From: Xanthostigma xanthostigma
Taxonomy: Eukaryota > Arthropoda > Insecta > Raphidioptera > Raphidiidae
DNA length: 64,000 nucleotides
Reading direction: 5' to 3'
Assembly: GCA_963575645.1 (NCBI GenBank)
Contig: OY754466.1
Coordinates: 16,656,001 to 16,720,000 of the forward strand
Shown here: positions 1 through 64,000 of the stretch, piece by piece
How the letters are laid out: every line of letters begins with the position of its first letter
Numbering within the stretch: the stretch's first letter is position 1
Notes under the pieces: generated by a model
Databases searched by the model: none
Told to the model about the DNA's origin: nothing
Seen by the model: the letters and a program-made list of their open reading frames with translations, nothing else
Made by a program: the position numbers and the translations under genes

Positions 1-13
1 TGAACGAAAGACA

Positions 14-879
14 GTGTCAAATAAGTGCGACAGTCTCAGCTCTGGGAACAACATTATCAGAGCTAGTAAGATCCAAAGAAAACTAGATACTCGAAAAATT
101 AATAACTGCATAAATGAGCTACTTGAAATGGGTGCCATTTCAAAATGTCAGCCTACTGTGGGTCAGCACCTATCAAAAATCTTCGTGGTGCCAAAACCAA
201 ATGGCAGTAACAGATTTATTTTAATTTAAAAAAAAAAATCTAAATACCTTTCGAAACACGAAACATTTTAAGTTGGAGGACATTAGGACTGCGATAAAAT
301 TAATTTCAAAAAATTGCTATTTTAGCACAATAGATCTGAAAGATTCATATTTTTGTTACACCTATAAATGAGGGTCATAGAAAATTCCTTAGATTCTCTT
401 TTCAAGACATTTTGTATGAATTCAATTGTCCACCATTTGGCCTGGCCTCAGCTCCATACGTATTTACAAAGTTAACGAGACCAGTACTTACATATTTAAG
501 ATCACGTGGTTGTATCTCAGTTAATTATTTGGATGATTTTCTAATAATAGAAAGTACGGCAGAACAATGCAAAGATAATATCGACTTCACTTCCAAGTTA
601 CTTCAGTCACTAGGGTTTATAATTAATTTTGAAAAAAGTCTAACGACCCCTCGTAGAGTTTGTACATTTCTTGGGTTTGAATTAAACTCACAAACTTCTA
701 CATTGGGCATTCCGCAGGAAAAAAGAAATAAAATATTTCTTTTAATACGACATTTCAAAGAACGAAGACAGTGTTCTATAAGAAAACTTGCTCATTTTAT
801 TGGCGTCATAATATCAATATGTCTAACAGTAGTATACGGTTGGGTACACACAAAAATTTTGAACGTTATAAATATTTAG
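14..879 (+). pseudogene. DIRS-like reverse transcriptase, frameshifted
   Basis: Three blocks in different frames read as one RT domain. Residues from 14-229 carry the entry motif ending VPKPNGSNRFIL. Frames at about 262-410 contain the STIDLKDSYF block (catalytic Asp region) and an EGHRKFLRF block. Codons at 412-879 carry PPFGLASAPYVFTKL and the catalytic YLDD at about 526-537, then the FLGFELN motif. The YLDD box and PFGL.SAPYVFTK wording are characteristic of DIRS and related LTR-type RTs. At least two frameshifts and a stop at about 227 prevent expression of a full protein. The RNase H domain that should follow is absent or cut short near 879. Confidence 0.82.
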
Positions 880-957
880 CGTTAAAGAAAAGAGATAAAA
901 AAAAAAAAAAAAAAAACTGAAAAATTTAAGACCACTGGCCTGGGTAGATTTCAACCT

Positions 958-1356
958 TTGTTACGAGTTCCAGACTTTACGGACAACCCTAACATTTGTC
1001 CAGCAACGGCTCTAGTGGGGTACATGAATAAGACTAAGAATATTAGATCTCACGCTAATAGACTATTTATTACATTCAAAAGACCATATCACGCAGCCTC
1101 TAGTCAAAGTATCAGCCGGTGGATTAAACAAACACTAGAGGACAGCGGAATTAATACAAATATTTTTTCCGCCCATAGCACTAGACATGCTTCAACCTCT
1201 CTAGCAGAGAGACAGGGCATTAATATAGACATTATAAGGAAAACAGCAGGATGGACAAGGTCGTCTTGTTCCTTCGCAAAATTCTACAATAGACCTATTG
1301 TAGGAAATGACCTAGAATTTGCAAAAACAATTTTGCAATCCACCAAAAATAAGTAA
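958..1356 (+). pseudogene. DIRS-like tyrosine recombinase, C-terminal catalytic part
   Basis: This open stretch of about 130 codons carries the tyrosine-recombinase catalytic signature: an HSTRHAS box (the second catalytic Arg with flanking His), then KTAGWTRSS, then FAKFYNRP with the nucleophilic Tyr. These boxes match DIRS-type recombinases, which insert circular cDNA. The apparent start is not a true one, because matching sequence (a GRFQP-like lead) is visible just upstream in an A-rich broken region, so the N-terminal part has been lost. Spacing to the RT block is far too short for a full element. It is likely an inactive remnant. Confidence 0.82.
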
Positions 1357-1678
1357 AATGACCAAATATGGTAACTTATGTGATTAAAGAAAAAGAATTA
1401 TTGTTATTTTTTTAAATTGCTTTAACATCACTTTAGAAATGTTAAATGTGATAATTTATGTGATTTAGTCAAGAGAAATAGACTGTTATTTTTTTATTTA
1501 CCTTAAATAAGAATGTTAAATACATATACATTATACACCTTTATATATAGGTCTATACCAGATTGTTTAAATATGGCGGTGAGTGTAATAAAGTATAAAA
1601 TATTCGCTCTCCGCCTTAAAACTTCTTTGCTTTAAACATCTATCAAGTAACTGATCTTGAGGAAAATACTCGAAATAA

Positions 1679-2020
1679 AATTTTATGATCAAAGGAACTT
1701 ACCTAAGTGATCTTCGATCATAATTTTATGAGAGTATTTTCCGAAGAGATCAGTATCCCTCCCTACCCGAACGCATTCTTCTTCCCCTGTGGAAGTTATA
1801 AGGCTGCGAATATTATGATTTTTCTCAGCTCTCAACTATAATGGAGATGTAGACAGAGTGGAGCAATGTGTAGGGACACCATAGATTTTGTTTCTACACG
1901 ATTTAAACACTGTGGCAACATCAAGCAGAAGGCTTATCTATCAAGTAACTGATCTCTTCGGAAAATACTCTCATAAAATTATGATCGAAGATCACTTAGG
2001 TAAGTTCCTTTGATCATAAA
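1679..2020. repeat. Inverted repeat at the 3' side of the DIRS-like element
   Basis: About 1679-1753 and 1944-2020 are reverse complements with very few mismatches over about 75 bp, separated by about 190 bp. The sequence ATCAAGTAACTGATCT also occurs in direct orientation at about 1641 and 1939. This fits the terminal-repeat plus internal-complementary-region arrangement of DIRS elements. Confidence 0.75.
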
Positions 2021-2040
2021 ATATTGTGGTAATAGTATAT

Positions 2041-2155
2041 TGTGCGACTAGTGAGAGAAGGAGAAGATTCCATGAGCGTGAAATTTGCCGCACGAGCGTA
2101 GCGAGTGCGGTAACACGCACGCGAGTGGAATATTCTCCTTCGATCAATGGTCGCA
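2041..2155. repeat. Imperfect 110-bp palindrome with a GC-rich core
   Basis: GTGCGACTAGTGA...GGAGAAGATTCCA on the left pairs with TGGAATATTCTCCTTC...GGTCGCAC on the right. The centre holds a second perfect hairpin, CCGCAC...GTGCGG, around GAGCGTAGCGA. It looks like a small fold-back element and no coding is seen. Confidence 0.65.
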
Positions 2156-2185
2156 CGTAATATTTTATTCAACTAGCACGAATAA

Positions 2186-2512
2186 TATTTAATCGGGGCC
2201 CTGATGAAAGAGGGAAAAATAATAAATCACTTCATTGATTGACGTACCCACCGTCCTCGATGCACACAAGATGGCCCTGACTTTCACTGAATTGCGATGC
2301 TGTTTTCATATATACATTACCGCCTACCACGTTCCTATTGGTCCAGAAGCTGTGCAGTTTTTTTTCATTATTTAACGGCTTGGGATTGTTACTGCGTTCC
2401 TATTGGTCCAGAAAATTCATTATCTCCCCGTACGGTTTATTATTAGCACTCTACGCGTCAACATGAAGTAATTTATTATTTCTCCCGAGTTTAGCAGGGC
2501 CCCGAAATTACA
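2186..2512. mobile_element. Fold-back/MITE with about 48-bp terminal inverted repeats
   Basis: The left arm (about 2189-2236, CGGGGCCCTGATGAAAGAGG...) is the inverse of 2463-2511 (...AGCAGGGCCCCGAAATTA). The interior contains GTTCCTATTGGTCCAGAA twice (about 2331 and 2396). No transposase frame is present. It is a nonautonomous DNA element; the superfamily is unknown. Confidence 0.65.
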
Positions 2513-2769
2513 TATTACTCACGCGTGTTGAAAAAAAATGTTTTTTTAACTGTCTATAAAATTTCTCTCACAATTAGGATACTTTCTTTGGACGTTTTCT
2601 GAAGAAATCATAATATTTCTCTAAAGTCTCCCCGATTTCTTTTATTTTTTTATTAGGTATCTTGAAAATATTAGTGAAATAAGAATTTTGCAGGAAAATT
2701 CAGAGAAATTCTTCGATATTCCCTGAATGAAAGTTACGAGAAAAATTTCTTACTTTTTGATATGAGAAA
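2513..2769. other. Unassigned AT-rich sequence
   Basis: No reading frame, RNA gene or clear repeat boundary was seen here. Confidence 0.5.
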
Positions 2770-3495
2770 AAAAATTTCAGCTGATTGGGTGACCGAACCA
2801 TTCCAACTTATGTAGTATATCTTTTTTTGCGCATGCGCCAATTTTTCCCATAAACAAATAAATTAAGAAAATAAAATTTCTGATATTGCGTGAGGTGACG
2901 CGGGTAATGGCTAGTATTCAATATGGTATTTGCTATTCGTTACCATTTTAACCTACATAATATTATGTTCCATGTTATGTAAAAATTAATCAAAGCATGC
3001 TTAACTAGTTTATTTCTGACAGATCTACAAAACAAAAGAACAGCTGATTTTTTTTATTTTCAAAATATTTTTAAAACTACAAAATTTAGAAAAAAAAATG
3101 TTTAATGAAACTTTCTTGAAAAGATAAAAAGATCAATAGTATATTAAGCCGCTATGAAAAGTATACCAGTATTATATAAAAAAAACTGTTATAACATATA
3201 TCTCCTCTGCACATGCGCCGATTTTCCCCAAAAACAATAGGGCTCTTCATATTTGCATATTAAACATCCTCCCGAAATTTGGATTCAATCCGTTAGACCT
3301 GTATCGTGCTCACAGACTAACAGACCAACAGACTAATAGAGTAACAGACGAACAGACGCTCAGATTGTTTCCAAAAATATGTTTTTTGGATTCGGGTGAC
3401 CTCAAAACAAAAAAAATATTATAAAATTTTGAAAAGTGAATTTTGACCTAAACTAGGTAGTACCATTTCCCACTTGTGGGTCGGAATGGTAAAAT
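2770..3495 (+). mobile_element. Family A nonautonomous element, full-length copy
   Basis: Termini read ACCATTCCAAC (about 2798) and GTCGGAATGGTA (about 3490), a short imperfect inverted repeat. About 25 bp of sequence further left is also shared between copies. The interior has the landmarks TGACGCGGGTAATGGCTAGT, GCGCATGCGCC and a CAGACTAACAGACCAACAG run. A second full copy lies on the minus strand at about 57670-58325, and partial copies at 4753-4935, 55200-55500 and 36935-37010. No transposase frame exists. Confidence 0.75.
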
Positions 3496-3896
3496 GAGCT
3501 CAGTAATGAAAAAGAATTAAAATACATAATTATTATTCACTGATTTTTATTTTTAATTTTTTTTTAATTTTTTAACATAACATTAGTAATTTTGTAAGCG
3601 TGCTGGATTGGGGATTGCAGGCGAAATATCGCGTTTTGTTTCGCTTAAAACCACCAACAGTTAGGGTTATTGGAACCTAGCACTGAATATTATTTGGCAT
3701 AGGTTAAGTTCATATGGAAAAGGAGTGCAGGAAAATAAAAGTACATGTGTTACAAACACATTATATTGAATAAAACAAGACGTACGTTCACACACTCTAA
3801 AAAATTATTCATTGTTTACGTTCATACACTGTAAAAAATTACCGGAGTAAATGCGGAATGAATTACGGTCAAATTTCAACCACAGACTGGACTTAA
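3496..3896. other. Unassigned intergenic sequence
   Basis: AT-rich DNA without an open frame longer than background. The phrase CATACACTGTAAAAAATTA is a near repeat of CACACTCTAAAAAATTA 40 bp earlier. Nothing else was recognised. Confidence 0.5.
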
Positions 3897-4307
3897 TACA
3901 GTGTAAACTCCATTTAACGTCACTCGAAATAACGACAAACTCTTTCAAACTTCGAAATTACATATACACCCACTCTAAATAGCGATAACAATACGTCATA
4001 ATTAAGCAATAAACAGTTCTTGTTTGTTATTTTGTTGCTTTGTTGTCGGCATCATTCGTACCGAAGATTCTAAGAAATTCGTTCGTTTTTTTATGGGGAT
4101 TATCTTTCATATGTTTAGCTCAGCTGATTTGTGATAGTATGAATGTTTGTTGGTCAGTTGTAAATTTTATATACCTACATATTATGAGTAAATACATATT
4201 ATATTAAAAAAATATTAATGGATTATTTCTTCTCTTCGTTTAACAACTCTCAATAACGCACAAAGTGCGCTTTCCCTTGAGTGTCGCTATATAGAGTTTA
4301 CACTGTA
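3897..4307. mobile_element. pogo/Tc1-mariner-like MITE with TA target duplication
   Basis: The element (3899-4305) begins CAGTGTAAACTCCATTTA and ends in the inverse (TATAGAGTTTACACTG), and TA dinucleotides flank both ends (3897-3898 and 4306-4307). The inverted repeats extend about 30 bp with a few mismatches. TA duplication plus a CAGTG terminus fits the pogo/Tigger branch of Tc1-mariner. At 407 bp with no open frame it is nonautonomous and would need a transposase supplied from elsewhere. Confidence 0.82.
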
Positions 4308-4752
4308 TATTGAAAATCAAAATTGATACTTTTATCACGAATTTTTTTAGAATATTTTGTTATAGTAACACTAGATATAGCTGAAAATCGGCCAAGCTGG
4401 CAATGCTGTTGTCAACCTCGTCGACTTGAACACCTGACATAGAGTTTTGTTGAAAATTTAATTTGCACTCTGCTTCCTTCTCCCGAACACCCTGATGGGA
4501 ACATCACCTAAACTGGAAACAAGCATCAGAGAAGTGTCTGGAAAAATCTCACTTGAAACTTTACGATTCGTGTGCAGATGTGCGTGTGTGGGTGTTTTTT
4601 TTTTTTTTCACGGATAGAAATATAGTATCTAGTACTAATATTGAAATAAAACAAATAAAAAATGGAATAAATATTAATTCAAGGAAAGAACATGTTCGAT
4701 TGCAAAAAGCATTCATAAAAAAAACACACGTTGAGAGAATACACACTATATT
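4308..4752. other. Unassigned sequence with a GC-richer patch
   Basis: About 4390-4580 is less AT-rich than its surroundings (AAGCTGGCAATGCTGTTGTC...). Short overlapping frames on both strands at 4553-4788 do not look coding. No family was recognised. Confidence 0.4.
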
Positions 4753-4935
4753 TAAATAAAATTCCAGCCAATTAGGCAACGGGACCATTCCAACTTCAAA
4801 ATGTTGCCATTTGTTATACTATAATAAAGAAAATAAAATTACTGATATCGCGTGAGGTGACGCGGGTAATGGCTAGTATTCAATATTAGATTTGCTATTC
4901 GTTGCCATGGTTACCTATATAATATCAAAGCATTT
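4753..4935 (+). mobile_element. Family A fragment (5' end)
   Basis: CCAATTAGGCAACGGGACCATTCCAACTTC through TGACGCGGGTAATGGCTAGTATTCAATATT matches the left 150 bp of the copy at 2770. It then passes into family B sequence. Confidence 0.7.
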
Positions 4936-4939
4936 TTCA

Positions 4940-5295
4940 AATTTATTTGAAGAGTTCGGTGATGGATTCCAACATGTGGACTAAATTTAGTTTATCAGAA
5001 CAGCGAAACATATGTAATATTTTGATAATTAAAGTGAAAATCTTTTTTAACTTAATTGTTTTATTTATTTTATTTTATAATGGATTTTTATCAAGTAAAG
5101 GCAGAAACTATTAGATAAATTTAGTTTAAATCGATAAAATCTGTCAAGAGTTATCGTGTTCACACACACACACACATATCAAAAAATGGGACCAAATTGT
5201 TCAGGAGGCTATGAAACGTTGAGAAATTTTGGCCCGGTTCCTAGGTCCCGCTATCCGATCGACGCCAATAGTGTATACCTACGTGCCATATGACA
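4940..5295 (+). mobile_element. Family B fragment
   Basis: GGTGATGGATTCCAACATGT...(CA)n...GGCTATGAAACGTTGAGAAA and CGACGCCAATAGTGTA match the second half of the full family B copy at 8445-9128. The microsatellite slot holds a (CA)n run here (about 5161-5173) rather than (TA)n. Confidence 0.7.
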
Positions 5296-5899
5296 AATCC
5301 AAAAATAATCAATCAGCTAAGAATGAATTTCTCTAATTTCCAGGCTTAATGTTTGAGTGAAAACATGAAACTATCATCGGACTTTTCTCTGCGTTAAATT
5401 TCCAGCCGAGTTTTCATTTAAATGCTAATCATATACGGAAATGTTATTTAAAATTCATCCCCGGAAACCTTTTTGATATTGTTAAAACTCTAATTAGCTA
5501 TTCATGTTCGGTACGTTATTTTATGCCAGTTTGTACAATTTGTGTCCACTTTAAATGAACAAATTAAAAAGTAAGTGAAATGAATTCGCACTTTAAATTC
5601 CATATGTTTGTGTGTGTTTTTTTAAACGCAGCCGAAAATGTGTACAGGACAATTTTGATTTTTTTGCCTTTTAACTTTTAGCATTTTAAAAATATTTAAG
5701 TACATAGGTATACCTATTTAAAATACAAACCGTTTTCTTTCGACAGTCTGCCAGCGAGCAGTTCCGGTGAAACCCGATACACACACAAGCATGTTAAAAG
5801 GACGTGTTTAGAATTGTTAGTGTGTATTTTTTTTTTTTTATTTTAAATATAAAACGTTCAGCAACTAAGGCTATATGCGTAAACATAATATCGAAATTG
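5296..5899. other. Unassigned intergenic sequence
   Basis: AT-rich, with stop codons in all frames and no recognised repeat boundary. The motif GGACGTGTTTAGAATTGTTAG near 5801 has a degenerate echo (GAAATTGTTAGTGTATTTG) at 5892, where family B begins. Confidence 0.4.
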
Positions 5900-6920
5900 T
5901 TAGTGTATTTGCCAAATGGCGGGACCTAAGGATCGGACCAAAATTTCTCGACGTTTCATAGCCTTTTGAACAATTTGGCACCAATTTTGGAAATGTTTAT
6001 AGATATATTATATGTCGCACGTTGAAAACAAAAGTGGCATTATGTAAAAAATGACATTTTACAGTAGAGCATTTTTTAGTTTTAATATTATTGTTTTGTC
6101 CTAAAAAGGTTACTATTAAAATACTGCTTATAGAGATTCTTTTGTTAATAATGAGACAATTTATTACCTATTGTTTTAATTTATTTTTTGACCACAATGT
6201 TAAAAATAAAGTTATTAAAAAAAAGACCTTTTTACAATAATTTTTTGTTTAGTGTCATTGTTGTCATAACCTATAATCAGTAAATTGGAGACTTCAACTG
6301 CAAAAAGTGTCACTAAACAAAATGTGTCATTTTACGTATTTACTTACTTGCATTAATTTTTGTAGCAACTGTAATCGCAGTAAACTGTCGTTTAACAAAA
6401 TGTGTCACTTTTTCACTTACAGCGACGTGCGTACCAAACAACTGCTTTGACACAGTCAAAATAGTGTCGTTATATCAGTCATGACCATGGGCAATTCTTT
6501 CAAAATATAAAGTGACACTAGCTCAGTCTAGCGGAAGTAAGTGGGTTTATGAGCAAAGGAAAATTTTCATATAGTGACACTTTTGCAGTAAAACATGAAT
6601 CTTACAAAAGGTGAAAAGTCAACTTTTTTATATAGTGTCACTATTGTTTTCAACGTGCGATGTACATATTAAGATAGGTATATATAGATATCATTGATTT
6701 AAATGAAATTTGATCTACATGTTAGGGCCTCTCATTGCACGAGACCTATTCCCAGAATCGTTTTAAATTTAACCCTTTGGCGAAGGTAAAAATATGCTGT
6801 TAAATTTTTATTTAAATCAGCCCAACAGGACCGGATTTACAAATTTTGAGAAATCACTAGTTCACGGATACGGATTTACTTACTGAAGGGTGTATTTAAT
6901 TTGATGCAGATGATGGATTA
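5900..6920 (-). mobile_element. Family B copy (minus), interrupted by a TIR element
   Basis: GTGTATTTGCCAAATGGCGG...TTCTCGACGTTTCATAG is the reverse of the family B end. Family B resumes after the insertion at about 6670 (AAATTTGATCTACATGTTAG, ACCGGATTTACAAATTTT). The interruption is the element at 6013-6664. The far terminus at about 6900 is not sharply defined. Confidence 0.65.
6013..6664. mobile_element. TIR element with internal GTGTCACT-type repeats, nested in family B
   Basis: The left end (TCGCACGTTGAAAACAAAAG) and the inverse of the right end (TCGCACGTTGAAAACAATAG) form terminal inverted repeats extending about 35 bp. The interior repeats the core TGTCACTWWAC/TGTCATTTTAC at least eight times (for example near 6250, 6306, 6322, 6403, 6513 and 6636). 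No open frame is present. The target duplication could not be fixed because of AT-rich flanks. Confidence 0.7.
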
Positions 6921-7572
6921 ATGATAAGATTGCAGTTAAAGAAAAATATAATTTTATGGAATGAATTAAAAGGGATTAATTTTTTTATTTTTAATGCGTC
7001 CAAACTGTGTAATTGCACTTGTTTACAAGTTTCTCATCTGAGTCGAAATATTGTTAGGATTATTATAATTAGTGGCAAATTTAAAGGAGACAGTGTTTTA
7101 ATACCATGAATACCAAATATACCAGCGAATTTGCCTTCTCAATTTAAAAAATCACAATTTCCATTAAAAACTGCTTTCGGAATAACTATAAACAAAGCTT
7201 AGAGGCAAACACTTAAGGTAGCTGCGGCATTCATTTAGAAAAAACATGTTTTTCGCACAGCCAGCTGTATGTGGCTTGCTCACGTGTATCGAATACACAA
7301 AATCTTATGTTTTTTGCAAAAAATGGTAAAACAAAAAACATTGTTTATGGGGTCGTCTTAAATTAGAACTTATGATTTTTTTAATCAAATATATCAATTG
7401 TAAACACTGATTCCATGCGAAGTCGCCGATAAAAGCTAGTAATATATACAATTACAATTATTTCTAATAGATATAAAAATCGTAGATTGACTACCTGCCA
7501 AATTGTGTGGAACCTTAGGTGGCCAACACGCACAGGTTCGTAGTTTCACTGTATTTCATTAACTTTTGAACG
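6921..7572. other. Unassigned intergenic sequence
   Basis: No gene, structured RNA or repeat family was recognised. The open stretch at 6921-7109 has no domain-like features. Confidence 0.4.
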
Positions 7573-7859
7573 TTCAGTATCAGGGCCGTACCCAGGGGGG
7601 AGGTTAGAGGGGTTAAGCCCCCTCCATGAAACTCCAAAGCTATATATAATTTTTCTAATAAAAGTTGCAAGTGAGAAAGTATGCCAACAATTACGTATAT
7701 TTACACTGGCTCTGTCAGTATGTATGTTCAAACTACTATAGCGACATCTAGATAATTCAATTATCAGTAATACGATCATAATATGTTATCTGATGGTATA
7801 CTTATAACTTATTAAAACCCCCCTCTTACAAAAATCGTGGGTACGGCCCTGTTCAGTAT
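7573..7859. mobile_element. hAT-type MITE with exact 8-bp target duplication
   Basis: The element occupies 7581-7851 (271 bp). It begins CAGGGCCGTACCCAGGGGGG and ends GTGGGTACGGCCCTG, a terminal inverted repeat of about 15-20 bp. TTCAGTAT stands immediately on both sides (7573-7580 and 7852-7859). An 8-bp duplication with a CAGGG terminus is the hAT superfamily signature. No transposase is encoded. Exactly preserved duplications suggest a fairly recent insertion. Confidence 0.92.
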
Positions 7860-8280
7860 ATTGTAAAATGAGTAATGAATACGATTTGTATTTAAGTATT
7901 CATATTTTTTTCACTATATGTTTTACTTTAATTTTGTTCGCAAGATTTTTAATTGCTGTTGTTGTGGAAACTTTGACGTTAAAATTTGCACTGGGCACTG
8001 CAATGCGGTAGCAGTACAGCTCACTTTACAATAATGTTATGTTACCGTTCTGCTGTCTAACAGAATCACTACGCTTTCCCGTCTATAGGCATCATAATTT
8101 CAAAAAAATATAAGCAAGCGAATCTGTGGACTTATTCTCTGTAACCTCTCTAGCATCCAAACTGATTCAGCCATTCTTAAGTACAAAGAAAAAAATTTAT
8201 AATAACACGCGTGTTCCCCTTTTTACTATTTTTTATTTAACTCGGTTTCTTGATGTCTGTCCAGGTAAACAGATACATAT
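7860..8280. other. Unassigned intergenic sequence
   Basis: Nothing recognisable was seen here. Confidence 0.4.
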
Positions 8281-8440
8281 TGTAGCAAGCATTGCTACAT
8301 TAACTCTCTCTCTCTTTTTTAATATTGTCAAAATTATTTTTCCCTAGCTACGCTGGAAAAATGAAGGTCGTTATTTTTGGAAAAAATTGAATTGATTAGT
8401 TATTTCTATTGAGAAAACATCATTTCAATTTTTTCTAAAA
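8281..8440. repeat. Half copy of the fold-back element at 9140-9340
   Basis: TGTAGCAAGCATTGCTACATT, a (CT)n run, AATATTGTCAAAATTATTTT and GCTGGAAAAATGAAGGT repeat almost exactly at 9188-9340. The left arm of the hairpin is missing in this copy. Family B follows directly. Confidence 0.7.
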
Positions 8441-8444
8441 AAAC

Positions 8445-8957
8445 TCGGGTCGCAGTGCCAAACCCTGCCGACAATATAGTGTATTTGCTTACACTGGCAG
8501 TGTGGCTTTGTTATGTGAACTTAATCCTTTTGGTTTTGGACAAAGTAAAAATTTTAACTTAATACATCCCTTAAAATAATATTTTTTTTTCTTAATTTCA
8601 ATATTACTATCAATTTATCAAATTAAATTCACCCTGCACTAAGTAAATCCATATCTACAAATTAATGTTTTCATAAAATTTTTAAGTCCGGTCCTGTCGG
8701 GCCGATTTTTATAAAATTTTGGTAGCACATTTTAATCATTACTAAAGGGTTAAATTTCAATTTTGAAACGATTCGGAGAAATTTTTCGGTACTTTTGGGC
8801 CCAAAAATATTTTTCAACCCCTAAATCCCACCCTTAAAGTAGCCCGATTGGGCCCATTTTAAATAGGCTTCGTGCGGTGATGAATTTTAACATGTGGTCC
8901 AAATTTCATTAAAATCAATTAACTCCTTCGAAAGTTATTGCCCGTACCTATATATAT

Positions 8958-8996
<39 letters not shown>

Positions 8997-9130
8997 TAAA
9001 CATACTTTTCCAAAAATGGCGCCAAAGTGTTTAGGAGGCTATGAAACGTCGAGAAATTTTGGTCCGACCCCTAGGTCCCACCATCCGACCGACGCCAATA
9101 GTGTAAGTGCCTTATGGCAAATACACTAAT
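8445..9130 (+). mobile_element. Family B element, full-length copy with (TA)n core
   Basis: Sequence from CTCGGGTCGCAGTGC to GCAAATACACTA is shared, inverted, with 58699-59420. Within it TAGTGTATTTGC (about 8476) and GCAAATACACTA (about 9128) form a 12-bp inverted repeat. A (TA)n tract sits at 8947-8998. Conserved blocks include GGGCCCAAAAATA, GGAGGCTATGAAACGTCGAG and CCGACGCCAATAGTGTAAG. There is no open frame. At least five copies or fragments lie in this window. Confidence 0.78.
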
Positions 9131-9139
9131 AACAACCCT

Positions 9140-9275
9140 CATTTTTCCAGCGTAGCTAAGGAAAAATAATTTTGACAATATTAAAAATGTAGCAAGCATT
9201 GTTACATTAACTCTCTCTCTCTCTCTCTTTTAATATTGTCAAAATTATTTTTCCTTAGCTATACGCTGGAAAAAT
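9140..9275. repeat. 40-bp-arm hairpin with a CT-rich loop
   Basis: Arms at about 9147-9186 and 9228-9270 are reverse complements over about 40 bp with one or two differences. Each starts or ends in the CCAGCGTAGCTAAGG / CCTTAGCTATACGCTGG pair. The 42-nt loop is TGTAGCAAGCATTGTTACA plus (CT)n. A one-armed copy lies at 8281. Confidence 0.8.
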
Positions 9276-9399
9276 GAAGGTTATTATTTTTGGAAAAAAT
9301 TGAGTTGATTAGTTATTTCTATTGAGAAAACATCATTTTACGAATTGTTATTAATTCAATCAAAGCGTTTTATTTTTTTTTTGAAGTAAGAACTTAATA

Positions 9400-9860
9400 G
9401 TGCTTACAATATAATTCAATCTTACTTGTTTACCGTTGTAACGCACATAGCAATCACTGGTCTATGGCTCAGTTGGTTAGAGCGTCGTGATAATAACGCG
9501 AAAGTCGCGGATTCGATGCCCCATGGGACATATAATGTTTTTAATTTTTACCTTGTTTTTTTACTAAAAAGTATAAGAATAATTAAAAAAATAAAAGACT
9601 TTTTTAATCTACCAAATCTAAAATAATTTCTTTACAGGCGGATTTTTAACTTGTAGGATTTTAAACGAAAAACGTGAGGCGCACGCGACAGTTAAAAGTG
9701 AAAAGTGTAGAGAATAGCTATATCAATGAAAAAATGTATTTATGAGATAAAACGAATAATTCGCCCCACGTTTTTCGTTTCAAATCCTACAATTTAAAAA
9801 TCTGTCTGTAAAGAAATTATTTTATACATTTTAGTTCGTTTTAAAAGCCTGGTATATTAA
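9400..9860 (+). mobile_element. tRNA-headed repeat with a palindromic body (C/D unit, copy 1)
   Basis: A tRNA-like head (9459-9530) is followed at about 9605-9860 by a long inverted repeat whose arms carry TTTCTTTACAGGCGG, ACTTGTAGGATTT and CGAAAAACGTG. The same head plus palindrome occurs in the opposite orientation at 16561-16990, in the same relative order and spacing. The two parts may therefore be one mobile unit rather than chance neighbours. No protein is encoded. Confidence 0.7.
9459..9530 (+). ncRNA. tRNA-like SINE head (Ile-like)
   Basis: GGTCTATGGCTCAGTTGGTTAG contains a good A box, GCGGATTCGATGCC a B box, and TAATAAC fits the anticodon loop of tRNA-Ile. Acceptor and T stems are imperfect (the 3' side reads CCCATGGGACA), so it is more likely a pol III-type SINE promoter than a working tRNA gene. 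Confidence 0.65.
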
Positions 9861-11814
9861 AATATTTATTTATTCCTTTTATTTTATAAAAATATTGAAA
9901 AGATTAATTTTAATCTCTGAAAAATCAGTATCTCTTCAAAGTTGGCTGTGATATATGGTTGGTTGGTTGTTTTTGTGTTTTCTATTCAGTATGTGCATTT
10001 TAATGAACCCATCAATTGTATGACGATAAAAAGTTAATAGTGTCACAATATATCACCTAAGCAGTGCCGCCTATACATACGAGGTCAGACATAAAAGTGA
10101 TGACCAACTTTTCTTATAAACAGCGTTACTTTAGTAAATGTGGTTTTCCACATTTCAGGTTTCTAGATCAAATAGCTTTCAAATGAGACCGGTGAACACC
10201 ATATTGTACCATTTTGCGCGCTCTATAACCTCATAATGAACAAAAAAAGTTGTTTAGTCTACTAGGTATGATCATGTTTCAAAATATAACTAATAAAAGA
10301 ACTTATCGATTCCAATGTTAAATAGCCCTTTGCAATTAGAACTGACTTTTTTTTAATAAATTTTTGGCTTTTACACTTTTGTGTATTCAGCCACTAACTA
10401 AGCTAAAATTTAATACTGACTAAATGTAAAACTAAAAACACAAACACAACACAATTATGAACGGGGACACAAGATGGGTGAACCATAGGATAAAGGATTC
10501 AGGGCCACGGAAGTGCCTCGGACCCAACTCGGCGGGCAAAACTAACAAGAGGTCAGGAACACGGACGGCCAGGAAAGGTAGGTAAGACACAGAATTGACT
10601 TTAGTTTGGGAATTAAGTACAGAGACAACCATTGTTGTAGGTAATTATAAAAAAAAGTCAAATTTCTCAGTCGGGTTCGTGCTGATTGAGTTATCAGCTA
10701 TACTCCATAAGACGTTCATAACCTCTGTTGTCACTTGTCGAGCGTCTATAATCTACTATATTTATCTGTCAGCTATTCTACAGTATAGTCAAAGTTTGTG
10801 TCATAATTTTTTGCGTGTTATAATTTAATTATTATAGCATTAAGGCCGGTTTTACATCCCTATTTGGCATTTTTTGTGAGAGAGGACGATAGCCTTGAGT
10901 AGTGCGGGGGCCCCCTACCCACCAAACCCCCCTCGATCTAACCTTAACTTAACTGTTGAACCTAGCTTAAAATATAGCTTTGTACATTCTAAGTTTAATA
11001 GACTTATACAAAATATTACTTTGTAACAGACAAGAAGAACCAAAACAAGTTGCTCATATAAAATATATGTATAAAACATTTATAGATACATTCTAACATA
11101 CAAAATATGTATAAAATATTTTCCTCTTTCGTTTAAAAGAGGTCTAGAGTCGATCTGGCTTTAATTGGGCAAACCTTAAGCTAAAGATTACAGCTTTATT
11201 TTATTTACTCCCCTCGGATACCAAAATTCAAAAATCAGGCGACTTCGGGCACAACCATACCTTAAAATCGAACAAAAGAAAGTTTTTTTTTCAGGAGCTA
11301 TGAAGTTGTAACGGACAGACTCAATAGAAGTATCTACTTTTTTGGGTGCGGAACCCTAAAAATTAGTCTCAGTACTTTGCCACACCTCGTGTAGAAGTGT
11401 TGCAGCTGGTAGGATAATTAAGACGGTCATATGTTACGCCCCCGCATTTTGTGCAGGAGCGCATGAACGTCGACAGGACAACGTAATTAATGCATATATA
11501 TATATCCCGGTGTAAACCGTGATCGCCGGACAAACCGAGCGAGGGAAGGGTGACACGGCTTGCAGTACCGAATGTCTTCTTTTCGACGGAATTGCACGAA
11601 CAGCTTTTTTCATGTTGTTCGGAACAAACGGTATAGATTTGAAATACCAACTAATTAGCTGCGAACCCGCCATTGCTCGGGTCACGGTCTTTAAATTGCA
11701 GTTAGAGTGTGAGTATAAGTATTGGCTTGTACCTATTAATATTAATTAATTATTTAACATATTATGACAAAGAGAATAGTAATTTCAGTATTTTAAGACA
11801 TAGATAATAGTAGA
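9861..11814. other. Unassigned region, two GC-richer patches
   Basis: About 10455-10590 and 11400-11700 are less AT-rich than the surroundings. The first contains a 42-codon ATG frame (10457-10585) rich in Lys, Arg and Gly without a recognised domain; the second has overlapping frames on both strands and none is convincing. At 11310-11362 there is a remnant (CGGACAGAC ... GCGGAACCCTAAAAATTA) of the lepidopteran repeat described at 44922. No gene is called. Confidence 0.4.
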
Positions 11815-11945
11815 TAATTTATTCAAATCTTTGATTAACGTCTGAATGCAACTCTTCAAATAAATAAAATTATCGACCAATTTTTTTCAGACTATATATT
11901 AACGAAAATCATAACATTATAATTCAATAATTCGCTTAAAACTAG
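11815..11945 (+). repeat. Family K repeat
   Basis: CAAATCTTTGATTAACGTCTG, AATAAATAAAATTATCGACC and TTTTTTTCAGACTATATATT recur at 39990-40070, inverted at 44642-44750, and at 62120-62240. Function is unknown. The adjoining 12000-12090 (GTTGTCGATTCGAAATTAAT) resembles 48905-49000. Confidence 0.6.
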
Positions 11946-12099
11946 AATAAAAGAACACCAAAGCAACCAACTCCCTGATAAGCATAATGTTGTAACAGTA
12001 AATTGTCATTCATTGTTATTGTTATAGCGTGCGTATTTCGAATTTTGCGGATAGGTATTATGTTGTCGATTCGAAATTAATATTTTTTATACCCAATAA

Positions 12100-13341
12100 T
12101 TTTTTATAGTATTTATTCTGCTCGACCATACTTCTCGCCAAAATTATTAATGTAGTATAGTACCTACATGAGAAATATATCTATTTTTAGAGATTGGATT
12201 ATAGATACTCAACAATTTGTGAGGCTATTAGCGTCTATGTGAACAAAGGAACGGTTGTTGAAAAGTAATTAAGATTTTAACTAAGTTAGAGGCATAATTT
12301 GAGGAAAAATAGATACTCTAGAGTCTAGATGACATAAGAAGAGAAAAAATGGTTAAAAACTTAACATTTGTCTAAAAAAAATAATCAAAAAATTGTTAAC
12401 GAAAGAGCTCTCCAGAAATCATTAAGGTGATAGAAGAAGTAGAAGAAAAAAGAAAAACTGGGAAGTTTTTTTTTATTGGAATCCGCAGTAGTCATGGTCT
12501 AACAGAAACTTTCTCTTTCCGTAAGCCTCAATCCATTCTTTTCAGCGTCGTCTGGGTCGTCTATGTTTTCTTCTCTCTTTTGATATTTAAACATTCTTTT
12601 CTACTTCCCGGCATCTTCTGCACAATTAAAGTATACGAAAACAATATCATATTGTAACAAAACTGTTCTAGAATCTAGTTCGTGGTGGAAATTATTTATT
12701 TACAGTAATAATAACGTTAACAAAACAGTTAAACAAGTCAATTATTATCTCCTACAACAATCGGTGTGTCTTTGTTAGAACGACAAGTCGATTATTGTCT
12801 CACGAACTTGTTTGTCGTCTTAACGGGGAGTTTGTAACAATATTTGTTCTAAATCTCAGTGCCTCGATCGCTCTAAAATCTTCATCTATTTGATGTTTCA
12901 TCCAGAATCTAGATCATCCAAATCTTCAAACTTTAATAAGAGAGGAATGTTTTACCAAAGCACGATCGTCTAAACAATAGACAGATTTTAAATAATAGAC
13001 ACTCGACAAGTAAATTCGCGAAATGAAAATTCATTGAAGTATGATTTGAATGCACTGTTAAAATTTGAATTGGTTTCTTTTCTACTACTGCGCTATAGCT
13101 GAGCTCTGTCCACCGAGTACACAGTTTATTGTGTCCTCCGCCCAACATTGAATTTAATGTTCTGAATGGAGTTGCCAGTTTCTAATTGGAGTTTCAAAGT
13201 TCGTTCGTTCCACGATATATAAATTGTGGGAATTTGCTTTGTATGTGTTGGACTTTAAAATAAATGTTTGGACATCTAAAACGCCGTTTTATTATCATTC
13301 ACTAATCACTTTACAGTTTGTTCTCGACAAATAAGAACTCG
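12100..13341. other. Unassigned intergenic sequence
   Basis: No gene or defined repeat. A degenerate echo, AACGACAAGTCGATTATTGTCTC near 12780 and TTGTTTGTCGTCTTAAC near 12810, is too short to define an element. Confidence 0.4.
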
Positions 13342-13880
13342 GACATGACTCATGTTGCCAGGTGTCCCGATTTGCGCGGGACGTCCCGATTTTCAGGGTC
13401 TGAGGACGCGTCCCGATAAATCAATTTCCGGCAACGGAAAGGGTATTTTCCCAGGCTAATATAATTTGGTCTGAGACGCGAAACCGTTTAACACTCGAGC
13501 ATGTCAAAGCCGAGATTCAAATTAAAACCAACTTTAATATGGCTTGTAGTGAATTCTATAACTGCGTTATAAAAAACAAGGCGATCTTGAAGGCAGCAAA
13601 ATATAATTTTAATAAAAAATAAATTATTTAAACTACGATTTTATTGTAATACTTACCTATTTTTAAATTTCTACTAGTCCAACAAGTCTGACTATTATTA
13701 TGTAGGATTAAATTCTGACATAGGCCTACTTGTAATGTTAGTTTCGAAACGCAATAAATAAAAGTTTCATTTAAAAAACGTTGTTTTTTTGTTTGTCCCG
13801 ATCTACAACCCTAAATCCCGATTTGTTTTATCTTCTTCCCCGATTTAAAACAAATCGGACCTGGCAACACTAGACATGAC
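13342..13880. mobile_element. hAT-type nonautonomous element with exact 8-bp duplication
   Basis: The element spans 13350-13872 (523 bp), from TCATGTTGCCAGG to CCTGGCAACACTA. GACATGAC flanks both sides (13342-13349 and 13873-13880). Both subterminal regions repeat the phrase TCCCGATTT several times (near 13362, 13378, 13795 and 13816). The 8-bp duplication identifies the hAT superfamily. No transposase frame is present. Confidence 0.92.
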
Positions 13881-14241
13881 CATTTTTATACAATTCGTAA
13901 AGACCGTAGCACACGAGGCTGAAAACACTGCTAGAACTTCTGCTGGCTGGCAGGCTGGGTACAAGTCTGCGGGCTCGCCTGATAGCTCACAAGATATATT
14001 TTAAAATTAGGGACTATTTTTCTTGCTAGGTTCTCTGCTTGCTCTGAGCAAGAACCAATCAGGAAACAGTATCTTGTCACGTGAGCTCACAAACCAACAT
14101 GGCGTCATTCTGCTCAGTCAGACAACAGGCACGTTTTGCTCTGTGTTTATATTTGAACTGTTACTGCGCGCGCACCAGCGATTCATCCACAAAGCCAACT
14201 TGAAAAGACGTCTCGTGTGAAGCGAAGACATAAAAGCAATA

Positions 14242-15024
14242 GTTGGCAAAACCAAAAGTGCACATCCCGCAAGTTTTCCACTGTACATATTATAATGAAA
14301 AAAAATTGAGAAAATAGATTTAAAAAAAAAAAAACAATTAAAAAAATAGAAAAAAAATAAAAATAAAATGGAATAGAAAAAAAAAATATTACTTGGTGTC
14401 AAGCGGGAATCGAACTCGGCACCTTGCTATTACTGGACTACGCGTTTAACCACTCGGCCATTCTGATATCCCAGCTTGCGTTGTTATTATGGTATAGAAG
14501 TGGAGCAGTTATTCTACGTAATACACTACATTACAATAACAGTAATAGATATTTTTTTGTTTTTTTAAGGTTTTTTTATTTTAACTATTAGCTGTCAAAA
14601 ATAATAAAATAAAACTGTTTATAAAAATTAAACTACTGAACACATTTATGTGAATTTAAATAGGGTTCTGGTCTGATAGTAAACAAAGTGAATAAAATAT
14701 AACCCAAGGCAATCCGACCAAAATTGCGATCTGTAGAGTCGTGACGTACGTACATACGTACATACGTACATCCGTACATACGTACAGACCAACCGACAAC
14801 TGCTGTTTGTAACTTTCAATTACAATTTTAATAGTATTTATGAACTCGAATTGATTTAAAAATGGTTCTGTTTTATAGATCAGAATCTCCTCTTTTCAAA
14901 AAGCTTCAATTTGAATGGATTTCGTGTGAAATTAACTTAGATATAACTTCTTATATGAACGAAAGTCAGCTCTGATGCTCAAAGCGATAATAAAGCACAT
15001 ACCGCTAATTTAGCGGTATGTGCA
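14242..15024 (+). mobile_element. Family E element, copy 1
   Basis: Begins TA|GTTGGCAAAACCAAAAG and ends with a hairpin, GCACATACCGCTA-ATT-TAGCGGTATGTGC. In between come an A-rich tract, a reverse-oriented tRNA-like module (14393-14472), a (TACG)n tract (about 14744-14787) and a conserved 3' third. Nearly identical to the minus-strand copy at 41948-42716 and less similar to the plus-strand copy at 40827-41915. No protein is encoded. Confidence 0.75.
14393..14472 (-). ncRNA. tRNA-like module inside E copy 1
   Basis: Read on the minus strand: A box TGGCCGAGTGGTTAA, B box AGTTCGATTCCCGC. It resembles a Leu/Ser-type tRNA head but lacks a clean cloverleaf. Probably a pol III promoter remnant of a SINE-like part. 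Confidence 0.6.
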
Positions 15025-15085
15025 ATTAAGAAAACTAGTAGTCAAATCTAGCGGCAAATCCAGCCTCGTGTGCAGCGGCCTTAAG

Positions 15086-16560
15086 TTTAAACGCCCAAAA
15101 CCCTCGAAATTTAAAAAGAATTGTCAAAAACGATGCCTGTTTAAGAAATAAAATCTGCACGTGCCCCACGAATTTGGCCGGAGAGATTCTGGGATTCTTC
15201 TTATTTGGAGTGTTCCAGATGTCAAAAATTAACCACAGGACACCAAATCATATTAACACTGTTTCTTGACACACGTTTTAATCGACTTCTGTTTTAGTTT
15301 ATGCACTAGTGAAAAAAAGGGTCATTTCACAACCGCTATAGAGCCATGAAAAGCGATAACTTTATAGAGGGTCGTGCCAAAAACATGTTTTACCCAATTA
15401 TCGAAAGAAAAATGGTGATAGGGTTGGGTGTAAAGTATGTTTGATTGTTTGTGTACCCCTCGTAGCTTTAAATACTGGGCCGATTTTGATTCCGAAAACT
15501 TGTCTACGAGAACCTGATGGAGCATACGAATATCAAATTCATAGACCTTCAGACGGGATCCAGCGATTGAATAGACCAGATTATCGTCACAATAGAAAGA
15601 GCATCTACATGAATTCACAGAGATGTGAATTTCGATTCTTACTTCTGATTCATATATTTCGGACTCGCGTATTTCATATTGAATGAAATTATTTTTTTTA
15701 CAAAAAATAAGGTGTTTTCCGTAGGCTTATAATAGCAGTTTATGTATCTAGAACTCGAATGATGATATACAAGTAATATAATTGATTTTAAATATTTTCG
15801 AAAACTGTGCATATACTCTGTAGTACCTACATTAATTAGTACATCATTAGTACATTAATCTCTTATGATTCAGTGAACACAAGTCTGTATGCAATTACCC
15901 TAAAAGCACTTTTTTCGACTTGATTACAAAACATCGAGATTTATTTAGCTATCTTTAAATTTAATATGAATGCATTATACAAATAAACATTCTAGAAGAA
16001 AGTATCCATTACACATAGGTTAGAAGAGCTATAAGAGAACAAACAGACAGGCGCGGATAGCGACTTTGTTTTATACTATTTAAAATTGTTCTACAAAGTT
16101 ACAGCGTTTCTACCTATCTCATAAAGATTCTTGTGTATAAGTAAGTCGAAGTGAGAGTATATCCGCGACCATGTCACAGTATATTTGTCTAACTCGAACG
16201 ACTCAGACTTATCGACTCCGCCTCTCATCTATGGAACTGCCAGCAGCCAGAGCAAGGTCGACTTATTATTGTCCGTTGACGGATAATGTTTTTATTGATC
16301 GTATTAAAGTGACTTTAAAAAGATTTTAATCTCGAATAAAAAAAATAATAATCTTATTTTTCTCTAAGAAAGCTACTCTTTTATGAAAAACACTTTCCTT
16401 TCTAATATTGTATTTTGAAGTCTTTTATTATTAACTGTTAAAATCCGAGTTGTCCCAGTTTAAAATGGTCAATGTGTAAAGTAAATTACGAGCTGCATCC
16501 GAACATAATATTATATATCTTGAAAACAATTTAAAAATAATAGAAATAAAAAACATTTTT
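15086..16560. other. Unassigned intergenic sequence
   Basis: The open frames at 15322-15686 overlap on both strands and show no domain. GTTTGTGTACCCCTCGTAGC near 15450 and the stretch 16150-16290 are somewhat GC-richer. No gene is supported. Confidence 0.4.
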
Positions 16561-16992
16561 AATATGGGTACCACATTTTTAAATCGAACTAAAAAGTATA
16601 AAATAATTTCTTTACAGACAGATTTTTAACTTGTAGGATTTGAAACGAAAAACGTGGGGCGCGTTATTCATTTTATCTCATAAATAGATTTTTTCATTGA
16701 TAGTTACTCTCCACACTTCTAATGCGCTCCACGTTTTTCGTTTCAAATCTTACAAGTTAAAAATCTGTCGGTAAAGAAATTATTTTATACTTTTTAGTTC
16801 GATTTAGAAACGTGGTATATTAGAAATGTTTTCTATTTCTATTATTATTTTTATACTTTTTAGTAAAAAGAATACAAAAATACATCGTAAAAATATAAAA
16901 ATATAATGTGTCCATGGGGAACAGAACCTGCGACCTTCGTGTTGTGAGCACGACGTGCTAATCAATTGAGCCATAGATCATTAAGAGCGATG
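16561..16992 (-). mobile_element. tRNA-headed repeat with a palindromic body (C/D unit, copy 2)
   Basis: The palindromic body has arms of about 100 bp (16561-16660 and 16715-16821) sharing AATCGAACTAAAAAGTATAA, TTAACTTGTARGATTTGAAA and CGAAAAACGTGG, with a 55-bp centre. The tRNA-like head lies at 16911-16985 on the minus strand, so the order head-then-palindrome is the same as at 9400-9860. Confidence 0.72.
16911..16985 (-). ncRNA. tRNA-like SINE head, decayed
   Basis: On the minus strand ATCTATGGCTCAATTGATTAGC is an A box of the same type as at 9459. The B-box region GCAGGTTCTGTTCCCC carries an A-to-T change at the key position, so it is probably inactive. Confidence 0.6.
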
Positions 16993-17740
16993 GGTCTTAC
17001 AACGGTAAATAAGAATTAATTATGTGTTATTTATTAAATTTTTTTTTTATTTTTTTCTTTATTTTAGTATTTTCTCGTATTGTCATCTAATTCTGAGTTA
17101 TGTTAAAAATTTCAAGTCTCTATCTCATCAGGAAGTTAGTTTAAAATCAATTACAAAGTTCCGCCCAACATGCACGAACAGCAAGTTAATATAAAAGTGG
17201 TAAAAAGGAATAAAAAACAGTTCATTCGAAAATTAAAATTTTTACAAGCTATTAATTATATTATGTTTATAATGACAATTTGTGTAAATAAATCAACATG
17301 CATTAATACGCTGCGACAAAAGGGAAATGAGCAGTAAGCGAAAAATAGCGATTTGCAGCAGTTTAACACCAAAAGCTATAATAAATGCAATAAATTTTAC
17401 AATAAACTAAATATTGCCTGGCCACTGGGCACTGGCATAGATGTTTTATAGCTCTGAAATGTCCCGTCGGTTCGTCATATAAAAGATATTACTAACTGCA
17501 AAAAAATGAAAACCCACTTCACTGTAGACCTTGGCCCAAAATTTAATATATACAAAAATTATATACCTACATCATGTGAATAATTTTTTACGGCTTACTT
17601 GATATCCATATCATTATAGCGTAATAATGATTCACTTTGTCAAAGACATTGTGAAAAATAAATGTAATAAATATATGTGGACGCATGACAAAATTACTTA
17701 AGTTAAGTTTTTTGCCATTTTTTTTTTTTGAGATAGATTT
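16993..17740. other. Unassigned intergenic sequence
   Basis: AT-rich with no recognised gene or repeat boundary. Confidence 0.4.
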
Positions 17741-17744
17741 TTAC

Positions 17745-18370
17745 TTTCCCATATACAAAGTTATGGGCTATGTGCAAGGAGGCGGAGTTACACATTTTTC
17801 GATGCGAGCGTTTGTGGTGAGCACTAGGGGAAACTTCAAACTCAAATTTTCCATATATATCAGTGAGCAATGTTTATTAAAAGTGAAAATAGTTATATAT
17901 TTATTTGAAGTTTTTTAATTACAAAGAAAATGAGCAGAACTAATCGATCTGGAAATGCTTGTTGTATTCCGGGCTGTTGCGCTGATGGAAATTTAAGTAA
18001 AATAAAGATCATTGGCGCCATAATTTGACGTTACGCTGTCAATGTAATTAATTATTAATGTAATTATTTATATATTGTACGTCATAGTTGGTAAATAAAT
18101 AATTCTCACGTACCTTTTATGTTACGCTATTTATATAATGGTTTACAAATCTGAATTTTAGTGTGTATATAAATTTATTTATTACATTTTTTTTGGCACA
18201 TCATGGCCAGCTAAAGTTTTGGACTTATCGCCATAGAAACATATCGCGATTTTCATAAAAAGCGAGTTCAATAATTCTCTATTATCTACTAGCGGCGCTA
18301 TCGGGCACACAGCCTATAGAGGATATCATTTGAATGTATAAAAAATTGGTTTTCATGAGTTTTTGGTGAA
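17745..18370 (+). repeat. Family H repeat, copy 1
   Basis: GGAGGCGGAGTTACACATTT, TCGATGCGAGCGTTTGTGGT, ATCATTGGCGCCATAATTTG and CTACTAGCGGCGCTA occur in the same order at 61430-61960, about 85-90% alike by eye. The repeat is about 600 bp with no coding capacity. Confidence 0.7.
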
Positions 18371-20681
18371 TTTACACATTTCCAAGTCCCTTGATCCGAA
18401 AATAATTGTTCTAAAAAATATCTGTCTGTCTGCCTGTCTGTAATGACACCTAGAGCCCAAACTACTGACTGGTAAAATTTTACAAATGTTGTGACGGTCG
18501 CACCTCCAGGTGAAATCGTAAAATGAGTTCTAACTCAAATATGAAAAAAAAACCCTGAAAAAATAGATGAAAAAACCGGTTATTATTTTTTTATGCAAAT
18601 ATATATCAATAGTTTGCTATTGTTGTTATGAAACACACATTGCTACAGTTGCACTTCAGAAAATGTCTACAACTTTTCAGGTACGTCCCTGTATATTGTC
18701 TTGTTTTACCAATTAAACGTAACGGTGATATGTTTTACCGACAGCAGGTGATATATGGAACACAAGATATTAAAATAAACACATTACTTAGCAAAACAAG
18801 GTTATGGTGGCTTTCTGACCATATTAGCAATTGATTCAACATAATATCTCGTTTCGCCGTGTCCGAAACCAGATACGTTTCAAACCCATTCAAGTATCAA
18901 TGTTAATGCGCTCGTACTTACCGACCAGTCGTTTGTGCTTGCACTCTGCACGCAAAATATTAAATATTAAAGACGTCTCCTTGGCTTTAAGAATTATCAA
19001 GAATTGTATTTTTTCAGAGACATTTTGACTACATAAAGTTGAAATTGACATTGTAGAGAAAGTGGTCGCTTGAGTACTAACTTGAAGTACGAAAAGCTGA
19101 AATTTTATTTTAAGAGTCATTTTTCGGGGGTGGAAGGAAAGACAAAAATAAAATGTTTATTTTATGTATTTGTTTTTGCGATAATGGCCTTAGTTGCTGA
19201 TTCGCTTATTTTGTTTTTTAAAATAAAAAAAAAAAAATGTTTATTCGGGGTTGTCATGTGGGATACCAAACGAAAGCTTTTTAAAGCGCGAATTAAAAAA
19301 TATAAATATTTTTTTTATCTAAACTTTTATTTCATTTTTCAAAAAAATCTTTGAAAAATCATTGCCAGCAGCCAATTTTGACAAATATGGCTCAGAATAA
19401 TCCGAAAAAATCAAGAGTGTTGATATAAGTAAATCTGCACTTAAAAAAAAATTGTAAAACTTAATAGGTGACAGATGAGTGAACAAGAAATGTATATTTA
19501 GATAAATAAAATATAATTAATAAATAAACTATAAATCTTTTGTATTCGAGTACAAGAACATCATTGTAACTTGACTTCTAAAAATAAATAATGACAACAA
19601 TACTTTCTAAAATCTGCTTGAAATATCCACAGCTTTGGTTTTAGATAATAATAATTTATACTAACATATTTAGACAATCTTTATAGGCCTTTGACCAACA
19701 GGCGTAACTGCTTAGTGCTGTTAAGTTTTTCTTTTTATTTTGAATGCATTATTAGGTACCTAGTCTTTTCAGCGTTTAAGTGTATTTTAGTGATGTAAAG
19801 TTAAAAATTTTGAATTTAAATTGCACTTCAAAAGTCACGACTGACGATTAATACAAAAAAATGACAAATTCATTTGATGATAAATATCGGTTTTAAGAAA
19901 ATTACTTTTTAAAACGCGATGTTTTGCTTCGATATTTTGACGTCACTAAAATGGTGTTTATAAAACGTTATAAGTTTTGTATCGGTTTATTTTTTTAATT
20001 TTAGGTTTATGGATTTGAGATTAAAATTCTGAGAACAATTTAAAAAAATAACAAATACCTGCAGTGGAGAACACGCCATGCGTCATGATGCGTGTCGAAT
20101 TTATTTAAAAATTATGTATTTAATATGTTTTGTGATTTTATAATCTTCTGGTAATTATTTGAAACAAAATTGGTTTTCATTTAAAAAATATATAACATAT
20201 TTTGTCCGTCGAAATCTAGAATTCGATTTTTTTTCTTTACTCCTGTGTAGTCCAAAAACGATCTTCGTGAAATACCTAAAATCTCAAACGGCTAAAAATT
20301 TCAGTGATCGTTCTTGGGGTTACAAGAAACTATTCTGACTATGAAAAAGTGTTGTTTTCTAATTATCTCACAAGCTATGAGATATATGAAAAAAGGTTTC
20401 GACAAAAAGTTGTAGATTTTTATATTTGCTACGATAAAGTGCTCCACCCTCTTACCCCTATCTGCAATAGTTTACCCATAAATCGCCCCTAAAGGTAAAA
20501 AAATTGAAAATCATTATTTTCCTCGGCTGATTCGGGGTTTTTGTGACATTTTAAGAAGAAATTATTCTTGGTATTTTCTTCGAAAAATGAATATTTTAGA
20601 AATTACAAAAAAACGGTAACCCCTTTGCACAATACTAGCGTCTTTCGTGTCGTCACAATACACGCAGTCCGTCAGTTGTAC
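18371..20681. other. Unassigned intergenic sequence
   Basis: A GTCTGTCTGCCTGTCTGT run lies at 18420-18440. Frames at 18628-19354 and 20304-20492 have no recognisable domain, signal peptide or splice-supported structure. No gene is called. Confidence 0.4.
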
Positions 20682-20759
20682 CCATAGAGATATTACAATA
20701 AAATACGACTAGTGAAAGTCTTTGCAATTAATAGAGAAAACAGTTCCTTATCTCTATGG
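20682..20759. mobile_element. Very short (78-bp) MITE-like element M
   Basis: CCATAGAGATATTAC...CTTATCTCTATGG has inverted CCATAGAGATA ends. An 84-bp relative in the opposite orientation lies at 46222-46305, with a shared GAAAGTCTTTGCAAT / ATTGCAGACACTTTC interior. Confidence 0.65.
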
Positions 20760-20891
20760 TAACTAACTATAATGCTGATTTGAGTAAACAAATATATGGT
20801 TTTCGTTTATAAAAGCTATTATAGTGTGAAAGTAAAAAAGGTGTAACAAATCTCTTAAGAAAATAACCAAAATTATTTGCGAAAATTGCAA

Positions 20892-20998
20892 TTTATTTTT
20901 TAAAATAAATAAATAAATTACACAACAGTTTTGTTAAATACAAACAATTCTATAAACAAAAATAGTTTGTAGTAAATTTTACAGTCATTATTTAATTC
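20892..20998 (-). terminator. Candidate polyadenylation signals of the cuticle-type gene
   Basis: On the minus strand ATTAAA (20998-20993) and AATAAA (20897-20892) lie about 170 and 270 nt after the stop codon. Which one is used cannot be told from sequence alone. Confidence 0.4.
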
Positions 20999-21166
20999 AG
21001 TAAATAATCAAATAGTTGATTAACAATTAATTAATTATTCACTGAAATAAATACTTTAACGATGTTTGCACTATTAAATTGTCATCTGAATGGTATAGAA
21101 ACAATATTATAATATAATTTTAACGGTTGGTTATAATGAGCGTGTTGTTCAAATAACACAGCGATT

Positions 21167-21457
21167 TTAATGATGTACAAGAACCGGATGAGCAGCATGG
21201 ACAACTGGAACAATTGGGGCCGCTTTGACGACCGGTACGGTATGTACGACTGGGGCAGCGTGAACAACTGGCACAGTCTTGACGAGTGGGGCCGGATGGT
21301 GGACAACTGAGCCATGATGCACTACGGAGTGGGATACAACTGGAGCTGCGTGGACAACGGGAGCATGATGGACGACTGGAGCGGCGTGGACAACCGGAGC
21401 AACACCGATGTAGCCTGGGGCGGCGGCAGCGCAAGCCAGGACAGCGGCAAGAACGAA
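21167..21457 (-). CDS. Cuticle-type secreted protein, exon 2
   Basis: This exon supplies residues 5-100 of a predicted 100-residue protein. The minus-strand acceptor is a run of ten T then ATCGCAG directly before TTCGTTCTTGCC, in frame with the 4-codon first exon at 23728-23739. The joined protein opens with a signal peptide (hydrophobic to about residue 17, cleavage near the AAAA-PGY boundary). The rest is a low-complexity repeat of [16 protein letters not shown] and VPVVHAAP units, rich in His, Ala, Pro and Val, with no Cys after the leader and no Rebers-Riddiford chitin-binding consensus. Such proteins are known as low-complexity structural components of insect cuticle. Role: extracellular matrix of the exoskeleton, inferred from composition. 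The alternative start upstream of the acceptor (codon at 21500) would lie in intron sequence and spoil the leader, so the spliced model is preferred. Confidence 0.85.
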
Positions 21458-21699
21458 CTGCGATAAAAAAAAAATGCGATAAGATTCTTTTAGCAAAAAC
21501 ATGTTTTGTACGACTGTATATCTGTAGTAAAGTGACCCATTTATAGCACTAGTTCTTAAAATAAAACCAAACGTTGTCGTACAACCATTTCCACAGTAAA
21601 TGTGTGAAAATCCAACGCAGCCTATACATTTGGAAGTGAACTCAGAACTGAACTGTCAAAATTTTTAAAAATTTGTGAAAATCAGCTAATTTAGAGGGA

Positions 21700-21820
21700 G
21701 TAGGCTGTACAGAAAATATTATATATATATGTATTTTGTGCGTGGTGATATTACGGCACACGTGACAATGTCAAATTCGTCATAATATATGTCATCACGC
21801 ACCAGAAACATAACCTACTA
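21700..21820. repeat. Short palindromic element in the intron
   Basis: AGTAGGCTGT...GTGCGTGGTGATATTACG faces ATATGTCATCACGCACCAG...AACCTACT. Imperfect arms of about 40-50 bp; probably a small MITE. Confidence 0.6.
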
Positions 21821-22046
21821 TTTCGTACGGATTTCTTTAATCATTAGTTCACGCGCTTTTGGTTGCGGTTATAGGATTTTTACCGTTGGTGTCGGAACTT
21901 TATCTATACAAATATAGTTAATTTCAATTTTCACCAAAAAGAGCTCTATATTTTCACAAAAATTACTAAACTCATCATTATAAATATATAATGATACAAA
22001 TTTAAAATTGTGTAAATTTTATTATTATTATGCATTATACCCATGT

Positions 22047-22260
22047 ATTAGATAGAGATATCAATGAAATCAATCCAAAATTATTATTCTTGGCAAAGAA
22101 GATAATTTGAAGTTTTACATGTTACCAGGAACATTTACTGTTTAGTTGTAATTTTCTTAAAAAAAGCCTACAGTAAATGTTCCTGGGAGCTTGTAAAACT
22201 TAAAATTATTTTCTGTGCAAATCATTTTGGATTGATTTCATTGTTATCTCTGTCTTATAA
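22047..22260. repeat. Long intronic hairpin (about 85-bp arms)
   Basis: TAGATAGAGATATCAATGAA...GGAACATTTACTG is the reverse of CAGTAAATGTTCC...TTCATTGTTATCTCTGTCTTA. The loop is about 30 bp. It is a MITE-like fold-back; an RNA copy in the pre-mRNA would fold into a long stem. Confidence 0.8.
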
Positions 22261-23166
22261 GTGGGTACAATAGATTGCGGTACTTGGTAAATCTAAAGAA
22301 CTGTCAGCCCGTTGGCATCTCCCCGTAACTACAAAATCTTGAAAACTAATTTGAAATCGGTTCAACGATTTTCAAGTTAACTATGGACAGTCGCGAAAAT
22401 GAGACTTTAATGTTATTAAGATAGGATGACAGCTTTATGTTAAAAGTCGAAGTATAAAATGACAACGAATAAAGTCCAGTAAAGTTTGCCAAACAATTTC
22501 AAGTAATTAATCTAAACTGAGTGAAAGGACATCATTTATGTTTCACAATCCTTTGTACAGTTTAAAACATATAATTTAGTAGATAAAACGGCGAGATCTT
22601 GACCCAAATTCACCCAAATGCACCATTTAAAACACATGTTCTCTTGCTAATGTGCCGTCCGGTATTGTAATTGTTTTTGTTTCAGGGTGGGAAGTGGAAC
22701 AAGCCCCCACCTAAAGCTTTATATTTATAACCGAGTTAAAAACTGGATAGCTGTTTTTTTTAAATTAATTTAGAATATATTTTATTCGCGATATTTTTTC
22801 ATCGTGCGTATTTAGAGGTTATGTAAACGAAACAAAAAATAAAAAAGTTCTAGCAAATTTTGACGTTTCATAGAACGTTTCAGTGTTAAATTTTGTATTC
22901 CTAAGTTTGAGAAAAATAACAATTAAAAAAAATGTATCGATCTCAGCCCTAAACCCTAACAAATTTCAAAATTTCAAAAAATTGACTCAAGAATTATTTG
23001 ATTTAAAAAAAATTAATGTTAATGAACTAGACTATTAGCACAAAAAATTAACAATGGGGCTTGGGCTCTTTCATAAAACGAACCGACCGTTAAGCACTAA
23101 TTCTTAAAAAGCTTTCTTTTAAAGTGTCTGTTTTTTTCTTTCACAGTCATATCAGTATTAGCTTGT

Positions 23167-23636
23167 TCAACCCTCGAACTGGTAATTGTCAAGTTGGATA
23201 GAACAATATTCAACCCTCCAACTGCCAATTGTCAAGTTGGATAGAACATGTTCAACCCTCCAACTGGAAATTGTCAAGTTGGATAGAACAATATTCAACC
23301 CTCCAACTGCCAATTGTCAAGTTGGATAGAACAATATTCAACCCTCCAACTGCCAATTGTCAAGTTGGATAGAACATATTCAACCCTTCAACTGGAAATT
23401 GTCAAGTTGGATAGAACAATATTTAACCCTCCAACTGCCAATTGTCAAGTTGGATAGAACAATATTCAACCCTCCAACTGCCAATTGTCAAGTTGGATAG
23501 AACATATTCAACCCTTCAACTGGAAATTGTCAAGTTGGATAGAACAATATTTAACCCTCCAACTGCCAATTGTCAAGTTGGATAGAACATATTTAACCCT
23601 CCAACTGGAAATTGTCAAGTTGGATAGAACAATATT
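23167..23636. repeat. Minisatellite, 11 units of 42-43 bp with trimeric higher-order pattern
   Basis: Unit: TCAACCCTCCAACTG + variable CCAA/GAAA + TTGTCAAGTTGGATAGAACA(A)TAT. Unit starts at 23167, 23210, 23252, 23295, 23338, 23380, 23423, 23466, 23508, 23551 and 23594 give spacings 43, 42, 43, 43, 42, 43, 43, 42, 43, 43. CCAA and GAAA variants cycle as a trimer of about 128 bp. Each unit holds inverted CCAACT / AGTTGG. The array ends about 90 bp inside the intron from exon 1. Confidence 0.93.
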
Positions 23637-23727
23637 TAAATATCGTTTATAAATTTTGTATATTTTTAATTTTGAAATAAACTCGCAATGATTTCGAAAA
23701 AGTATATTTAAAAATATGTTAACTCAC

Positions 23728-23739
23728 CAATTTGAACAT
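23728..23739 (-). CDS. Cuticle-type secreted protein, exon 1 (coding part)
   Basis: Twelve coding nucleotides give MFKL and are followed at once by a consensus donor GTGAGT. The ATG sits in a good context (AAATTCAAAATG). Insect cuticle-protein genes very often have a first exon that codes for only about four residues, and joining this exon to 21457 gives a clean signal peptide ([17 protein letters not shown]). A TATA box lies about 95 bp upstream of the ATG. There is no other ATG in the leader that would compete. The exon was found by looking for a donor upstream of the acceptor; transcript evidence is not available here. Confidence 0.8.
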
Positions 23740-23796
23740 TTTGAATTTGTTGTTTGGTTTTGCGATTTGATAATCCAATATACACGTTGAGCACGT

Positions 23797-23836
23797 TTGT
23801 GATAATACGATTGGCACTCGGCTGTCTTTATATAGT
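23797..23836 (-). promoter_or_regulatory. Core promoter of the cuticle-type gene
   Basis: On the minus strand TATATAAAG (23834-23826) is followed about 30 bp later by ATTATCACAA, a plausible start region near 23800. This leaves a 5' leader of about 60 nt before the ATG at 23739. Confidence 0.7.
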
Positions 23837-24004
23837 AGTTGCACTTGTCATCCTCCCCGTTTTATTGGCCATCGCGACTGGCGCTGGGCGGTTTGTAGCC
23901 GCGGCGTAACCTTACTTAACTATTCTAACACATCTCTGTGTATATCAAACGCAACGAAACCAATCAATATTATTGATATATTTGTTCATAAGTGCCTTTG
24001 CCTG

Positions 24005-24080
24005 TACATTGTAGGTATATGGCACATACACTATTGGCGTTGGTCGGATAACCGAATCTAAGGGTCCGCTTGTTTTACAT
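24005..24080 (-). mobile_element. Family B terminal fragment
   Basis: ATGGCACATACACTATTGGCGTTGGTCGGATAACC matches the end of family B in reverse; the rest of the element is missing. Confidence 0.6.
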
Positions 24081-24179
24081 CATTCTGAACAAGGTGATTA
24101 GATAATAGTGAGCCGTTGACGGTGTACTGTCAATTAGTTGAAAAACCAGTTGATTTCGTCAACTAGTTTATCTATACAA

Positions 24180-24799
24180 TCTATACTAATATATAAAGCT
24201 GAAGAGTTTGTTTGTTTGTTTCAACGCGCTAATCTCAGGAACTACTGGTTAAAATTGAAAAAAAAAATTTTTGTTGGATAGCCCATTTATCGAGGAAGGC
24301 TATAGGCTATATAATATCATGCTACGACCATAAGGAGCGGAGCATTAATGAAAAATGTTGCAAAATGTATCTCAAAAATAAGCTTTTATTCATGTGAAAT
24401 GCACTAACTAGATACACTCATATTAGCGTTTAGAGTACAAAATTCCAGATGGCTCAATCGGTAGAGCATGCGACTGTCAATATCAGGGTCGTGGGTTCGA
24501 GCCCTACGTTGGGCGAATATATAATTTTATTTTTTTTTATTTTCTTCATTGCTTTCTTCTAAGGCTTACATTTAAATTTATTTTAATTTTATTTAATTAA
24601 TTAAAAAAAAATTATTACTTAAGAAAAGTATAAATACTGCTTTTTTTTCGCCAAAAACTTTTGAAGGGTGCTTTCTCCGATCATTATGAAATTTGGACAC
24701 AACATTCATCTCGGTAAACTAAGATGAATGTGTGTACTCGTGTTCCTCCTTTCCCCATTCGTTCTTTTACACCCGGGTGAAACTGGACGGGACCGCTAG
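24180..24799 (+). mobile_element. Nonautonomous Helitron carrying a tRNA-Lys-derived insert
   Basis: Starts TCTATACTAATATATAAAGC and ends GGGACCGCTAG, sitting between A (24179) and T (24800) exactly as Helitrons do. A CACCCGGGTG palindrome lies about 20 bp before the 3' end. The same termini occur at 38235-38475 and 49215-49545. Compared with the latter, about 24378-24642 is extra and contains a tRNA-Lys-like sequence, so a SINE appears to have inserted into or been captured by this copy. No Rep/helicase gene is present. Confidence 0.88.
24444..24515 (+). ncRNA. tRNA-Lys-like sequence (SINE head or decayed tRNA)
   Basis: CCAGATGGCTCAATCGGTAG (A box) and GTGGGTTCGAGCCCTACG (B box and T arm) followed by TTGGGCG match the layout of animal tRNA-Lys. 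The 5' acceptor strand is eroded and the anticodon region reads CTGTCAA rather than a Lys anticodon, so it is not a working tRNA-Lys. Confidence 0.7.
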
Positions 24800-24800
24800 T

Positions 24801-25655
24801 ATATTATATATTAAATTATTGCTATATTTTATTCTATTTTTACCTTTGAGTTTATATAAGTACATGTGCCGTAAAAATGCCAGCTTTCGCCGCTAAGCGC
24901 GCACGATCGTTCAGCGCCTCTCCCTTCTTTGCAGCTGCACATAATAAAAATAATAAACTACCTAAAAGCTTAAAAAACAATCCTTCTCAATTTTCAAGAA
25001 AAATATTAAACATTTCTTAGTAGAACGGGTTTTTTACAATCTTGATGAATTTTCATGTTGCCGATAATTTTATAATTCAATTTTGTATTTCGTTGACGTT
25101 TAAAATAGATGTATGTCTCAACTGACTAAATAAATATCATGTATAATTTTGGTATACCTACTAGATGATAAAAGTCATGCCGAATATGGAAAGTCAGATA
25201 AGTTTTTCAAGAGGGTCAGTTTTTTTTTTTTTTTGTTTTGTTAAAATACAATTTTCAGTTAACATAATTATACATTAAAATGTCACAGTGCATATATTAT
25301 TAACAAATACAGTATTTTGGCGAGAAGGCTTAGCACTACGACCGTTGTTTTTGATTAATTTATCACAGCGAATATTGTATTTGTGCGTGCAATATTATAA
25401 TTTATTATTGAGATTGTAATCTAATAATAATTAATATTGACTCGTTAATGAGGCGCTACCTATTAACGCCAGGACTGTATTAGGTATTATTATTAACTGA
25501 CCGGCACCGAATCAGTCAAAAAGAAATAGGAGTAATTTAAAATCTCGTTTAAAAAACTGACGTTTCGACTTCCACCAACGTCCAACCGCCAGAGTCATTT
25601 GGACTTTCAATAGTTCTCAAATTTTAAACTTAGAAACTGGGGGCTTATAATAGGG
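24801..25655. other. Unassigned intergenic sequence
   Basis: AT-rich. GAAGGCTTAGCACTACGACC near 25325 faintly resembles the GGGTCGCAGTGC margin of family B. No gene is seen. Confidence 0.4.
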
Positions 25656-25945
25656 AAGCTACGGAAGCAATACGCCATCGCTATACGCTTGACTATTCTC
25701 AAAATCAGTTTCTTTTTTGTTCCTAACTATAGCTGTTTGGTCCGGCTTCGCTCGAATTTGTAGACTGCCACCGCTTTTTTCGTCGACTAACGTTGCAAAA
25801 TTGGTCTCATCGAAAAGCGCTTTTATTTTAACGCGAAAATAATAGCCTATGCCCATCCTGAAGGTCTATTCTAAATATTGGTGAAAAACATTTTGAAATC
25901 GGATTAGTAGTTTCGGAGATTACCTCCTACATCCAAACTTAATAT
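25655..25945 (-). repeat. Family I repeat, copy 1
   Basis: In the minus direction, CACCAATATTTAGAATAGACC, GATGGGCATAGGCTAT, GCGCTTTTCGATGAGACCAA, TCGACGAAAAAAGCGGTGGC and TTCGAGCGAAGCCGGACC recur at 59770-59830 plus 60561-60672. The apparent 65-codon frame here is part of the repeat. The GCGAAGCC phrase is common near Helitron 3' ends. Confidence 0.65.
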
Positions 25946-26078
25946 AGCATTATTAATACAGTGTAGATTATTACAAACAATAGGTAAAACAAAATATCAC
26001 TAGGTGCAAATAATTCTGACAACTGGTGACCTTACGATAAAAAACTCGCCCGTAGGATTTGAGTGATAAAAATATGTT

Positions 26079-26327
26079 AAAATACAGGCTTTGAGGCCAA
26101 AAAGAAAACAATTTTTATTTGCTTACTTTATTGATCAACGTCTCGGCATGAAATTGTTCATTCTACAAATTATAATCTATTTTATAAAATCACAATTTTT
26201 AGTTTATTTTATTTCAATTTATAATAGATTATAATTTGACGAAGACGCAATTTGATGCCGAAACGTTGATCAATAACGTAAACAAATAAAAATCAATTTC
26301 TTTGTGACCTCAAATCCTGTATTTGAA
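26079..26327. mobile_element. MITE with about 80-95-bp inverted arms
   Basis: AAATACAGGCTTTGAGGCC...TTGATCAACGTCTCGGCAT (26080-26150) is the inverse of ATGCCGAAACGTTGATCAA...CCTCAAATCCTGTATTT (26250-26325). The loop is about 90 bp. No transposase; the superfamily is unclear. Confidence 0.82.
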
Positions 26328-26949
26328 TTTATTTGAAGATACAAGGTGATACTATTATAATTAAAGTTAAAAATATAATAATTGTGGTATTCCTGAAACA
26401 TTTTTCAAATTAAAGTAGGTTAAAAGGATAATTTTTTAGAGTTCTATTAAATTTTAATGTTATTAATGTTTATTACATTAGTCATTTTTGTGTTCGTTCT
26501 ACTTAAATATATTTATTTAAATTTATGTTAGTTTGTATCTCATGGTTTATGCAAATTTTTTTCTAAACAAAAATAATAAATTTAACGAAATCATACATCA
26601 TTTTTATGACCTTTGGTTTTGAATACTAGTTTTGTTGAGAGATCGTCTGCTGTTTAATAAAAACACAATTAATCGCATAAATCTATCATCAAGAACAGCC
26701 TTTTCTGCATTAAAAGTTCTCATTAATTTTTCACATGTAATAAATATGTTAATAATTAGGTAATTTGATACCAAATAATCTAGATTCGCTGCTCGCTTTT
26801 CTCGCATATTTCGATGCATACATTGAATTCTAATCAATAATAAATTCAGTTAATAATAAGAGGTGTTTCAGAATTTTTTTTCTTTTACTCTTTGGCCACT
26901 AGAAGCCTGGCTCTTAACATGTTTAAAAAAACTATTTATATATATTTTA
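26328..26949. other. Unassigned intergenic sequence
   Basis: AT-rich; the 77-codon frame at 26604-26837 has no domain or signal that would support it. Confidence 0.4.
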
Positions 26950-27121
26950 CTAGCGGCCCTGTACGTGCTTCCCTACGTATAAAGTGAAATAATAAAACAA
27001 TTTAATTGGAACATCTATCTATCTATCTATCTATTTTATTAATTGCTAGCTATTTTAAAATATACATGGGCGTATATGTGTGTATGTCGAGCATCCCGGC
27101 TGCGCCGTCGTGCTCGAAAAA

Positions 27122-27177
27122 AAAAATAGCGTAAAGTATTCGTGGATAACTGGTCTTTAAAACACTTGCTCTATTTC
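27122..27177. repeat. Short block shared with 62824-62878
   Basis: AAATAGCGTAAAGTATTCGT, GATAACTGGTCTTTAAAACA and CTTGCTCTATTTC recur almost exactly near 62824-62878, suggesting another dispersed piece. Confidence 0.7.
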
Positions 27178-27250
27178 ATGCACTCCGGCTGCGCCGTCGT
27201 GCCGAGCAGTTTTAAACGATATTCAGTTTTTTTACATCTTCGATCTAGAT

Positions 27251-27470
27251 ATATGGTTGTTAAGTTCGTTGCGCCATCTATTGAATATTCACTCAATCCA
27301 GTCAACAGGTATTGCCATCTTATATGGTTGTTAAGTTCGTTGCGCCATCTATTGAATATTCACTCAATCCAGTCAACAGGTATTGCCATCTTATATGGTT
27401 GTTAAGTTCGTTGCGCCATCTATTGAATATTCACTCAATCCAGTCAACAGGTTCGCCATCTTATATGGTT
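27251..27470. repeat. Three tandem 71-bp repeats inside the Helitron
   Basis: ATATGGTTGTTAAGTTCGTT...GTCAACAGGTATTGCCATCTT starts at 27251, 27322 and 27393, with the next partial unit at about 27462. Units are nearly identical. Confidence 0.93.
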
Positions 27471-27828
27471 GTATTATGACTGTCAAGGAATAGACAAATA
27501 ATTTGCAATAAAATAATATTGCGACTATAAATTGAAATGTAAGCTATCCTATCTTTCAAGTTGAGTCGAATTGCGCACGGTGTGCAAATCAAATTTAAAA
27601 TCGGTTCAGTAGTTTAGGAGTTCATCGCGGACAAACATGTGACACGTAATTTTTATATATTAAGATTAAGGAGTGCTTCTATAAGTACGAAGAATTTTTG
27701 GAGAAGGAAAATGCACCCTAACATTGTATATATCTTTGTTTTTTCTCTTTTGACGTGTTTTTAACATTTCTATATGTAAGTATAACTTAAACCAATAAAT
27801 CTATCTATCTACCTATCTATCTATCTTA

Positions 27829-28560
27829 ATACAGAGAATAGAGACATTTCAGAGTAGAAAAATTAGGGGAAAACTGGATTCTTGCATGAACCTTCCTTTC
27901 GTGGTTTTAAACAATATAGCAAAAGTCCCCACCGATACATATGCGGCTAAAAATGTTAATCGGAATAAAAGGTCACAAAAAACGTTTTTTCGCGAAAATC
28001 TCGCTAACGGTGACTTTTATGAAAAAGTAGTGGTCATCAAATTTGTAGCTTTGAAAATTGCCTACAAAATATATTGTATTACTTATTTTCGTAGGACTAA
28101 CGGTTTTCGATAAAGAGTTGTTTCTTATGTCAGTTCGATTCGTTTGATGCGGTTATACGAATTAATACAAGGCATCATACGACATACATCATGCGGATGG
28201 AACTGGAATGGTTCACTAAGCGATTGAATGAATGCGAGGTGAGAGAACGAGTATCATGCAGCATGCCTCGTACGTCGTACGTAATTGGTAATTTTAGTAA
28301 TACTATATGTTTTTGTAGGCAATTTTCTAAACTACGAATTTGATAACCACTATTTTTTCTATAAAACCCACCGTTAACGAGATTTTCGCGAAAAAACGTG
28401 CTTTTGACCTTTGACCCGCGTAACATTTTTAGCGGCACATGTATTGGTGGGGACTTTTGGAATATTATTTAGAACCACGAAAGGAAGGCTCATACCAAAT
28501 CTAGCTTTCCCCTAATTTTTCCAAAGTTTGACGTATTTTTTGTCTTTATTCCCTGGACTA
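27829..28560. mobile_element. Long inverted-repeat (fold-back) element
   Basis: Arms of about 250 bp (27831-28085 and 28297-28556) are inverted copies, outer ends ACAGAGAATAGAGAC / GTCTTTATTCCCTGG, then AAAAATTAGGGGAAA / TTTCCCCTAATTTTT. They share TGGTGGGGACTTTTG-type and TTTTTTCGCGAAAATCTCG blocks, with a centre of about 210 bp. Open frames at 27886-28113 and 28175-28438 are mirror translations of the arms and not evidence of a gene. Confidence 0.85.
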
Positions 28561-30584
28561 TACGGGAATAGTTTAAAATGTGTTAAAATACTCGGATTTG
28601 TTCATCACACAAAAACTGTCCAACGTTACGCCTTGGTGTCATGAAAATACAGTTTATGATGCACTGAGGATATATTTTATTACAATTCGGGCGAAGCCGG
28701 ATCGGACAACTGCTCATAAATAAAAATAATTGAGCAGACTTCCAAAATGATTCAAAATGTTTTTTTTTTCTTTTTGGGCAAAACTCGTCTGAGCACCTTA
28801 TATTATCTACACAAGGTCTTAAACAAGATACATGCTAATTCAGTATCTGCATAAAATATTTAACTCTTTCATCATAAAAATCTTAATAAATTCGTTAACT
28901 ATACTAAATGTGAATATTGAAGAATTAGTAGCCGTCTAATAAAAAACACAATTAATTATTAATTATTTAATATCGATTAAAATCATATAGTTTGATTTTT
29001 TTAATCCAAATTTACAACAATATTTTGGCCTTTTAAAGCGTAAAAGAGAGATCGTACACATATTTTTGGGTCCAAAGTTATATTATTTTAAAAAGAAATT
29101 TTTAAAGATTTTAAAAAGGATAATAAAATTATTGTTTTTAATAACGGTTACAGTAATTTTTTCCATTCGTTTTACAATCACCTTCCCTACCAATAATCAA
29201 TTAGAAATCAACGTAAACAAACCACTATGACTATGGTTTTTGGGAAAGTACAATAGTCCCTTATATATCTAAGTACAGAGAAACTGTTTTCTGTCCCAAA
29301 ATTATCTATTTATAAATAAGTCCTTATTTATTATTTTATCAGCAAAGGAGAAATAGAGAAAAAGACAATAATTAAATACGTTTTACCATATTTTCTTCTT
29401 TTTTTTTGACAAAGGCCAAATAGATTCAAGATAGTTCCCATGGTATTTTTTTCATTATTTAAGTTTATATTTTTAAGTGTTTGGAGCTTCATAAAGGTTG
29501 AATGTCACTATTTTCTACGCACAAAAATTTTATTTAAAATTTTTACGTGGGCCTGGTCCGCACCGTCCCACTCGCTATAACCGCGTCTGAGCAACACATA
29601 AGATGACCCTTTTACTAATCGATTCAAGGCCCTTTCTGGCATCAATTATCAATGATGACGATGCCGAACCTGAACCTAAGGTGTAACCCTGTTGCTGTTC
29701 TCTCAGACGACCTTAGCCTCTGCTCCGCTCCATGGCATAATATAATATTTATATTACTGCCTATCATTGACATAAAAAATAGACAGTGCACCGAAACCGT
29801 TCACTATTGTGTAAGTAAACTTCTCCGCTAATCTAAATTTTCCGAGAACTTTATTGGTCGTTACCTACTCACGAAATCCCGTACAGACTATGTGCAGTGA
29901 GGGGAACTAAGCAGCGATCGCGGTGGAGAAATGAGAAAAAATGTGTATACTGTCACAATGGATAACAAATTTTTTTTAATGATGCTTCGGCAGCAAGGCT
30001 ATTAGTTCCAAGTATAAAATAGGTTGCTGTAAATAACGAGGTTTAAAAAAAACACTGTTTAATCGATGCTTAGATATAGATTTTGTTAAAAAGTTCTGTA
30101 TTTTTCAGGAATTGGAATAATTTTTCAATATTTTCTCTGTTGTCGCTGAGGATATTTTGAAGTTGAGCGGGGAGTATGGATAACATTAACAATTCACTTC
30201 ATAATAATAATTTAATATTAACACAAGTAGCCATTTTGTATTTAAAATAGAAAAACAAGATGTACCTTGCATTTTAAACGGTTTTATTTAACTTCACGTG
30301 CCATATATTTGTCTGTTTGTAATTAATCGTGTCAACATCTTGAGGATTTGATGCAAATATTATTGAAAGGTATTAATAATTATAATGCTAATATCTACTC
30401 CAAAACAATTGAGCGGGAGTATAATTGATTAAGTGTTCTGGAAGCAAATATTCGCCTAGGAACATCGGACCACGCTGGATCAGTGTGTAGCCATCGTATG
30501 CTGCTTGGGGTAGGGCGAGGAAAATATTGGAAGAAAATGTGGAAAATTCTTGGGAACAATAGACTTCTAATGCAGTGTATTTAT
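28561..30584. other. Unassigned region
   Basis: At 28684-28715 TTCGGGCGAAGCCGGATCGG looks like a truncated Helitron 3' region. About 29540-29730 and 29820-29940 are moderately GC-richer without a coding frame. Nothing else was recognised. Confidence 0.4.
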
Positions 30585-30948
30585 TTAATACATTTTATTT
30601 GTTCTTATTTTGGACACAATATTGCCTGAAATTGATAATACCTAATGGTTTACTAGCTACTGAGCTTGGTTTTATAGTTTTCAGGGCATCAAAGAACAAA
30701 TCTAAGTTTTTGATTCTTTTATTCGTTGCCAAATAATGAAAATTCAACTTTCAGTGTCTTTGGATTTGTAGGTTTTTCTTCAGGGTCTTCAAGAAACTTA
30801 TGAATTAATTTTCCCATGGCTTCGTTTCACAAAGCATTACTCGGATGAGTATAGTAGTTTCTTCGATTTTCTCTTCATTTGCACAATGCACAAACACTAG
30901 CCAACGCAACTCGTTACGTTGAAAAAATGTGTCTGCTGCCCGTTGCAT
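30585..30948 (-). pseudogene. hAT transposase remnant (C-terminal dimerisation region)
   Basis: Reading the minus strand in shifting frames gives one continuous theme: LRWLVFVHCANEEKIEETT, then KFLEDPEEKPTNPKTL, then LDLFFDALKTIKPSSVAS, then VLSISGNIVSKIRTNKM. The last two blocks match the PTSVASERxFSxxGxIxxKxRxxL wording of the hAT C-terminal dimerisation domain. At least three frameshifts or stops separate the blocks, so no protein can be made. The catalytic part upstream is missing. Assignment rests on the C-terminal motif only. Confidence 0.65.
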
Positions 30949-31012
30949 AGAATGAATATCAAATCAAATAAATTAAAAATTAATTTTTACATAATAATTT
31001 GAATTCTTTTAA

Positions 31013-31112
31013 ACCGATTTTCTTAACTTAAAAGTCGGTTTTCAAATGTTGACAAATTTATATTAAAAGCCGGTATTTTTTAAACCGGGTTTGAAAAACC
31101 GTCAAACCTTAT
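31013..31112 (-). mobile_element. Terminal region of the same hAT-like element
   Basis: Minus-strand GGTTTGACGGTTTTTCAAAC, CCCGGTTTAAAAAATACC and GGCTTTTAATATAAATTT form the repeated A/T-tract plus CCGG pattern seen at ends of some insect hAT elements. It lies only 65 bp upstream of the transposase remnant, suggesting an internally deleted copy. The partner end was not found. Confidence 0.5.
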
Positions 31113-32089
31113 GAGCCAGACTTGAAGTGTGTTTCGAGTTTGATGAGAAAATGATGCGAAGGGGACAGCCACCGCGGTCTATCCTCTTCTCCGGCGTGTG
31201 ATCAGTCACATTTCTAAGTCAATGATGTCTATAACTGGCTGCATCGTAATAACTGTGGTCTGATTACGTTTACAGGCATATAAATATATTAATAATAATA
31301 TATCAGGTCAATCACTTGACGACCTCACCACCTCACCTTCATACGTCACTTTCATCGTCTTAACATACATCACCTCTTCATCTGTTGGTGATGCCGATAT
31401 ATACAAAACAACAGAACGGCGCGTATACCTTGTTTTGTTTAAACGACGTTAGCCGAAGGCGAGGATAAGTATACGCAGTTTGTAAATTTGCGTGAACAAC
31501 TAACAACTTATTATAATAATAATAATAATATCCATAAGATATTATAATAATATCTACGACCACACGACATACTATGATAGTAGCTTATGTGACCGATTTT
31601 TGTTAAAAATCGCGAAAAACCTCTTGATTTTTTTCAAATTTACCTGAAAAAAACATATTCCAATAAGCCAAAAAAATATATATACAGAGTGTTCAAAAAG
31701 TCCTGAAACGCCTAAATATCTTAAGAGATTAAGTTTTTTTGAAAAATGTCGCGAATGAAAGTTGCTCAACTCAACGTTGTAATGTCATAAAAACTCCTCC
31801 CAAGGGGGCGCCCCCGTGGGGGGGCAGGAGGTAACCCCGAAATGTTAAATGGCAACCGCAATTTTTTTTTATTATGTCGAGCTCTACGGGCAAAAAAAGA
31901 CATCTTTTGTACCAAACTTTTTTTTGCTACAGGTCATCGAGTAAGAGGGGGGATCTCAATCATGTGTTTCATTAATCCCAAATAGAAATGCAAATTCCAC
32001 TTTAAACGACAAACTAATCTTAGGATTGTTATAACTAATAGGTTGAAATGACATTTAAATGAAAGGTTTTAACTTTTAAAATCGTTTCT
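31113..32089. other. Unassigned sequence with an AGTGTTCAAAAAGTCCTGAA block
   Basis: TATACAGAGTGTTCAAAAAGTCC (about 31679) resembles the opening of dispersed 'gggtgtcccaaaagt' repeats of insects. A G/C-homopolymer patch (AAGGGGGCGCCCCCG...) lies at 31802-31830. A (TAA)n-like run is at 31510-31530. No gene is seen. Confidence 0.45.
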
Positions 32090-32555
32090 TGGTGGGTTAG
32101 CGGGAGGTTGACGGGCCCTTCATTGAAAAAAAGCAATTGAATTTTTAATTTATTTTTTTTTTCACAAATGGAAAGATCACATACAAGTTTTATAGCAAAA
32201 CTACGTTTATTTTATTTTTTAACCTCATAATTAAAAAGTTATATGGAATTTAAAATTACTTTTTAGCTAAGTTCCGATGACGTCGTAATGTTTTTATAGC
32301 TTTGTATCCATGGTTAGTTTGATGGTACGTATAATAATATATTACATGCAACACAAAATAAACTTATTTAAAAAGTATTTTTAAAATCCATATAATTTTT
32401 TAATTATGAGGTAAAAAAATAAAATAAACGTAGTTTTTCTATAAAACGTATATGCAATCTTTCCATTTACGTAATAAAAATTTTCTGTCAAAATTTCAAT
32501 CGCAAATGGCGAGGGTTTCGGCCCACCGGAATCCGCCAACCTACCGAGTTTAAGC
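32090..32555. mobile_element. Fold-back element with about 90-bp conserved arms
   Basis: Core arms 32167-32255 and 32378-32470 are inverted copies sharing AAAACTACGTTTATTTTATT and AACCTCATAATTAAAAA. Weaker pairing extends outward to GTGGGTTAGCGGGAGG versus CCGGAATCCGCCAACC. The open frame at 32381-32611 simply translates one arm. Confidence 0.75.
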
Positions 32556-32984
32556 ACGTTAAGAACATAAACTTCAAAATAAAGTAAACAACATTCTATT
32601 CGGAGATGCATAGAATACCGTTTTTTTGGGAGATCGGAAATTACCCCTTTTTCACGGTCCGGCGCACACTAGCCTGCCAGCCATTGTATTTGTCTTTTAA
32701 GCAGGGTTTAAATTTCCCAAATATCCATGAACTGGCCTATTCGGAGATCCATAGGGTTTTAGTGTTACGGGCTCTTTGACAATTATGTGCTAGTGATGTG
32801 TCGTTTTCATTAATTAACACTATTTGAAAACTGTAAAATGTCTACCATACATTACGAAACCTGTCCTAAAATTTCCTGCTTTCTGCGGCTTGTGCTGGTC
32901 TAGTGTCCAACTCTACATCGTTCAAGTTGCAGGTTTGTGCTGTGCTGGTTGTGCAGGTTTATGCTTGACAAGTGTGCGCAGTCT
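32556..32984. other. Unassigned sequence into which the piggyBac-like element inserted
   Basis: GGCGCACACTAGCCTGCCAGCC (32652) and GACAAGTGTGCGCAGTC (32967) are suggestive inverse matches, so this may be the older element split by the next feature. Not firmly established. Confidence 0.35.
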
Positions 32985-33003
32985 TTAACCCTTTAACGAC
33001 TAA

Positions 33004-33019
33004 AGGCAAGTATGCTTGC
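33004..33019. promoter_or_regulatory. Subterminal palindrome of the piggyBac-like element, left
   Basis: GGCAAGTATGCTTGCC. Sister sites GGCAAACATATTTGCC (about 33334-33349) and GGCAAATATGTTTGCC (about 34276-34291) lie in longer inverted blocks. Likely transposase binding sites; inferred from position and repetition only. Confidence 0.55.
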
Positions 33020-33476
33020 CCACAGGTTTTTATTTTTTTTAATTTTTTAGGTAACAGATAGCGTGTATCTGTTAAGAGTAAGTTGTAGAATAATGTTGGG
33101 GCTATAATATTATGTATACATTTGGTCTCTACCTGGTTGCTACCTGTTTGCTACCTGCGCTCTAATTTGGCCAAAATGTCAGTTTTAATCAAAGTAAATT
33201 TATGGGTGTGGGGAAGGACCTAACGAATTGTCATTAATATATGTTGTAGATAACGTACATACCTTTCGATTGTGCATAGGTAAAATTTTCTTTGATTTCA
33301 TACCTGTCCCGTCAAAGGTCAGGTATTGGCGGCAAACATATTTGCCTTTCGGCGGCAATGGAAATTTCTACATTTCTTATTCAGTATTGTATTGACAGTC
33401 AAACAAGCAGCGAACTGAACGTATTTGATTTCATTGTTACTGATTTTTTGTGTTTTTCTTATTTTGTGAATTGACG

Positions 33477-34121
33477 ATGAATAATCCACACAGTTCTGCC
33501 CGTGATCGCTTGTTTTTTGTTAGTCCGAATGAAATAGAACAGTTTCTTTTATGTGATGAAAGCGACGAATACGATGAAGAAAGTGTGCTGCAGTTGGACG
33601 ATGAAGACAATGCATTTTTGGAAAATGATGCGACCGAGTCACTAGCAACTGAGAACCTCGTCGAGGTGATAATCGAAAGTGCGAAGAGGAAGAGTGTCAA
33701 ATCGCCGCCGCCGAAACGACAGCGTAAAGAACGAGAATTGACTGCACCAGTCGCCGATCCAATTCCTTCAACGTCATTTGCTTCTCCAGTCACCGAACCG
33801 ACTTCTTCAACTTCATTTACTGCACCCGTGATTGAACCAACTCCCCGTGTTCCTGTACCAGTGGCCGAAGAGCCACCAAGATTGAAGTTGCCAAAATATG
33901 ACCCTGTTTTTCGTTTTCGCACAATAAATAATTATATCGAGCCAATGTTCACCGGCGTTCAATTGGATTGTCTATACAAGCTAGTAAAGCCAAAAATCCA
34001 CACAACATGGCGAAGCGAAAAAACTGGAAGCCGCACGAACGTATTTTGCATTCAGTGCAATGTATTTCTGGGCTTCAGCGCATCCCCTGACTGCTTTGCA
34101 TATTACCGTCGCCAAAAATAA
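33477..34121 (+). CDS. piggyBac-like protein lacking the catalytic core (214 aa)
   Basis: The ATG at 33477 is preferred over upstream non-ATG codons in the same frame. Residues 1-70 are acidic (IEQFLLCDESDEYDEESV, then LDDEDN), as in piggyBac transposase N-termini. Residues about 75-90 are basic (SPPPKRQRKER), a possible nuclear signal. Residues 93-145 are Pro/Thr/Ser-rich, with three near-repeats of APVxxPxPSTSF. After a short bridge the C-terminus (TNVFCIQCNVF...DCFAYYRR) resembles the Cys-rich end of the family. The DDD catalytic region of about 300 residues is absent, but the frame is intact across the junction. It cannot transpose by itself; it might bind element ends. Whether it is expressed is unknown. 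Confidence 0.72.
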   Translation: MNNPHSSARDRLFFVSPNEIEQFLLCDESDEYDEESVLQLDDEDNAFLENDATESLATENLVEVIIESAKRKSVKSPPPKRQRKERELTAPVADPIPSTSFASPVTEPTSSTSFTAPVIEPTPRVPVPVAEEPPRLKLPKYDPVFRFRTINNYIEPMFTGVQLDCLYKLVKPKIHTTWRSEKTGSRTNVFCIQCNVFLGFSASPDCFAYYRRQK

Positions 34122-34427
34122 CATTAAAATTTGTCTGTAATCATTTCTTACAATATAATATAATTGTCAGTAACATTGGCAACAGAATTGGTTATGCGAA
34201 AAAAATACATAAAAAAATGTTTTCGTTCTTTTTGTTTCATTTCTATTCAATCATAACATTTCCGTTTCCGCCGAAAGGCAAATATGTTTGCCAGGCCTTC
34301 ACCGTGGGGTGGGGGGGAGGTCAGACCCCAGCTTATCATTTTTGACTAATTTTGGGTCGCTGATCACGAATATCAACTTTGTTTTTAAATCGGACCACGC
34401 GTTTTGACCTCGTCGTTAAAGGGTTAA

Positions 34428-35516
34428 GAGATACAGTGAAGTGTTTTTATGATATGAGAGATTAGTTGCTATCTTGATTATTTCGTTGCCAAACCAATAT
34501 CTTCACGGGCGAAGCCAGCTATTGGAAAACTAGTGCATCTATAAAAATGTTCTTCATACATATTAAGTTATCTTTAGTTTAGTTTTTGAACAGTATGTTG
34601 CAACGATTGAGTCAGAACAATAAAGTCCAATAGAACGAGTTGTGTGGAAAAGTTTTCACATCAAGTCCAGTGTAAACATTAACTTCTTTTACTGCATCAA
34701 ATCGAATAACAGACAAAAAAATATAACATTTCCGCGTGCGGATTATGATTTCAAGTAAATGGAGATCTCTATTTGTTTGAATAATAAGATTTTTCTAATA
34801 TCGCTTTGTAATGTCAACAATGGATTGCTTCATACTAATACAATAGCAAAATCACAAGAATAAGTAAATATCCAGAAGCATAATCCAGAGACGGTTCGTT
34901 TTATGTGGCTACCGACGGATTCGTGACCTTGGTTCCAAGTAAAAGATGAAATTTTATGGCATTTCCATAGGAGTACCTATGTAATTAGTTTATATATTTA
35001 CGGATTTTTTAAAACAAATATGTTTTACTATCATCAATGTTTTTCATGCATATACCTACCTACATAAAAAAAGTGCATCCGAATTGAATCCAGAACTACA
35101 GCACCGATTCCTTTTGGTTAATTAATTATTATAATCGTTTCGTTAGTTGATTTTTTTTTAGAAATACTCGTTTATTTTTTATTTATTTACGAGAATACTC
35201 CAAGGCTATTAGACTATCCATTTTTAGATGTCTATTTGCCTAAAATTATTATGAACTAACTGATGAGTAACATAATTAAAAAATATTTATTATTTAGAAC
35301 TTAAAAAAAAACGCATTTCAGTAAACTACGATGATGCTATAAATAACTTCAAGGTATCTAACACTCGAAGATATTTGAATATAGACGCACAACATCTTAA
35401 GTCATTAGCGAAGGTAACAGTGATTTTACCAATTTGACATAAAAACTAATTGACAATAAAAATTATTTTCGCGGTCATCTATATAATATTTCAACTTTTT
35501 TTTCTTTATATATAAA
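34428..35516. other. Unassigned sequence with a truncated Helitron 3' end
   Basis: CACGGGCGAAGCCAGCTATTGG followed by AAAACTAGT (34506-34535) looks like a Helitron 3' terminus without its 5' part. No gene is seen in the rest. Confidence 0.45.
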
Positions 35517-36249
35517 CTAGCCGTTACCCGCGGCTTCGCACGCGATTCAAACTAAACACGGATGCATTCCCATTATTTGGCATAGTTACTCCTTTCTCGC
35601 CGTAGACCCTCCTATAATACATTTCAAAATCGATGACATTCACGTGATCAATGTCCCGAAAAACTTCTAGAATGACACACATGTTGATTTTTAGACTATT
35701 TACCTCTTTTCACCCTCTGAAGGGGTTGTTTTTGAAAAAGCACGAAAGACATGTTTATTTATTTGTTGACAGGAGTAATCCTGTGCATTTTCGAATTGAT
35801 ACATCTATCTTATATGATTTCTTTATGCAAATTTTGAACCCCCGTTAAACCCTTTCAGGAGGGATTGAATTTTCAAAAATCTGTTTTTGGCGGATGCCTA
35901 CGTCAGAATAACTATCAGTGTTTGGGTAATTAATAAGGAACCAGAATATAAAAATATGTAAAATTGTAACTTACTTTTATAATATGACAATAAAATCTTA
36001 TCTTAACTATCAGTGTGCCAAATTTTAGCCCAATCCGTCCAGTAGTTTGAGATGTACATTGATTCTCCATGCAAATTTTGAAACCCCGTTACACCCTTTT
36101 AGGGGTTAAATTTTCAAAAATCCGTTCTTAGCGGATGCTCACGTCGTAATAACTATCTGTGTGCCAAATTTTAGTCCAATCCGTTATCGGTTTGAGCTGT
36201 GCATTGATAGATCAGTCAGTCAGTCACAATTATCTTTTGTATATTTAGA
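35517..36249 (-). mobile_element. Nonautonomous Helitron
   Basis: On the minus strand the start TCTAAATATACAAAAGATAA (from 36249) and the end GCGGGTAACGGCTAG (35517), with A before and T after, match the Helitron rule. A GCCGCGGGTAACGGC hairpin precedes the end. The motif TTTTAGYCCAATCCGTYCAGTAGTTTGAG occurs twice inside, giving partly duplicated halves. Its 3' end resembles 61353 onward. No Rep/helicase. Confidence 0.78.
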
Positions 36250-36646
36250 TTTCGGTGCCGTGTATTCATAATTCTTTTCCTTCTAAACGACTTGACCGAT
36301 TTTTATTGTTTGTATTTATGGGGTCATCTAGATGTTTGTTAGCTGCAGTAGGTGGCGCTGTTGTCGAAATCCAGATTTTTTTTAATTTTCCGTCGAAATT
36401 CTTTTTTGTACTTATTTTTTATATTTCTCTCATAAAAAACATATAATCCCAAATTTTCAGCATCCCAGTGCCTCTCAATAGTTTTTAATTCACGACTTTT
36501 TAAATAATGAGTGTTTCATTTATATTAACCGCCTTCCCCACCGGATCTGCTATTATTCTATAGAAAAGTCCAATGCATGGCATAGTATATGTCTATGTTT
36601 AATAGGGAATCTATAAATCCGGACGAAGCCGGACAAGGCTACTAGT
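36250..36646 (+). mobile_element. Helitron-like 3' segment, head-to-head with the previous one
   Basis: Ends CCGGACGAAGCCGGACAAGG-CTACTAG followed by T at 36646. The opening TAAACGACTTGACCGATTTT is typical of the same class. The 5' end was not fixed; it may share the AT-rich junction around 36234-36250. Confidence 0.55.
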
Positions 36647-36934
36647 TTAGTAAACCCAGTAGTTCATTTTACACGGAACTGCACTACAATTATGTAATAA
36701 GGTCATGAGATATGTTAAAGTGAGGCAACACATTTTGAATTAGAACGGTACATAAAACAATTTACATATTTTGGAGTAGCAAGTTAACAACCCCTTGACA
36801 TAGCGCATAGTTATTCTCTGTACCTTCATTACATATGATTAAATCTAATATATAACATGTTAACATAGGTAGGTACTACGTATACACAAGTTGTTGAATC
36901 TGGAAACAGATAGAAATTTTGCATGCACAACCAT

Positions 36935-37010
36935 TAAATAAATTTCAACCAATTGGCTCACGGAACCATTCCAGCTCCCGAAATATTGAAAAGTATTTTT
37001 TTTTTATTTT
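36935..37010 (+). mobile_element. Family A terminal fragment
   Basis: AATTTCAACCAATTGGCTCACGGAACCATTCCAGCTCC matches the family A left end; the rest of the element is not present. Confidence 0.65.
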
Positions 37011-37082
37011 CAAATCACAGTGTTCTTAATTTTCTTTTCTATATAAAATCGGGGAATTATAAAACGGTCGAATAAAAAAAAA

Positions 37083-37860
37083 AACTTGGTGACTGATGAT
37101 GAGATAAGAATAACTTGAGATATTAAAATAATAGTTGGGTGACTAAATTACTAAGTGAGCGACTAGAATGCTTTCGGTAATAATTTTGAAGCAGATATTT
37201 TCTTTTGTTTTTACTTTTTATTTTTTTTTTTCACTTTGAGACTACACATTAAAACTCACATTATCATGAAGATTGAAAACCACCGCTTTTTTTAATAAAG
37301 GGGTATGCGAATTGTCTCGCAGTGAAACACAATGGGGCAAAGGTGGAGTTTTTAAAAAAATAATTCCGGGGTGAACGATAAACGGGTATGCGAATTGTAA
37401 ATCCGGGGTGAACGATAAACGACTATGCGAATTGTCTCGCAGGGAAACGAGAAGGGGCAAATGTGGAGTTTTTAAAAAAGCAATTCCGGGGTGAACGATA
37501 ACGGGGTTAAAGAGTTAATTGTTTGAATAGAACCGCGTTTTCTAAAAAATGTAAATTTAATTGACAGTCAGTTAAATATATATTTTTTAGAAAAAATGCC
37601 GCTCAGAATAAATAAATGATTTGCCAAATTAAAAAAAAAAATGCAGGACGTAACGTTGACACTCAAACAAATATTAGGTCGCTCAAATATTATGAAGCTT
37701 CCCATTTTTTATTTTAAGTAACTCAAATGGATATTTGTAAGTTGCTGTTCTGTTGATTTCTCGTCACGCGCAGTCAGTCGCTCACTTAGTAATACAGTAA
37801 CCCAAATTGATTATTTTTGTCACCTAAAATTGTAATTTACAGTCACTCGTTTAAATACTA
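37083..37860. mobile_element. Diverged TIR element with a tandem interior
   Basis: GTTGGGTGACTAAATTACTAAGTGAGCGACT (37133-37165) is the inverse of AGTCGCTCACTTAGTAATACAGTAACCCAA (37774-37805). Weaker pairing runs outward to TGGTGACTG / CAGTCACTC. The interior holds the tandem block at 37297-37503. No transposase; family unknown. Confidence 0.55.
37297..37503. repeat. Tandem block of about 122-bp period, 1.7 units
   Basis: GGGTATGCGAATTGTCTCGCAG...AATTCCGGGGTGAACGATAA occurs at 37302-37382 and 37421-37502, with a shortened 38-bp unit between. Frames read through it only by chance. Confidence 0.85.
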
Positions 37861-38234
37861 CCCTATAAAATCACACATAATATTATGCATTTATTGGAGC
37901 AAAATTGTTATGAAATCAAAATATTCAGAATCAAATTATCTATATAATAGATCATAGTTTAACGAAAATGCTCTTTGCACTGCTCCATATAAAATAATTG
38001 CTTTTCATTTATGTATAGCGGTAGTAAAATGATTCATTTCGCACTCGTGCGTAAAGTAAAACAAAAGTAATGCGATTTTAAAAATCTAATAATAATTTCT
38101 TTCTCAGTTGCCATTTAAATTCATATATGCGCAAAAGAAGCGGCAAAGTAAGCCTTTCTTTTGCTCTTCGTACAAAGAATCCCAATTTCCAATATGGTCG
38201 AACTGTCAGATATATAAATATATACTTATACTTA

Positions 38235-38475
38235 CTAGAGATCCTCCCCGGTTTCACTCGGGTGCAAAAGAACGAATGGGGGGAGGAACATGAGTACGCA
38301 CGTTCATCTTCGCTTACCGAGATGAATGTTGTGTCCAAATTTCTTGACGATCGGAGTTACTGTTTAAAAGTTTTTGTCGGACGGACAAATTTTGAGTTAT
38401 ATTTTGCAACATTTTTCATTGACTAGCGCGTTCAACCAAACAAACAAACTCTTCAGCTTTATATATTAGTATAGA
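38235..38475 (-). mobile_element. Short nonautonomous Helitron (241 bp)
   Basis: Minus strand: TCTATACTAATATATAAAGC (from 38475) to GAGGATCTCTAG (38235), flanked by A and T. Same family as 24180-24799 and 49215-49545, without the tRNA-like insert and with a shortened middle. Confidence 0.85.
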
Positions 38476-39080
38476 TTATTAATCGGAGCGGTTAACTGGT
38501 TTTATAGTGATAAGCGAACATTTATAATCAAAAAATTATTCTTTTATCCGAGCGCTGTAAATACATAAAACAGTATAAAATTTGTATTTTCTTGAATAAA
38601 GATTTTATTCATTTTTATTAGATATGCTGTATAAACCTTATCTTCGTGTTTTAAGATGTTTCAATAAAAATCGTTTTACGAGGCAGGAGATAATTTAAAT
38701 TTTAAATCGAATATTGTAGATAATTTCGTCTTTTTATAACGTTTTGATAGTTCTCTAAAACACTTAACAACCGACACAATAATCTGAAACGACCGCTTTG
38801 TGTTAAATAACAACTGAAGCATTTCAGTTTTTATTTTCAAATTATAGTTTATAGACGTTCGACAACTATGATCATTAAGCGTCTGCTTTACAACTTCCGT
38901 TTATTTACATGTCGGATTTTAGTCCAAAGTATATATAGGTAAACATGAGTGAGGATCGACAAATCTTGATATAAATAACTAAAAAAAATAACTGTTTCTG
39001 TTCCATCAAAATTATATGCTACCAAAACATAAATGTGAAAAAAGGCCAAGTTCGGTACAAAAAAAACAAGTAGCAACTAT
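38476..39080. other. Unassigned intergenic sequence
   Basis: Nothing recognised. Confidence 0.4.
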
Positions 39081-39612
39081 TTAACTCTTTCGGTACTAGC
39101 GGCCATTTCAATGGACATACTATTCTAACGCGTGTAATTTAAGTCAGCGTGATTAAATATCAAAATATAAACATTTCATTGCGCTTGGGGCTTATCTGAG
39201 ATGCAGGCAAAACAAAGAAATACTATGTGGGTAGATAGAAATATCGAGTCAAGTGTTGACCGCAGTCATGGATTCACGCAGAGCTGGTAAAAGTGTACAT
39301 TCTGATTATGTATTACTTATGCATTTTCATGATGTAATCTATTTTTCTTGTGCGAATATTTATTTTAATTTTATGATGTTAACTTTACTATAATTATACA
39401 TAAAAAGTAATTAAATATCCTATGCTAGTGATTACCGTAAAAAATTTTTTTTTACCTGTTGTCCATTTTAATGGACATACGATTTTTCAAAATTCTATAA
39501 ATGTTAAATTTAGTTTTTCACTGAATATACCTTACTTACACCCTTAATAAGCCCAACAACCTAAAAAATATTTCGTGTTTCAAAAATATATAATTTAGGT
39601 CCGAAGAGGACT
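39081..39612 (-). mobile_element. Family J (piggyBac-type nonautonomous), copy 1
   Basis: TTAA (39081-39084) precedes CTCTTTCGGTACTAGCGGCC; the far end reads GGTCCGAAGAGG, where the duplication has decayed. GTCCATT-WW-AATGGAC type palindromes lie near both ends (39106-39120 and 39461-39477). Two other copies are at 50740 and 56192. Confidence 0.72.
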
Positions 39613-40071
39613 TTGAGACGTATTAATAATAAAAGACTATTTTTTTATTTTGTCTATAATATATATAAAAAAAATATAGGTATATTATTTTGTCGACAGG
39701 GCTCTGCACTGCGACCGGAGTTTTTTTTTTTGTATTTATCGATAAGGAACATGTATCTAAAAATAAATTTGTATCTTTCAGACATGAAAAAAACGTATTA
39801 TTAAAATGAATACGTAGAATTTCAATTACACGGTATCGAAAAACTACACTTTTTTTTTGTTAAAAATTTCGCTCTTTTTTGTATTCATAAGTGAAACCTC
39901 ACTTTCAGTGATATTTTCTGCAAACCTTTATATTTTACCTTTTTCTGAAAATGCAATAAGTATATATACAGATATCATTAGAATAACATAAGAAGAGAAA
40001 TTCTAAGAACAAAAATTATCAAATAAATAAAATTGTGGATCAACTTTTTCAGACTATATAATAATATATTG
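39613..40071. other. Unassigned sequence with a family B margin and K repeat
   Basis: GTCGACAGGGCTCTGCACTGCGACCGGAG (39691-39720) resembles the family B outer margin. About 39990-40071 is family K. No gene is seen. Confidence 0.45.
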
Positions 40072-40531
40072 ACAAAAATTAGTGTCCGACCGAAATTTCG
40101 GTTTCGGTTTCGGCCACTTTTGGCCAAAAAACTGGTTTCGGCTTAGTTTCGGTTTCGGCTGCCCATCCGGCCGAAACTACGGCCGAAACCGAAACTACAT
40201 TCGGGAGGTTTCGCGCTGAAATGCGGTGCAGCTGCGAGCGACGAAGTGTCTTTTATGCCTGCGTGCTCCGCGTTTTTTTTTTTTTTTTAGTTTGAAAGAA
40301 AACTTTTTTTTATTTTGATACCTATTATTTGCATTAAAAATATTTATTTAGTTGTTGTATTTGGTAGGTAGGTACTTATTAATTTTAATTTTATTGTAGT
40401 TCGTTAACAAGAGTACCATACAAAATGACCAAAGTTTAGAAGAAATAATTTTGTTCTTAAGATGAAAGAGTGTTTTCTTTTTTTTTCGTTGTGTGTACCT
40501 ACTATTAGGTAAATACTTTTTATTAAAAAAA

Positions 40532-40562
40532 TTGGTTGTCTGTAAAGTCGGTTTACGGACGA
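40532..40562 (+). repeat. Left piece of repeat G, cut by the LINE insertion
   Basis: TTGGTTGTCTGTAAAGTCGG...TTACGGACGATA continues at 43677 with ATAGTTTTACGTGATAACG. The uninterrupted sequence is visible at 54662 and 55069. Confidence 0.82.
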
Positions 40563-40826
40563 TAATAATAATAATAATTTTTATTAATCCAGTAGATCGT
40601 AAGATATAAGACATGTCAATATATATATATATATAAAATATTATATCACGTTAGAATTTTCAATTACTAACGAAAACAATAATAAACAAATAATAATAAA
40701 TAATTATAAATAAATAACAATCAAAATAAGATAAAATGACGAACAATAACAAATATATAAATAACAAATAAAACAAAATAAAATGTAAATAACAAATTAA
40801 AAGTCATTTAAAAAATCATTAAAATA

Positions 40827-41915
40827 GTTGGCAAAACCAAAAGTGCACATCCCGCAAGTTTTCCACTGTACATTATATTATAATGAAAAAAATTGAGAAA
40901 ATAGATTAAAACAAATAAAAAAAAAATAAAAGTATACGAGAAACATTAGTAAAATAAGAAATTTTTTTTAGCAATTATGCACGGGTTTTGCTCTCAAAAA
41001 TCCCGATTTTTTGAGTTTCTTGTCCTAGTTTATTGACTTTCTAGTTTATCGAAGAACGCATTTTATAGACACAATATCCCAAAACACTATTTTTCAAGAA
41101 TATCCCACCGCTACACTAGCGGTATGTGCAATAGATTAAAAAAAACAATTAAAAAATTAAAATGAAAAAAATAAAATAAAAAAAAAAAATAATAATAAAA
41201 AAAATATATGAGAAATATATTATATATAATATATAAATATTAAGTGGAATTAAGTGGAATAAATGGGAATATATAAAAAAAAAAAATTCTTATGTCAGCG
41301 GGAATCGAACCCGGCACCTTGGGATTACAGGACTTACGCTTTAACCGTTCGGCCACACCGATGCCGTACAACGCCTTTGTTATTATGGTATAGAAGTGTA
41401 GCAGTTATTTTACGTATCATACTACATTAATTGAGTATATTTATTATGTTTTTTGTTTTTTTATTTTAATTAGCTGTCAAAAATAATAAAAAAAAAACTG
41501 TTTATAAAAATTAAACTACTGAACACATTTTAGTGAATTTAAATAGGGTTCTGGTCTGATAGTAAACAAAGTGAATAAAATATAACCCAAGGGGATCCGA
41601 CCAAAATTGCGATCTGTAGAGTCGTGACGTACGTACATACGTACGTACGTACGTACGTACGTACGTACATACGTACAGACCAACCGACAACTGCTGTTTG
41701 TGATTTTCAATTACAATTTTAATAGTATTTATGAACTCGAATTGATTTAAAAATGGTTCTGTTTTATAGATCAGAATCTCCTCTTTTCAAAAAGTTTCAT
41801 TTTGAATGGATTTCGTGTGAAATTAACTTAGATATAACTTCTTATCTGAACGAAAGTCAGCTCTGTTGCACAAAGCGATAATAAAGCACATACCGCTAGT
41901 TTAGCGGTATGTGCA
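40827..41915 (+). mobile_element. Family E element, copy 2 (plus arm of palindrome)
   Basis: From TA|GTTGGCAAAACC to the hairpin GCACATACCGCTA-GT-TTAGCGGTATGTGC. It includes an expanded (TACG)n tract (41628-41675) and a reverse tRNA-like module. A 222-bp insert (about 40909-41130) is bounded by ATAGATTA repeats (40901 and 41131) and itself ends in CTAGCGGTATGTGC. Confidence 0.75.
41292..41368 (-). ncRNA. tRNA-like module in E copy 2
   Basis: Minus strand: TGTGGCCGAACGGTTAAAGC (A box) and CCGGGTTCGATTCCCGCTGA (perfect T arm and B box). Of the E copies this has the best-preserved pol III elements. A full acceptor stem is not evident. Confidence 0.65.
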
Positions 41916-41947
41916 AAACAATAATATGCCTTTCCAATTAACATATT

Positions 41948-42716
41948 GCACATACCGCTAAATTAGCGGTATGTGCTTTATTATCGCTTTGAGCGTCAGA
42001 GCTGACTTTCGTTCATATAAGAAGTTATATCTAAGTTAATTTCACACGAAATCCATTCAAATTGAAGCTTTTTGAAAAGAGGAGATTCTGATCTATAAAA
42101 CAGAACCATTTTTAAATCAATTCGAGTTCATAAATACTATTAAAATTGTAATTGAAAGTTACAAACAGCAGTTGTCGGTTGGTCTGTACGTATGTACGGA
42201 TGTACGTATGTACGTACGTCACGACTCTACAGATCGCAATTTTGGTCGGATTGCCTTGGGTTATATTTTATTCACTTTGTTTACTATCAGACCAGAACCC
42301 TATTTAAATTCACATAAATGTGTTCAGTAGTTTAATTTTTATAAACAGTTTTATTTTATTATTTTTGACAGCTAATAGTTAAAATAAAAAACCTTAAAAA
42401 AACAAAAAAATACCTATTACTGTTATTGTAATGTAGTGTATTACGTAGAATAACTGCTCCACTTCTATACCATAATAACAACGCAAGCTGGGATATCAGA
42501 ATGGCCGAGTGGTTAAACGCGTAGTCCAGTAATAGCAAGGTGCCGAGTTCGATTCCCGCTGACACCAAGTAAATTTTTTTTTTCTATTCCATTTTATTTT
42601 TATTTTTTTTTCTATTTTTTTAATTGTTTTTTTTTTAAATCTATTTTCTCAATTTTTTTTCATTATAATATGTACAGTGGAAAACTTGCGGGATGTGCAC
42701 TTTTGGTTTTGCCAAC
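41948..42716 (-). mobile_element. Family E element, copy 3 (minus arm of palindrome)
   Basis: Mirror of copy 2, with GTTGGC at its outer end next to TA (42717-42718). Its tRNA module, (TACG)n tract and hairpin are almost identical to copy 1 at 14242-15024, and clearly different from copy 2 in the tRNA part. Confidence 0.78.
42489..42567 (+). ncRNA. tRNA-like module in E copy 3
   Basis: ATGGCCGAGTGGTTAAACGC (A box) and GAGTTCGATTCCCGCT (B box). Points away from the module of copy 2. Confidence 0.62.
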
Positions 42717-43679
42717 TATTTTTTATTAAAAATGAAAAATCTTTAAAATTTAAGAGCTTTATATCTTTAGGTATTTTATTAAAAGCTTTTATAGCTGAGT
42801 ATTTAATGCCTTTTTCATAAAAAGTGGACTTATGCCTAGGATAAAATAAAACTATGTCATTTCTAGTGTTATAATTATGAAATTGTTGTACTGTAGAAAA
42901 TTCATTAATATTTTTGCGCGCATATAATAGCAACTGAAATATGTACAAACTAGGAACGGTCATAATTTCTAATTTTTTAAAAATATCTTTACAGCTCGTT
43001 CTGCTGTTAACACCAAACATGGCACGAATGGCTCTTTTTTGTAACTTAAAAACCCTGCACACTTCAGAAGCATTCCCCCAAGCAATTATGCCATAAGAAA
43101 TATGGGAATGGAAGAATGCAAAATAAAAACTTTTTAAAATATTAAAATGGACTGTTGGCCTAAGCTGTTTTAATACATAACATGTGGAAGCAAGCTTGCT
43201 GCACAAGTTATCAATATGTATACTCCAACTGCAATTTTGATCTATAACCACACCAAGAAATTTTGTACTATTCACTTGCGCAATGCTCAAACTATTGGTT
43301 TTTACTAAAAGACTATGATCTATGTTTTTATTAGAAATATTAAATTTTATCATAACTGATTTTTTATTATTAAGAAATAATTTATTTTTAGAAAACCATT
43401 GATGTAGAGTAGATAGATCTTCATTGGCAATAGAGGTAATATCAGAACTTACATCAGAATTCACAAAAACAGATGTGTCATCGGCAAACATTATTGTATT
43501 GTTAAGTGGTATATCATTGACATATATAATAAATAATAAAGGACCTAAAACAGATCCCTGAGGAACGCCTTTAGAGAGATATAAACGCTCAGACTGTTTG
43601 TCCTTTAACTGCACAAAATGTGATCTTCCACTAAGGTAAGATTTAAACCAACTCCAAGTGATACCTCTGATACCATAGT
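42717..43679 (-). pseudogene. LINE reverse transcriptase, C-terminal half
   Basis: The frame is open from the truncation point, with no genuine start codon. In order: GIRGITWSWFKSYLSGR, GVPQGSVLGPLLFIIYVNDI, MFADDTSVFV with the catalytic Asp pair, FLNNKKSVMIKF, FLGVVIDQNCSW, and a long tail (HSHISYGIIAWGNA, KLQKRAIRAMFG). These are RT motifs 3-7 and thumb wording of Jockey/CR1-type non-LTR retrotransposons. The N-terminal half, endonuclease and ORF1 are absent. The E insertion breaks the frame about six codons before the natural stop and adds 16 codons of E sequence. Dead copy. Confidence 0.85.
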
Positions 43680-44325
43680 TTTACGTGATAACGTATTCCG
43701 TAATACATAACCTAAACCTCCCAAAATTTGGTTTCAATCCGCTTATCCTTGGTGTCGGAATGATAAGAAATGTCAAAAGTGACGTTTGCAACTGTCAAAG
43801 TATTATGTTCTAATAATAATTAGTTATTCCAATACTTAACTTAGAAGGCGTTGCATTTCACAAAATACTAATGTCAAAAAATTGAATTAAACATTAGAAA
43901 TGCAGCCGTTTTCATGTTAAGACAAGACATACGTTATTTTCTAATTTCCATGTACGGCAAACAAAGACGACCGACCGCGTCGCGCCATGCATTAGACAAC
44001 ATTGCATTTATACAGCTATTTTTCTATATAAATTTGTATAAAAAAACTGTTTAGGCAAATTCTGTTATACGAAATCTATGTAAAATGTTCTCCTCTTTCG
44101 TTTAAGACTGGTTTCAAACCGATCTGATTTAAATTGAGCGAGAAATTAGCAAAAAGCACGCACAGGGTCAGGCGGAACGTTACGCGTTACGAACGTTAGG
44201 AACGTTAGGAACGTTACACTTTTTCGTGCATGCAGCCGGTGTTTTATCAATTTATAAGATTGGTGATTCATCAATTTATAAGATTGGTGATTCATCAATT
44301 TATAAGACGTTATCACGTCAAAAAT
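43677..44325 (+). repeat. Repeat G, right part, inside element L
   Basis: GTTTTACGTGATAACGTATTC to ACGTTATCACGTCAAAA, whose ends are inverse to each other (about 16 bp). Carries TTGGTGTCGGAATGATAAG, CAACTGTCAAAGTATTATG and small GTTAGGAAC direct repeats at about 44195-44218. Other copies at 54662 and 55455. Confidence 0.75.
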
Positions 44326-44641
44326 AATTTTGTTTTGGAGCTTTTATTTTATTTCATAATATGTATTTAAAAAAGTATATTTATTTGTGTTTTTGAAATA
44401 AGGGGGGTAATAATATATGATAAGTTAATGATTAGTTAAAATATCGTAGGCTGAATGATTAATATATGATTAATTTAAAAATTAAAAAAAAAATAATAAA
44501 GCCTTAATAAGGAAATTGTTATTTTTTTTCCCACGAAAAAAAAAAGTTTCGGTTTCGGTTTCGGCCGAAACTGAGACTGAGGCCGAAATTCGGTTTCGGT
44601 TTCGGCCGTAAAACTAGTTTCGGTCGGACACAAACAAAAAT

Positions 44642-44755
44642 AAAATTATAAATCAATATATAGTCTGAAAAAAATTGGTCGACAATTTTATTTATTTGAA
44701 GCGTTCTATTCAGACGTTAATCAAAGATTTCAAAAATTGTCACAAGTTAAAAACA
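44642..44755 (-). repeat. Family K repeat, inverted relative to 39990-40071
   Basis: AATATATAGTCTGAAAAAAATTGGTCGACAATTTTATTTATTTGAAG is the reverse of the K block left of element L, so L lies between two facing K copies. Confidence 0.65.
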
Positions 44756-44921
44756 AGTTTTTGTAAATATAATTAGTGTGATGGGTCGGAATCGATTCAG
44801 AGTTATTAAATATCAAACCGATATAATATAATTTTTTTTTAGTAACGCAATTTTTGGACAACGGGGCGGAGCGTTCTTTTTTCAGAAGCGTGAAATATTG
44901 TATTGAAAATGAAATATTCTT

Positions 44922-45490
44922 ATAGGAAAAAACCGGCCAATTGCGAGTCGGACTCGCGCACCGAGGGCTCCGTACAAACTTGTAGGTATGTAAATAGTTC
45001 GTTCATCACAGGAATCGAGTCTCGAAGATTTTTCCCGCTTATTTGTTGGAAAACTGTTGTCACCAAACGCCGCGGTATTTGCCAACTAAGCGTGTTCAGA
45101 TGGACTACTGAACTGTATTGTACCTCGTGGCTATATCTGAAAGCCGTAATCGTACCGTGTTGTATGCGAGAGTACTCATATTGTGCTGTGTAAACGCACC
45201 GGTAGCGGACGCTTGTTTTGTATTAGAACTTTTACTGTGTACGTGCGTAGCATGTTGTTGCGGTTTGAAAACATTTTTTTTTTTTTTGGGATGTACCTAC
45301 AAATTTACGGTTTTCGGATTTTTCCCTTTACTTGTGCTATAAGACATTGCTTCTTGCCAAGTTTCATGATTCTAGGTCAACGGGAAGTACCGTATAGGTT
45401 TTGATTCCCAAGAGTCTTGACAAACAGACAGACGGACAACAAATTGATCCTATAAGGGTTCCTTTTTTTTTGAGTTACGAAACCCTAAAA
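44922..45490 (+). repeat. Lepidopteran dispersed repeat
   Basis: AACCGGCCAATTGCGAGTCGG, ACTCGCGCACCGAGGGCTCCGTA at the head and CAAACAGACAGACGGACAAC, GATCCTATAAGGGTTCC, ACGAAACCCTAAAAATA at the tail match a repeat known to be abundant in moths and butterflies. The middle here has no coding sense; the overlapping short frames are by-products. A tail remnant is at 11310-11362. Confidence 0.78.
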
Positions 45491-45907
45491 ATAACGTTAA
45501 ATCGATTCCAATCGCTCTTACTTCCGTATTTCTTTTAGTTTAAATCTTATGGCGTTTTTTCCAAAGAAAAAAAAATTATAATATTTATTGAACCAGTGTT
45601 TTTTTTTCTTATTAAAAACTGCTTTACAAATATCGGTCATGCATTTGAAGTACCTACTTATTCCGCTAAGTAAAAATTTACGTTGCATTTCGAAATATAT
45701 TTTCATACCTGAATAAGTAGGCGAGACCCAAAGGCACCTTATGATCAAATTAGGTCGCCGGTATATTAAAGTCACATTAATAATAATTTATTACAAATAC
45801 AGATTATTGAATCTCTATAATATACAGTATATTTATATTCATTATGCCTAAAAAATCGACTGAATATATTTATTTCCCACGTAAACAACAATCCATCGCA
45901 AATCAAA
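45491..45907. other. Unassigned intergenic sequence
   Basis: No gene or repeat recognised. Confidence 0.4.
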
Positions 45908-45910
45908 ATG

Positions 45911-45973
45911 TCGCGAGTAAAACAATTAACTTTTTATATTCTTATTATAGCCATCTTATTTGTTTGTTGATCT
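45911..45973 (+). other. 20-codon signal-peptide-like ORF (possible first exon, doubtful)
   Basis: ATGTCGCGAGTAAAACAATT opens a frame MSRVKQLTFYILIIAILFVC then TGA. The start context (ATCAAAATG) is good, and the peptide has the basic start and hydrophobic core of a secretion signal. AT-rich TATA-like sequence lies 60-100 bp upstream. A GTTTGT within the last codons is only a weak donor. It could be a broken first exon of a small secreted peptide gene or chance. Confidence 0.25.
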
Positions 45974-46074
45974 ACTAAGGCCAACACAAACATCTTGATT
46001 AGAAAAATGATTTCCCGGTAATGTTTATTATTTTGAAATATGTGCATTTTAAGAAAAAAAAAATATATATACAT

Positions 46075-46650
46075 TTTCTTCATACCTCGATCGAAAGTGC
46101 ATACTTTCGCTTCCAATTGTAACGCAGAAAGTCTAACATTTACTCCTTGGTGGGATTACACCATTAGAGTACGCTAGCGGGTATGCTTGCCATTGCATTG
46201 GTTAATTTGTATCATTAGTTACCATAGAGATAAGGAACTTTTCTCTGTCTGAATTGCAGACACTTTCACGGCCCACTCGCGTACTCTAGTATAATGTCTC
46301 TATGGATTACACAATATCGGGCGGTCGTAAAGTAAAAATCACCAATCATTACTGTTGTTTAGATGTCGTTTCCATAGCAACCCTATTACTTTTTAGCTAA
46401 TAATCGCGAACATCAGTCATTTGGGTTTTTATGAATAAACTCAAAGCTTGCTTGGAATTTACCTGTGTTTTTATGTAATTAATACGTAATTAATTAAAGT
46501 ATTTAATAAGCGTACTTACGACCGAGATATGAAGAATAATATTATACACCATACTGACCGAAGGTGTGATAACCTTTCCCTGCGATTCATGATGCTCTCG
46601 GCTTCGCCTCAGGGCAAGATATCACACTTTCGGCCCTTGTGGTGTAATAT
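46075..46650 (+). mobile_element. Family N repeat, copy 1, with element M inserted
   Basis: CTTCATACCTCGATCGAAAG, TGGTGGGATTACAC, TTTAGATGTCGTTTCCATAG, CGTACTTACGACCGAGATATG and a closing hairpin (46538-46650, CCGAAGGTGTGATA...TATCACACTTTCGG) match 49600-50000 in reverse. The M element (46222-46305) sits inside. Confidence 0.7.
46222..46305. mobile_element. Element M, copy 2 (84 bp)
   Basis: CCATAGAGATAAGGAAC...GTCTCTATGG; relative of 20682-20759 in the other orientation. Confidence 0.6.
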
Positions 46651-47857
46651 ATATGTTTATAAATGTTTTAACATCTACAGTCTACACGCATTTATATATT
46701 TTTTTAAATATGTTAATACGTAACTTGAGAACATTTTTCTTAATATCTGAAGAACCACTGAAACGATTTGATTCAAAATATAATCAAATCAAAGTTAAGT
46801 ACTGCCAAATACAACAAAGTAAACCGCGTAGCTCTATATAATTTCGTTTTTGAGGTGTCGAAAGAAAAAAAATTCACACACACACACTCATCAATCGGAA
46901 AAAGGGTTCAAATGATTCCTAGGGTGTGAAAACGTGAATATCTATTTATATTCCGAAAAAAGTTCAGACTAAATCCAATACTTCCCTACCGTGATAAAAG
47001 TGGGAAATTGAAATTAGATCAGTCTATTTAGAATTCGATATTCTCAAATATTTTCAGTCAGTAGTTTTTTTTTTAAATATAAATTGATATTTATACACAC
47101 AGAAATATTCTGACCCAAGTGGAAGCAGGGCTCTCAGCTGACAATAACGTCTTGATGAATCCTTTGCTGCAGCCTGAATTAATTTTATTTATTAAAAGTA
47201 TCTTCCTTATTACACTTTGTTTGCCATAAATAAACAGCCTGTAAAGGTTCTTTACTGTCATTAACTTGCGAGTTTTTTTTAGACTGATAAAACTAAAACA
47301 TTGACCTATATCGTTTATGTTCGAGAAATAAATCCGATCGAACGTCGAATTTTAGGTCAAAACTGATTTAAAAACTTTTTGACACTATTCACAAGGTTTG
47401 TTAGGACATCGTTTTGTGATCAGAATTGAGAGATAAAATAAATATACATGAAAAACGTAAAATAGTAAGATAAAGTTCCGTTGTTTTGTTTATTACCGAC
47501 AAGTTTCTCTGTTTCTCAACAAATGAAACTCTAAAACAAAAATAACAAAACTGTGTTCAACTGTTTCGCATTATGATATTTACAAACATTTAAAAAGAGA
47601 TACAAAAAGATAAAAAGAAAAATATAACATTTCTATTCATGTTTCTAAAACTGTCCAATTTTTATTTAAATTCTCCTTTTTCTTCGCCATTTCCTTTTAT
47701 CTCTAGAAACCTTGAAACTAAGGTCGCCATTCTCTCGATGAGCCTTCAAATCCATATGCATATAGCAGTAAGAAATGTTCCATAAATTGTATACAGAATT
47801 GTAAAGACACATAAAAATATTTTTTTATTTATTTAATGCGAAAACCAAAAGTTGTGT
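46651..47857. other. Unassigned intergenic sequence
   Basis: A (CA)n stretch at 46876-46889. Otherwise no gene, RNA or defined repeat was seen. Confidence 0.4.
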
Positions 47858-47902
47858 TTATGGCAGTAGTGCTAATGACCGTCATTAGCACTACTGCCAT
47901 AA
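47858..47902. repeat. Perfect 45-bp palindrome (22-bp arms, 1-nt centre)
   Basis: TTATGGCAGTAGTGCTAATGAC, one C, then the exact reverse complement. No mismatch in 22 pairs. Confidence 0.95.
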
Positions 47903-48039
47903 GCCATATTCGTTAAAATAATAATAATGCATTTAACGATGCTTCTCGACTTTATGTCATAACAGACGCCATTACTATTTTCCATCTATCACACTTCCCG
48001 TTATTTTCTACATTTTTTGCAATTTCAACTAATTAATAG

Positions 48040-48325
48040 CAAGGGGCGAATGACGAAATTTTAGGACATTATGATAAGGTAGGCAAATTCTGAGCATAGG
48101 AGGTCGACAGGTCATTGGCCACGGCCTTGAATAAGGAACCACCTCGATAATTATCTGCAATTATTGAGGGAAACCATGGAAAACCTCAACAAGATGGCCG
48201 GTACAGAAATTACCGTTTCTCGTCGAAAGACAGCAGGAAAAAGTCCCACCCACGGAATTCGCCGGAATTCGAACCTGGTACCTCCAGAAGTCTAGTGTTC
48301 TTACCGCTATACGCTACACTGCTCA
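48040..48325 (-). mobile_element. tRNA-derived SINE
   Basis: On the minus strand the head GTGTAGCGTATAGCGGTAAG (A box) and CCAGGTTCGAATTCCGGC (B box) at 48323-48258 is followed by a body with GTGGGACTTTTTCCTGCTGT, CTTTCGACGAGAAACGG, AGATTGAG-free CCATGGTTTCCCTCAAT and CCGTGGCCAATGACCTGTCG. Head-plus-body layout is that of a SINE. The 3' end was not precisely placed. Confidence 0.65.
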
Positions 48326-48399
48326 TTATATTCGTTAAAATGTGATGTCGTAAAAGTTGGTAGGTACGCATTTGTTTTATTCGCTACACTGCTAATGGG

Positions 48400-48770
48400 T
48401 GTACTCTATTATCACTTTACGTCAGAGGTTTCGTTAATTCAAGAAGCTATATCTAGGCTAATTGTGCACGAAACACATTCAAATTGTAGCTTTTTGAAAA
48501 AAGAAAGATTGTGTTCTATAAAGTGGAACCACGGCTAGGTTGATTCAAGTTCATAATAAGTCCTAAAATTTTAACTGATAACTGCGAACTGCGTACGTCC
48601 AAACTGTACAGGTCGGATATCTAGACGATACGCCTATAGATTTATTAATTTTTATTTTAATTGTTTACTGTGAGCATAAAACCCTATTTAAATTAATTAA
48701 AATGCGTTCAGTGGTTTAATTTTTATAAACAATTTTATTTTATTATTTTATGACAGCTAATAAAGTATTC
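48400..48770 (-). mobile_element. Diverged family E fragment
   Basis: TCAAGAAGCTATATCTAGGCTAAT, TTCAAATTGTAGCTTTTTGAAAA and ATTTATAAACAATTTTATTTTATTATTT follow the order of the 41990-42370 part of E copy 3, at lower identity. tRNA module and ends are missing. Confidence 0.65.
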
Positions 48771-48904
48771 AAAATAGATAATGAATATACATGACGCATC
48801 ATCAACATACTATTTTATCAACGACTAAAGTGGATAAAATAGCGTCCGACAGTAAACGGTTTAATTGAGATAGGCTGGAAAGCTTTTATGGCGCGTGTAT
48901 ACGA

Positions 48905-49010
48905 AATAATTATTGTCCTTCATTGTTATTATAAACATTCTAATAACGTGAACATTTTGCGAATATAATATTATGTCGTCGATTCGAAACTAATATTTTT
49001 AATGCTTTTG
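48905..49010. repeat. K-associated block
   Basis: TCATTGTTATT...ATGTCGTCGATTCGAAACTAATATTTTT resembles 12010-12090. Confidence 0.5.
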
Positions 49011-49214
49011 AAGTCTACCAAAGCCTGAGGACATATGGAGAGCAGCCCCCAGTAAGGTAATAAGGTTCATAAAAAGCATTTTACCAGACTGGGAATAATA
49101 CTATTAGGGGATGCACAAAAGATATTTTAGGTCGCAGTGTTTGTGAGATATCAATATGTCTTATTACCCCAAATAAATATAATCTAATCTAATCTACCCT
49201 ATCCCTACACGAAA

Positions 49215-49545
49215 TCGATACTAATATATAAAGCTGAATAATTTGTTTGTTTGGTTGGTTGAACGTGCTAATCACATGAACTCCTGGTTCGAATTGAAAA
49301 AAAAAATGTTATTGGATAGCCCATTTATCGAGGAAGGCTACATATTATCACGGTACGACCAATAAGAGCGGAGCAATAAATGAAAAATGTTGTAAAATGT
49401 AACTCAAAATTTGTCCGTCCGACAAAAACTTTTGACATGAAATTTGTACAGAACATTTATCTCCGTAAACTAAGATGAATGTGCGTACTCATGCCCCCCT
49501 CCATTCGTTCTTTTGCACCCCGATGAAACCGAGCGGGATCGCTAG
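49215..49545 (+). mobile_element. Nonautonomous Helitron (331 bp)
   Basis: TCGATACTAATATATAAAGC to GGGATCGCTAG, with A (49214) and T (49546) outside. Same family as 24180-24799; this copy lacks the tRNA-like insert and so shows the uninterrupted arrangement. Confidence 0.87.
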
Positions 49546-49599
49546 TTATTAATATAGATACTCAATCTAGAGAACCTTGGTAAGTGTTTGGTTCCAAAT

Positions 49600-50000
49600 A
49601 AAATATTACACCACAAGGGCCGAAAGTTTGATACCTTGCACTGAACTTTCGACCATTGTGGAGTATACCTACTATTTTTCTTCATACCTCGGTAGTAAGT
49701 ACGCTTATTAAATACATTAGATAAAAACACATAAATTCCAAGCAAGCAGCTTTGAGGTTATATGTAAAAACACAAATGACAGCTGTTGGCAATTGTTAGC
49801 TAAAATGTAATAGGGTTGCTATGGAAACGACATCTAAACAACAGTTGATAGGTGATTTTTTTGTCTACTGGCGCCCGAACATACGTATTTCCCGCATCAG
49901 TGCGTGTAATCCCACCAATGCGTAAATGTTAAACTTTCTGCCTTATACAATTTGATGTCGAAAGTATGTACTTTCGATCGAGGTATGAAGAAAAAAAGTT
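49600..50000 (-). mobile_element. Family N repeat, copy 2
   Basis: ATTACACCACAAGGGCCGAAAG ... CGACATCTAAACAACAGT ... GGTATGAAGAAAAAAAG reverses the copy at 46075-46650. It lacks the M insert, giving the unfilled comparison. Confidence 0.7.
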
Positions 50001-50735
50001 TACGTAACCATATGAATTTGATGTTATTACAATTCAGTTTTAACATGTACCGAATAATCGTAGTACTTACTTGTCTGAAAAAGATATGGGTCCATCCATT
50101 CTAACTGATAAATTGAAATAGAATTTTTTCCAATAGCTATATGACATGGACGAGCACGAACTTGAGTATTGTGAACATTCATCAAATTCGAGAGAGAAAT
50201 GAATTTATCTGAACGGAGAAGTCACTTCAAAACTGATCTGAAGAGATGAATCTTGGTCAGTCAAAAAGTCTAAATGTTAGACGCATTCTCGATGATCTGC
50301 AGAATTACATTAAAAACGCCACCGTTGGCTGGATTAAGTTGCAGAGGTTGTCGGAGAGTCTAGCGCATATTAACCCATTAAATCCCAAAGCATCATTCCC
50401 ATATGCCGGTTACGGAGTACAGAAATCTCGTGATCGAGCAAAATTTTGATTTTGAATTTTTGCTAAATTCACATGTTTTCAAGTTCTTCGAATCGAAAAA
50501 ATAATACGAATTTTTGCGTATCATCTGTTTGTCTGTCGACGTATCTGGAATCCAAACGACGGGATCAATTTTGCTGAAATTTTACATGCTTAATTTGAAC
50601 GGTCACACCTCGAAGCGAAATTACAAAATCGATCCGTGCTCAAATGCGGTACAACTGGACTTCTTAAAAATAAAAAAAAATACGTAGATATGGTTTTGTC
50701 AAAAGTTTAGTTCAGCGAAAATACGTCTAATTACT
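50001..50735. other. Unassigned intergenic sequence
   Basis: The 67-codon frame at 50246-50449 shows no domain. No gene is called. Confidence 0.4.
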
Positions 50736-51282
50736 GTAACCCCTTCGGACCTGAATTTTATATTTTTGAAACTCAAAATCTTTTTTAGGGTGTTGAGCTT
50801 ATTTAGGGTGTAATTAATGTATATTCCGTGAAAAACTGAATTTCACATTTACAAAATTTTGGAAGATCCTATGTCCATTGATATGGACAACAAGTAAAAA
50901 AAATATTTTTTATGGTAACCACTAGCATAGGATGTTTAATTAGTTTTTAAGCACAATTAGTAAAGGTAACATCATAAAATTAAAATAAATATTCGCACAA
51001 GAAAAATAGATTACATCATGAAAATGCGTAAGTAATACATAATCAGAATGTATACCTACACTTTTACCACCTTTGGTGAATTCATGACTGTCGTCAACAC
51101 TTGACTCAATATTTCTACCCCTACACACATAGTATTTCTTTGTTTTGTTTGGCATGTCTGCATCTCAGATAAGCCCAAAGCACAATGAAATATTTATATT
51201 TTATATTTGATCACGCTGACTTAAATTACACGCGTTAGAATAGTATGTCCATTGAAATGACCGCCAGGGCCGAATGAGTTAA
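50736..51282 (+). mobile_element. Family J, copy 2
   Basis: CCCCTTCGGACCTGAATTTT (50740) to GGGCCGAATGAG (51278), then TTAA; the left duplication reads GTAA, one base off TTAA. Palindromic TATGTCCATTGATATGGACAAC and TATGTCCATTGAAATGACC lie near the ends. No open frame of note. Confidence 0.78.
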
Positions 51283-51824
51283 AAAGCTTAATTCCCTACT
51301 TGTGGAATTGGAATGGTAAAAATACAATAACAAAATTCACAAATAATGAATAAAAAAATTTCGGTATTGAACACTTTAACCGGTTAATATTCCATAACTG
51401 CTTAACAAGAGAAATAACTTTAAATTGATTTCCAAAAAATGCATATATAATTAGAAATACTCTGTAGTAAGTGCATACTAAACTTTGAAACTTGCACAAC
51501 TTGCATTTTATAAGTGCCTACCTATACATCCATCGCTTAGTAGCAAGTCTGAGTTCAAAATAAAATAAAACATTCTTCATATTATTGTTGAACTAACAAC
51601 AAACGAACATCGGAGAAATCTCATAATATAGGTACTATATATATTTAAGTTGCATTAGAGTTTTGAGAATTCACTTAAAAGTGAAAAACGGCGCGTCTTA
51701 CAGTACAGTTTGAGTACCTACTGTTTATTTGAACATGTTGATCAAGTGAAGCTCTCGCACTTTTCTGATTATTTTCTTAATTTGTGTTTTGGCGACTGTA
51801 TCCACACTTGACTCTACAAATAAA
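51283..51824. other. Unassigned, with a possible family A tip
   Basis: TACTTGTGGAATTGGAATGGTAAAAA at 51297-51322 resembles the right end of family A. Nothing else recognised. Confidence 0.4.
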
Positions 51825-51915
51825 ATTATTCTATTGTCTTATTTTCTATTCTATTCTATTTCTTATATTCTATTCTATTCTGTTTTATTCTATTCCATTC
51901 TATTCTATTCTACTC
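51825..51915. repeat. (TTCTA)n microsatellite
   Basis: About fifteen imperfect TTCTA units. Confidence 0.9.
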
Positions 51916-52925
51916 GAACGAACAAACGAATGGTAAAAAAGCTTTATTAATTTGAGGTTAAACGTTGTCAAACGTATTTTCCTAAGTAGCGTAGGAGGAG
52001 ACAGAGACTAAAAACTTGAAAATAGTTGAGGAAAATCAGTTGAAAATATGTAAGTTCGACTGTATAGTTTCGAGGACTATTTGTTCGGCCCTTCGGCTCA
52101 ACGTTTTATGTCTTGTATATTAGTTTTGTATTTTTCAGGGAGGACATGTTGAATGTGGGCATTAGATGGCCACTTTTTCAGCTCAAAACATACGCTCAAC
52201 CGACGTCCTCGCGTGCTCTCGAACGCATCCCTGTGAAGTGAGCCGAACTACATTTTGTCTATTCAGCGTGAGTTAGGACAACGTCTATGCGATTGACAGA
52301 GATAATATAGCAACGGTTACATACGAGCCCCGAGGAATTTTACCTTTACCCTGATCTTCGGCAATTTGTTACAACTTACAGGGGTTGATAATTGATTAAT
52401 GGCCATCTAACGTTCTGCGAGATACGGACACTTTATGTATCAGATGTAGATACCACCTTTCCCCACGTTTCCTCTTCACCTTAGTTCTTACATTAAACTT
52501 TAAGAAACTTTCAAACTTGAACTCTCATAGCTGCCACCTATGTACTTGCAAAATAAGGTATTTCTCGTTCGAGTAGATAGATATAAGGATAGTATTAGTA
52601 CGTTGTTAGCTAGTCTATAGTTTGATAAATTTTACAGTCGTGGACTCAAAATGCTTTACACTTTGAGTTTTTTTTTTTTGTGGGCAAAGGTACGTTTTCA
52701 CGTGACAGTAAAAGTCACGGCTTATGCTGTCATGACACTGTGAGACCATTTTGTGGATTTAATGTCTTGACAATAATCGTAGCGGTAGTTTTAGCAGCTG
52801 TCCGCGCTGTTAGCGAAATTATAAATTTGAAAGCAATATAATTGATAAGAAAAGGAGGAAAAAAGTTTGGAAACGAAAATGGATATAAAAATATATGAAA
52901 ACCTACGACAATATAGGTAGTGCGC
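51916..52925. other. Unassigned intergenic sequence
   Basis: 52190-52290 is GC-richer (CGACGTCCTCGCGTGCTCTC) without a frame. CACGTGACAGTAAAAGTCACGG at 52700 is a short dyad. No gene is seen. Confidence 0.4.
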
Positions 52926-53035
52926 AATACCAATCGGCATTCCGATCGGCAAAGCTGCACTAGTGTGGACGGACTGTCGGCTTTGTTATCAGGCAAATTC
53001 GTTGCCGATCGGTATACCAATTGGTATTGCCGATC
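52926..53035. repeat. Small inverted repeat
   Basis: CAATACCAATCGGCATTCCGATCGGCA faces TGCCGATCGGTATACCAATTGGTATTG. Imperfect, about 27-bp arms. Confidence 0.65.
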
Positions 53036-54190
53036 AGCATAGTCAGGAGTCAGGACACAGATTTACACTGCGATAAAAATATCATGTAAAATCAAAATAA
53101 AGTCGTGACATTAATTCCAATGCCATGACACCGCGACTTCTAGTTTTTCCAACGACAAAGGTTATGACCACGAAGTCATAACCAGGAGAATGAAATGTAT
53201 TTTTTGCATAATTTCTTCATCGCCTGTAAGATTATTTGTTGCTTGTTGGATACGTTCTACAGTATTCACAGGGGTCTTGTGTGTATTTAATTATGCTCTA
53301 AATTACTAAAATTAAAATTTTGTCGAAACTATGAAAGTGATCCAGATTTCATACTCAAACTGATTTTTTTCCATTGCATCTGCACTAAGCTAATTCACAC
53401 TGGCGCCACATTTGTTCTAGATAATATATTAATGTGCAGACATTAATATATAAAACAAAACAATGACGGCCACAACTACCTGTGATCTAATTGATTTCTG
53501 AGCAAGCAGGTGACCTTGGTGCAAAACTGCATTCTAGATTATAGATAATAGACGATCAACAACCGAGGAGTTGCATTCTAATTAAACGTAATGTTGGTAT
53601 ACATTATACATTATGCTGCTAAATAACAAGTCCCCAGTTAGATATTATGTTATGCAGTTATCCCGGATGTAATGCAAATTATTCAACGGATAACTTTAGA
53701 GTCCCTTAATTATTTCAGACGTAACTTTGGTAGCAGATTTCGTCATCATCTGACCATACAAGTCTGTATCATAAAAGTTAAAATTACTACTTTTATTTTT
53801 TTTTTGTTAAATATGGGCTATACCTACGTAACTTGCCTTGTAAGACAAGTTTTCTTAATTTTTTTAATCAAACTTATTTATTTCGTCACTTTTTACATTA
53901 TCGCAAATTTAAATTAAATGTGATGTAACAGAACCAGCGATTTCGTTAGACATCAAGTTTTGTTTTTTTTTTTTTAATATCATGAAGAAAGGTCAACAAA
54001 TATCGGCTACCTTGTGAATAACACTGATTAATAAAATGACTGAACCCCAACTACATAAACCATTTCACTTATAATAGTACAGAGTTATTTATAAGTATTT
54101 TCCCTCGCCTAGCGTTTGAGTTTACTCCTTAAGACACGATTTTAAGTTATAAGGTCTGGTACGGAAATATTATGAGTAATAAAATCAATT
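53036..54190. other. Unassigned intergenic sequence
   Basis: The 81-codon frame at 53672-53917 is hydrophobic only because of a T-rich run. No gene is called. Confidence 0.4.
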
Positions 54191-54194
54191 GGTG

Positions 54195-54415
54195 AGGCGT
54201 TACGCTCCACCGCTTCAAGTGTAGCGTTACGCTCGTCCGCTTGAAAAGAGCCAAACATACATATCTGTAGAATTTAACGTGCGAAAGAATGAGATGGAAT
54301 ACATTACACTTGTGCGATGTTAAACTAATCTTGTATGTGTGTATAGGGACAAACATATATTTCTGTAAGATTTACCGTGCGAAAGAATGAGATGGAATAC
54401 ATTACATAGCGTATC
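54195..54415. repeat. Direct repeats
   Basis: ATTTAACGTGCGAAAGAATGAGATGGAATACATTACA (from about 54272) recurs from about 54371 with few changes; a smaller GCGTTACGCTC-CCGCTT pair lies at 54197 and 54222. Confidence 0.75.
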
Positions 54416-54659
54416 TAAGGAGTCGTGCGTCGAAGCTGACACACACACACACACACTTTTTTTTAATAATGGCATGAATCGTGTTGACAAAGCAACAAAC
54501 ATGGATGCAACAAACGATAGTAACGAACTATGCACAAGTTTTCTTTTTTTCCACCGCGAGCATCATTTTCGGAAACAGGTTAGCCCATATACAAGATTAG
54601 CCTTTCATCCCGGATTTGCCCGAGTAGATTTTAATTTGGCAATGACATTGTCAAAAGAA

Positions 54660-56065
54660 AAAATTGGTTGTCTGTAAAGTTGGTTTACGGACGATAGTTT
54701 TACGTGATAACGTATTCCATAATACATAACCTAAACCTCCCAAAATTTGGTTTCAATCCGCTTATCCTTGGTGTCGGAATGATAAGAAATGTCAAAAGTG
54801 ACGTTTGCAACTGTCAAAGTATTATGTTCTAATAATAATTAGTTATTCCAATACTTAACTTAGAAGGCGTTGCATTTCACAAAACACTAATGTCAAAAAA
54901 TTGAATTAAACATTAGAAATGCAGCCGTTTTCATGTTAAGACAAGACATACGTTATTTTCTAATTTCCATGTACGGCAAACAAAGACAACCGACCGCGTC
55001 GCGCCATGCATTAGACAACATTGCATTTATACAGCTATTTTTCTATATAAATTTGTATAAAAAAAATTGGTTGTCTGTAAAGTCGGTTTACGGACGATAG
55101 TTTTACGTGATAACGTATTGCGTAATACATAACCTAAATTTATATAATAATTATAATAATTCGAATCTATGATATTGCATCTTTCGCTTCAAATTTAGGT
55201 AAATTTTATTAAGTAGAATAATAAAACACTATAAAAAGTACACTATTATTATATAAAAAACAACTATGGCATGTATCTCTTTTGCGCATGCGCCGATTTT
55301 CCCCAAAAAATTTACAAAAATTTCTAGTAAAAATAGATAGAGTAAAAACCGTTTTAAAAACTATATTATTATTATATAAAACATCATTATAAGAGATATA
55401 TTCTTTTACGCATGCGCCGATGTTCCCCAAAAACAATAGGCCACTTCATATTTGCATATCAAACATCCTCCCAAAATTTGGTTTCAATCCGCTTATCCTT
55501 GGTGTCGGAATGATAAGAAATGTCAAAAGTGACGTTTGCAACTGTCAAAGTATTATGTTCTAATAATAATTAGTTATTCCAATAGTTAACTTAGAAGGCT
55601 TTGCATTTCACAAAATACTAATGTCAAAAAATTGAATTAAACATTAGAAATGCAGCCGTTTTCATGTTAAGACAAGACATACGTTATTTTCTAATTTCCA
55701 TGTACGGCAAACAAAGACGACCGACCGCGTCGCGCGCGCGCCATGCATTAGACAACAATGCATTTATACAGCTATTTTTCTATATAAATTTGTATAAAAA
55801 AACTGTTTTGGCAAATTCTGTTATACGAAATCTATGTAAAATGTTCTCCTCTTTCGTTTAAGACTGGTTTCAAACCGATCTGATTTAAATTGAGCGAGAA
55901 ATTAGCAAAAAGCACGCACAGGGTCAGGCGGAACGTTACGCGTTAGGAACGTTAGGAATGTTAGGAACGTTACGTTACACTTTTTCGAACATGCAGCCGG
56001 TGTTTTATCAATTTATAAGATTGGTGATTCATCAATTTATAAAACGTTATCGCGTCAAAAATCTG
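54660..56065 (+). repeat. Cluster of repeat G and A segments
   Basis: G units at 54662-55068 and 55455-56062, a G head only at 55069-55140, and in between two tandem versions of the family A middle (CGCATGCGCCGATTTTCCCC near 55285, CGCATGCGCCGATGTTCCCC near 55410). A and G join smoothly at AACATCCTCCCAAAATTTGG, so G looks like a recombinant of A. Confidence 0.7.
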
Positions 56066-56187
56066 TCTTATATCACTTTAACTTATTTCTTATGGTTTAG
56101 CCAGATTACAGCAATTTAGCTCAGAAATCCCCTTTTTGTCGTAGCATAATAATATAAAGCCTGAGAAACTCGGGAAGAAGTAGATTT

Positions 56188-56720
56188 TTAACCCCTTCGT
56201 AAATTTTATATTTTTGAAACACAAAATATTTTTTAGGGTGTAATTAAGGTACCTATATTCAGTGAGAAAGTAAATTTAATCATTTACAGAATTTTTGAAA
56301 ATCCTATGTCCATTGAAATGGATAACAGGTCATTATTTTTACCGTAATCACTAGCATATGATGTTTAATTACTTTTTAAGAATAATTAGTAATGTGAACA
56401 CCATAAAATTAAAATAAATATTCGAACAAGAAAAGTAAATTATATAGATCATGAAAATACATAAGTTATACTAAGTACGTAATACATAATCAGAATGTAC
56501 ACTTTAACCAGCTTTTCGTGTATCCATGACTGCGGTCAACACTTGACTAGATATTTCTACCCTACACAGATAGAATTTTTTTGTTTTGTTTGGCATGCTT
56601 ACATCTCAGATAAGCACCAAGCACAATGAAATGTTTATATTTGATATTTAATTACGCTGACTTAAACACGCGTTAGAATAGTATGTTCATTGAAATGACC
56701 GCCAGAACCGAAGGTATTAA
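56188..56720 (+). mobile_element. Family J, copy 3, with intact TTAA duplications
   Basis: The element (56192-56716) begins CCCCTTCGTAAATTTTAT and ends CCGCCAGAACCGAAGGTA; TTAA stands at 56188-56191 and 56717-56720. The TTAA target fits the piggyBac superfamily. A TATGTCCATTGAAATGGATAAC palindrome lies near the left end. Nonautonomous. Confidence 0.83.
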
Positions 56721-57630
56721 ATAACTAAAGAAGTTCTCAAGTTGGTTTAGTAGTTTCTGAGATACTTATTTTACAATCGCGCATATTACCTTTGTTGTTG
56801 AGAGAGCTACTTTATTTCGCGACTTATGCTTGTTGTATTTCATTATTTTTGACAGTCGATAACAAAATTCCATTGTTTATATTGCATTTCCATAACTTCA
56901 TCGTCACTCCAAGTCAGCGAGGTGCCGCGTAAGAAAATTCACTTCAAAAATACAACTACAAACATAAAAAACGTACTACACGTCGATGATGACTTCGTTT
57001 TTTTGTCGATAAAAAAATAAAAACGAAATATCGTCGACTTAACGGACTGGATCAGTAGTTCACCCTTCGCTAGTTAAAATGTTTGCACAGCTTTATTGCG
57101 ATATCAGATCTGATATTTTAATCAATTTTATGATACTTGAGAATCGACATTTCTTTAATTAAAAAGAACATTGCAACAATGGTAAGACGTTTGAAACTCA
57201 TTCATGCTATCTTCCACTACCTCATTTGCATTGCTAAACTGTTCCATTTTTGTTGTTTTAGTGAAATAATATTTCAACCGCTATAGGCATACCTACTCGT
57301 AATTTAATATGGATGTGAAAAACACACCTTAATGCTTAGGGCATAGAATGTGACCTTATGTACAGTTTCTATAAAATATTTTATATTTAATTTGCACTGG
57401 GACAAAATAGATCAGCATAAGCAATGGCGAGTATTATTTATTTATTTATTTACAGTGGCTATATTATCATTTTTAACAACATAGTGTTCCTATTCATGTT
57501 CTCTCAATCATTAGATATTTTACAATAATTATTGATTTAATCACAGTCCTTACGATAATGTTTATAGTCCAAGAGCTACTGAACTTTTTGAAAGCTGATT
57601 TAGATATGAAAGTGAAATAGTTTATAATGT
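56721..57630. other. Unassigned intergenic sequence
   Basis: A (TTTA)n stretch is at about 57437-57452. No gene is seen. Confidence 0.4.
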
Positions 57631-57633
57631 AGT

Positions 57634-57668
57634 TCAGGGGTGGCGAACCGTTCTACACCTACGTGCCA
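57634..57668 (+). mobile_element. hAT-like terminus cut by family A
   Basis: CAGGGGTGGCGAACCGTTCTACACC resembles ends of hAT elements; family A begins about 30 bp later and no matching right end was found. Confidence 0.4.
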
Positions 57669-57669
57669 A

Positions 57670-58325
57670 TTTTACCATTCCAACCCACAAGTGGGGAATG
57701 GTACTAGTTTAGGTCAAAAATCATTTTTCAAAAATTTTACAATATCTTTCCGTTTTGATGTCCCCCGAATCCAAAAAACATATTTTTGGAAAAACTCTGT
57801 GCGTCTGTTAGTCTGTGAACACGATACAGGTCAAACGGATGAGCGGATTGAAACCAAATATTGGGAAGATGTTTGGTATGCAAATATGAAGAGCCCTATT
57901 GTTTTTGGGGAAAATCTGCGCATGCGCAGAAGAGATATATGCTAAAACGGTATTTTTTATATAATAATGGTATACTTTTCATATCGGCTTATTATTCTAT
58001 ATATTTTTACAAGAAAGTTTTGTAAAAAAAATTTTTTCTAAACTTTATAGTTTCGGAAATATTTTGAAAATAAAAAAAAATCATCCGCTCTTTTGTTTTA
58101 TGGATCTGTCAGAAATAAACTAGTTAGGCATGCTTTGATTAATTTTTACATGACGTGGAACATACTATGTAGCTAACCATGTAAACGAATAGTTAATATC
58201 ATATTGAATACTAGCCATTACCCGCGTCACCTCACGCGATATAAGAAATGTTATTTTCTTTATTATAATCAAATGTCAACATTTTTGAAGTTGGAATGGT
58301 CCCGTCGCCCAATTGGCTAGATTTT
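57670..58325 (-). mobile_element. Family A element, second full copy
   Basis: TACCATTCCAACCCACAAG to GGAATGGTCCCGTCGCCCAATTGGC, the mirror of 2770-3495 in the same internal order. The open frame at 57640-57945 is part of the repeat. Confidence 0.75.
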
Positions 58326-58689
58326 TTTATTTCGATCACCCAGATTTTCTGGCACTTTGTGAATCCCTGCATAATAATGACGGGTCTTTTTCCATCCTTA
58401 ATAATACTGAAAATACGTCGTTTACAGCATATTATTACAGAGCTTTTAGTTCGTGAAGAGACATAAATAATTTCACCTCGTGCACCTTATTCAAACAACG
58501 TTTGCCCGAGTACATCTACCACAACGTACGCTATACGCTATGCAGTGATACCACAATAACTGAGACATGCATAAATATCTGGTTACCTCCTGTATACGTT
58601 GTCTCGTTCTCGTACTATATTATAACATAAAACCGTTCTCAGGAATTTTAAATTTTTATAAAAATGATGGAATAATTAATTAATTTTTT
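58326..58689. other. Unassigned intergenic sequence
   Basis: No gene or repeat boundary recognised. Confidence 0.4.
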
Positions 58690-58698
58690 TTCTTATTA

Positions 58699-58828
58699 GT
58701 GTATTTGCCATAAGGCACTTACACTATTGGCGTCGGTCGGATGGCGGGACCTAGGGGTCGGACCAAAATTTCTCGACGTTTCATAAGTTTCTAAGAAGTT
58801 TGGCACCATTTTTGGAAATGTTTATATA

Positions 58829-58924
<96 letters not shown>

Positions 58925-59420
58925 TATGTGTGACCACGATAACTCTCGACAGACTTAATCGATTGAAACGAAATTTGGTCCACATGTTGGAATCCATCAT
59001 CGCAAGAAGCCTATTTAAAATGGGCCCGATCGGGCCATTTTAAGGGGGGTATTTAGGGGTTGAAAAATGTTTTTGGGCCCAAAAATACGGAAAAAATTCT
59101 CAGAATCACTTCAAATTTGAAATTTAACCCTTTAGTAATTATTGAAATGTGCTGCTAAAATTTAAATAAAGTTTTATGAAAACGCAAGTTTACTGATATG
59201 GATTTACATACTGAAGGGTGTATATAATTTGGTACAGATGTTGAATTGGTATGTAGTATTGAAATTAAGTAAAAAAATGTTGTTTTAAGGGGTGTATTAG
59301 AGGGTAATTTTTTTTATTTTGTCCAAAAACAAAGTTAATTTCATACAATAGAGCCACACTGCTTATAAAAGCAAATACACTATATTGTCGGCAGGGTTTC
59401 GCACTGCGACCCGAGTTTTT
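58699..59420 (-). mobile_element. Family B element with long (TA)n tract
   Basis: Mirror of 8445-9130, from GTGTATTTGCCATAAGGCAC to GCAAATACACTATATTGTCGG and the GCACTGCGACCCGAG margin. The (TA)n tract (58821-58921) is about twice as long as in the other copy. Confidence 0.78.
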
Positions 59421-59494
59421 TAATTATTATCGATGGACACGATATCTAATATATTATATGATGAAATAATTACATAAATTTTATTAAAACTAAA

Positions 59495-59680
59495 AACAAT
59501 AAAAGTCGCCTCAGACAAACGCGGTATTGCGAGAACGGGGCCGACGAGGGTCAAATTGTATGGTGCGCTATGTAAGCGGGTTATCGCTTAAGTGTAATTA
59601 CTAACATATTCCGCCATGCAATTTGATCCCGCGCCATTCCCGCAGTCCCTCGTTGGTTTTTGGGAGCCCTAAATTGTAGA
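59495..59680. repeat. Imperfect inverted repeat, GC-richer
   Basis: GGTCAAATTGTATGGTGCGC (about 59548) faces CCGCCATGCAATTTGATCCC (about 59611), extending to GCGAGAACGGGGCC / GCGCCATTCCCGC. Confidence 0.6.
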
Positions 59681-59764
59681 CTGTGCCTGTATAACATAGA
59701 TTCGCGTATGGGGCTATATTTGCGCGCCAATTGTGGCGCAACTCTCGCTCTCATAGCGCTCAAG

Positions 59765-60672
59765 ATAGGAAATTTTTTCACCAATATTTAGAATGGACCT
59801 TCAGGATGGACATAGGCTATATACAGTACCTATGTAAACACGTAAGGTGCACATAGAGAAATTAACATTCGGAAAAAATGACTGGATCAGAGTGAGCCTT
59901 GAAATCTTGTTTTTCAATTTGACAGATAATACTCTTTTGCAAAACTAATGTGTATACTACCGAAGAAAATATTCAAATGATTACAACATAATCGGACTTT
60001 TTTTATTAATGGGACATTAAATTCCCAAAAATACTTAAATATGGCCTATTAGTGTTGAACCTAAAGACATCCGGTCACTGATTTACCAACGTGCATACGT
60101 CATACCAGTCAGACAATTTTTGAATGAAATGTTTCCAAACAAATGGAGTTGTTAAAATAAAATTTAATATCAACTCGTACTACCTTGGCTTTAGTTATAG
60201 TTATCATTATGTATAATTTCTATTTTTGAATGACATTATTATACAACTATTGTAATATTATAAATATGCCTGTTTAATTTGTTAATAGAGTATTCAGTTA
60301 TTTTTCAACCTGCGTATAGGTAATAAACGAGTTATAATTAATTGTATTAACTTATTACTGTGCCGAATTCCAAATCATATCCAAACTTATCATTATTAAA
60401 AAAGCCAAGTAAAATAAAAATAAATCAAAATAAAATAGAAATCCTCAAGATTACCACGATAATTCAATAGAAATAACAATTAATGCAGTCATGGCTAACT
60501 CTGATCCAAGTATTTTTTCCCAATACTAATTTCCCTATGTGCACCTTACGCGTTTACATACTGTATAAATAAATAGAGGCGCTTTTCGTGAAGACCAATT
60601 TTGCAACGTAAGTCGACGAAAAAACGGTGGCAATCTACAAATTCGGGCGAAGCAGGACTGGGTCGCTAGGTT
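59765..60672 (+). repeat. Family I repeat, copy 2, split by a TIR element
   Basis: CACCAATATTTAGAATGGACC to GGCTATATACAGTACC, then after the insertion GGCGCTTTTCGTGAAGACC...TTCGGGCGAAGCAGGACTGG-GTCGCTAG. Mirrors 25655-25945; the CTAG end suggests a Helitron relation. Confidence 0.65.
59831..60560. mobile_element. 730-bp TIR element nested in family I
   Basis: Left TATGTAAACACGTAAGGTGC...GACTGGATCAGAGTGAGCC and right inverse (GGCTAACTCTGATCC...GCACCTTACGCGTTTACATA) pair over about 65-70 bp with about ten mismatches. No transposase. Comparison with 25655-25945 shows the repeat I sequence on both sides joining. Confidence 0.82.
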
Positions 60673-61352
60673 TTTTTTGTTGTAAAAGCAATCAGAACAG
60701 AGGTTATTTTAGTAAAACGATTATTTTGACAACTTATGCCACTTCTGGTGGATCGAACTCATCCTCAGTCGAAGTGAAATTTTGATATATATCGACGATT
60801 TTAGAGAGAGTCGACTGTACTTACAGATTACGATATCGGAAACATCTTTAATTTATTTTTATGAACAAAAAACGTTCACAATTTAAAAACAAATTTGTTT
60901 TCAAACATTCTGACTAAAATAATAAACTCTCAAAATGAAAACCGTAGGTACACATATTTATTTTCTCGGAAAAATAAATGTAACCTTGCTCGTTGAACAT
61001 TTATTAAAATGAAAGGAAAAAAAATACCGAAAAAGTAAGAATTGTCACAGCTTACTGTTTACAAGAGGGATTCGTTAGACACTAAAATATTATTATAAAC
61101 AGCAAGGTTTGCCTTGACCTACAAAATCTAAGCTAGATTGAAATGAAGATTTCACAGCGTAGGTGGAATTTCATGTCAAAGAACAAGATTTCGAGTATTA
61201 CGTACATTTTTTGTTTATTTAAATAACAACTCAACAAATATGTATGAAAATTCGCGTATACAACGAACAAAGGGAATTGGTATCGAATGTTGATAACAGT
61301 GCAGAATGTTTTGTTATTTCTTCTTGACCCAAATCTATATTTTATAAACTAA
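60673..61352. other. Unassigned intergenic sequence
   Basis: Nothing recognised. Confidence 0.4.
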
Positions 61353-61990
61353 CTAGCCTTTACCTGTGGCTTCGCGCGTATTAATTCCGATTTAACAGGA
61401 ACCTCGTATTTCTTGTTAGTATATATCTATGAGCTATGTACATTGGTACAAGGAGGCGGAGTTACAAATTTATCGATGCGAGCGTTTGTGGTGAGCACTA
61501 GGGAAAACTTCTAACTCAAATTTTCCGTATGTCAATAGTCAATGTTTATTAAAAGTGAAAATAATTATAACTTTATTAAAAAAAATTAATAACAAAGAAA
61601 ACATGGGCAAAACTAGGCGATCTGGAAATGCTTCGGGCTGTTAAGCTGATGGCGATTTAAGAAAAAATAAAGATCATTGGCGCCATAATTTGACGTTGCG
61701 CTGTCAGTGTAAACAAATTAATTAATTATATTTCGAAAGTCATAATATAAATAATGATTTGCAATCTGAATTTTATTGTACCTATATAAAATTGACAGCA
61801 GTTTTCCTTAATACGTTTTTTTTTACACATCATGGCCAACTAAAGTTTTTGACTTACCATAGAAACATGTCGCGATTTCCATAAAAAGTGAGTTGAATAA
61901 TTCTCTATTACCCACTAGCGGCGCTAGTAGGCTTCGTACACATAGCCCATACTAATGTATAAAATCCTTTTTATGTGTTTGAAGGGATTT
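61353..61990. mobile_element. Helitron-like 3' end (minus) followed by family H copy 2
   Basis: AACTAGCCTTTACCTGTGGCTTCGC at 61351 is a reverse Helitron end like 35517. From 61430, GGAGGCGGAGTTACAAATTT to CACTAGCGGCGCTAGTAGG repeats 17745-18340. Confidence 0.6.
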
Positions 61991-62119
61991 ACTTTAAAAA
62001 CTGATTTTTGAAATGTTTTTTAGATTCCAGAAATGTTATGGGCTATGTTTTATATCAATATTTTATCGCAAACATAATTATAGTTTTATATTTTAATATC
62101 ATTTATTTTTTGACATATA

Positions 62120-62245
62120 ATTGTATATACATATTCAAATCTTTGATTAACGATGATTATAACTCTTCAATTAATAAAATTATCGATCAATTTTTCAGAC
62201 AATATATTAACAAAAACATATATAATTAATACATTAACTTTTCGA
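62120..62245 (+). repeat. Family K repeat
   Basis: CAAATCTTTGATTAACGATG, AATAAAATTATCGATCAATT and TTTTCAGACAATATATTAAC match 11815-11945. Confidence 0.6.
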
Positions 62246-62820
62246 TCCGGATTTGAACCTTCTTCAGAACTGATTTAAAAAATATAAAAAATAATTAATA
62301 TTTAGTTTCTAATTAGTTTCTTTATAAAATTCGTTCAAAGTTATTAATATCGAAATATTGAAAAAATAATAACAAACAATTTTTATTAAGTAGTCATGGG
62401 TTTAATTGTGAGTACCTACCTAAAAAGAAAGAAAAAAGTTATTTTTTTATTGGTGCCCTATTTTACCTATTTAAAGCACGCTTCAGAGTGTTTAAATCGA
62501 ACTTTCAAAAACGCGCGTTTTTTAAAGTTACCATGGGAACATCAACAACTCGAGAATTTTTTGATTATTGATTTGACAGGAGTGGCATATAACGTCAAAT
62601 AAAATATTACTAACAAATGCAAAACCTTTATTCAAACATTATTAAACAATTAATCTTTAATGACAAATTGCAAATTAATTTCTGTTTTTCTCATTTCCAT
62701 GACAACGAAAGGTATACTGATGTCACATCACGATTTCAACCATTTTACATTATTAGTTTTTATTTCCATATTTTTGTAGTAATAATACCAGTATTTATGA
62801 TTTCAGAGTGCACCAATAAA
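62246..62820. other. Unassigned intergenic sequence
   Basis: CTTTCAAAAACGCGCG-TTTTTTAAAG at 62503-62528 is a small dyad. No gene is seen. Confidence 0.4.
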
Positions 62821-62823
62821 AAA

Positions 62824-62878
62824 AATAGCATAAAGTATTCGTGGATAACTGGTCTTTAAAACACTTGCTCTATTTCGA
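62824..62878. repeat. Block shared with 27122-27177
   Basis: AAATAGCATAAAGTATTCGT, GATAACTGGTCTTTAAAACA and CTTGCTCTATTTC; one mismatch with the block inside the Helitron. Confidence 0.7.
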
Positions 62879-62879
62879 A

Positions 62880-64000
62880 AAATCACGCGTGTTTTAAAAA
62901 CCTTTTTATCCACTTTAATATACTAAAAAACAAAATATTATTTCAAAATAGTATTACATATATTACTTAAATTTTCCGTATCTTATTGAGCATTGAGAGA
63001 ATTTTTATTTGATTTTATATAGGTAAGTAACTTTCCGAAATATTTCATTTAAAGAAATTAGTTTCATTATCTAAAATTCTTATATTATCCCAATTAGTTA
63101 AGAGTTCTTTAAAAAAACAATTACGGGGTCGTGTATACAAAGTGAGATAGTAATACAGTAATTCTACACCAGTTACTATGACGTATGTATGCGATTTCTG
63201 ATTGGTTAGATTCAAAAATGACGCGTGAAGGACGACAAGTACCTAGTTTTATTACGTATTTTTGAAGGTGAATAATGCGCAAAGATTTTTTTTTTTTGGA
63301 ACGTAATTTAGCGGTTTCTATTACTCAAAAATAAAGAAATATACGAAGTAAGTGAGCGTAGCCGCGGTCTCAGGCTAGTAGAAAATATTTATAAAACTTC
63401 AACGTAAGTTGTTATACTTTGAGACCGTAAATATGTACTCGCAACTAAAGTGTACCTATGTAATACATTGGGTAGGCAAGGTGGCACGTTCCACCTGTAC
63501 TACAGCTATATTTACCTACGGGATTTCTGATAAAACTATTCTCAAACGGAATGTGTTCACTTCTTGAGCTGACACCGGCGTACAAACGTAATAATATTGA
63601 CAGCCGTTTGTTTGATTTTGTTTTGTGGTCGACATGAAACTGAAAACGAAAACACATAAAATTACAACGATTTTATTGAAAATGAAAAAATAACCTTCAG
63701 GTGACAAATAACAGACTTGACAGATGCGACACGAAATGGTGTCCTTATAGAGTGTATCTGTTACGGCCTATACCCGAATTAGGTCAATGACCGAAATAAA
63801 TGCGCCAAACTAGTTTTGACCAACGAATATTGCCTAAACCCAAATCTTCTTTGCGTTTTTTAATTAACTTTTCCACATCAATGATACTATATCAAAGCGA
63901 TTTATTCTTCTGTATTGTTTAGCAGACAGAGGTTTCAATTCAGCTTTCATCAAATTTGGTTTCTCAACCTCACTTAGTGTAATAATGTAATTATGTTTAT
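62880..64000. other. Unassigned intergenic sequence
   Basis: Overlapping minus-strand frames at 63445-63707 show no domain. No gene, RNA or repeat boundary was recognised. Confidence 0.4.

Follow-up and report, generated by a model that had tools for sequence, protein, structure and literature searches.

A 1.9-kb palindrome read as two probable insertions of one Helitron2-like non-autonomous family into a single retrotransposon copy

Helitron2-type elements of Fusarium, in the sections of the report on which we draw (PMC5148889), have asymmetric inverted repeats with terminal hairpins, insert between TNAT and T or A, and occur as nested self-insertions and with joined ends. HINE/DINE-1 elements, as characterized in the part of the source used here (PMC4067079), are non-autonomous Helentrons that occupy T-rich sites, leave the target unmodified and vary in their number of Ts. 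The published signature, as far as those sections go, combines asymmetric inverted repeats with terminal hairpins and with T-rich targets that are left unmodified (PMC5148889, PMC4067079), and on this basis the family described below, which we call E, is assigned to the Helitron2-type class.

The structure analysed here is a 1.9-kb palindrome at positions 40827..42716 of a 64,000-nucleotide stretch of DNA (C3:16656001-16720000 of a 623-Mb genome; hereafter the window, whose ORFs look insect-like and whose positions are used throughout). It most probably consists of two independent opposite-strand insertions, 31 bp apart, of one high-copy non-coding family (non-autonomous Helitron2/Helentron-like, HINE-like) into one copy of a non-LTR retrotransposon, a reading to which we give a probability of roughly 0.88. 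On this reading the palindrome as such is coincidental, and its odd appearance yields a clean case for reading a Helitron2-type insertion rule: two insertions in one retrotransposon, together with empty relatives, reveal which letters are the element's.

The initial annotation had placed two inverted arms at 40827-41915 (plus) and 41948-42716 (minus strand), each starting with GTTGGCAAAACC right after TA, and this arrangement was borne out. In the element's own 5' to 3' sense, which is the reverse of the sense in which E was first described, copy 1 (the plus arm) occupies 40824..41915 on the minus strand, with a T at 41915, the 5' hairpin at 41914-41886 and the 3' end ...CCAACTAT at 40824; copy 2 (the minus arm) occupies 41947..42719 on the plus strand, with a T at 41947, the 5' hairpin at 41948-41976 and the 3' end CCAACTAT at 42719. 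Repeat detection places a (TACG)n microsatellite in each (41627..41676 in copy 1, 42185..42216 in copy 2). Three-way local alignment agrees with the earlier observation that the minus arm is closer to a distant copy than to its own partner: it is 97.8% identical to 14242-15023 over 783 columns versus 84.6% over 747 columns for the plus arm (from its position 363 onward) against the minus arm, so that arm-to-arm identity does not exceed that between the minus arm and the distant copy. The latter is a solo E on the minus strand (14239..15024, by alignment) of the same subfamily as copy 2; the plus arm, again from its position 363, matches it at 85.6% over 752 columns, and the first 131 bp of the plus arm form a separate alignment block at 84-87%. 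A simple inverted duplication is, as had been argued, insufficient to explain the palindrome, and we reject it because the arms are too unlike each other relative to the 14242 copy.

Copy 1 also holds an extra segment (40900..41141, minus strand, by alignment) that lies between 12-bp direct repeats AATAGATTAAAA; about 220 bp of the plus arm (near 40908-41129) are absent from both the minus arm and the solo copy, and a second 5'-type hairpin (41108-41129) stands at the end of this stretch. The second hairpin may represent a second 5' terminus; some copies of Fusarium Helitrons have several 5' termini, according to the cited part of that report (PMC5148889). The hairpin of the extra segment was also seen at overlapping sampled loci on C1 (L007/L008).

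The 31 bp between the arms (41916..41946, minus strand) derive from the 3' end of the reverse-transcriptase ORF of a non-LTR retrotransposon and are found unbroken at 21 other places in the genome. An ORF and domain search identified the upstream part of the host copy at 42720..43680 on the minus strand, where it is interrupted by E copy 2; the minus-strand ORF, with its RVT_1 domain (Pfam E-value 2.2e-15), spans 42649-43680 and thus extends into the minus arm. Past E copy 1 lies the downstream remainder (40745..40823, minus strand), recognized by alignment to the 21 loci, with an 80-bp flank compared. Read on the minus strand, flank, spacer and far flank form one continuous retrotransposon 3' end. 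The 21 loci were recovered with a 35-letter pattern joining the spacer to the sequence past the plus arm (0-3 mismatches; control 0) and so lack the plus-arm insertion by construction of the search. At 16 of them the spacer also continues upstream into the sequence found past the minus arm (for only ~30 bp at L064), the upstream sequence being divergent at the other five (L057, L065, L066, L068 and L069), and E sequence was not seen within the 60 bp inspected on each side of any of the 21. Because the spacer is unbroken with both outer flanks elsewhere, the two arms are two insertions, 31 bp apart, in one retrotransposon copy.

Ends of E number about 4,000 in the genome (2014 + 1933, up to 3 mismatches; control 0), and the median divergence from the consensus is 1.3% among 60 aligned copies of the main subfamily; judged from sequence identity, the family looks young. 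In its own sense E begins with a T and the palindrome GCACATACCGCTAAAYTAGCGGTATGTGC, followed by ~800 bp, GCGGGATGTGC and 21 nt that close with the end TTGGTTTTGCCAAC-TAT, so that a copy opens with T-GCACATACCGC...hairpin and finishes with ...TTGGTTTTGCCAACTAT. The ~800-bp interior has no evident coding frame and includes the (TACG)n tract and a tRNA-like module. Next to the host, the 5' end presents a T and a 29-nt palindromic hairpin (13 bp, -22.2 kcal/mol, RNA parameters); the 3' hairpin is weak (5 bp including one G-T pair, -3.1 kcal/mol, RNA parameters) and is followed by CTAT. The 11-mer GCACATACCGC at the 5' end recurs in asymmetric inverted form as GCGGGATGTGC, at 10/11 positions, 21 nt before the 3' end. 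In the window, 48400-48790 on the minus strand matches the E body at 66-69% over ~410-460 columns and represents an old, diverged relative; E ends were not seen in the 551 bp read around it.

E fits a new, abundant non-coding family of a known kind, the Helitron2-type non-autonomous elements: it has both an asymmetric inverted repeat whose 3' copy, at 21 nt, falls within the ~20-40 bp from the end expected for the class, and a hairpin at each terminus, the 3' one weak. In the sections cited, the Fusarium FoHelis likewise have a 5' hairpin holding the asymmetric inverted repeat with its 3' copy 20-40 bp inside the end, resemble E in the several 5' termini of some copies (putative in E), in nested self-insertion and in joined-end forms, and in the case of FoHeli1/2 insert, like E, between TNAT and T or A; they differ in that they include coding copies and in that FoHeli1/2 end in ATTTT, whereas E ends in CTAT, resides in an animal and yielded no coding copy (PMC5148889). 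HINE/DINE-1 elements share with E, on the evidence of the part of the source used, a non-coding nature, high copy number, a palindromic subterminal inverted repeat, a terminal hairpin, a microsatellite in some copies and TT-rich unmodified sites with a varying number of Ts, but the repeats of mite HINEs measure 12-15 bp and lie 38-60 bp from the 3' end, versus 11 nt and 21 nt in E, which in addition carries the tRNA-like module (PMC4067079). Since both values of E lie below those of the strict mite-type HINE definition, the family is filed as Helitron2-type and called only 'HINE-like'. Canonical Helitrons (Helitron1), as outlined in the same part of the Fusarium report, have a 3' hairpin near the end, as does E, but also 5'-TC and CTRR ends and an A^T target, which are missing in E (PMC5148889).

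The insertion rule was read from 102 ends, comprising 100 places with exact 26-mers in the first 17.8 Mb of C1, all fetched (L008 was dropped because it overlaps L007), and the three window copies; 92 were paired with a 5' hairpin and 10 had none within 1.4 kb, the sample being biased to intact 3' ends. Eighty-eight of the 92, with a T beside the hairpin, were kept, and four were set aside (L021, with an altered end, and L045, L046 and L047, false pairings in nested copies). The letter preceding the hairpin-adjacent T was T in all 88, and the four letters before the hairpin, of which the last T is fixed by selection, were TATT in 55, AATT in 16, TTTT in 12, TGTT in 3, and TCTT and CATT in 1 each. 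At the other end TAT followed CCAAC in 87 of the 88, the next host letter being T in 76. The 5' flank was other than TATT in 33 of the 88, yet TAT after CCAAC was retained in nearly all of these; since the 3' letters do not track the non-TATT 5' flanks, TAT is not a copied target. Genome-wide, TAT follows 2986 of 3069 exact 3' ends. The TA belongs to the element and is no duplication shared by a unit.

Empty relatives are consistent with this rule. Joined-flank probes found an uninterrupted relative (>=85% identity) for 22 of the 92 copies, with net extra letters at the filled sites of 4 in 11 cases, 3 in 5, 2 in 3, 6 in 2 and 1 in 1; a T plus TAT as element letters, inserted without duplication, predicts 4, which is the modal value, with some slack in T runs and between relatives. 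Five empty sites have no TA at the junction (window plus arm, L047, L048, L105 and L111). Where targets already contain TAT (L007, L046, L085, L108 and others) a 3-nt TAT duplication fits equally well as none, and at T-run targets, the window plus arm included, a 1-4 nt T duplication is compatible. From these comparisons we infer that E probably makes no target-site duplication, T runs leaving 1-4 nt ambiguous at some sites, and that it inserts at T^T, mostly at TAT^T, with the same 1-4 nt ambiguity wherever TAT or T runs are present. In the mechanism proposed, a Helitron-type HUH Rep protein encoded elsewhere would nick at TAT^T; starting at the 5' hairpin, one strand would be peeled off as far as the 3' hairpin and would then be joined to a TAT^T target, which may also be the end of a resident element.

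Head-to-tail pairs of E within 30 bp occur at 17 places in the genome (exact patterns), and 15 of these have the joint CCAAC-TATT-GCACATACC, in its full form the identical GGTTTTGCCAAC-TATT-GCACATACCGC. Three such TATT dimers were read (L122, C1:51.50M; L123, C1:72.52M; L124, C3:46.42M): the units of one are identical, with 0 mismatches in 709 aligned columns, and those of the other two differ, being 80-81% alike, a sign of insertion at the 3' end of a resident copy. As identical and differing units are both seen, the TATT joint could arise from multimers or by insertion at a resident TAT^T, and is not by itself proof of rolling-circle multimers. Such exact joints offer a genomic test of where a rolling-circle Rep cuts, and together with the variable tRNA-like module they are the points worth following. 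A fuller scenario joins the two: E would be a rolling-circle element for which the 3' ends of resident relatives are favoured landing sites, giving exact TATT joints even between subfamilies, and whose near-uniform body carries a rapidly exchanged tRNA-like cassette with pol III boxes. We regard it as tentative and, in its entirety, rather unlikely.

The initial annotation had offered two explanations for the palindrome, two insertions tip-to-tip or a hetero-dimer of two E subfamilies transposing as one 1.9-kb palindromic unit; the first stood, in view of the spacer's continuity with the outer flanks elsewhere, and the second did not. The hetero-dimer would account for inverted arms that both have TA as their outer letters, and two further tip-to-tip pairs do exist in the genome. 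Yet its spacer is retrotransposon DNA that at other loci runs on into the outer flanks; a genome-wide search (exact hairpin tips only, 15-45 bp spacers) returned three tip-to-tip pairs with three unrelated spacers, so that the expected head-to-head pairs with the same spacer did not materialize; and the outer TA, once taken as the sign of a single unit, is part of each element's own end, present at 2986 of the 3069 exact 3' ends whether these are paired or not. Within these searches, arms and spacer together were not found repeated at more than one locus, and we consider a palindromic unit at this locus scarcely credible. Two insertions account for the pairs as well, even though our own arithmetic predicts only ~0.2 such tip-to-tip pairs under even scatter of copies versus the 3 found, because E favours T-rich sites and its own copies: 8 of the 22 copies with empty relatives, at 7 loci, are nested in another E (L007, L045, L046, L047, L048 twice, L102 and L109; partly by eye). 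Tail-to-tail pairs within 30 bp were absent from an exact-pattern search of the genome.

Other element classes were weighed against the Helitron2-type assignment on the same data. The TA that stands beside GTTGG at nearly every copy would agree with a Tc1/mariner-like TIR transposon or MITE that duplicates a TA target, or with a foldback element, but the other end is bordered by TT instead (the 88 kept of 92), TA arrives with the element at the five empty sites named above, and the position of the inverted repeat relative to the terminus differs by ~21 nt from one end to the other; with TA on both sides borne out neither by the flanks, nor by the empty sites, nor by the genome-wide 3' ends, we reject a TA-duplicating TIR element as very improbable. 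Box-B matches (up to 3 mismatches) in 89 of the 92 copies, and differing modules on one body, would suit a SINE whose pol III head is the tRNA-like module. The module, however, is internal (~500 nt in), E has fixed ends, and the 22 empty sites show no 7-20 bp target duplications; a tRNA-derived 5' head, target duplications and a simple 3' tail were thus not found, and the SINE is likewise rejected, its chances being very slight. Recombination through a short TATT core, by a tyrosine-recombinase (Crypton-like) element, is a little less improbable, though still very unlikely: TATT-like letters occur at both borders and the exact TATT joint is also compatible with a circle junction, against which stand the constancy of TAT on the CCAAC side despite the frequent non-TATT letters of the other flank, and the terminal hairpin with asymmetric inverted repeat, which is the Helitron2 pattern.

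Each arm carries a pair of boxes resembling the A and B boxes of pol III promoters, at 41301..41355 on the minus strand in copy 1 (exact match) and 42502..42556 on the plus strand in copy 2 (one mismatch), in a scan that allowed one mismatch per box and gave 2 matches in 20 base-composition shuffles of the whole window. Both pairs face outward, as had been claimed; as to identity, 'tRNA-like' is the description that holds, a tRNA being called in the arms by neither ARAGORN at default settings nor Rfam. Rfam (E-value<=1) returned a 15-nt tmRNA match over box B of copy 1, with 13.6 bits against a gathering score of 47, and similar ones in L044 and L019, as well as longer weak tmRNA matches elsewhere in E, below the gathering score (one reported match per clan). 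ARAGORN with a relaxed threshold and introns permitted proposed several low-quality candidates in each copy, including one over the copy 1 module (tRNA-Arg, 8-nt intron). Rfam miRNA matches were also below their gathering scores and were treated as chance hairpin matches; within the window they coincide with the palindrome and the (TACG)n tract. A second box-A/box-B pair, outside E, lies in the window at 24450-24504 on the plus strand (TGGCTCAATCGG...GGTTCGAGCCC, two mismatches) and presumably marks something akin to a tRNA-derived SINE.

Five module types can be told apart among the box-B matches, of which two are represented by one copy each; L123 has the same module as copy 1. A 122-column stretch covering the module and the start of a T run has 57 distinct haplotypes in 60 copies, versus 22, 23, 24 and 30 in four stretches of equal length (indels counted). 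Variants were counted in the main subfamily, in 57 of the 60 aligned copies after three divergent ones were dropped. The module has 0.347 shared variants per site, compared with 0.140 for the 400-500 stretch next to it and 0.000-0.115 for the rest (0.020 and 0.015 for two body stretches); singletons per site reach 0.263 in the module versus 0.146 in the two body stretches (Poisson P 0.005), with 0.300 in the 400-500 stretch. Because singletons are equally high in that stretch, the excess lies mostly in shared variants, at the level of source lineages, and reaches beyond the module. This variability may come either from exchange of the module or from constraint on the rest of E. The A and B boxes were not significantly more conserved than the rest of the module (8/22 versus 36/73 variable sites, Fisher P 0.34), and the consensus fold of the module gave no cloverleaf. 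A search for a reservoir outside E found 2051 module places in the genome (up to 3 mismatches), fewer than E ends; among the matches listed for exact modules in the first 17.8 Mb of C1, 21 of 24 stand beside a listed E end and three do not (by eye). Our literature search found no report of a Helitron with a captured tRNA and SINE, nor of E's sequence strings.

A source of Rep for E within this genome is plausible: it contains 89 matches to Helitron_like_N (Rep), the best with an E-value of 3.1e-59, and 14 control genomes contain none. E-type ends were not found in the partial flanks read at 2 of the 89 matches (at the first, only ~490 bp ahead of the long frame), and no Rep match among those listed was seen by eye near any of the 19 hairpins with a non-T next letter. 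At L118 (C2:56142700-56145700) a Helitron Rep match lies inside a 2241-aa frame, with an Ulp1-type cysteine protease-like part upstream of it (by eye) and short repeated peptide units in other frames. Downstream of another Rep match (L121, C16:29000-30600) is a minisatellite with units like CCGGGGTGAACGATAAAGGGGTATGCGAATTG, and a similar 37-bp unit, TAAATCCGGGGTGAACGATAAACGACTATGCGAATTG, occurs in the window at 37361-37435. At 340-1356 on the plus strand the window also encodes a tyrosine recombinase domain of the phage-integrase type, preceded by a reverse transcriptase, a domain order known from DIRS-like retrotransposons.

Follow-up and report, generated by a model that had tools for sequence, protein, structure and literature searches.

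The palindrome at 40825–42718 of the window, by which we mean the whole stretch of 64,000 nucleotides analyzed here (GC content 28–37% per 2 kb), consists of two arms of one repeat family, denoted E, which lie in inverted orientation, are unequally related and are separated by a short spacer. All E copies described below lie within this window, and two of the four known copies are only 33 bases apart. The copies are as follows:

40825–41914, minus strand: E1, the composite copy (plus arm of the sequence-only reading that preceded this analysis), made up of the E1 5' part and nested F, with two 5' ends and one 3' end
40825–41129, minus strand: F, a short relative nested in E1, with its own 5' hairpin end at TT and the 3' end common to both; the route of fusion is conjectural
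41948–42718, plus strand: E2, a probable HINE-like element (minus arm of the sequence-only reading), from 5' hairpin end to 3' CTA end
14240–15023, minus strand: solo E copy of the subfamily of E2, with A to B boxes at 14407–14460
48400–48790, plus strand: distant copy of the E core without the tRNA-like module, 67–69% to E2 and the solo copy over 48400–48762

Several other features share the window. Adjoining fragments of a reverse transcriptase (RVT_1) and a tyrosine recombinase (Phage_integrase) are found at 340–1356, and we take them to be DIRS-like. The open reading frame (ORF) at 33444–34121, presumably part of a piggyBac-type transposase by its look, had no Pfam match at 0.001. A repeat-rich ORF on the minus strand (21167–21655) yielded 9 weak matches, 7 of them named, all insect proteins, with two named cuticle protein; we assume a resemblance to insect cuticle proteins. 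Together with the GC content and the LINE described below, the fragments at 340–1356 and the matches of this ORF mark the window as eukaryotic and probably insect.

The sequence-only reading had described inverted arms with TA and an identical GTTGGCAAAACC on both outer flanks, and had placed the minus arm closer to the solo copy than to its own partner. Both descriptions hold. In pairwise alignment, the minus arm and the solo copy share 768 matches with 2 mismatches and 16 gap columns (99.7% identity without gaps), as against about 92% between the minus arm and the core of its partner; the identity between the arms is not higher than that between the minus arm and the solo copy. More precisely, the plus-arm core (41131–41914) matches the minus arm at 92.2% outside gaps and the solo copy at 92.5% outside gaps (649 matches, 53 mismatches and 105 gap columns). 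When gaps are included, BLAST puts the identity of the minus arm and the solo copy at 97.6% and that of the two arms, over their core, at 87.0%. The plus arm is the longer of the two because it contains F, a nested relative of ~305 bases. The rejection of a simple inverted duplication, which had been argued previously, is in our judgement right. The spacer, formerly given as 32 bp, measures 33 bases (41915–41947).

Ends of the E elements

Read in the direction opposite to that adopted in the sequence-only reading, E resembles a non-autonomous Helentron. In this orientation, the element runs from TT-GCACATACCGC...GCGGTATGTGC (13-bp stem) through the core, the TACG tract, the tRNA-like module, a T-rich block and the inverted GCGGGATGTGC to CAACTA-TT, its termini being GCAC...CAACTA between Ts. 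The landmarks in the two arms are:

41948–41976: 5' palindromic repeat of E2, 13-bp stem
41886–41914: 5' palindromic repeat of E1, 13-bp stem
42688–42698, plus strand: 3' inverted copy of the 5' repeat in E2 (GCGGGATGTGC, 10/11), 20 bases from the CTA end
42186–42219: (TACG)n tract of E2
41627–41677: (TACG)n tract of E1

In the sequences of the solo copy, E1 and E2, the palindromic 5' repeat forms a perfect 13-bp stem directly after TT. The E1 and E2 hairpins fold at −15.1 kcal/mol, with 0 of 200 shuffles as good, and a search for the hairpin pattern with up to 3 mismatches returned 3 sites in the window, all of them exact, and 0 in 100 shuffles. At the opposite end of E2, the 10/11 match of the inverted repeat was equalled by 11 of 5000 shuffles; the 3' end of the element folds at −5.1 kcal/mol, and 21 of 200 and 17 of 200 shuffles fold equally well. 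Moreover, TT is present outside the hairpin end in 4 of 4 cases (solo copy, E1, E2 and F) and after the CTA end in 3 of 3.

The TA on the outer sides of the pair had been taken as a sign of a single unit. This TA lies inside an identical stretch, GGTTTTGCCAACTATT, which has three exact sites in the window, one per E copy. A fourth, GGTTTTGCCAACTATT-like site (18562–18577, 3 mismatches) is within chance. Since all three copies carry TA at the same end, the outer TA is best read as the terminus of E itself, and it carries no information on whether the pair is a single unit. In the proposed mechanism, it would be the 3' terminus of the element (...GCCAACTA, then Ts).

The ends also bear on the suggestion of a cut-and-paste MITE (Tc1/mariner-like, for instance) with TA duplications, in which case the pair would represent two such insertions. 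GTTGGC adjoins TA at one end in all three copies, in agreement with such an element, but the extreme ends of E do not form an inverted-repeat pair, Ts rather than TA lie directly outside the hairpin end of the solo copy, E1 and E2, and the best empty-site model (see below) loses TA plus 2 or 4 more A/T bases. We consider a MITE unlikely.

The closest likeness is with the HINE/DINE-1-like Helentrons. As described in PMC4067079, mite HINEs carry palindromic subTIRs that lie two to four bases inside the 5' end and occupy T-rich targets with at least two Ts per side, the targets being unmodified and the number of Ts variable, and the repeat of Drosophila DINE-1 is without the palindromic form. Elements of this type share with E a palindromic subterminal repeat (in the mite families) just inside the TT end, a microsatellite-like tract, the T-rich target, the varying number of Ts and, probably, an inverted repeat near the other end (PMC4067079). 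E differs from them in that its 3' repeat is 20 bases away from the end, whereas the 3' inverted subTIR of mite HINEs lies 38–60 bases from it, and in that E lacks a significant 3' palindrome but carries a tRNA-like module with A and B boxes (PMC4067079). Lepidopteran Hel-2 Helitrons, as described in PMC4344730, are likewise non-autonomous and have a hairpin, a subterminal inverted repeat and a tetranucleotide tract; however, they end in 5'-TC and 3'-CTAG with flanking A/T, and E is without these termini. The canonical Helitron ends (5'-TC, 3'-CTRR, insertion between A and T) are not those of E. E agrees with the mite HINEs in most of the features named above; judging from its sequence, it resembles a HINE and probably is one.

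No autonomous Helentron was seen in the window. Exact scans of viral contigs with the 29-base E end and the hairpin gave 0 loci, viral and prokaryotic collections saying little on this point, and an exact scan of prokaryotic and viral genome contigs with a 23-mer of the E core also gave 0, which has little weight for an animal element. Among the matches listed in the literature search, no title referred to a HINE with a tRNA module or to a head-to-head HINE pair.

The host LINE and the 33-base spacer

The pair is located within a LINE, which is the target and does not itself belong to the mobile pair, and whose reverse transcriptase we assume to be CR1/jockey-like:

40565–43674, minus strand: 5'-truncated LINE copy hosting the pair (RVT_1 match, homologues; boundaries approximate)
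42715–43680, minus strand: LINE reverse-transcriptase ORF fragment, cut by the minus arm after FLIK(N) (RVT_1, homologues)
41915–41947, minus strand: spacer of 33 bases, with the LINE-coding reading NMLIGKAYYCF
40797–40820, minus strand: final LINE ORF codons, NDFLNDF and stop

On the minus strand, the LINE ORF is interrupted at FKDFSFLIKN by the minus arm, and the spacer frame, read on the LINE strand, links FLIK on one flank to NDFLNDF* on the other. Close LINE homologues have the tail FKxxIKxxLIEKxYYSLNEYLND or similar: a couple of residues, then LL/LI, a K-x-YYS-x-x-E-F/Y motif and, shortly behind it, a stop. The homologue search matched 6919 sequences, of which 120 were listed, and the profile was built from 92 of these 120; the other 28 were excluded, their ends not fitting the terminal-motif pattern, and this exclusion favours that motif. 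The top-8 and top-20 profiles are subsets of the 92 homologues.

The spacer was evaluated with a free-offset test and a hidden Markov model (HMM) search, then in a fixed register and, last, by enumeration of empty sites. The free six-frame, any-offset test was weak, its score being reached by 573 of 20000 shuffles and 735 of 20256 window 33-mers. In this test the spacer fits best at offset 15, which is the one that joins up with offset 26, the best for the left flank by itself; the right-flank peptide alone fits best at offset 11, and the joined reading uses 6. In the HMM search, the model that keeps the spacer ranked first, below the inclusion threshold (9.2 bits, E 0.049), and single-unit models had E 13 or worse. 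In the fixed register with the top-8 profile, the spacer score was reached by none of the shuffles, whether dinucleotide (0 of 20000) or mononucleotide (0 of 20000), and among the 121532 window 33-mers by 2; the corresponding counts were 0, 1 and 3 for the top-20 profile, and 1, 2 and 31 for the profile of all 92 homologues. The joined reading scored 22.4 with the spacer and 0.2 for a TA-joined single unit, with a true homologue at 49.5.

Since the analysis turned up no relative of this LINE copy at the DNA level, the empty site was deduced from protein. We reconstructed 90 empty sites, 81 with the spacer and 9 without, penalising stops and varying the removed bases of the single-unit models on one side only. 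The best of them keeps the spacer and scored 31.0, followed by 19.4 for the next and −3.9 for the best single-unit model (25.2, 9.7 and −12.1, respectively, with the top-20 profile). In the winning site, TA and AA are removed at one junction and TA and AAAA at the other. The 2 or 4 extra A/T bases at these protein-derived sites could be either Ts of the element or a short duplication of the target. On this comparison of coding sequence, the spacer is most likely part of the host LINE, and thus the arms most likely arrived separately.

Two explanations had been offered for the pair by the sequence-only reading, which left two tip-to-tip insertions in second place; it is these that are supported here. 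The explanation preferred there was a hetero-dimer of two E subfamilies that moves as a 1.9-kb unit with long inverted arms and a TA target duplication, and the TA and identical sequence at both outer sides are what it would produce. Such a unit, however, would have to carry by chance a spacer that is in-frame LINE coding sequence, its removal as a whole leaves a LINE without the conserved YYS..E end (the best score being −3.9 compared to 31.0), and the solo copy has TA at the same end and AATT at the other. We regard this explanation as highly improbable. A single E insertion, with the second arm produced by replication-linked inverted duplication and gene conversion with another copy, would agree with the close head-to-head spacing, which we expect to be rare for two random insertions, but the LINE sequence bordering each arm's own ends joins up in frame, and differences between the arms, the nested F among them, extend along their length. 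This too appears very unlikely.

The composite arm and the tRNA-like module

A second hairpin end, GCACATACCGCTAGTGTAGCGGT, lies within the plus arm at 41129/41130, where it comes after CTATT. From this point F extends to 40825, with a hairpin stem of 7 bp, a middle of its own and the common 3' end; the composite arm thus combines two 5' ends with a single 3' end. By eye the middle of F had appeared akin to the E core. The blastn matches listed for it were mainly A/T-rich, plus a 23-base hairpin, and F is therefore tied to E by its ends only. Non-canonical Helitrons of Fusarium, as described in PMC5148889, possess several 5' termini and one 3' terminus, which is attributed to self-insertion followed by transposition to the first 3' end. 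E1-F shares with these composites, as presented there, the multiple 5' termini and the single 3' terminus, and differs in being a non-autonomous animal element, represented by one composite and with a conjectural mechanism (PMC5148889). By analogy, the composite may have arisen when F inserted into a T-rich stretch of an E1 element; a deletion that took place later, between two 3' ends, would account for it equally well.

The tRNA-like module is represented in the arms by the following segments:

42502–42555, plus strand: tRNA-like A box to B box of E2
41302–41355, minus strand: tRNA-like A box to B box of E1

Outward-facing A and B boxes, reported previously for each arm, are present, and all of them point away from the hairpin end. 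The A-to-B-box pattern, which was written after the copies had been seen, has 3 sites in the window, one per E copy (E1, E2 and solo), and a T run follows the boxes of the module. ARAGORN, with the bacterial code setting, called 0 tRNAs, and Rfam at the gathering threshold returned 0 families across the whole window. At a loose threshold, Rfam gave 36 matches in 41200–42700, all under their gathering scores and none to a tRNA family; most were microRNA models that matched the centre of the palindrome or the TACG tract, and a 15-base tmRNA fragment over the E1 B box scored 13.6 bits against a gathering score of 47. As RNA, the modules showed no folding advantage over shuffles, of which 173, 188 and 71 of 200 folded equally well. 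For the module, identity between the arms is 80% over 70 bases, as against 91–94% in the three longest hairpin-side stretches; the outer 106 bases are 80% identical ungapped and 90% with gaps. Nothing in these alignments points to special constraint on the module. The distant copy of the core (48400–48790), in which the hairpin end has decayed and the core match ends at 48762 or slightly further, has no alignment over the module. Beside this copy, on the minus strand (48250–48330), lies a short tRNA/SINE-like stretch recognized by eye (AGCGGTAAGAACACTAGACTTCTGGAGGTACCAGGTTCGAATTCC), which is a different module.

The boxes raise the question of whether E is a tRNA-derived SINE mobilised by a LINE. 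They are correctly spaced and followed by a T run, as in such an element. Nevertheless, they lie ~550 bases from the hairpin end, which makes the module internal; the tRNA-like part is without alignment in the distant core copy; the ends of E show neither an A tail nor a long target duplication, and the element terminates in a perfect DNA palindrome; and the module RNAs fold no better than shuffles. We give a SINE origin hardly any credence. The module is most likely a captured relic: a decayed, pol III promoter-like piece that would have been captured and carried along in the E family. More speculatively, and with only a slim chance of being correct, a Helentron-type family might have domesticated a pol III promoter through the A and B boxes, with a short transcript running in the direction of the element to the T run, forming a rolling-circle/SINE hybrid whose T-rich interior would be a preferred landing site for its kin and so give rise to nests, composites and head-to-head pairs.

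Proposed order of insertion and implications

In our view, the palindrome was with high probability formed by two independent, opposite insertions of one non-autonomous, probably Helentron-like (HINE/DINE-1-like) family into T-rich sites 33 bases apart, within the 3' end of the coding region of an older LINE. An autonomous Helentron located elsewhere would have supplied the Rep/helicase that copied each E as a single strand, the palindromic 5' end and the 3' end marking the start and the stop of copying, and each E would have been joined into a T-rich site without target duplication. A spacing of 33 bases between two E copies is unlikely under random insertion; the preference for T-rich targets may help.

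The LINE was itself inserted in a repeat, of which an unoccupied copy at ~54692 (TTTACGGACGATA-GTTTTACG) marks the LINE insertion site. Unoccupied, locally duplicated pieces of this repeat, which hosts the LINE at 40565–43674, are found at 54658–55138 and 55467–56042. We infer the order of insertion as the host repeat, the LINE, and then E1 (with F) and E2. The near-identity of the E2 sequence with that of the solo copy suggests that these represent the youngest activity.

Apart from the unusual tRNA-like stretch in each copy, the pattern is real and its cause most likely ordinary, namely the layering of transposons. The coding frame of the host LINE preserves, within the locus, a record of the empty site and is of help in choosing between one unit and two insertions without recourse to other copies. 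With E, the HINE-like families probably gain a member that carries a tRNA-like module, together with a composite copy that has two 5' ends, and the E family bears on the capture and chaining of sequences by rolling-circle elements.
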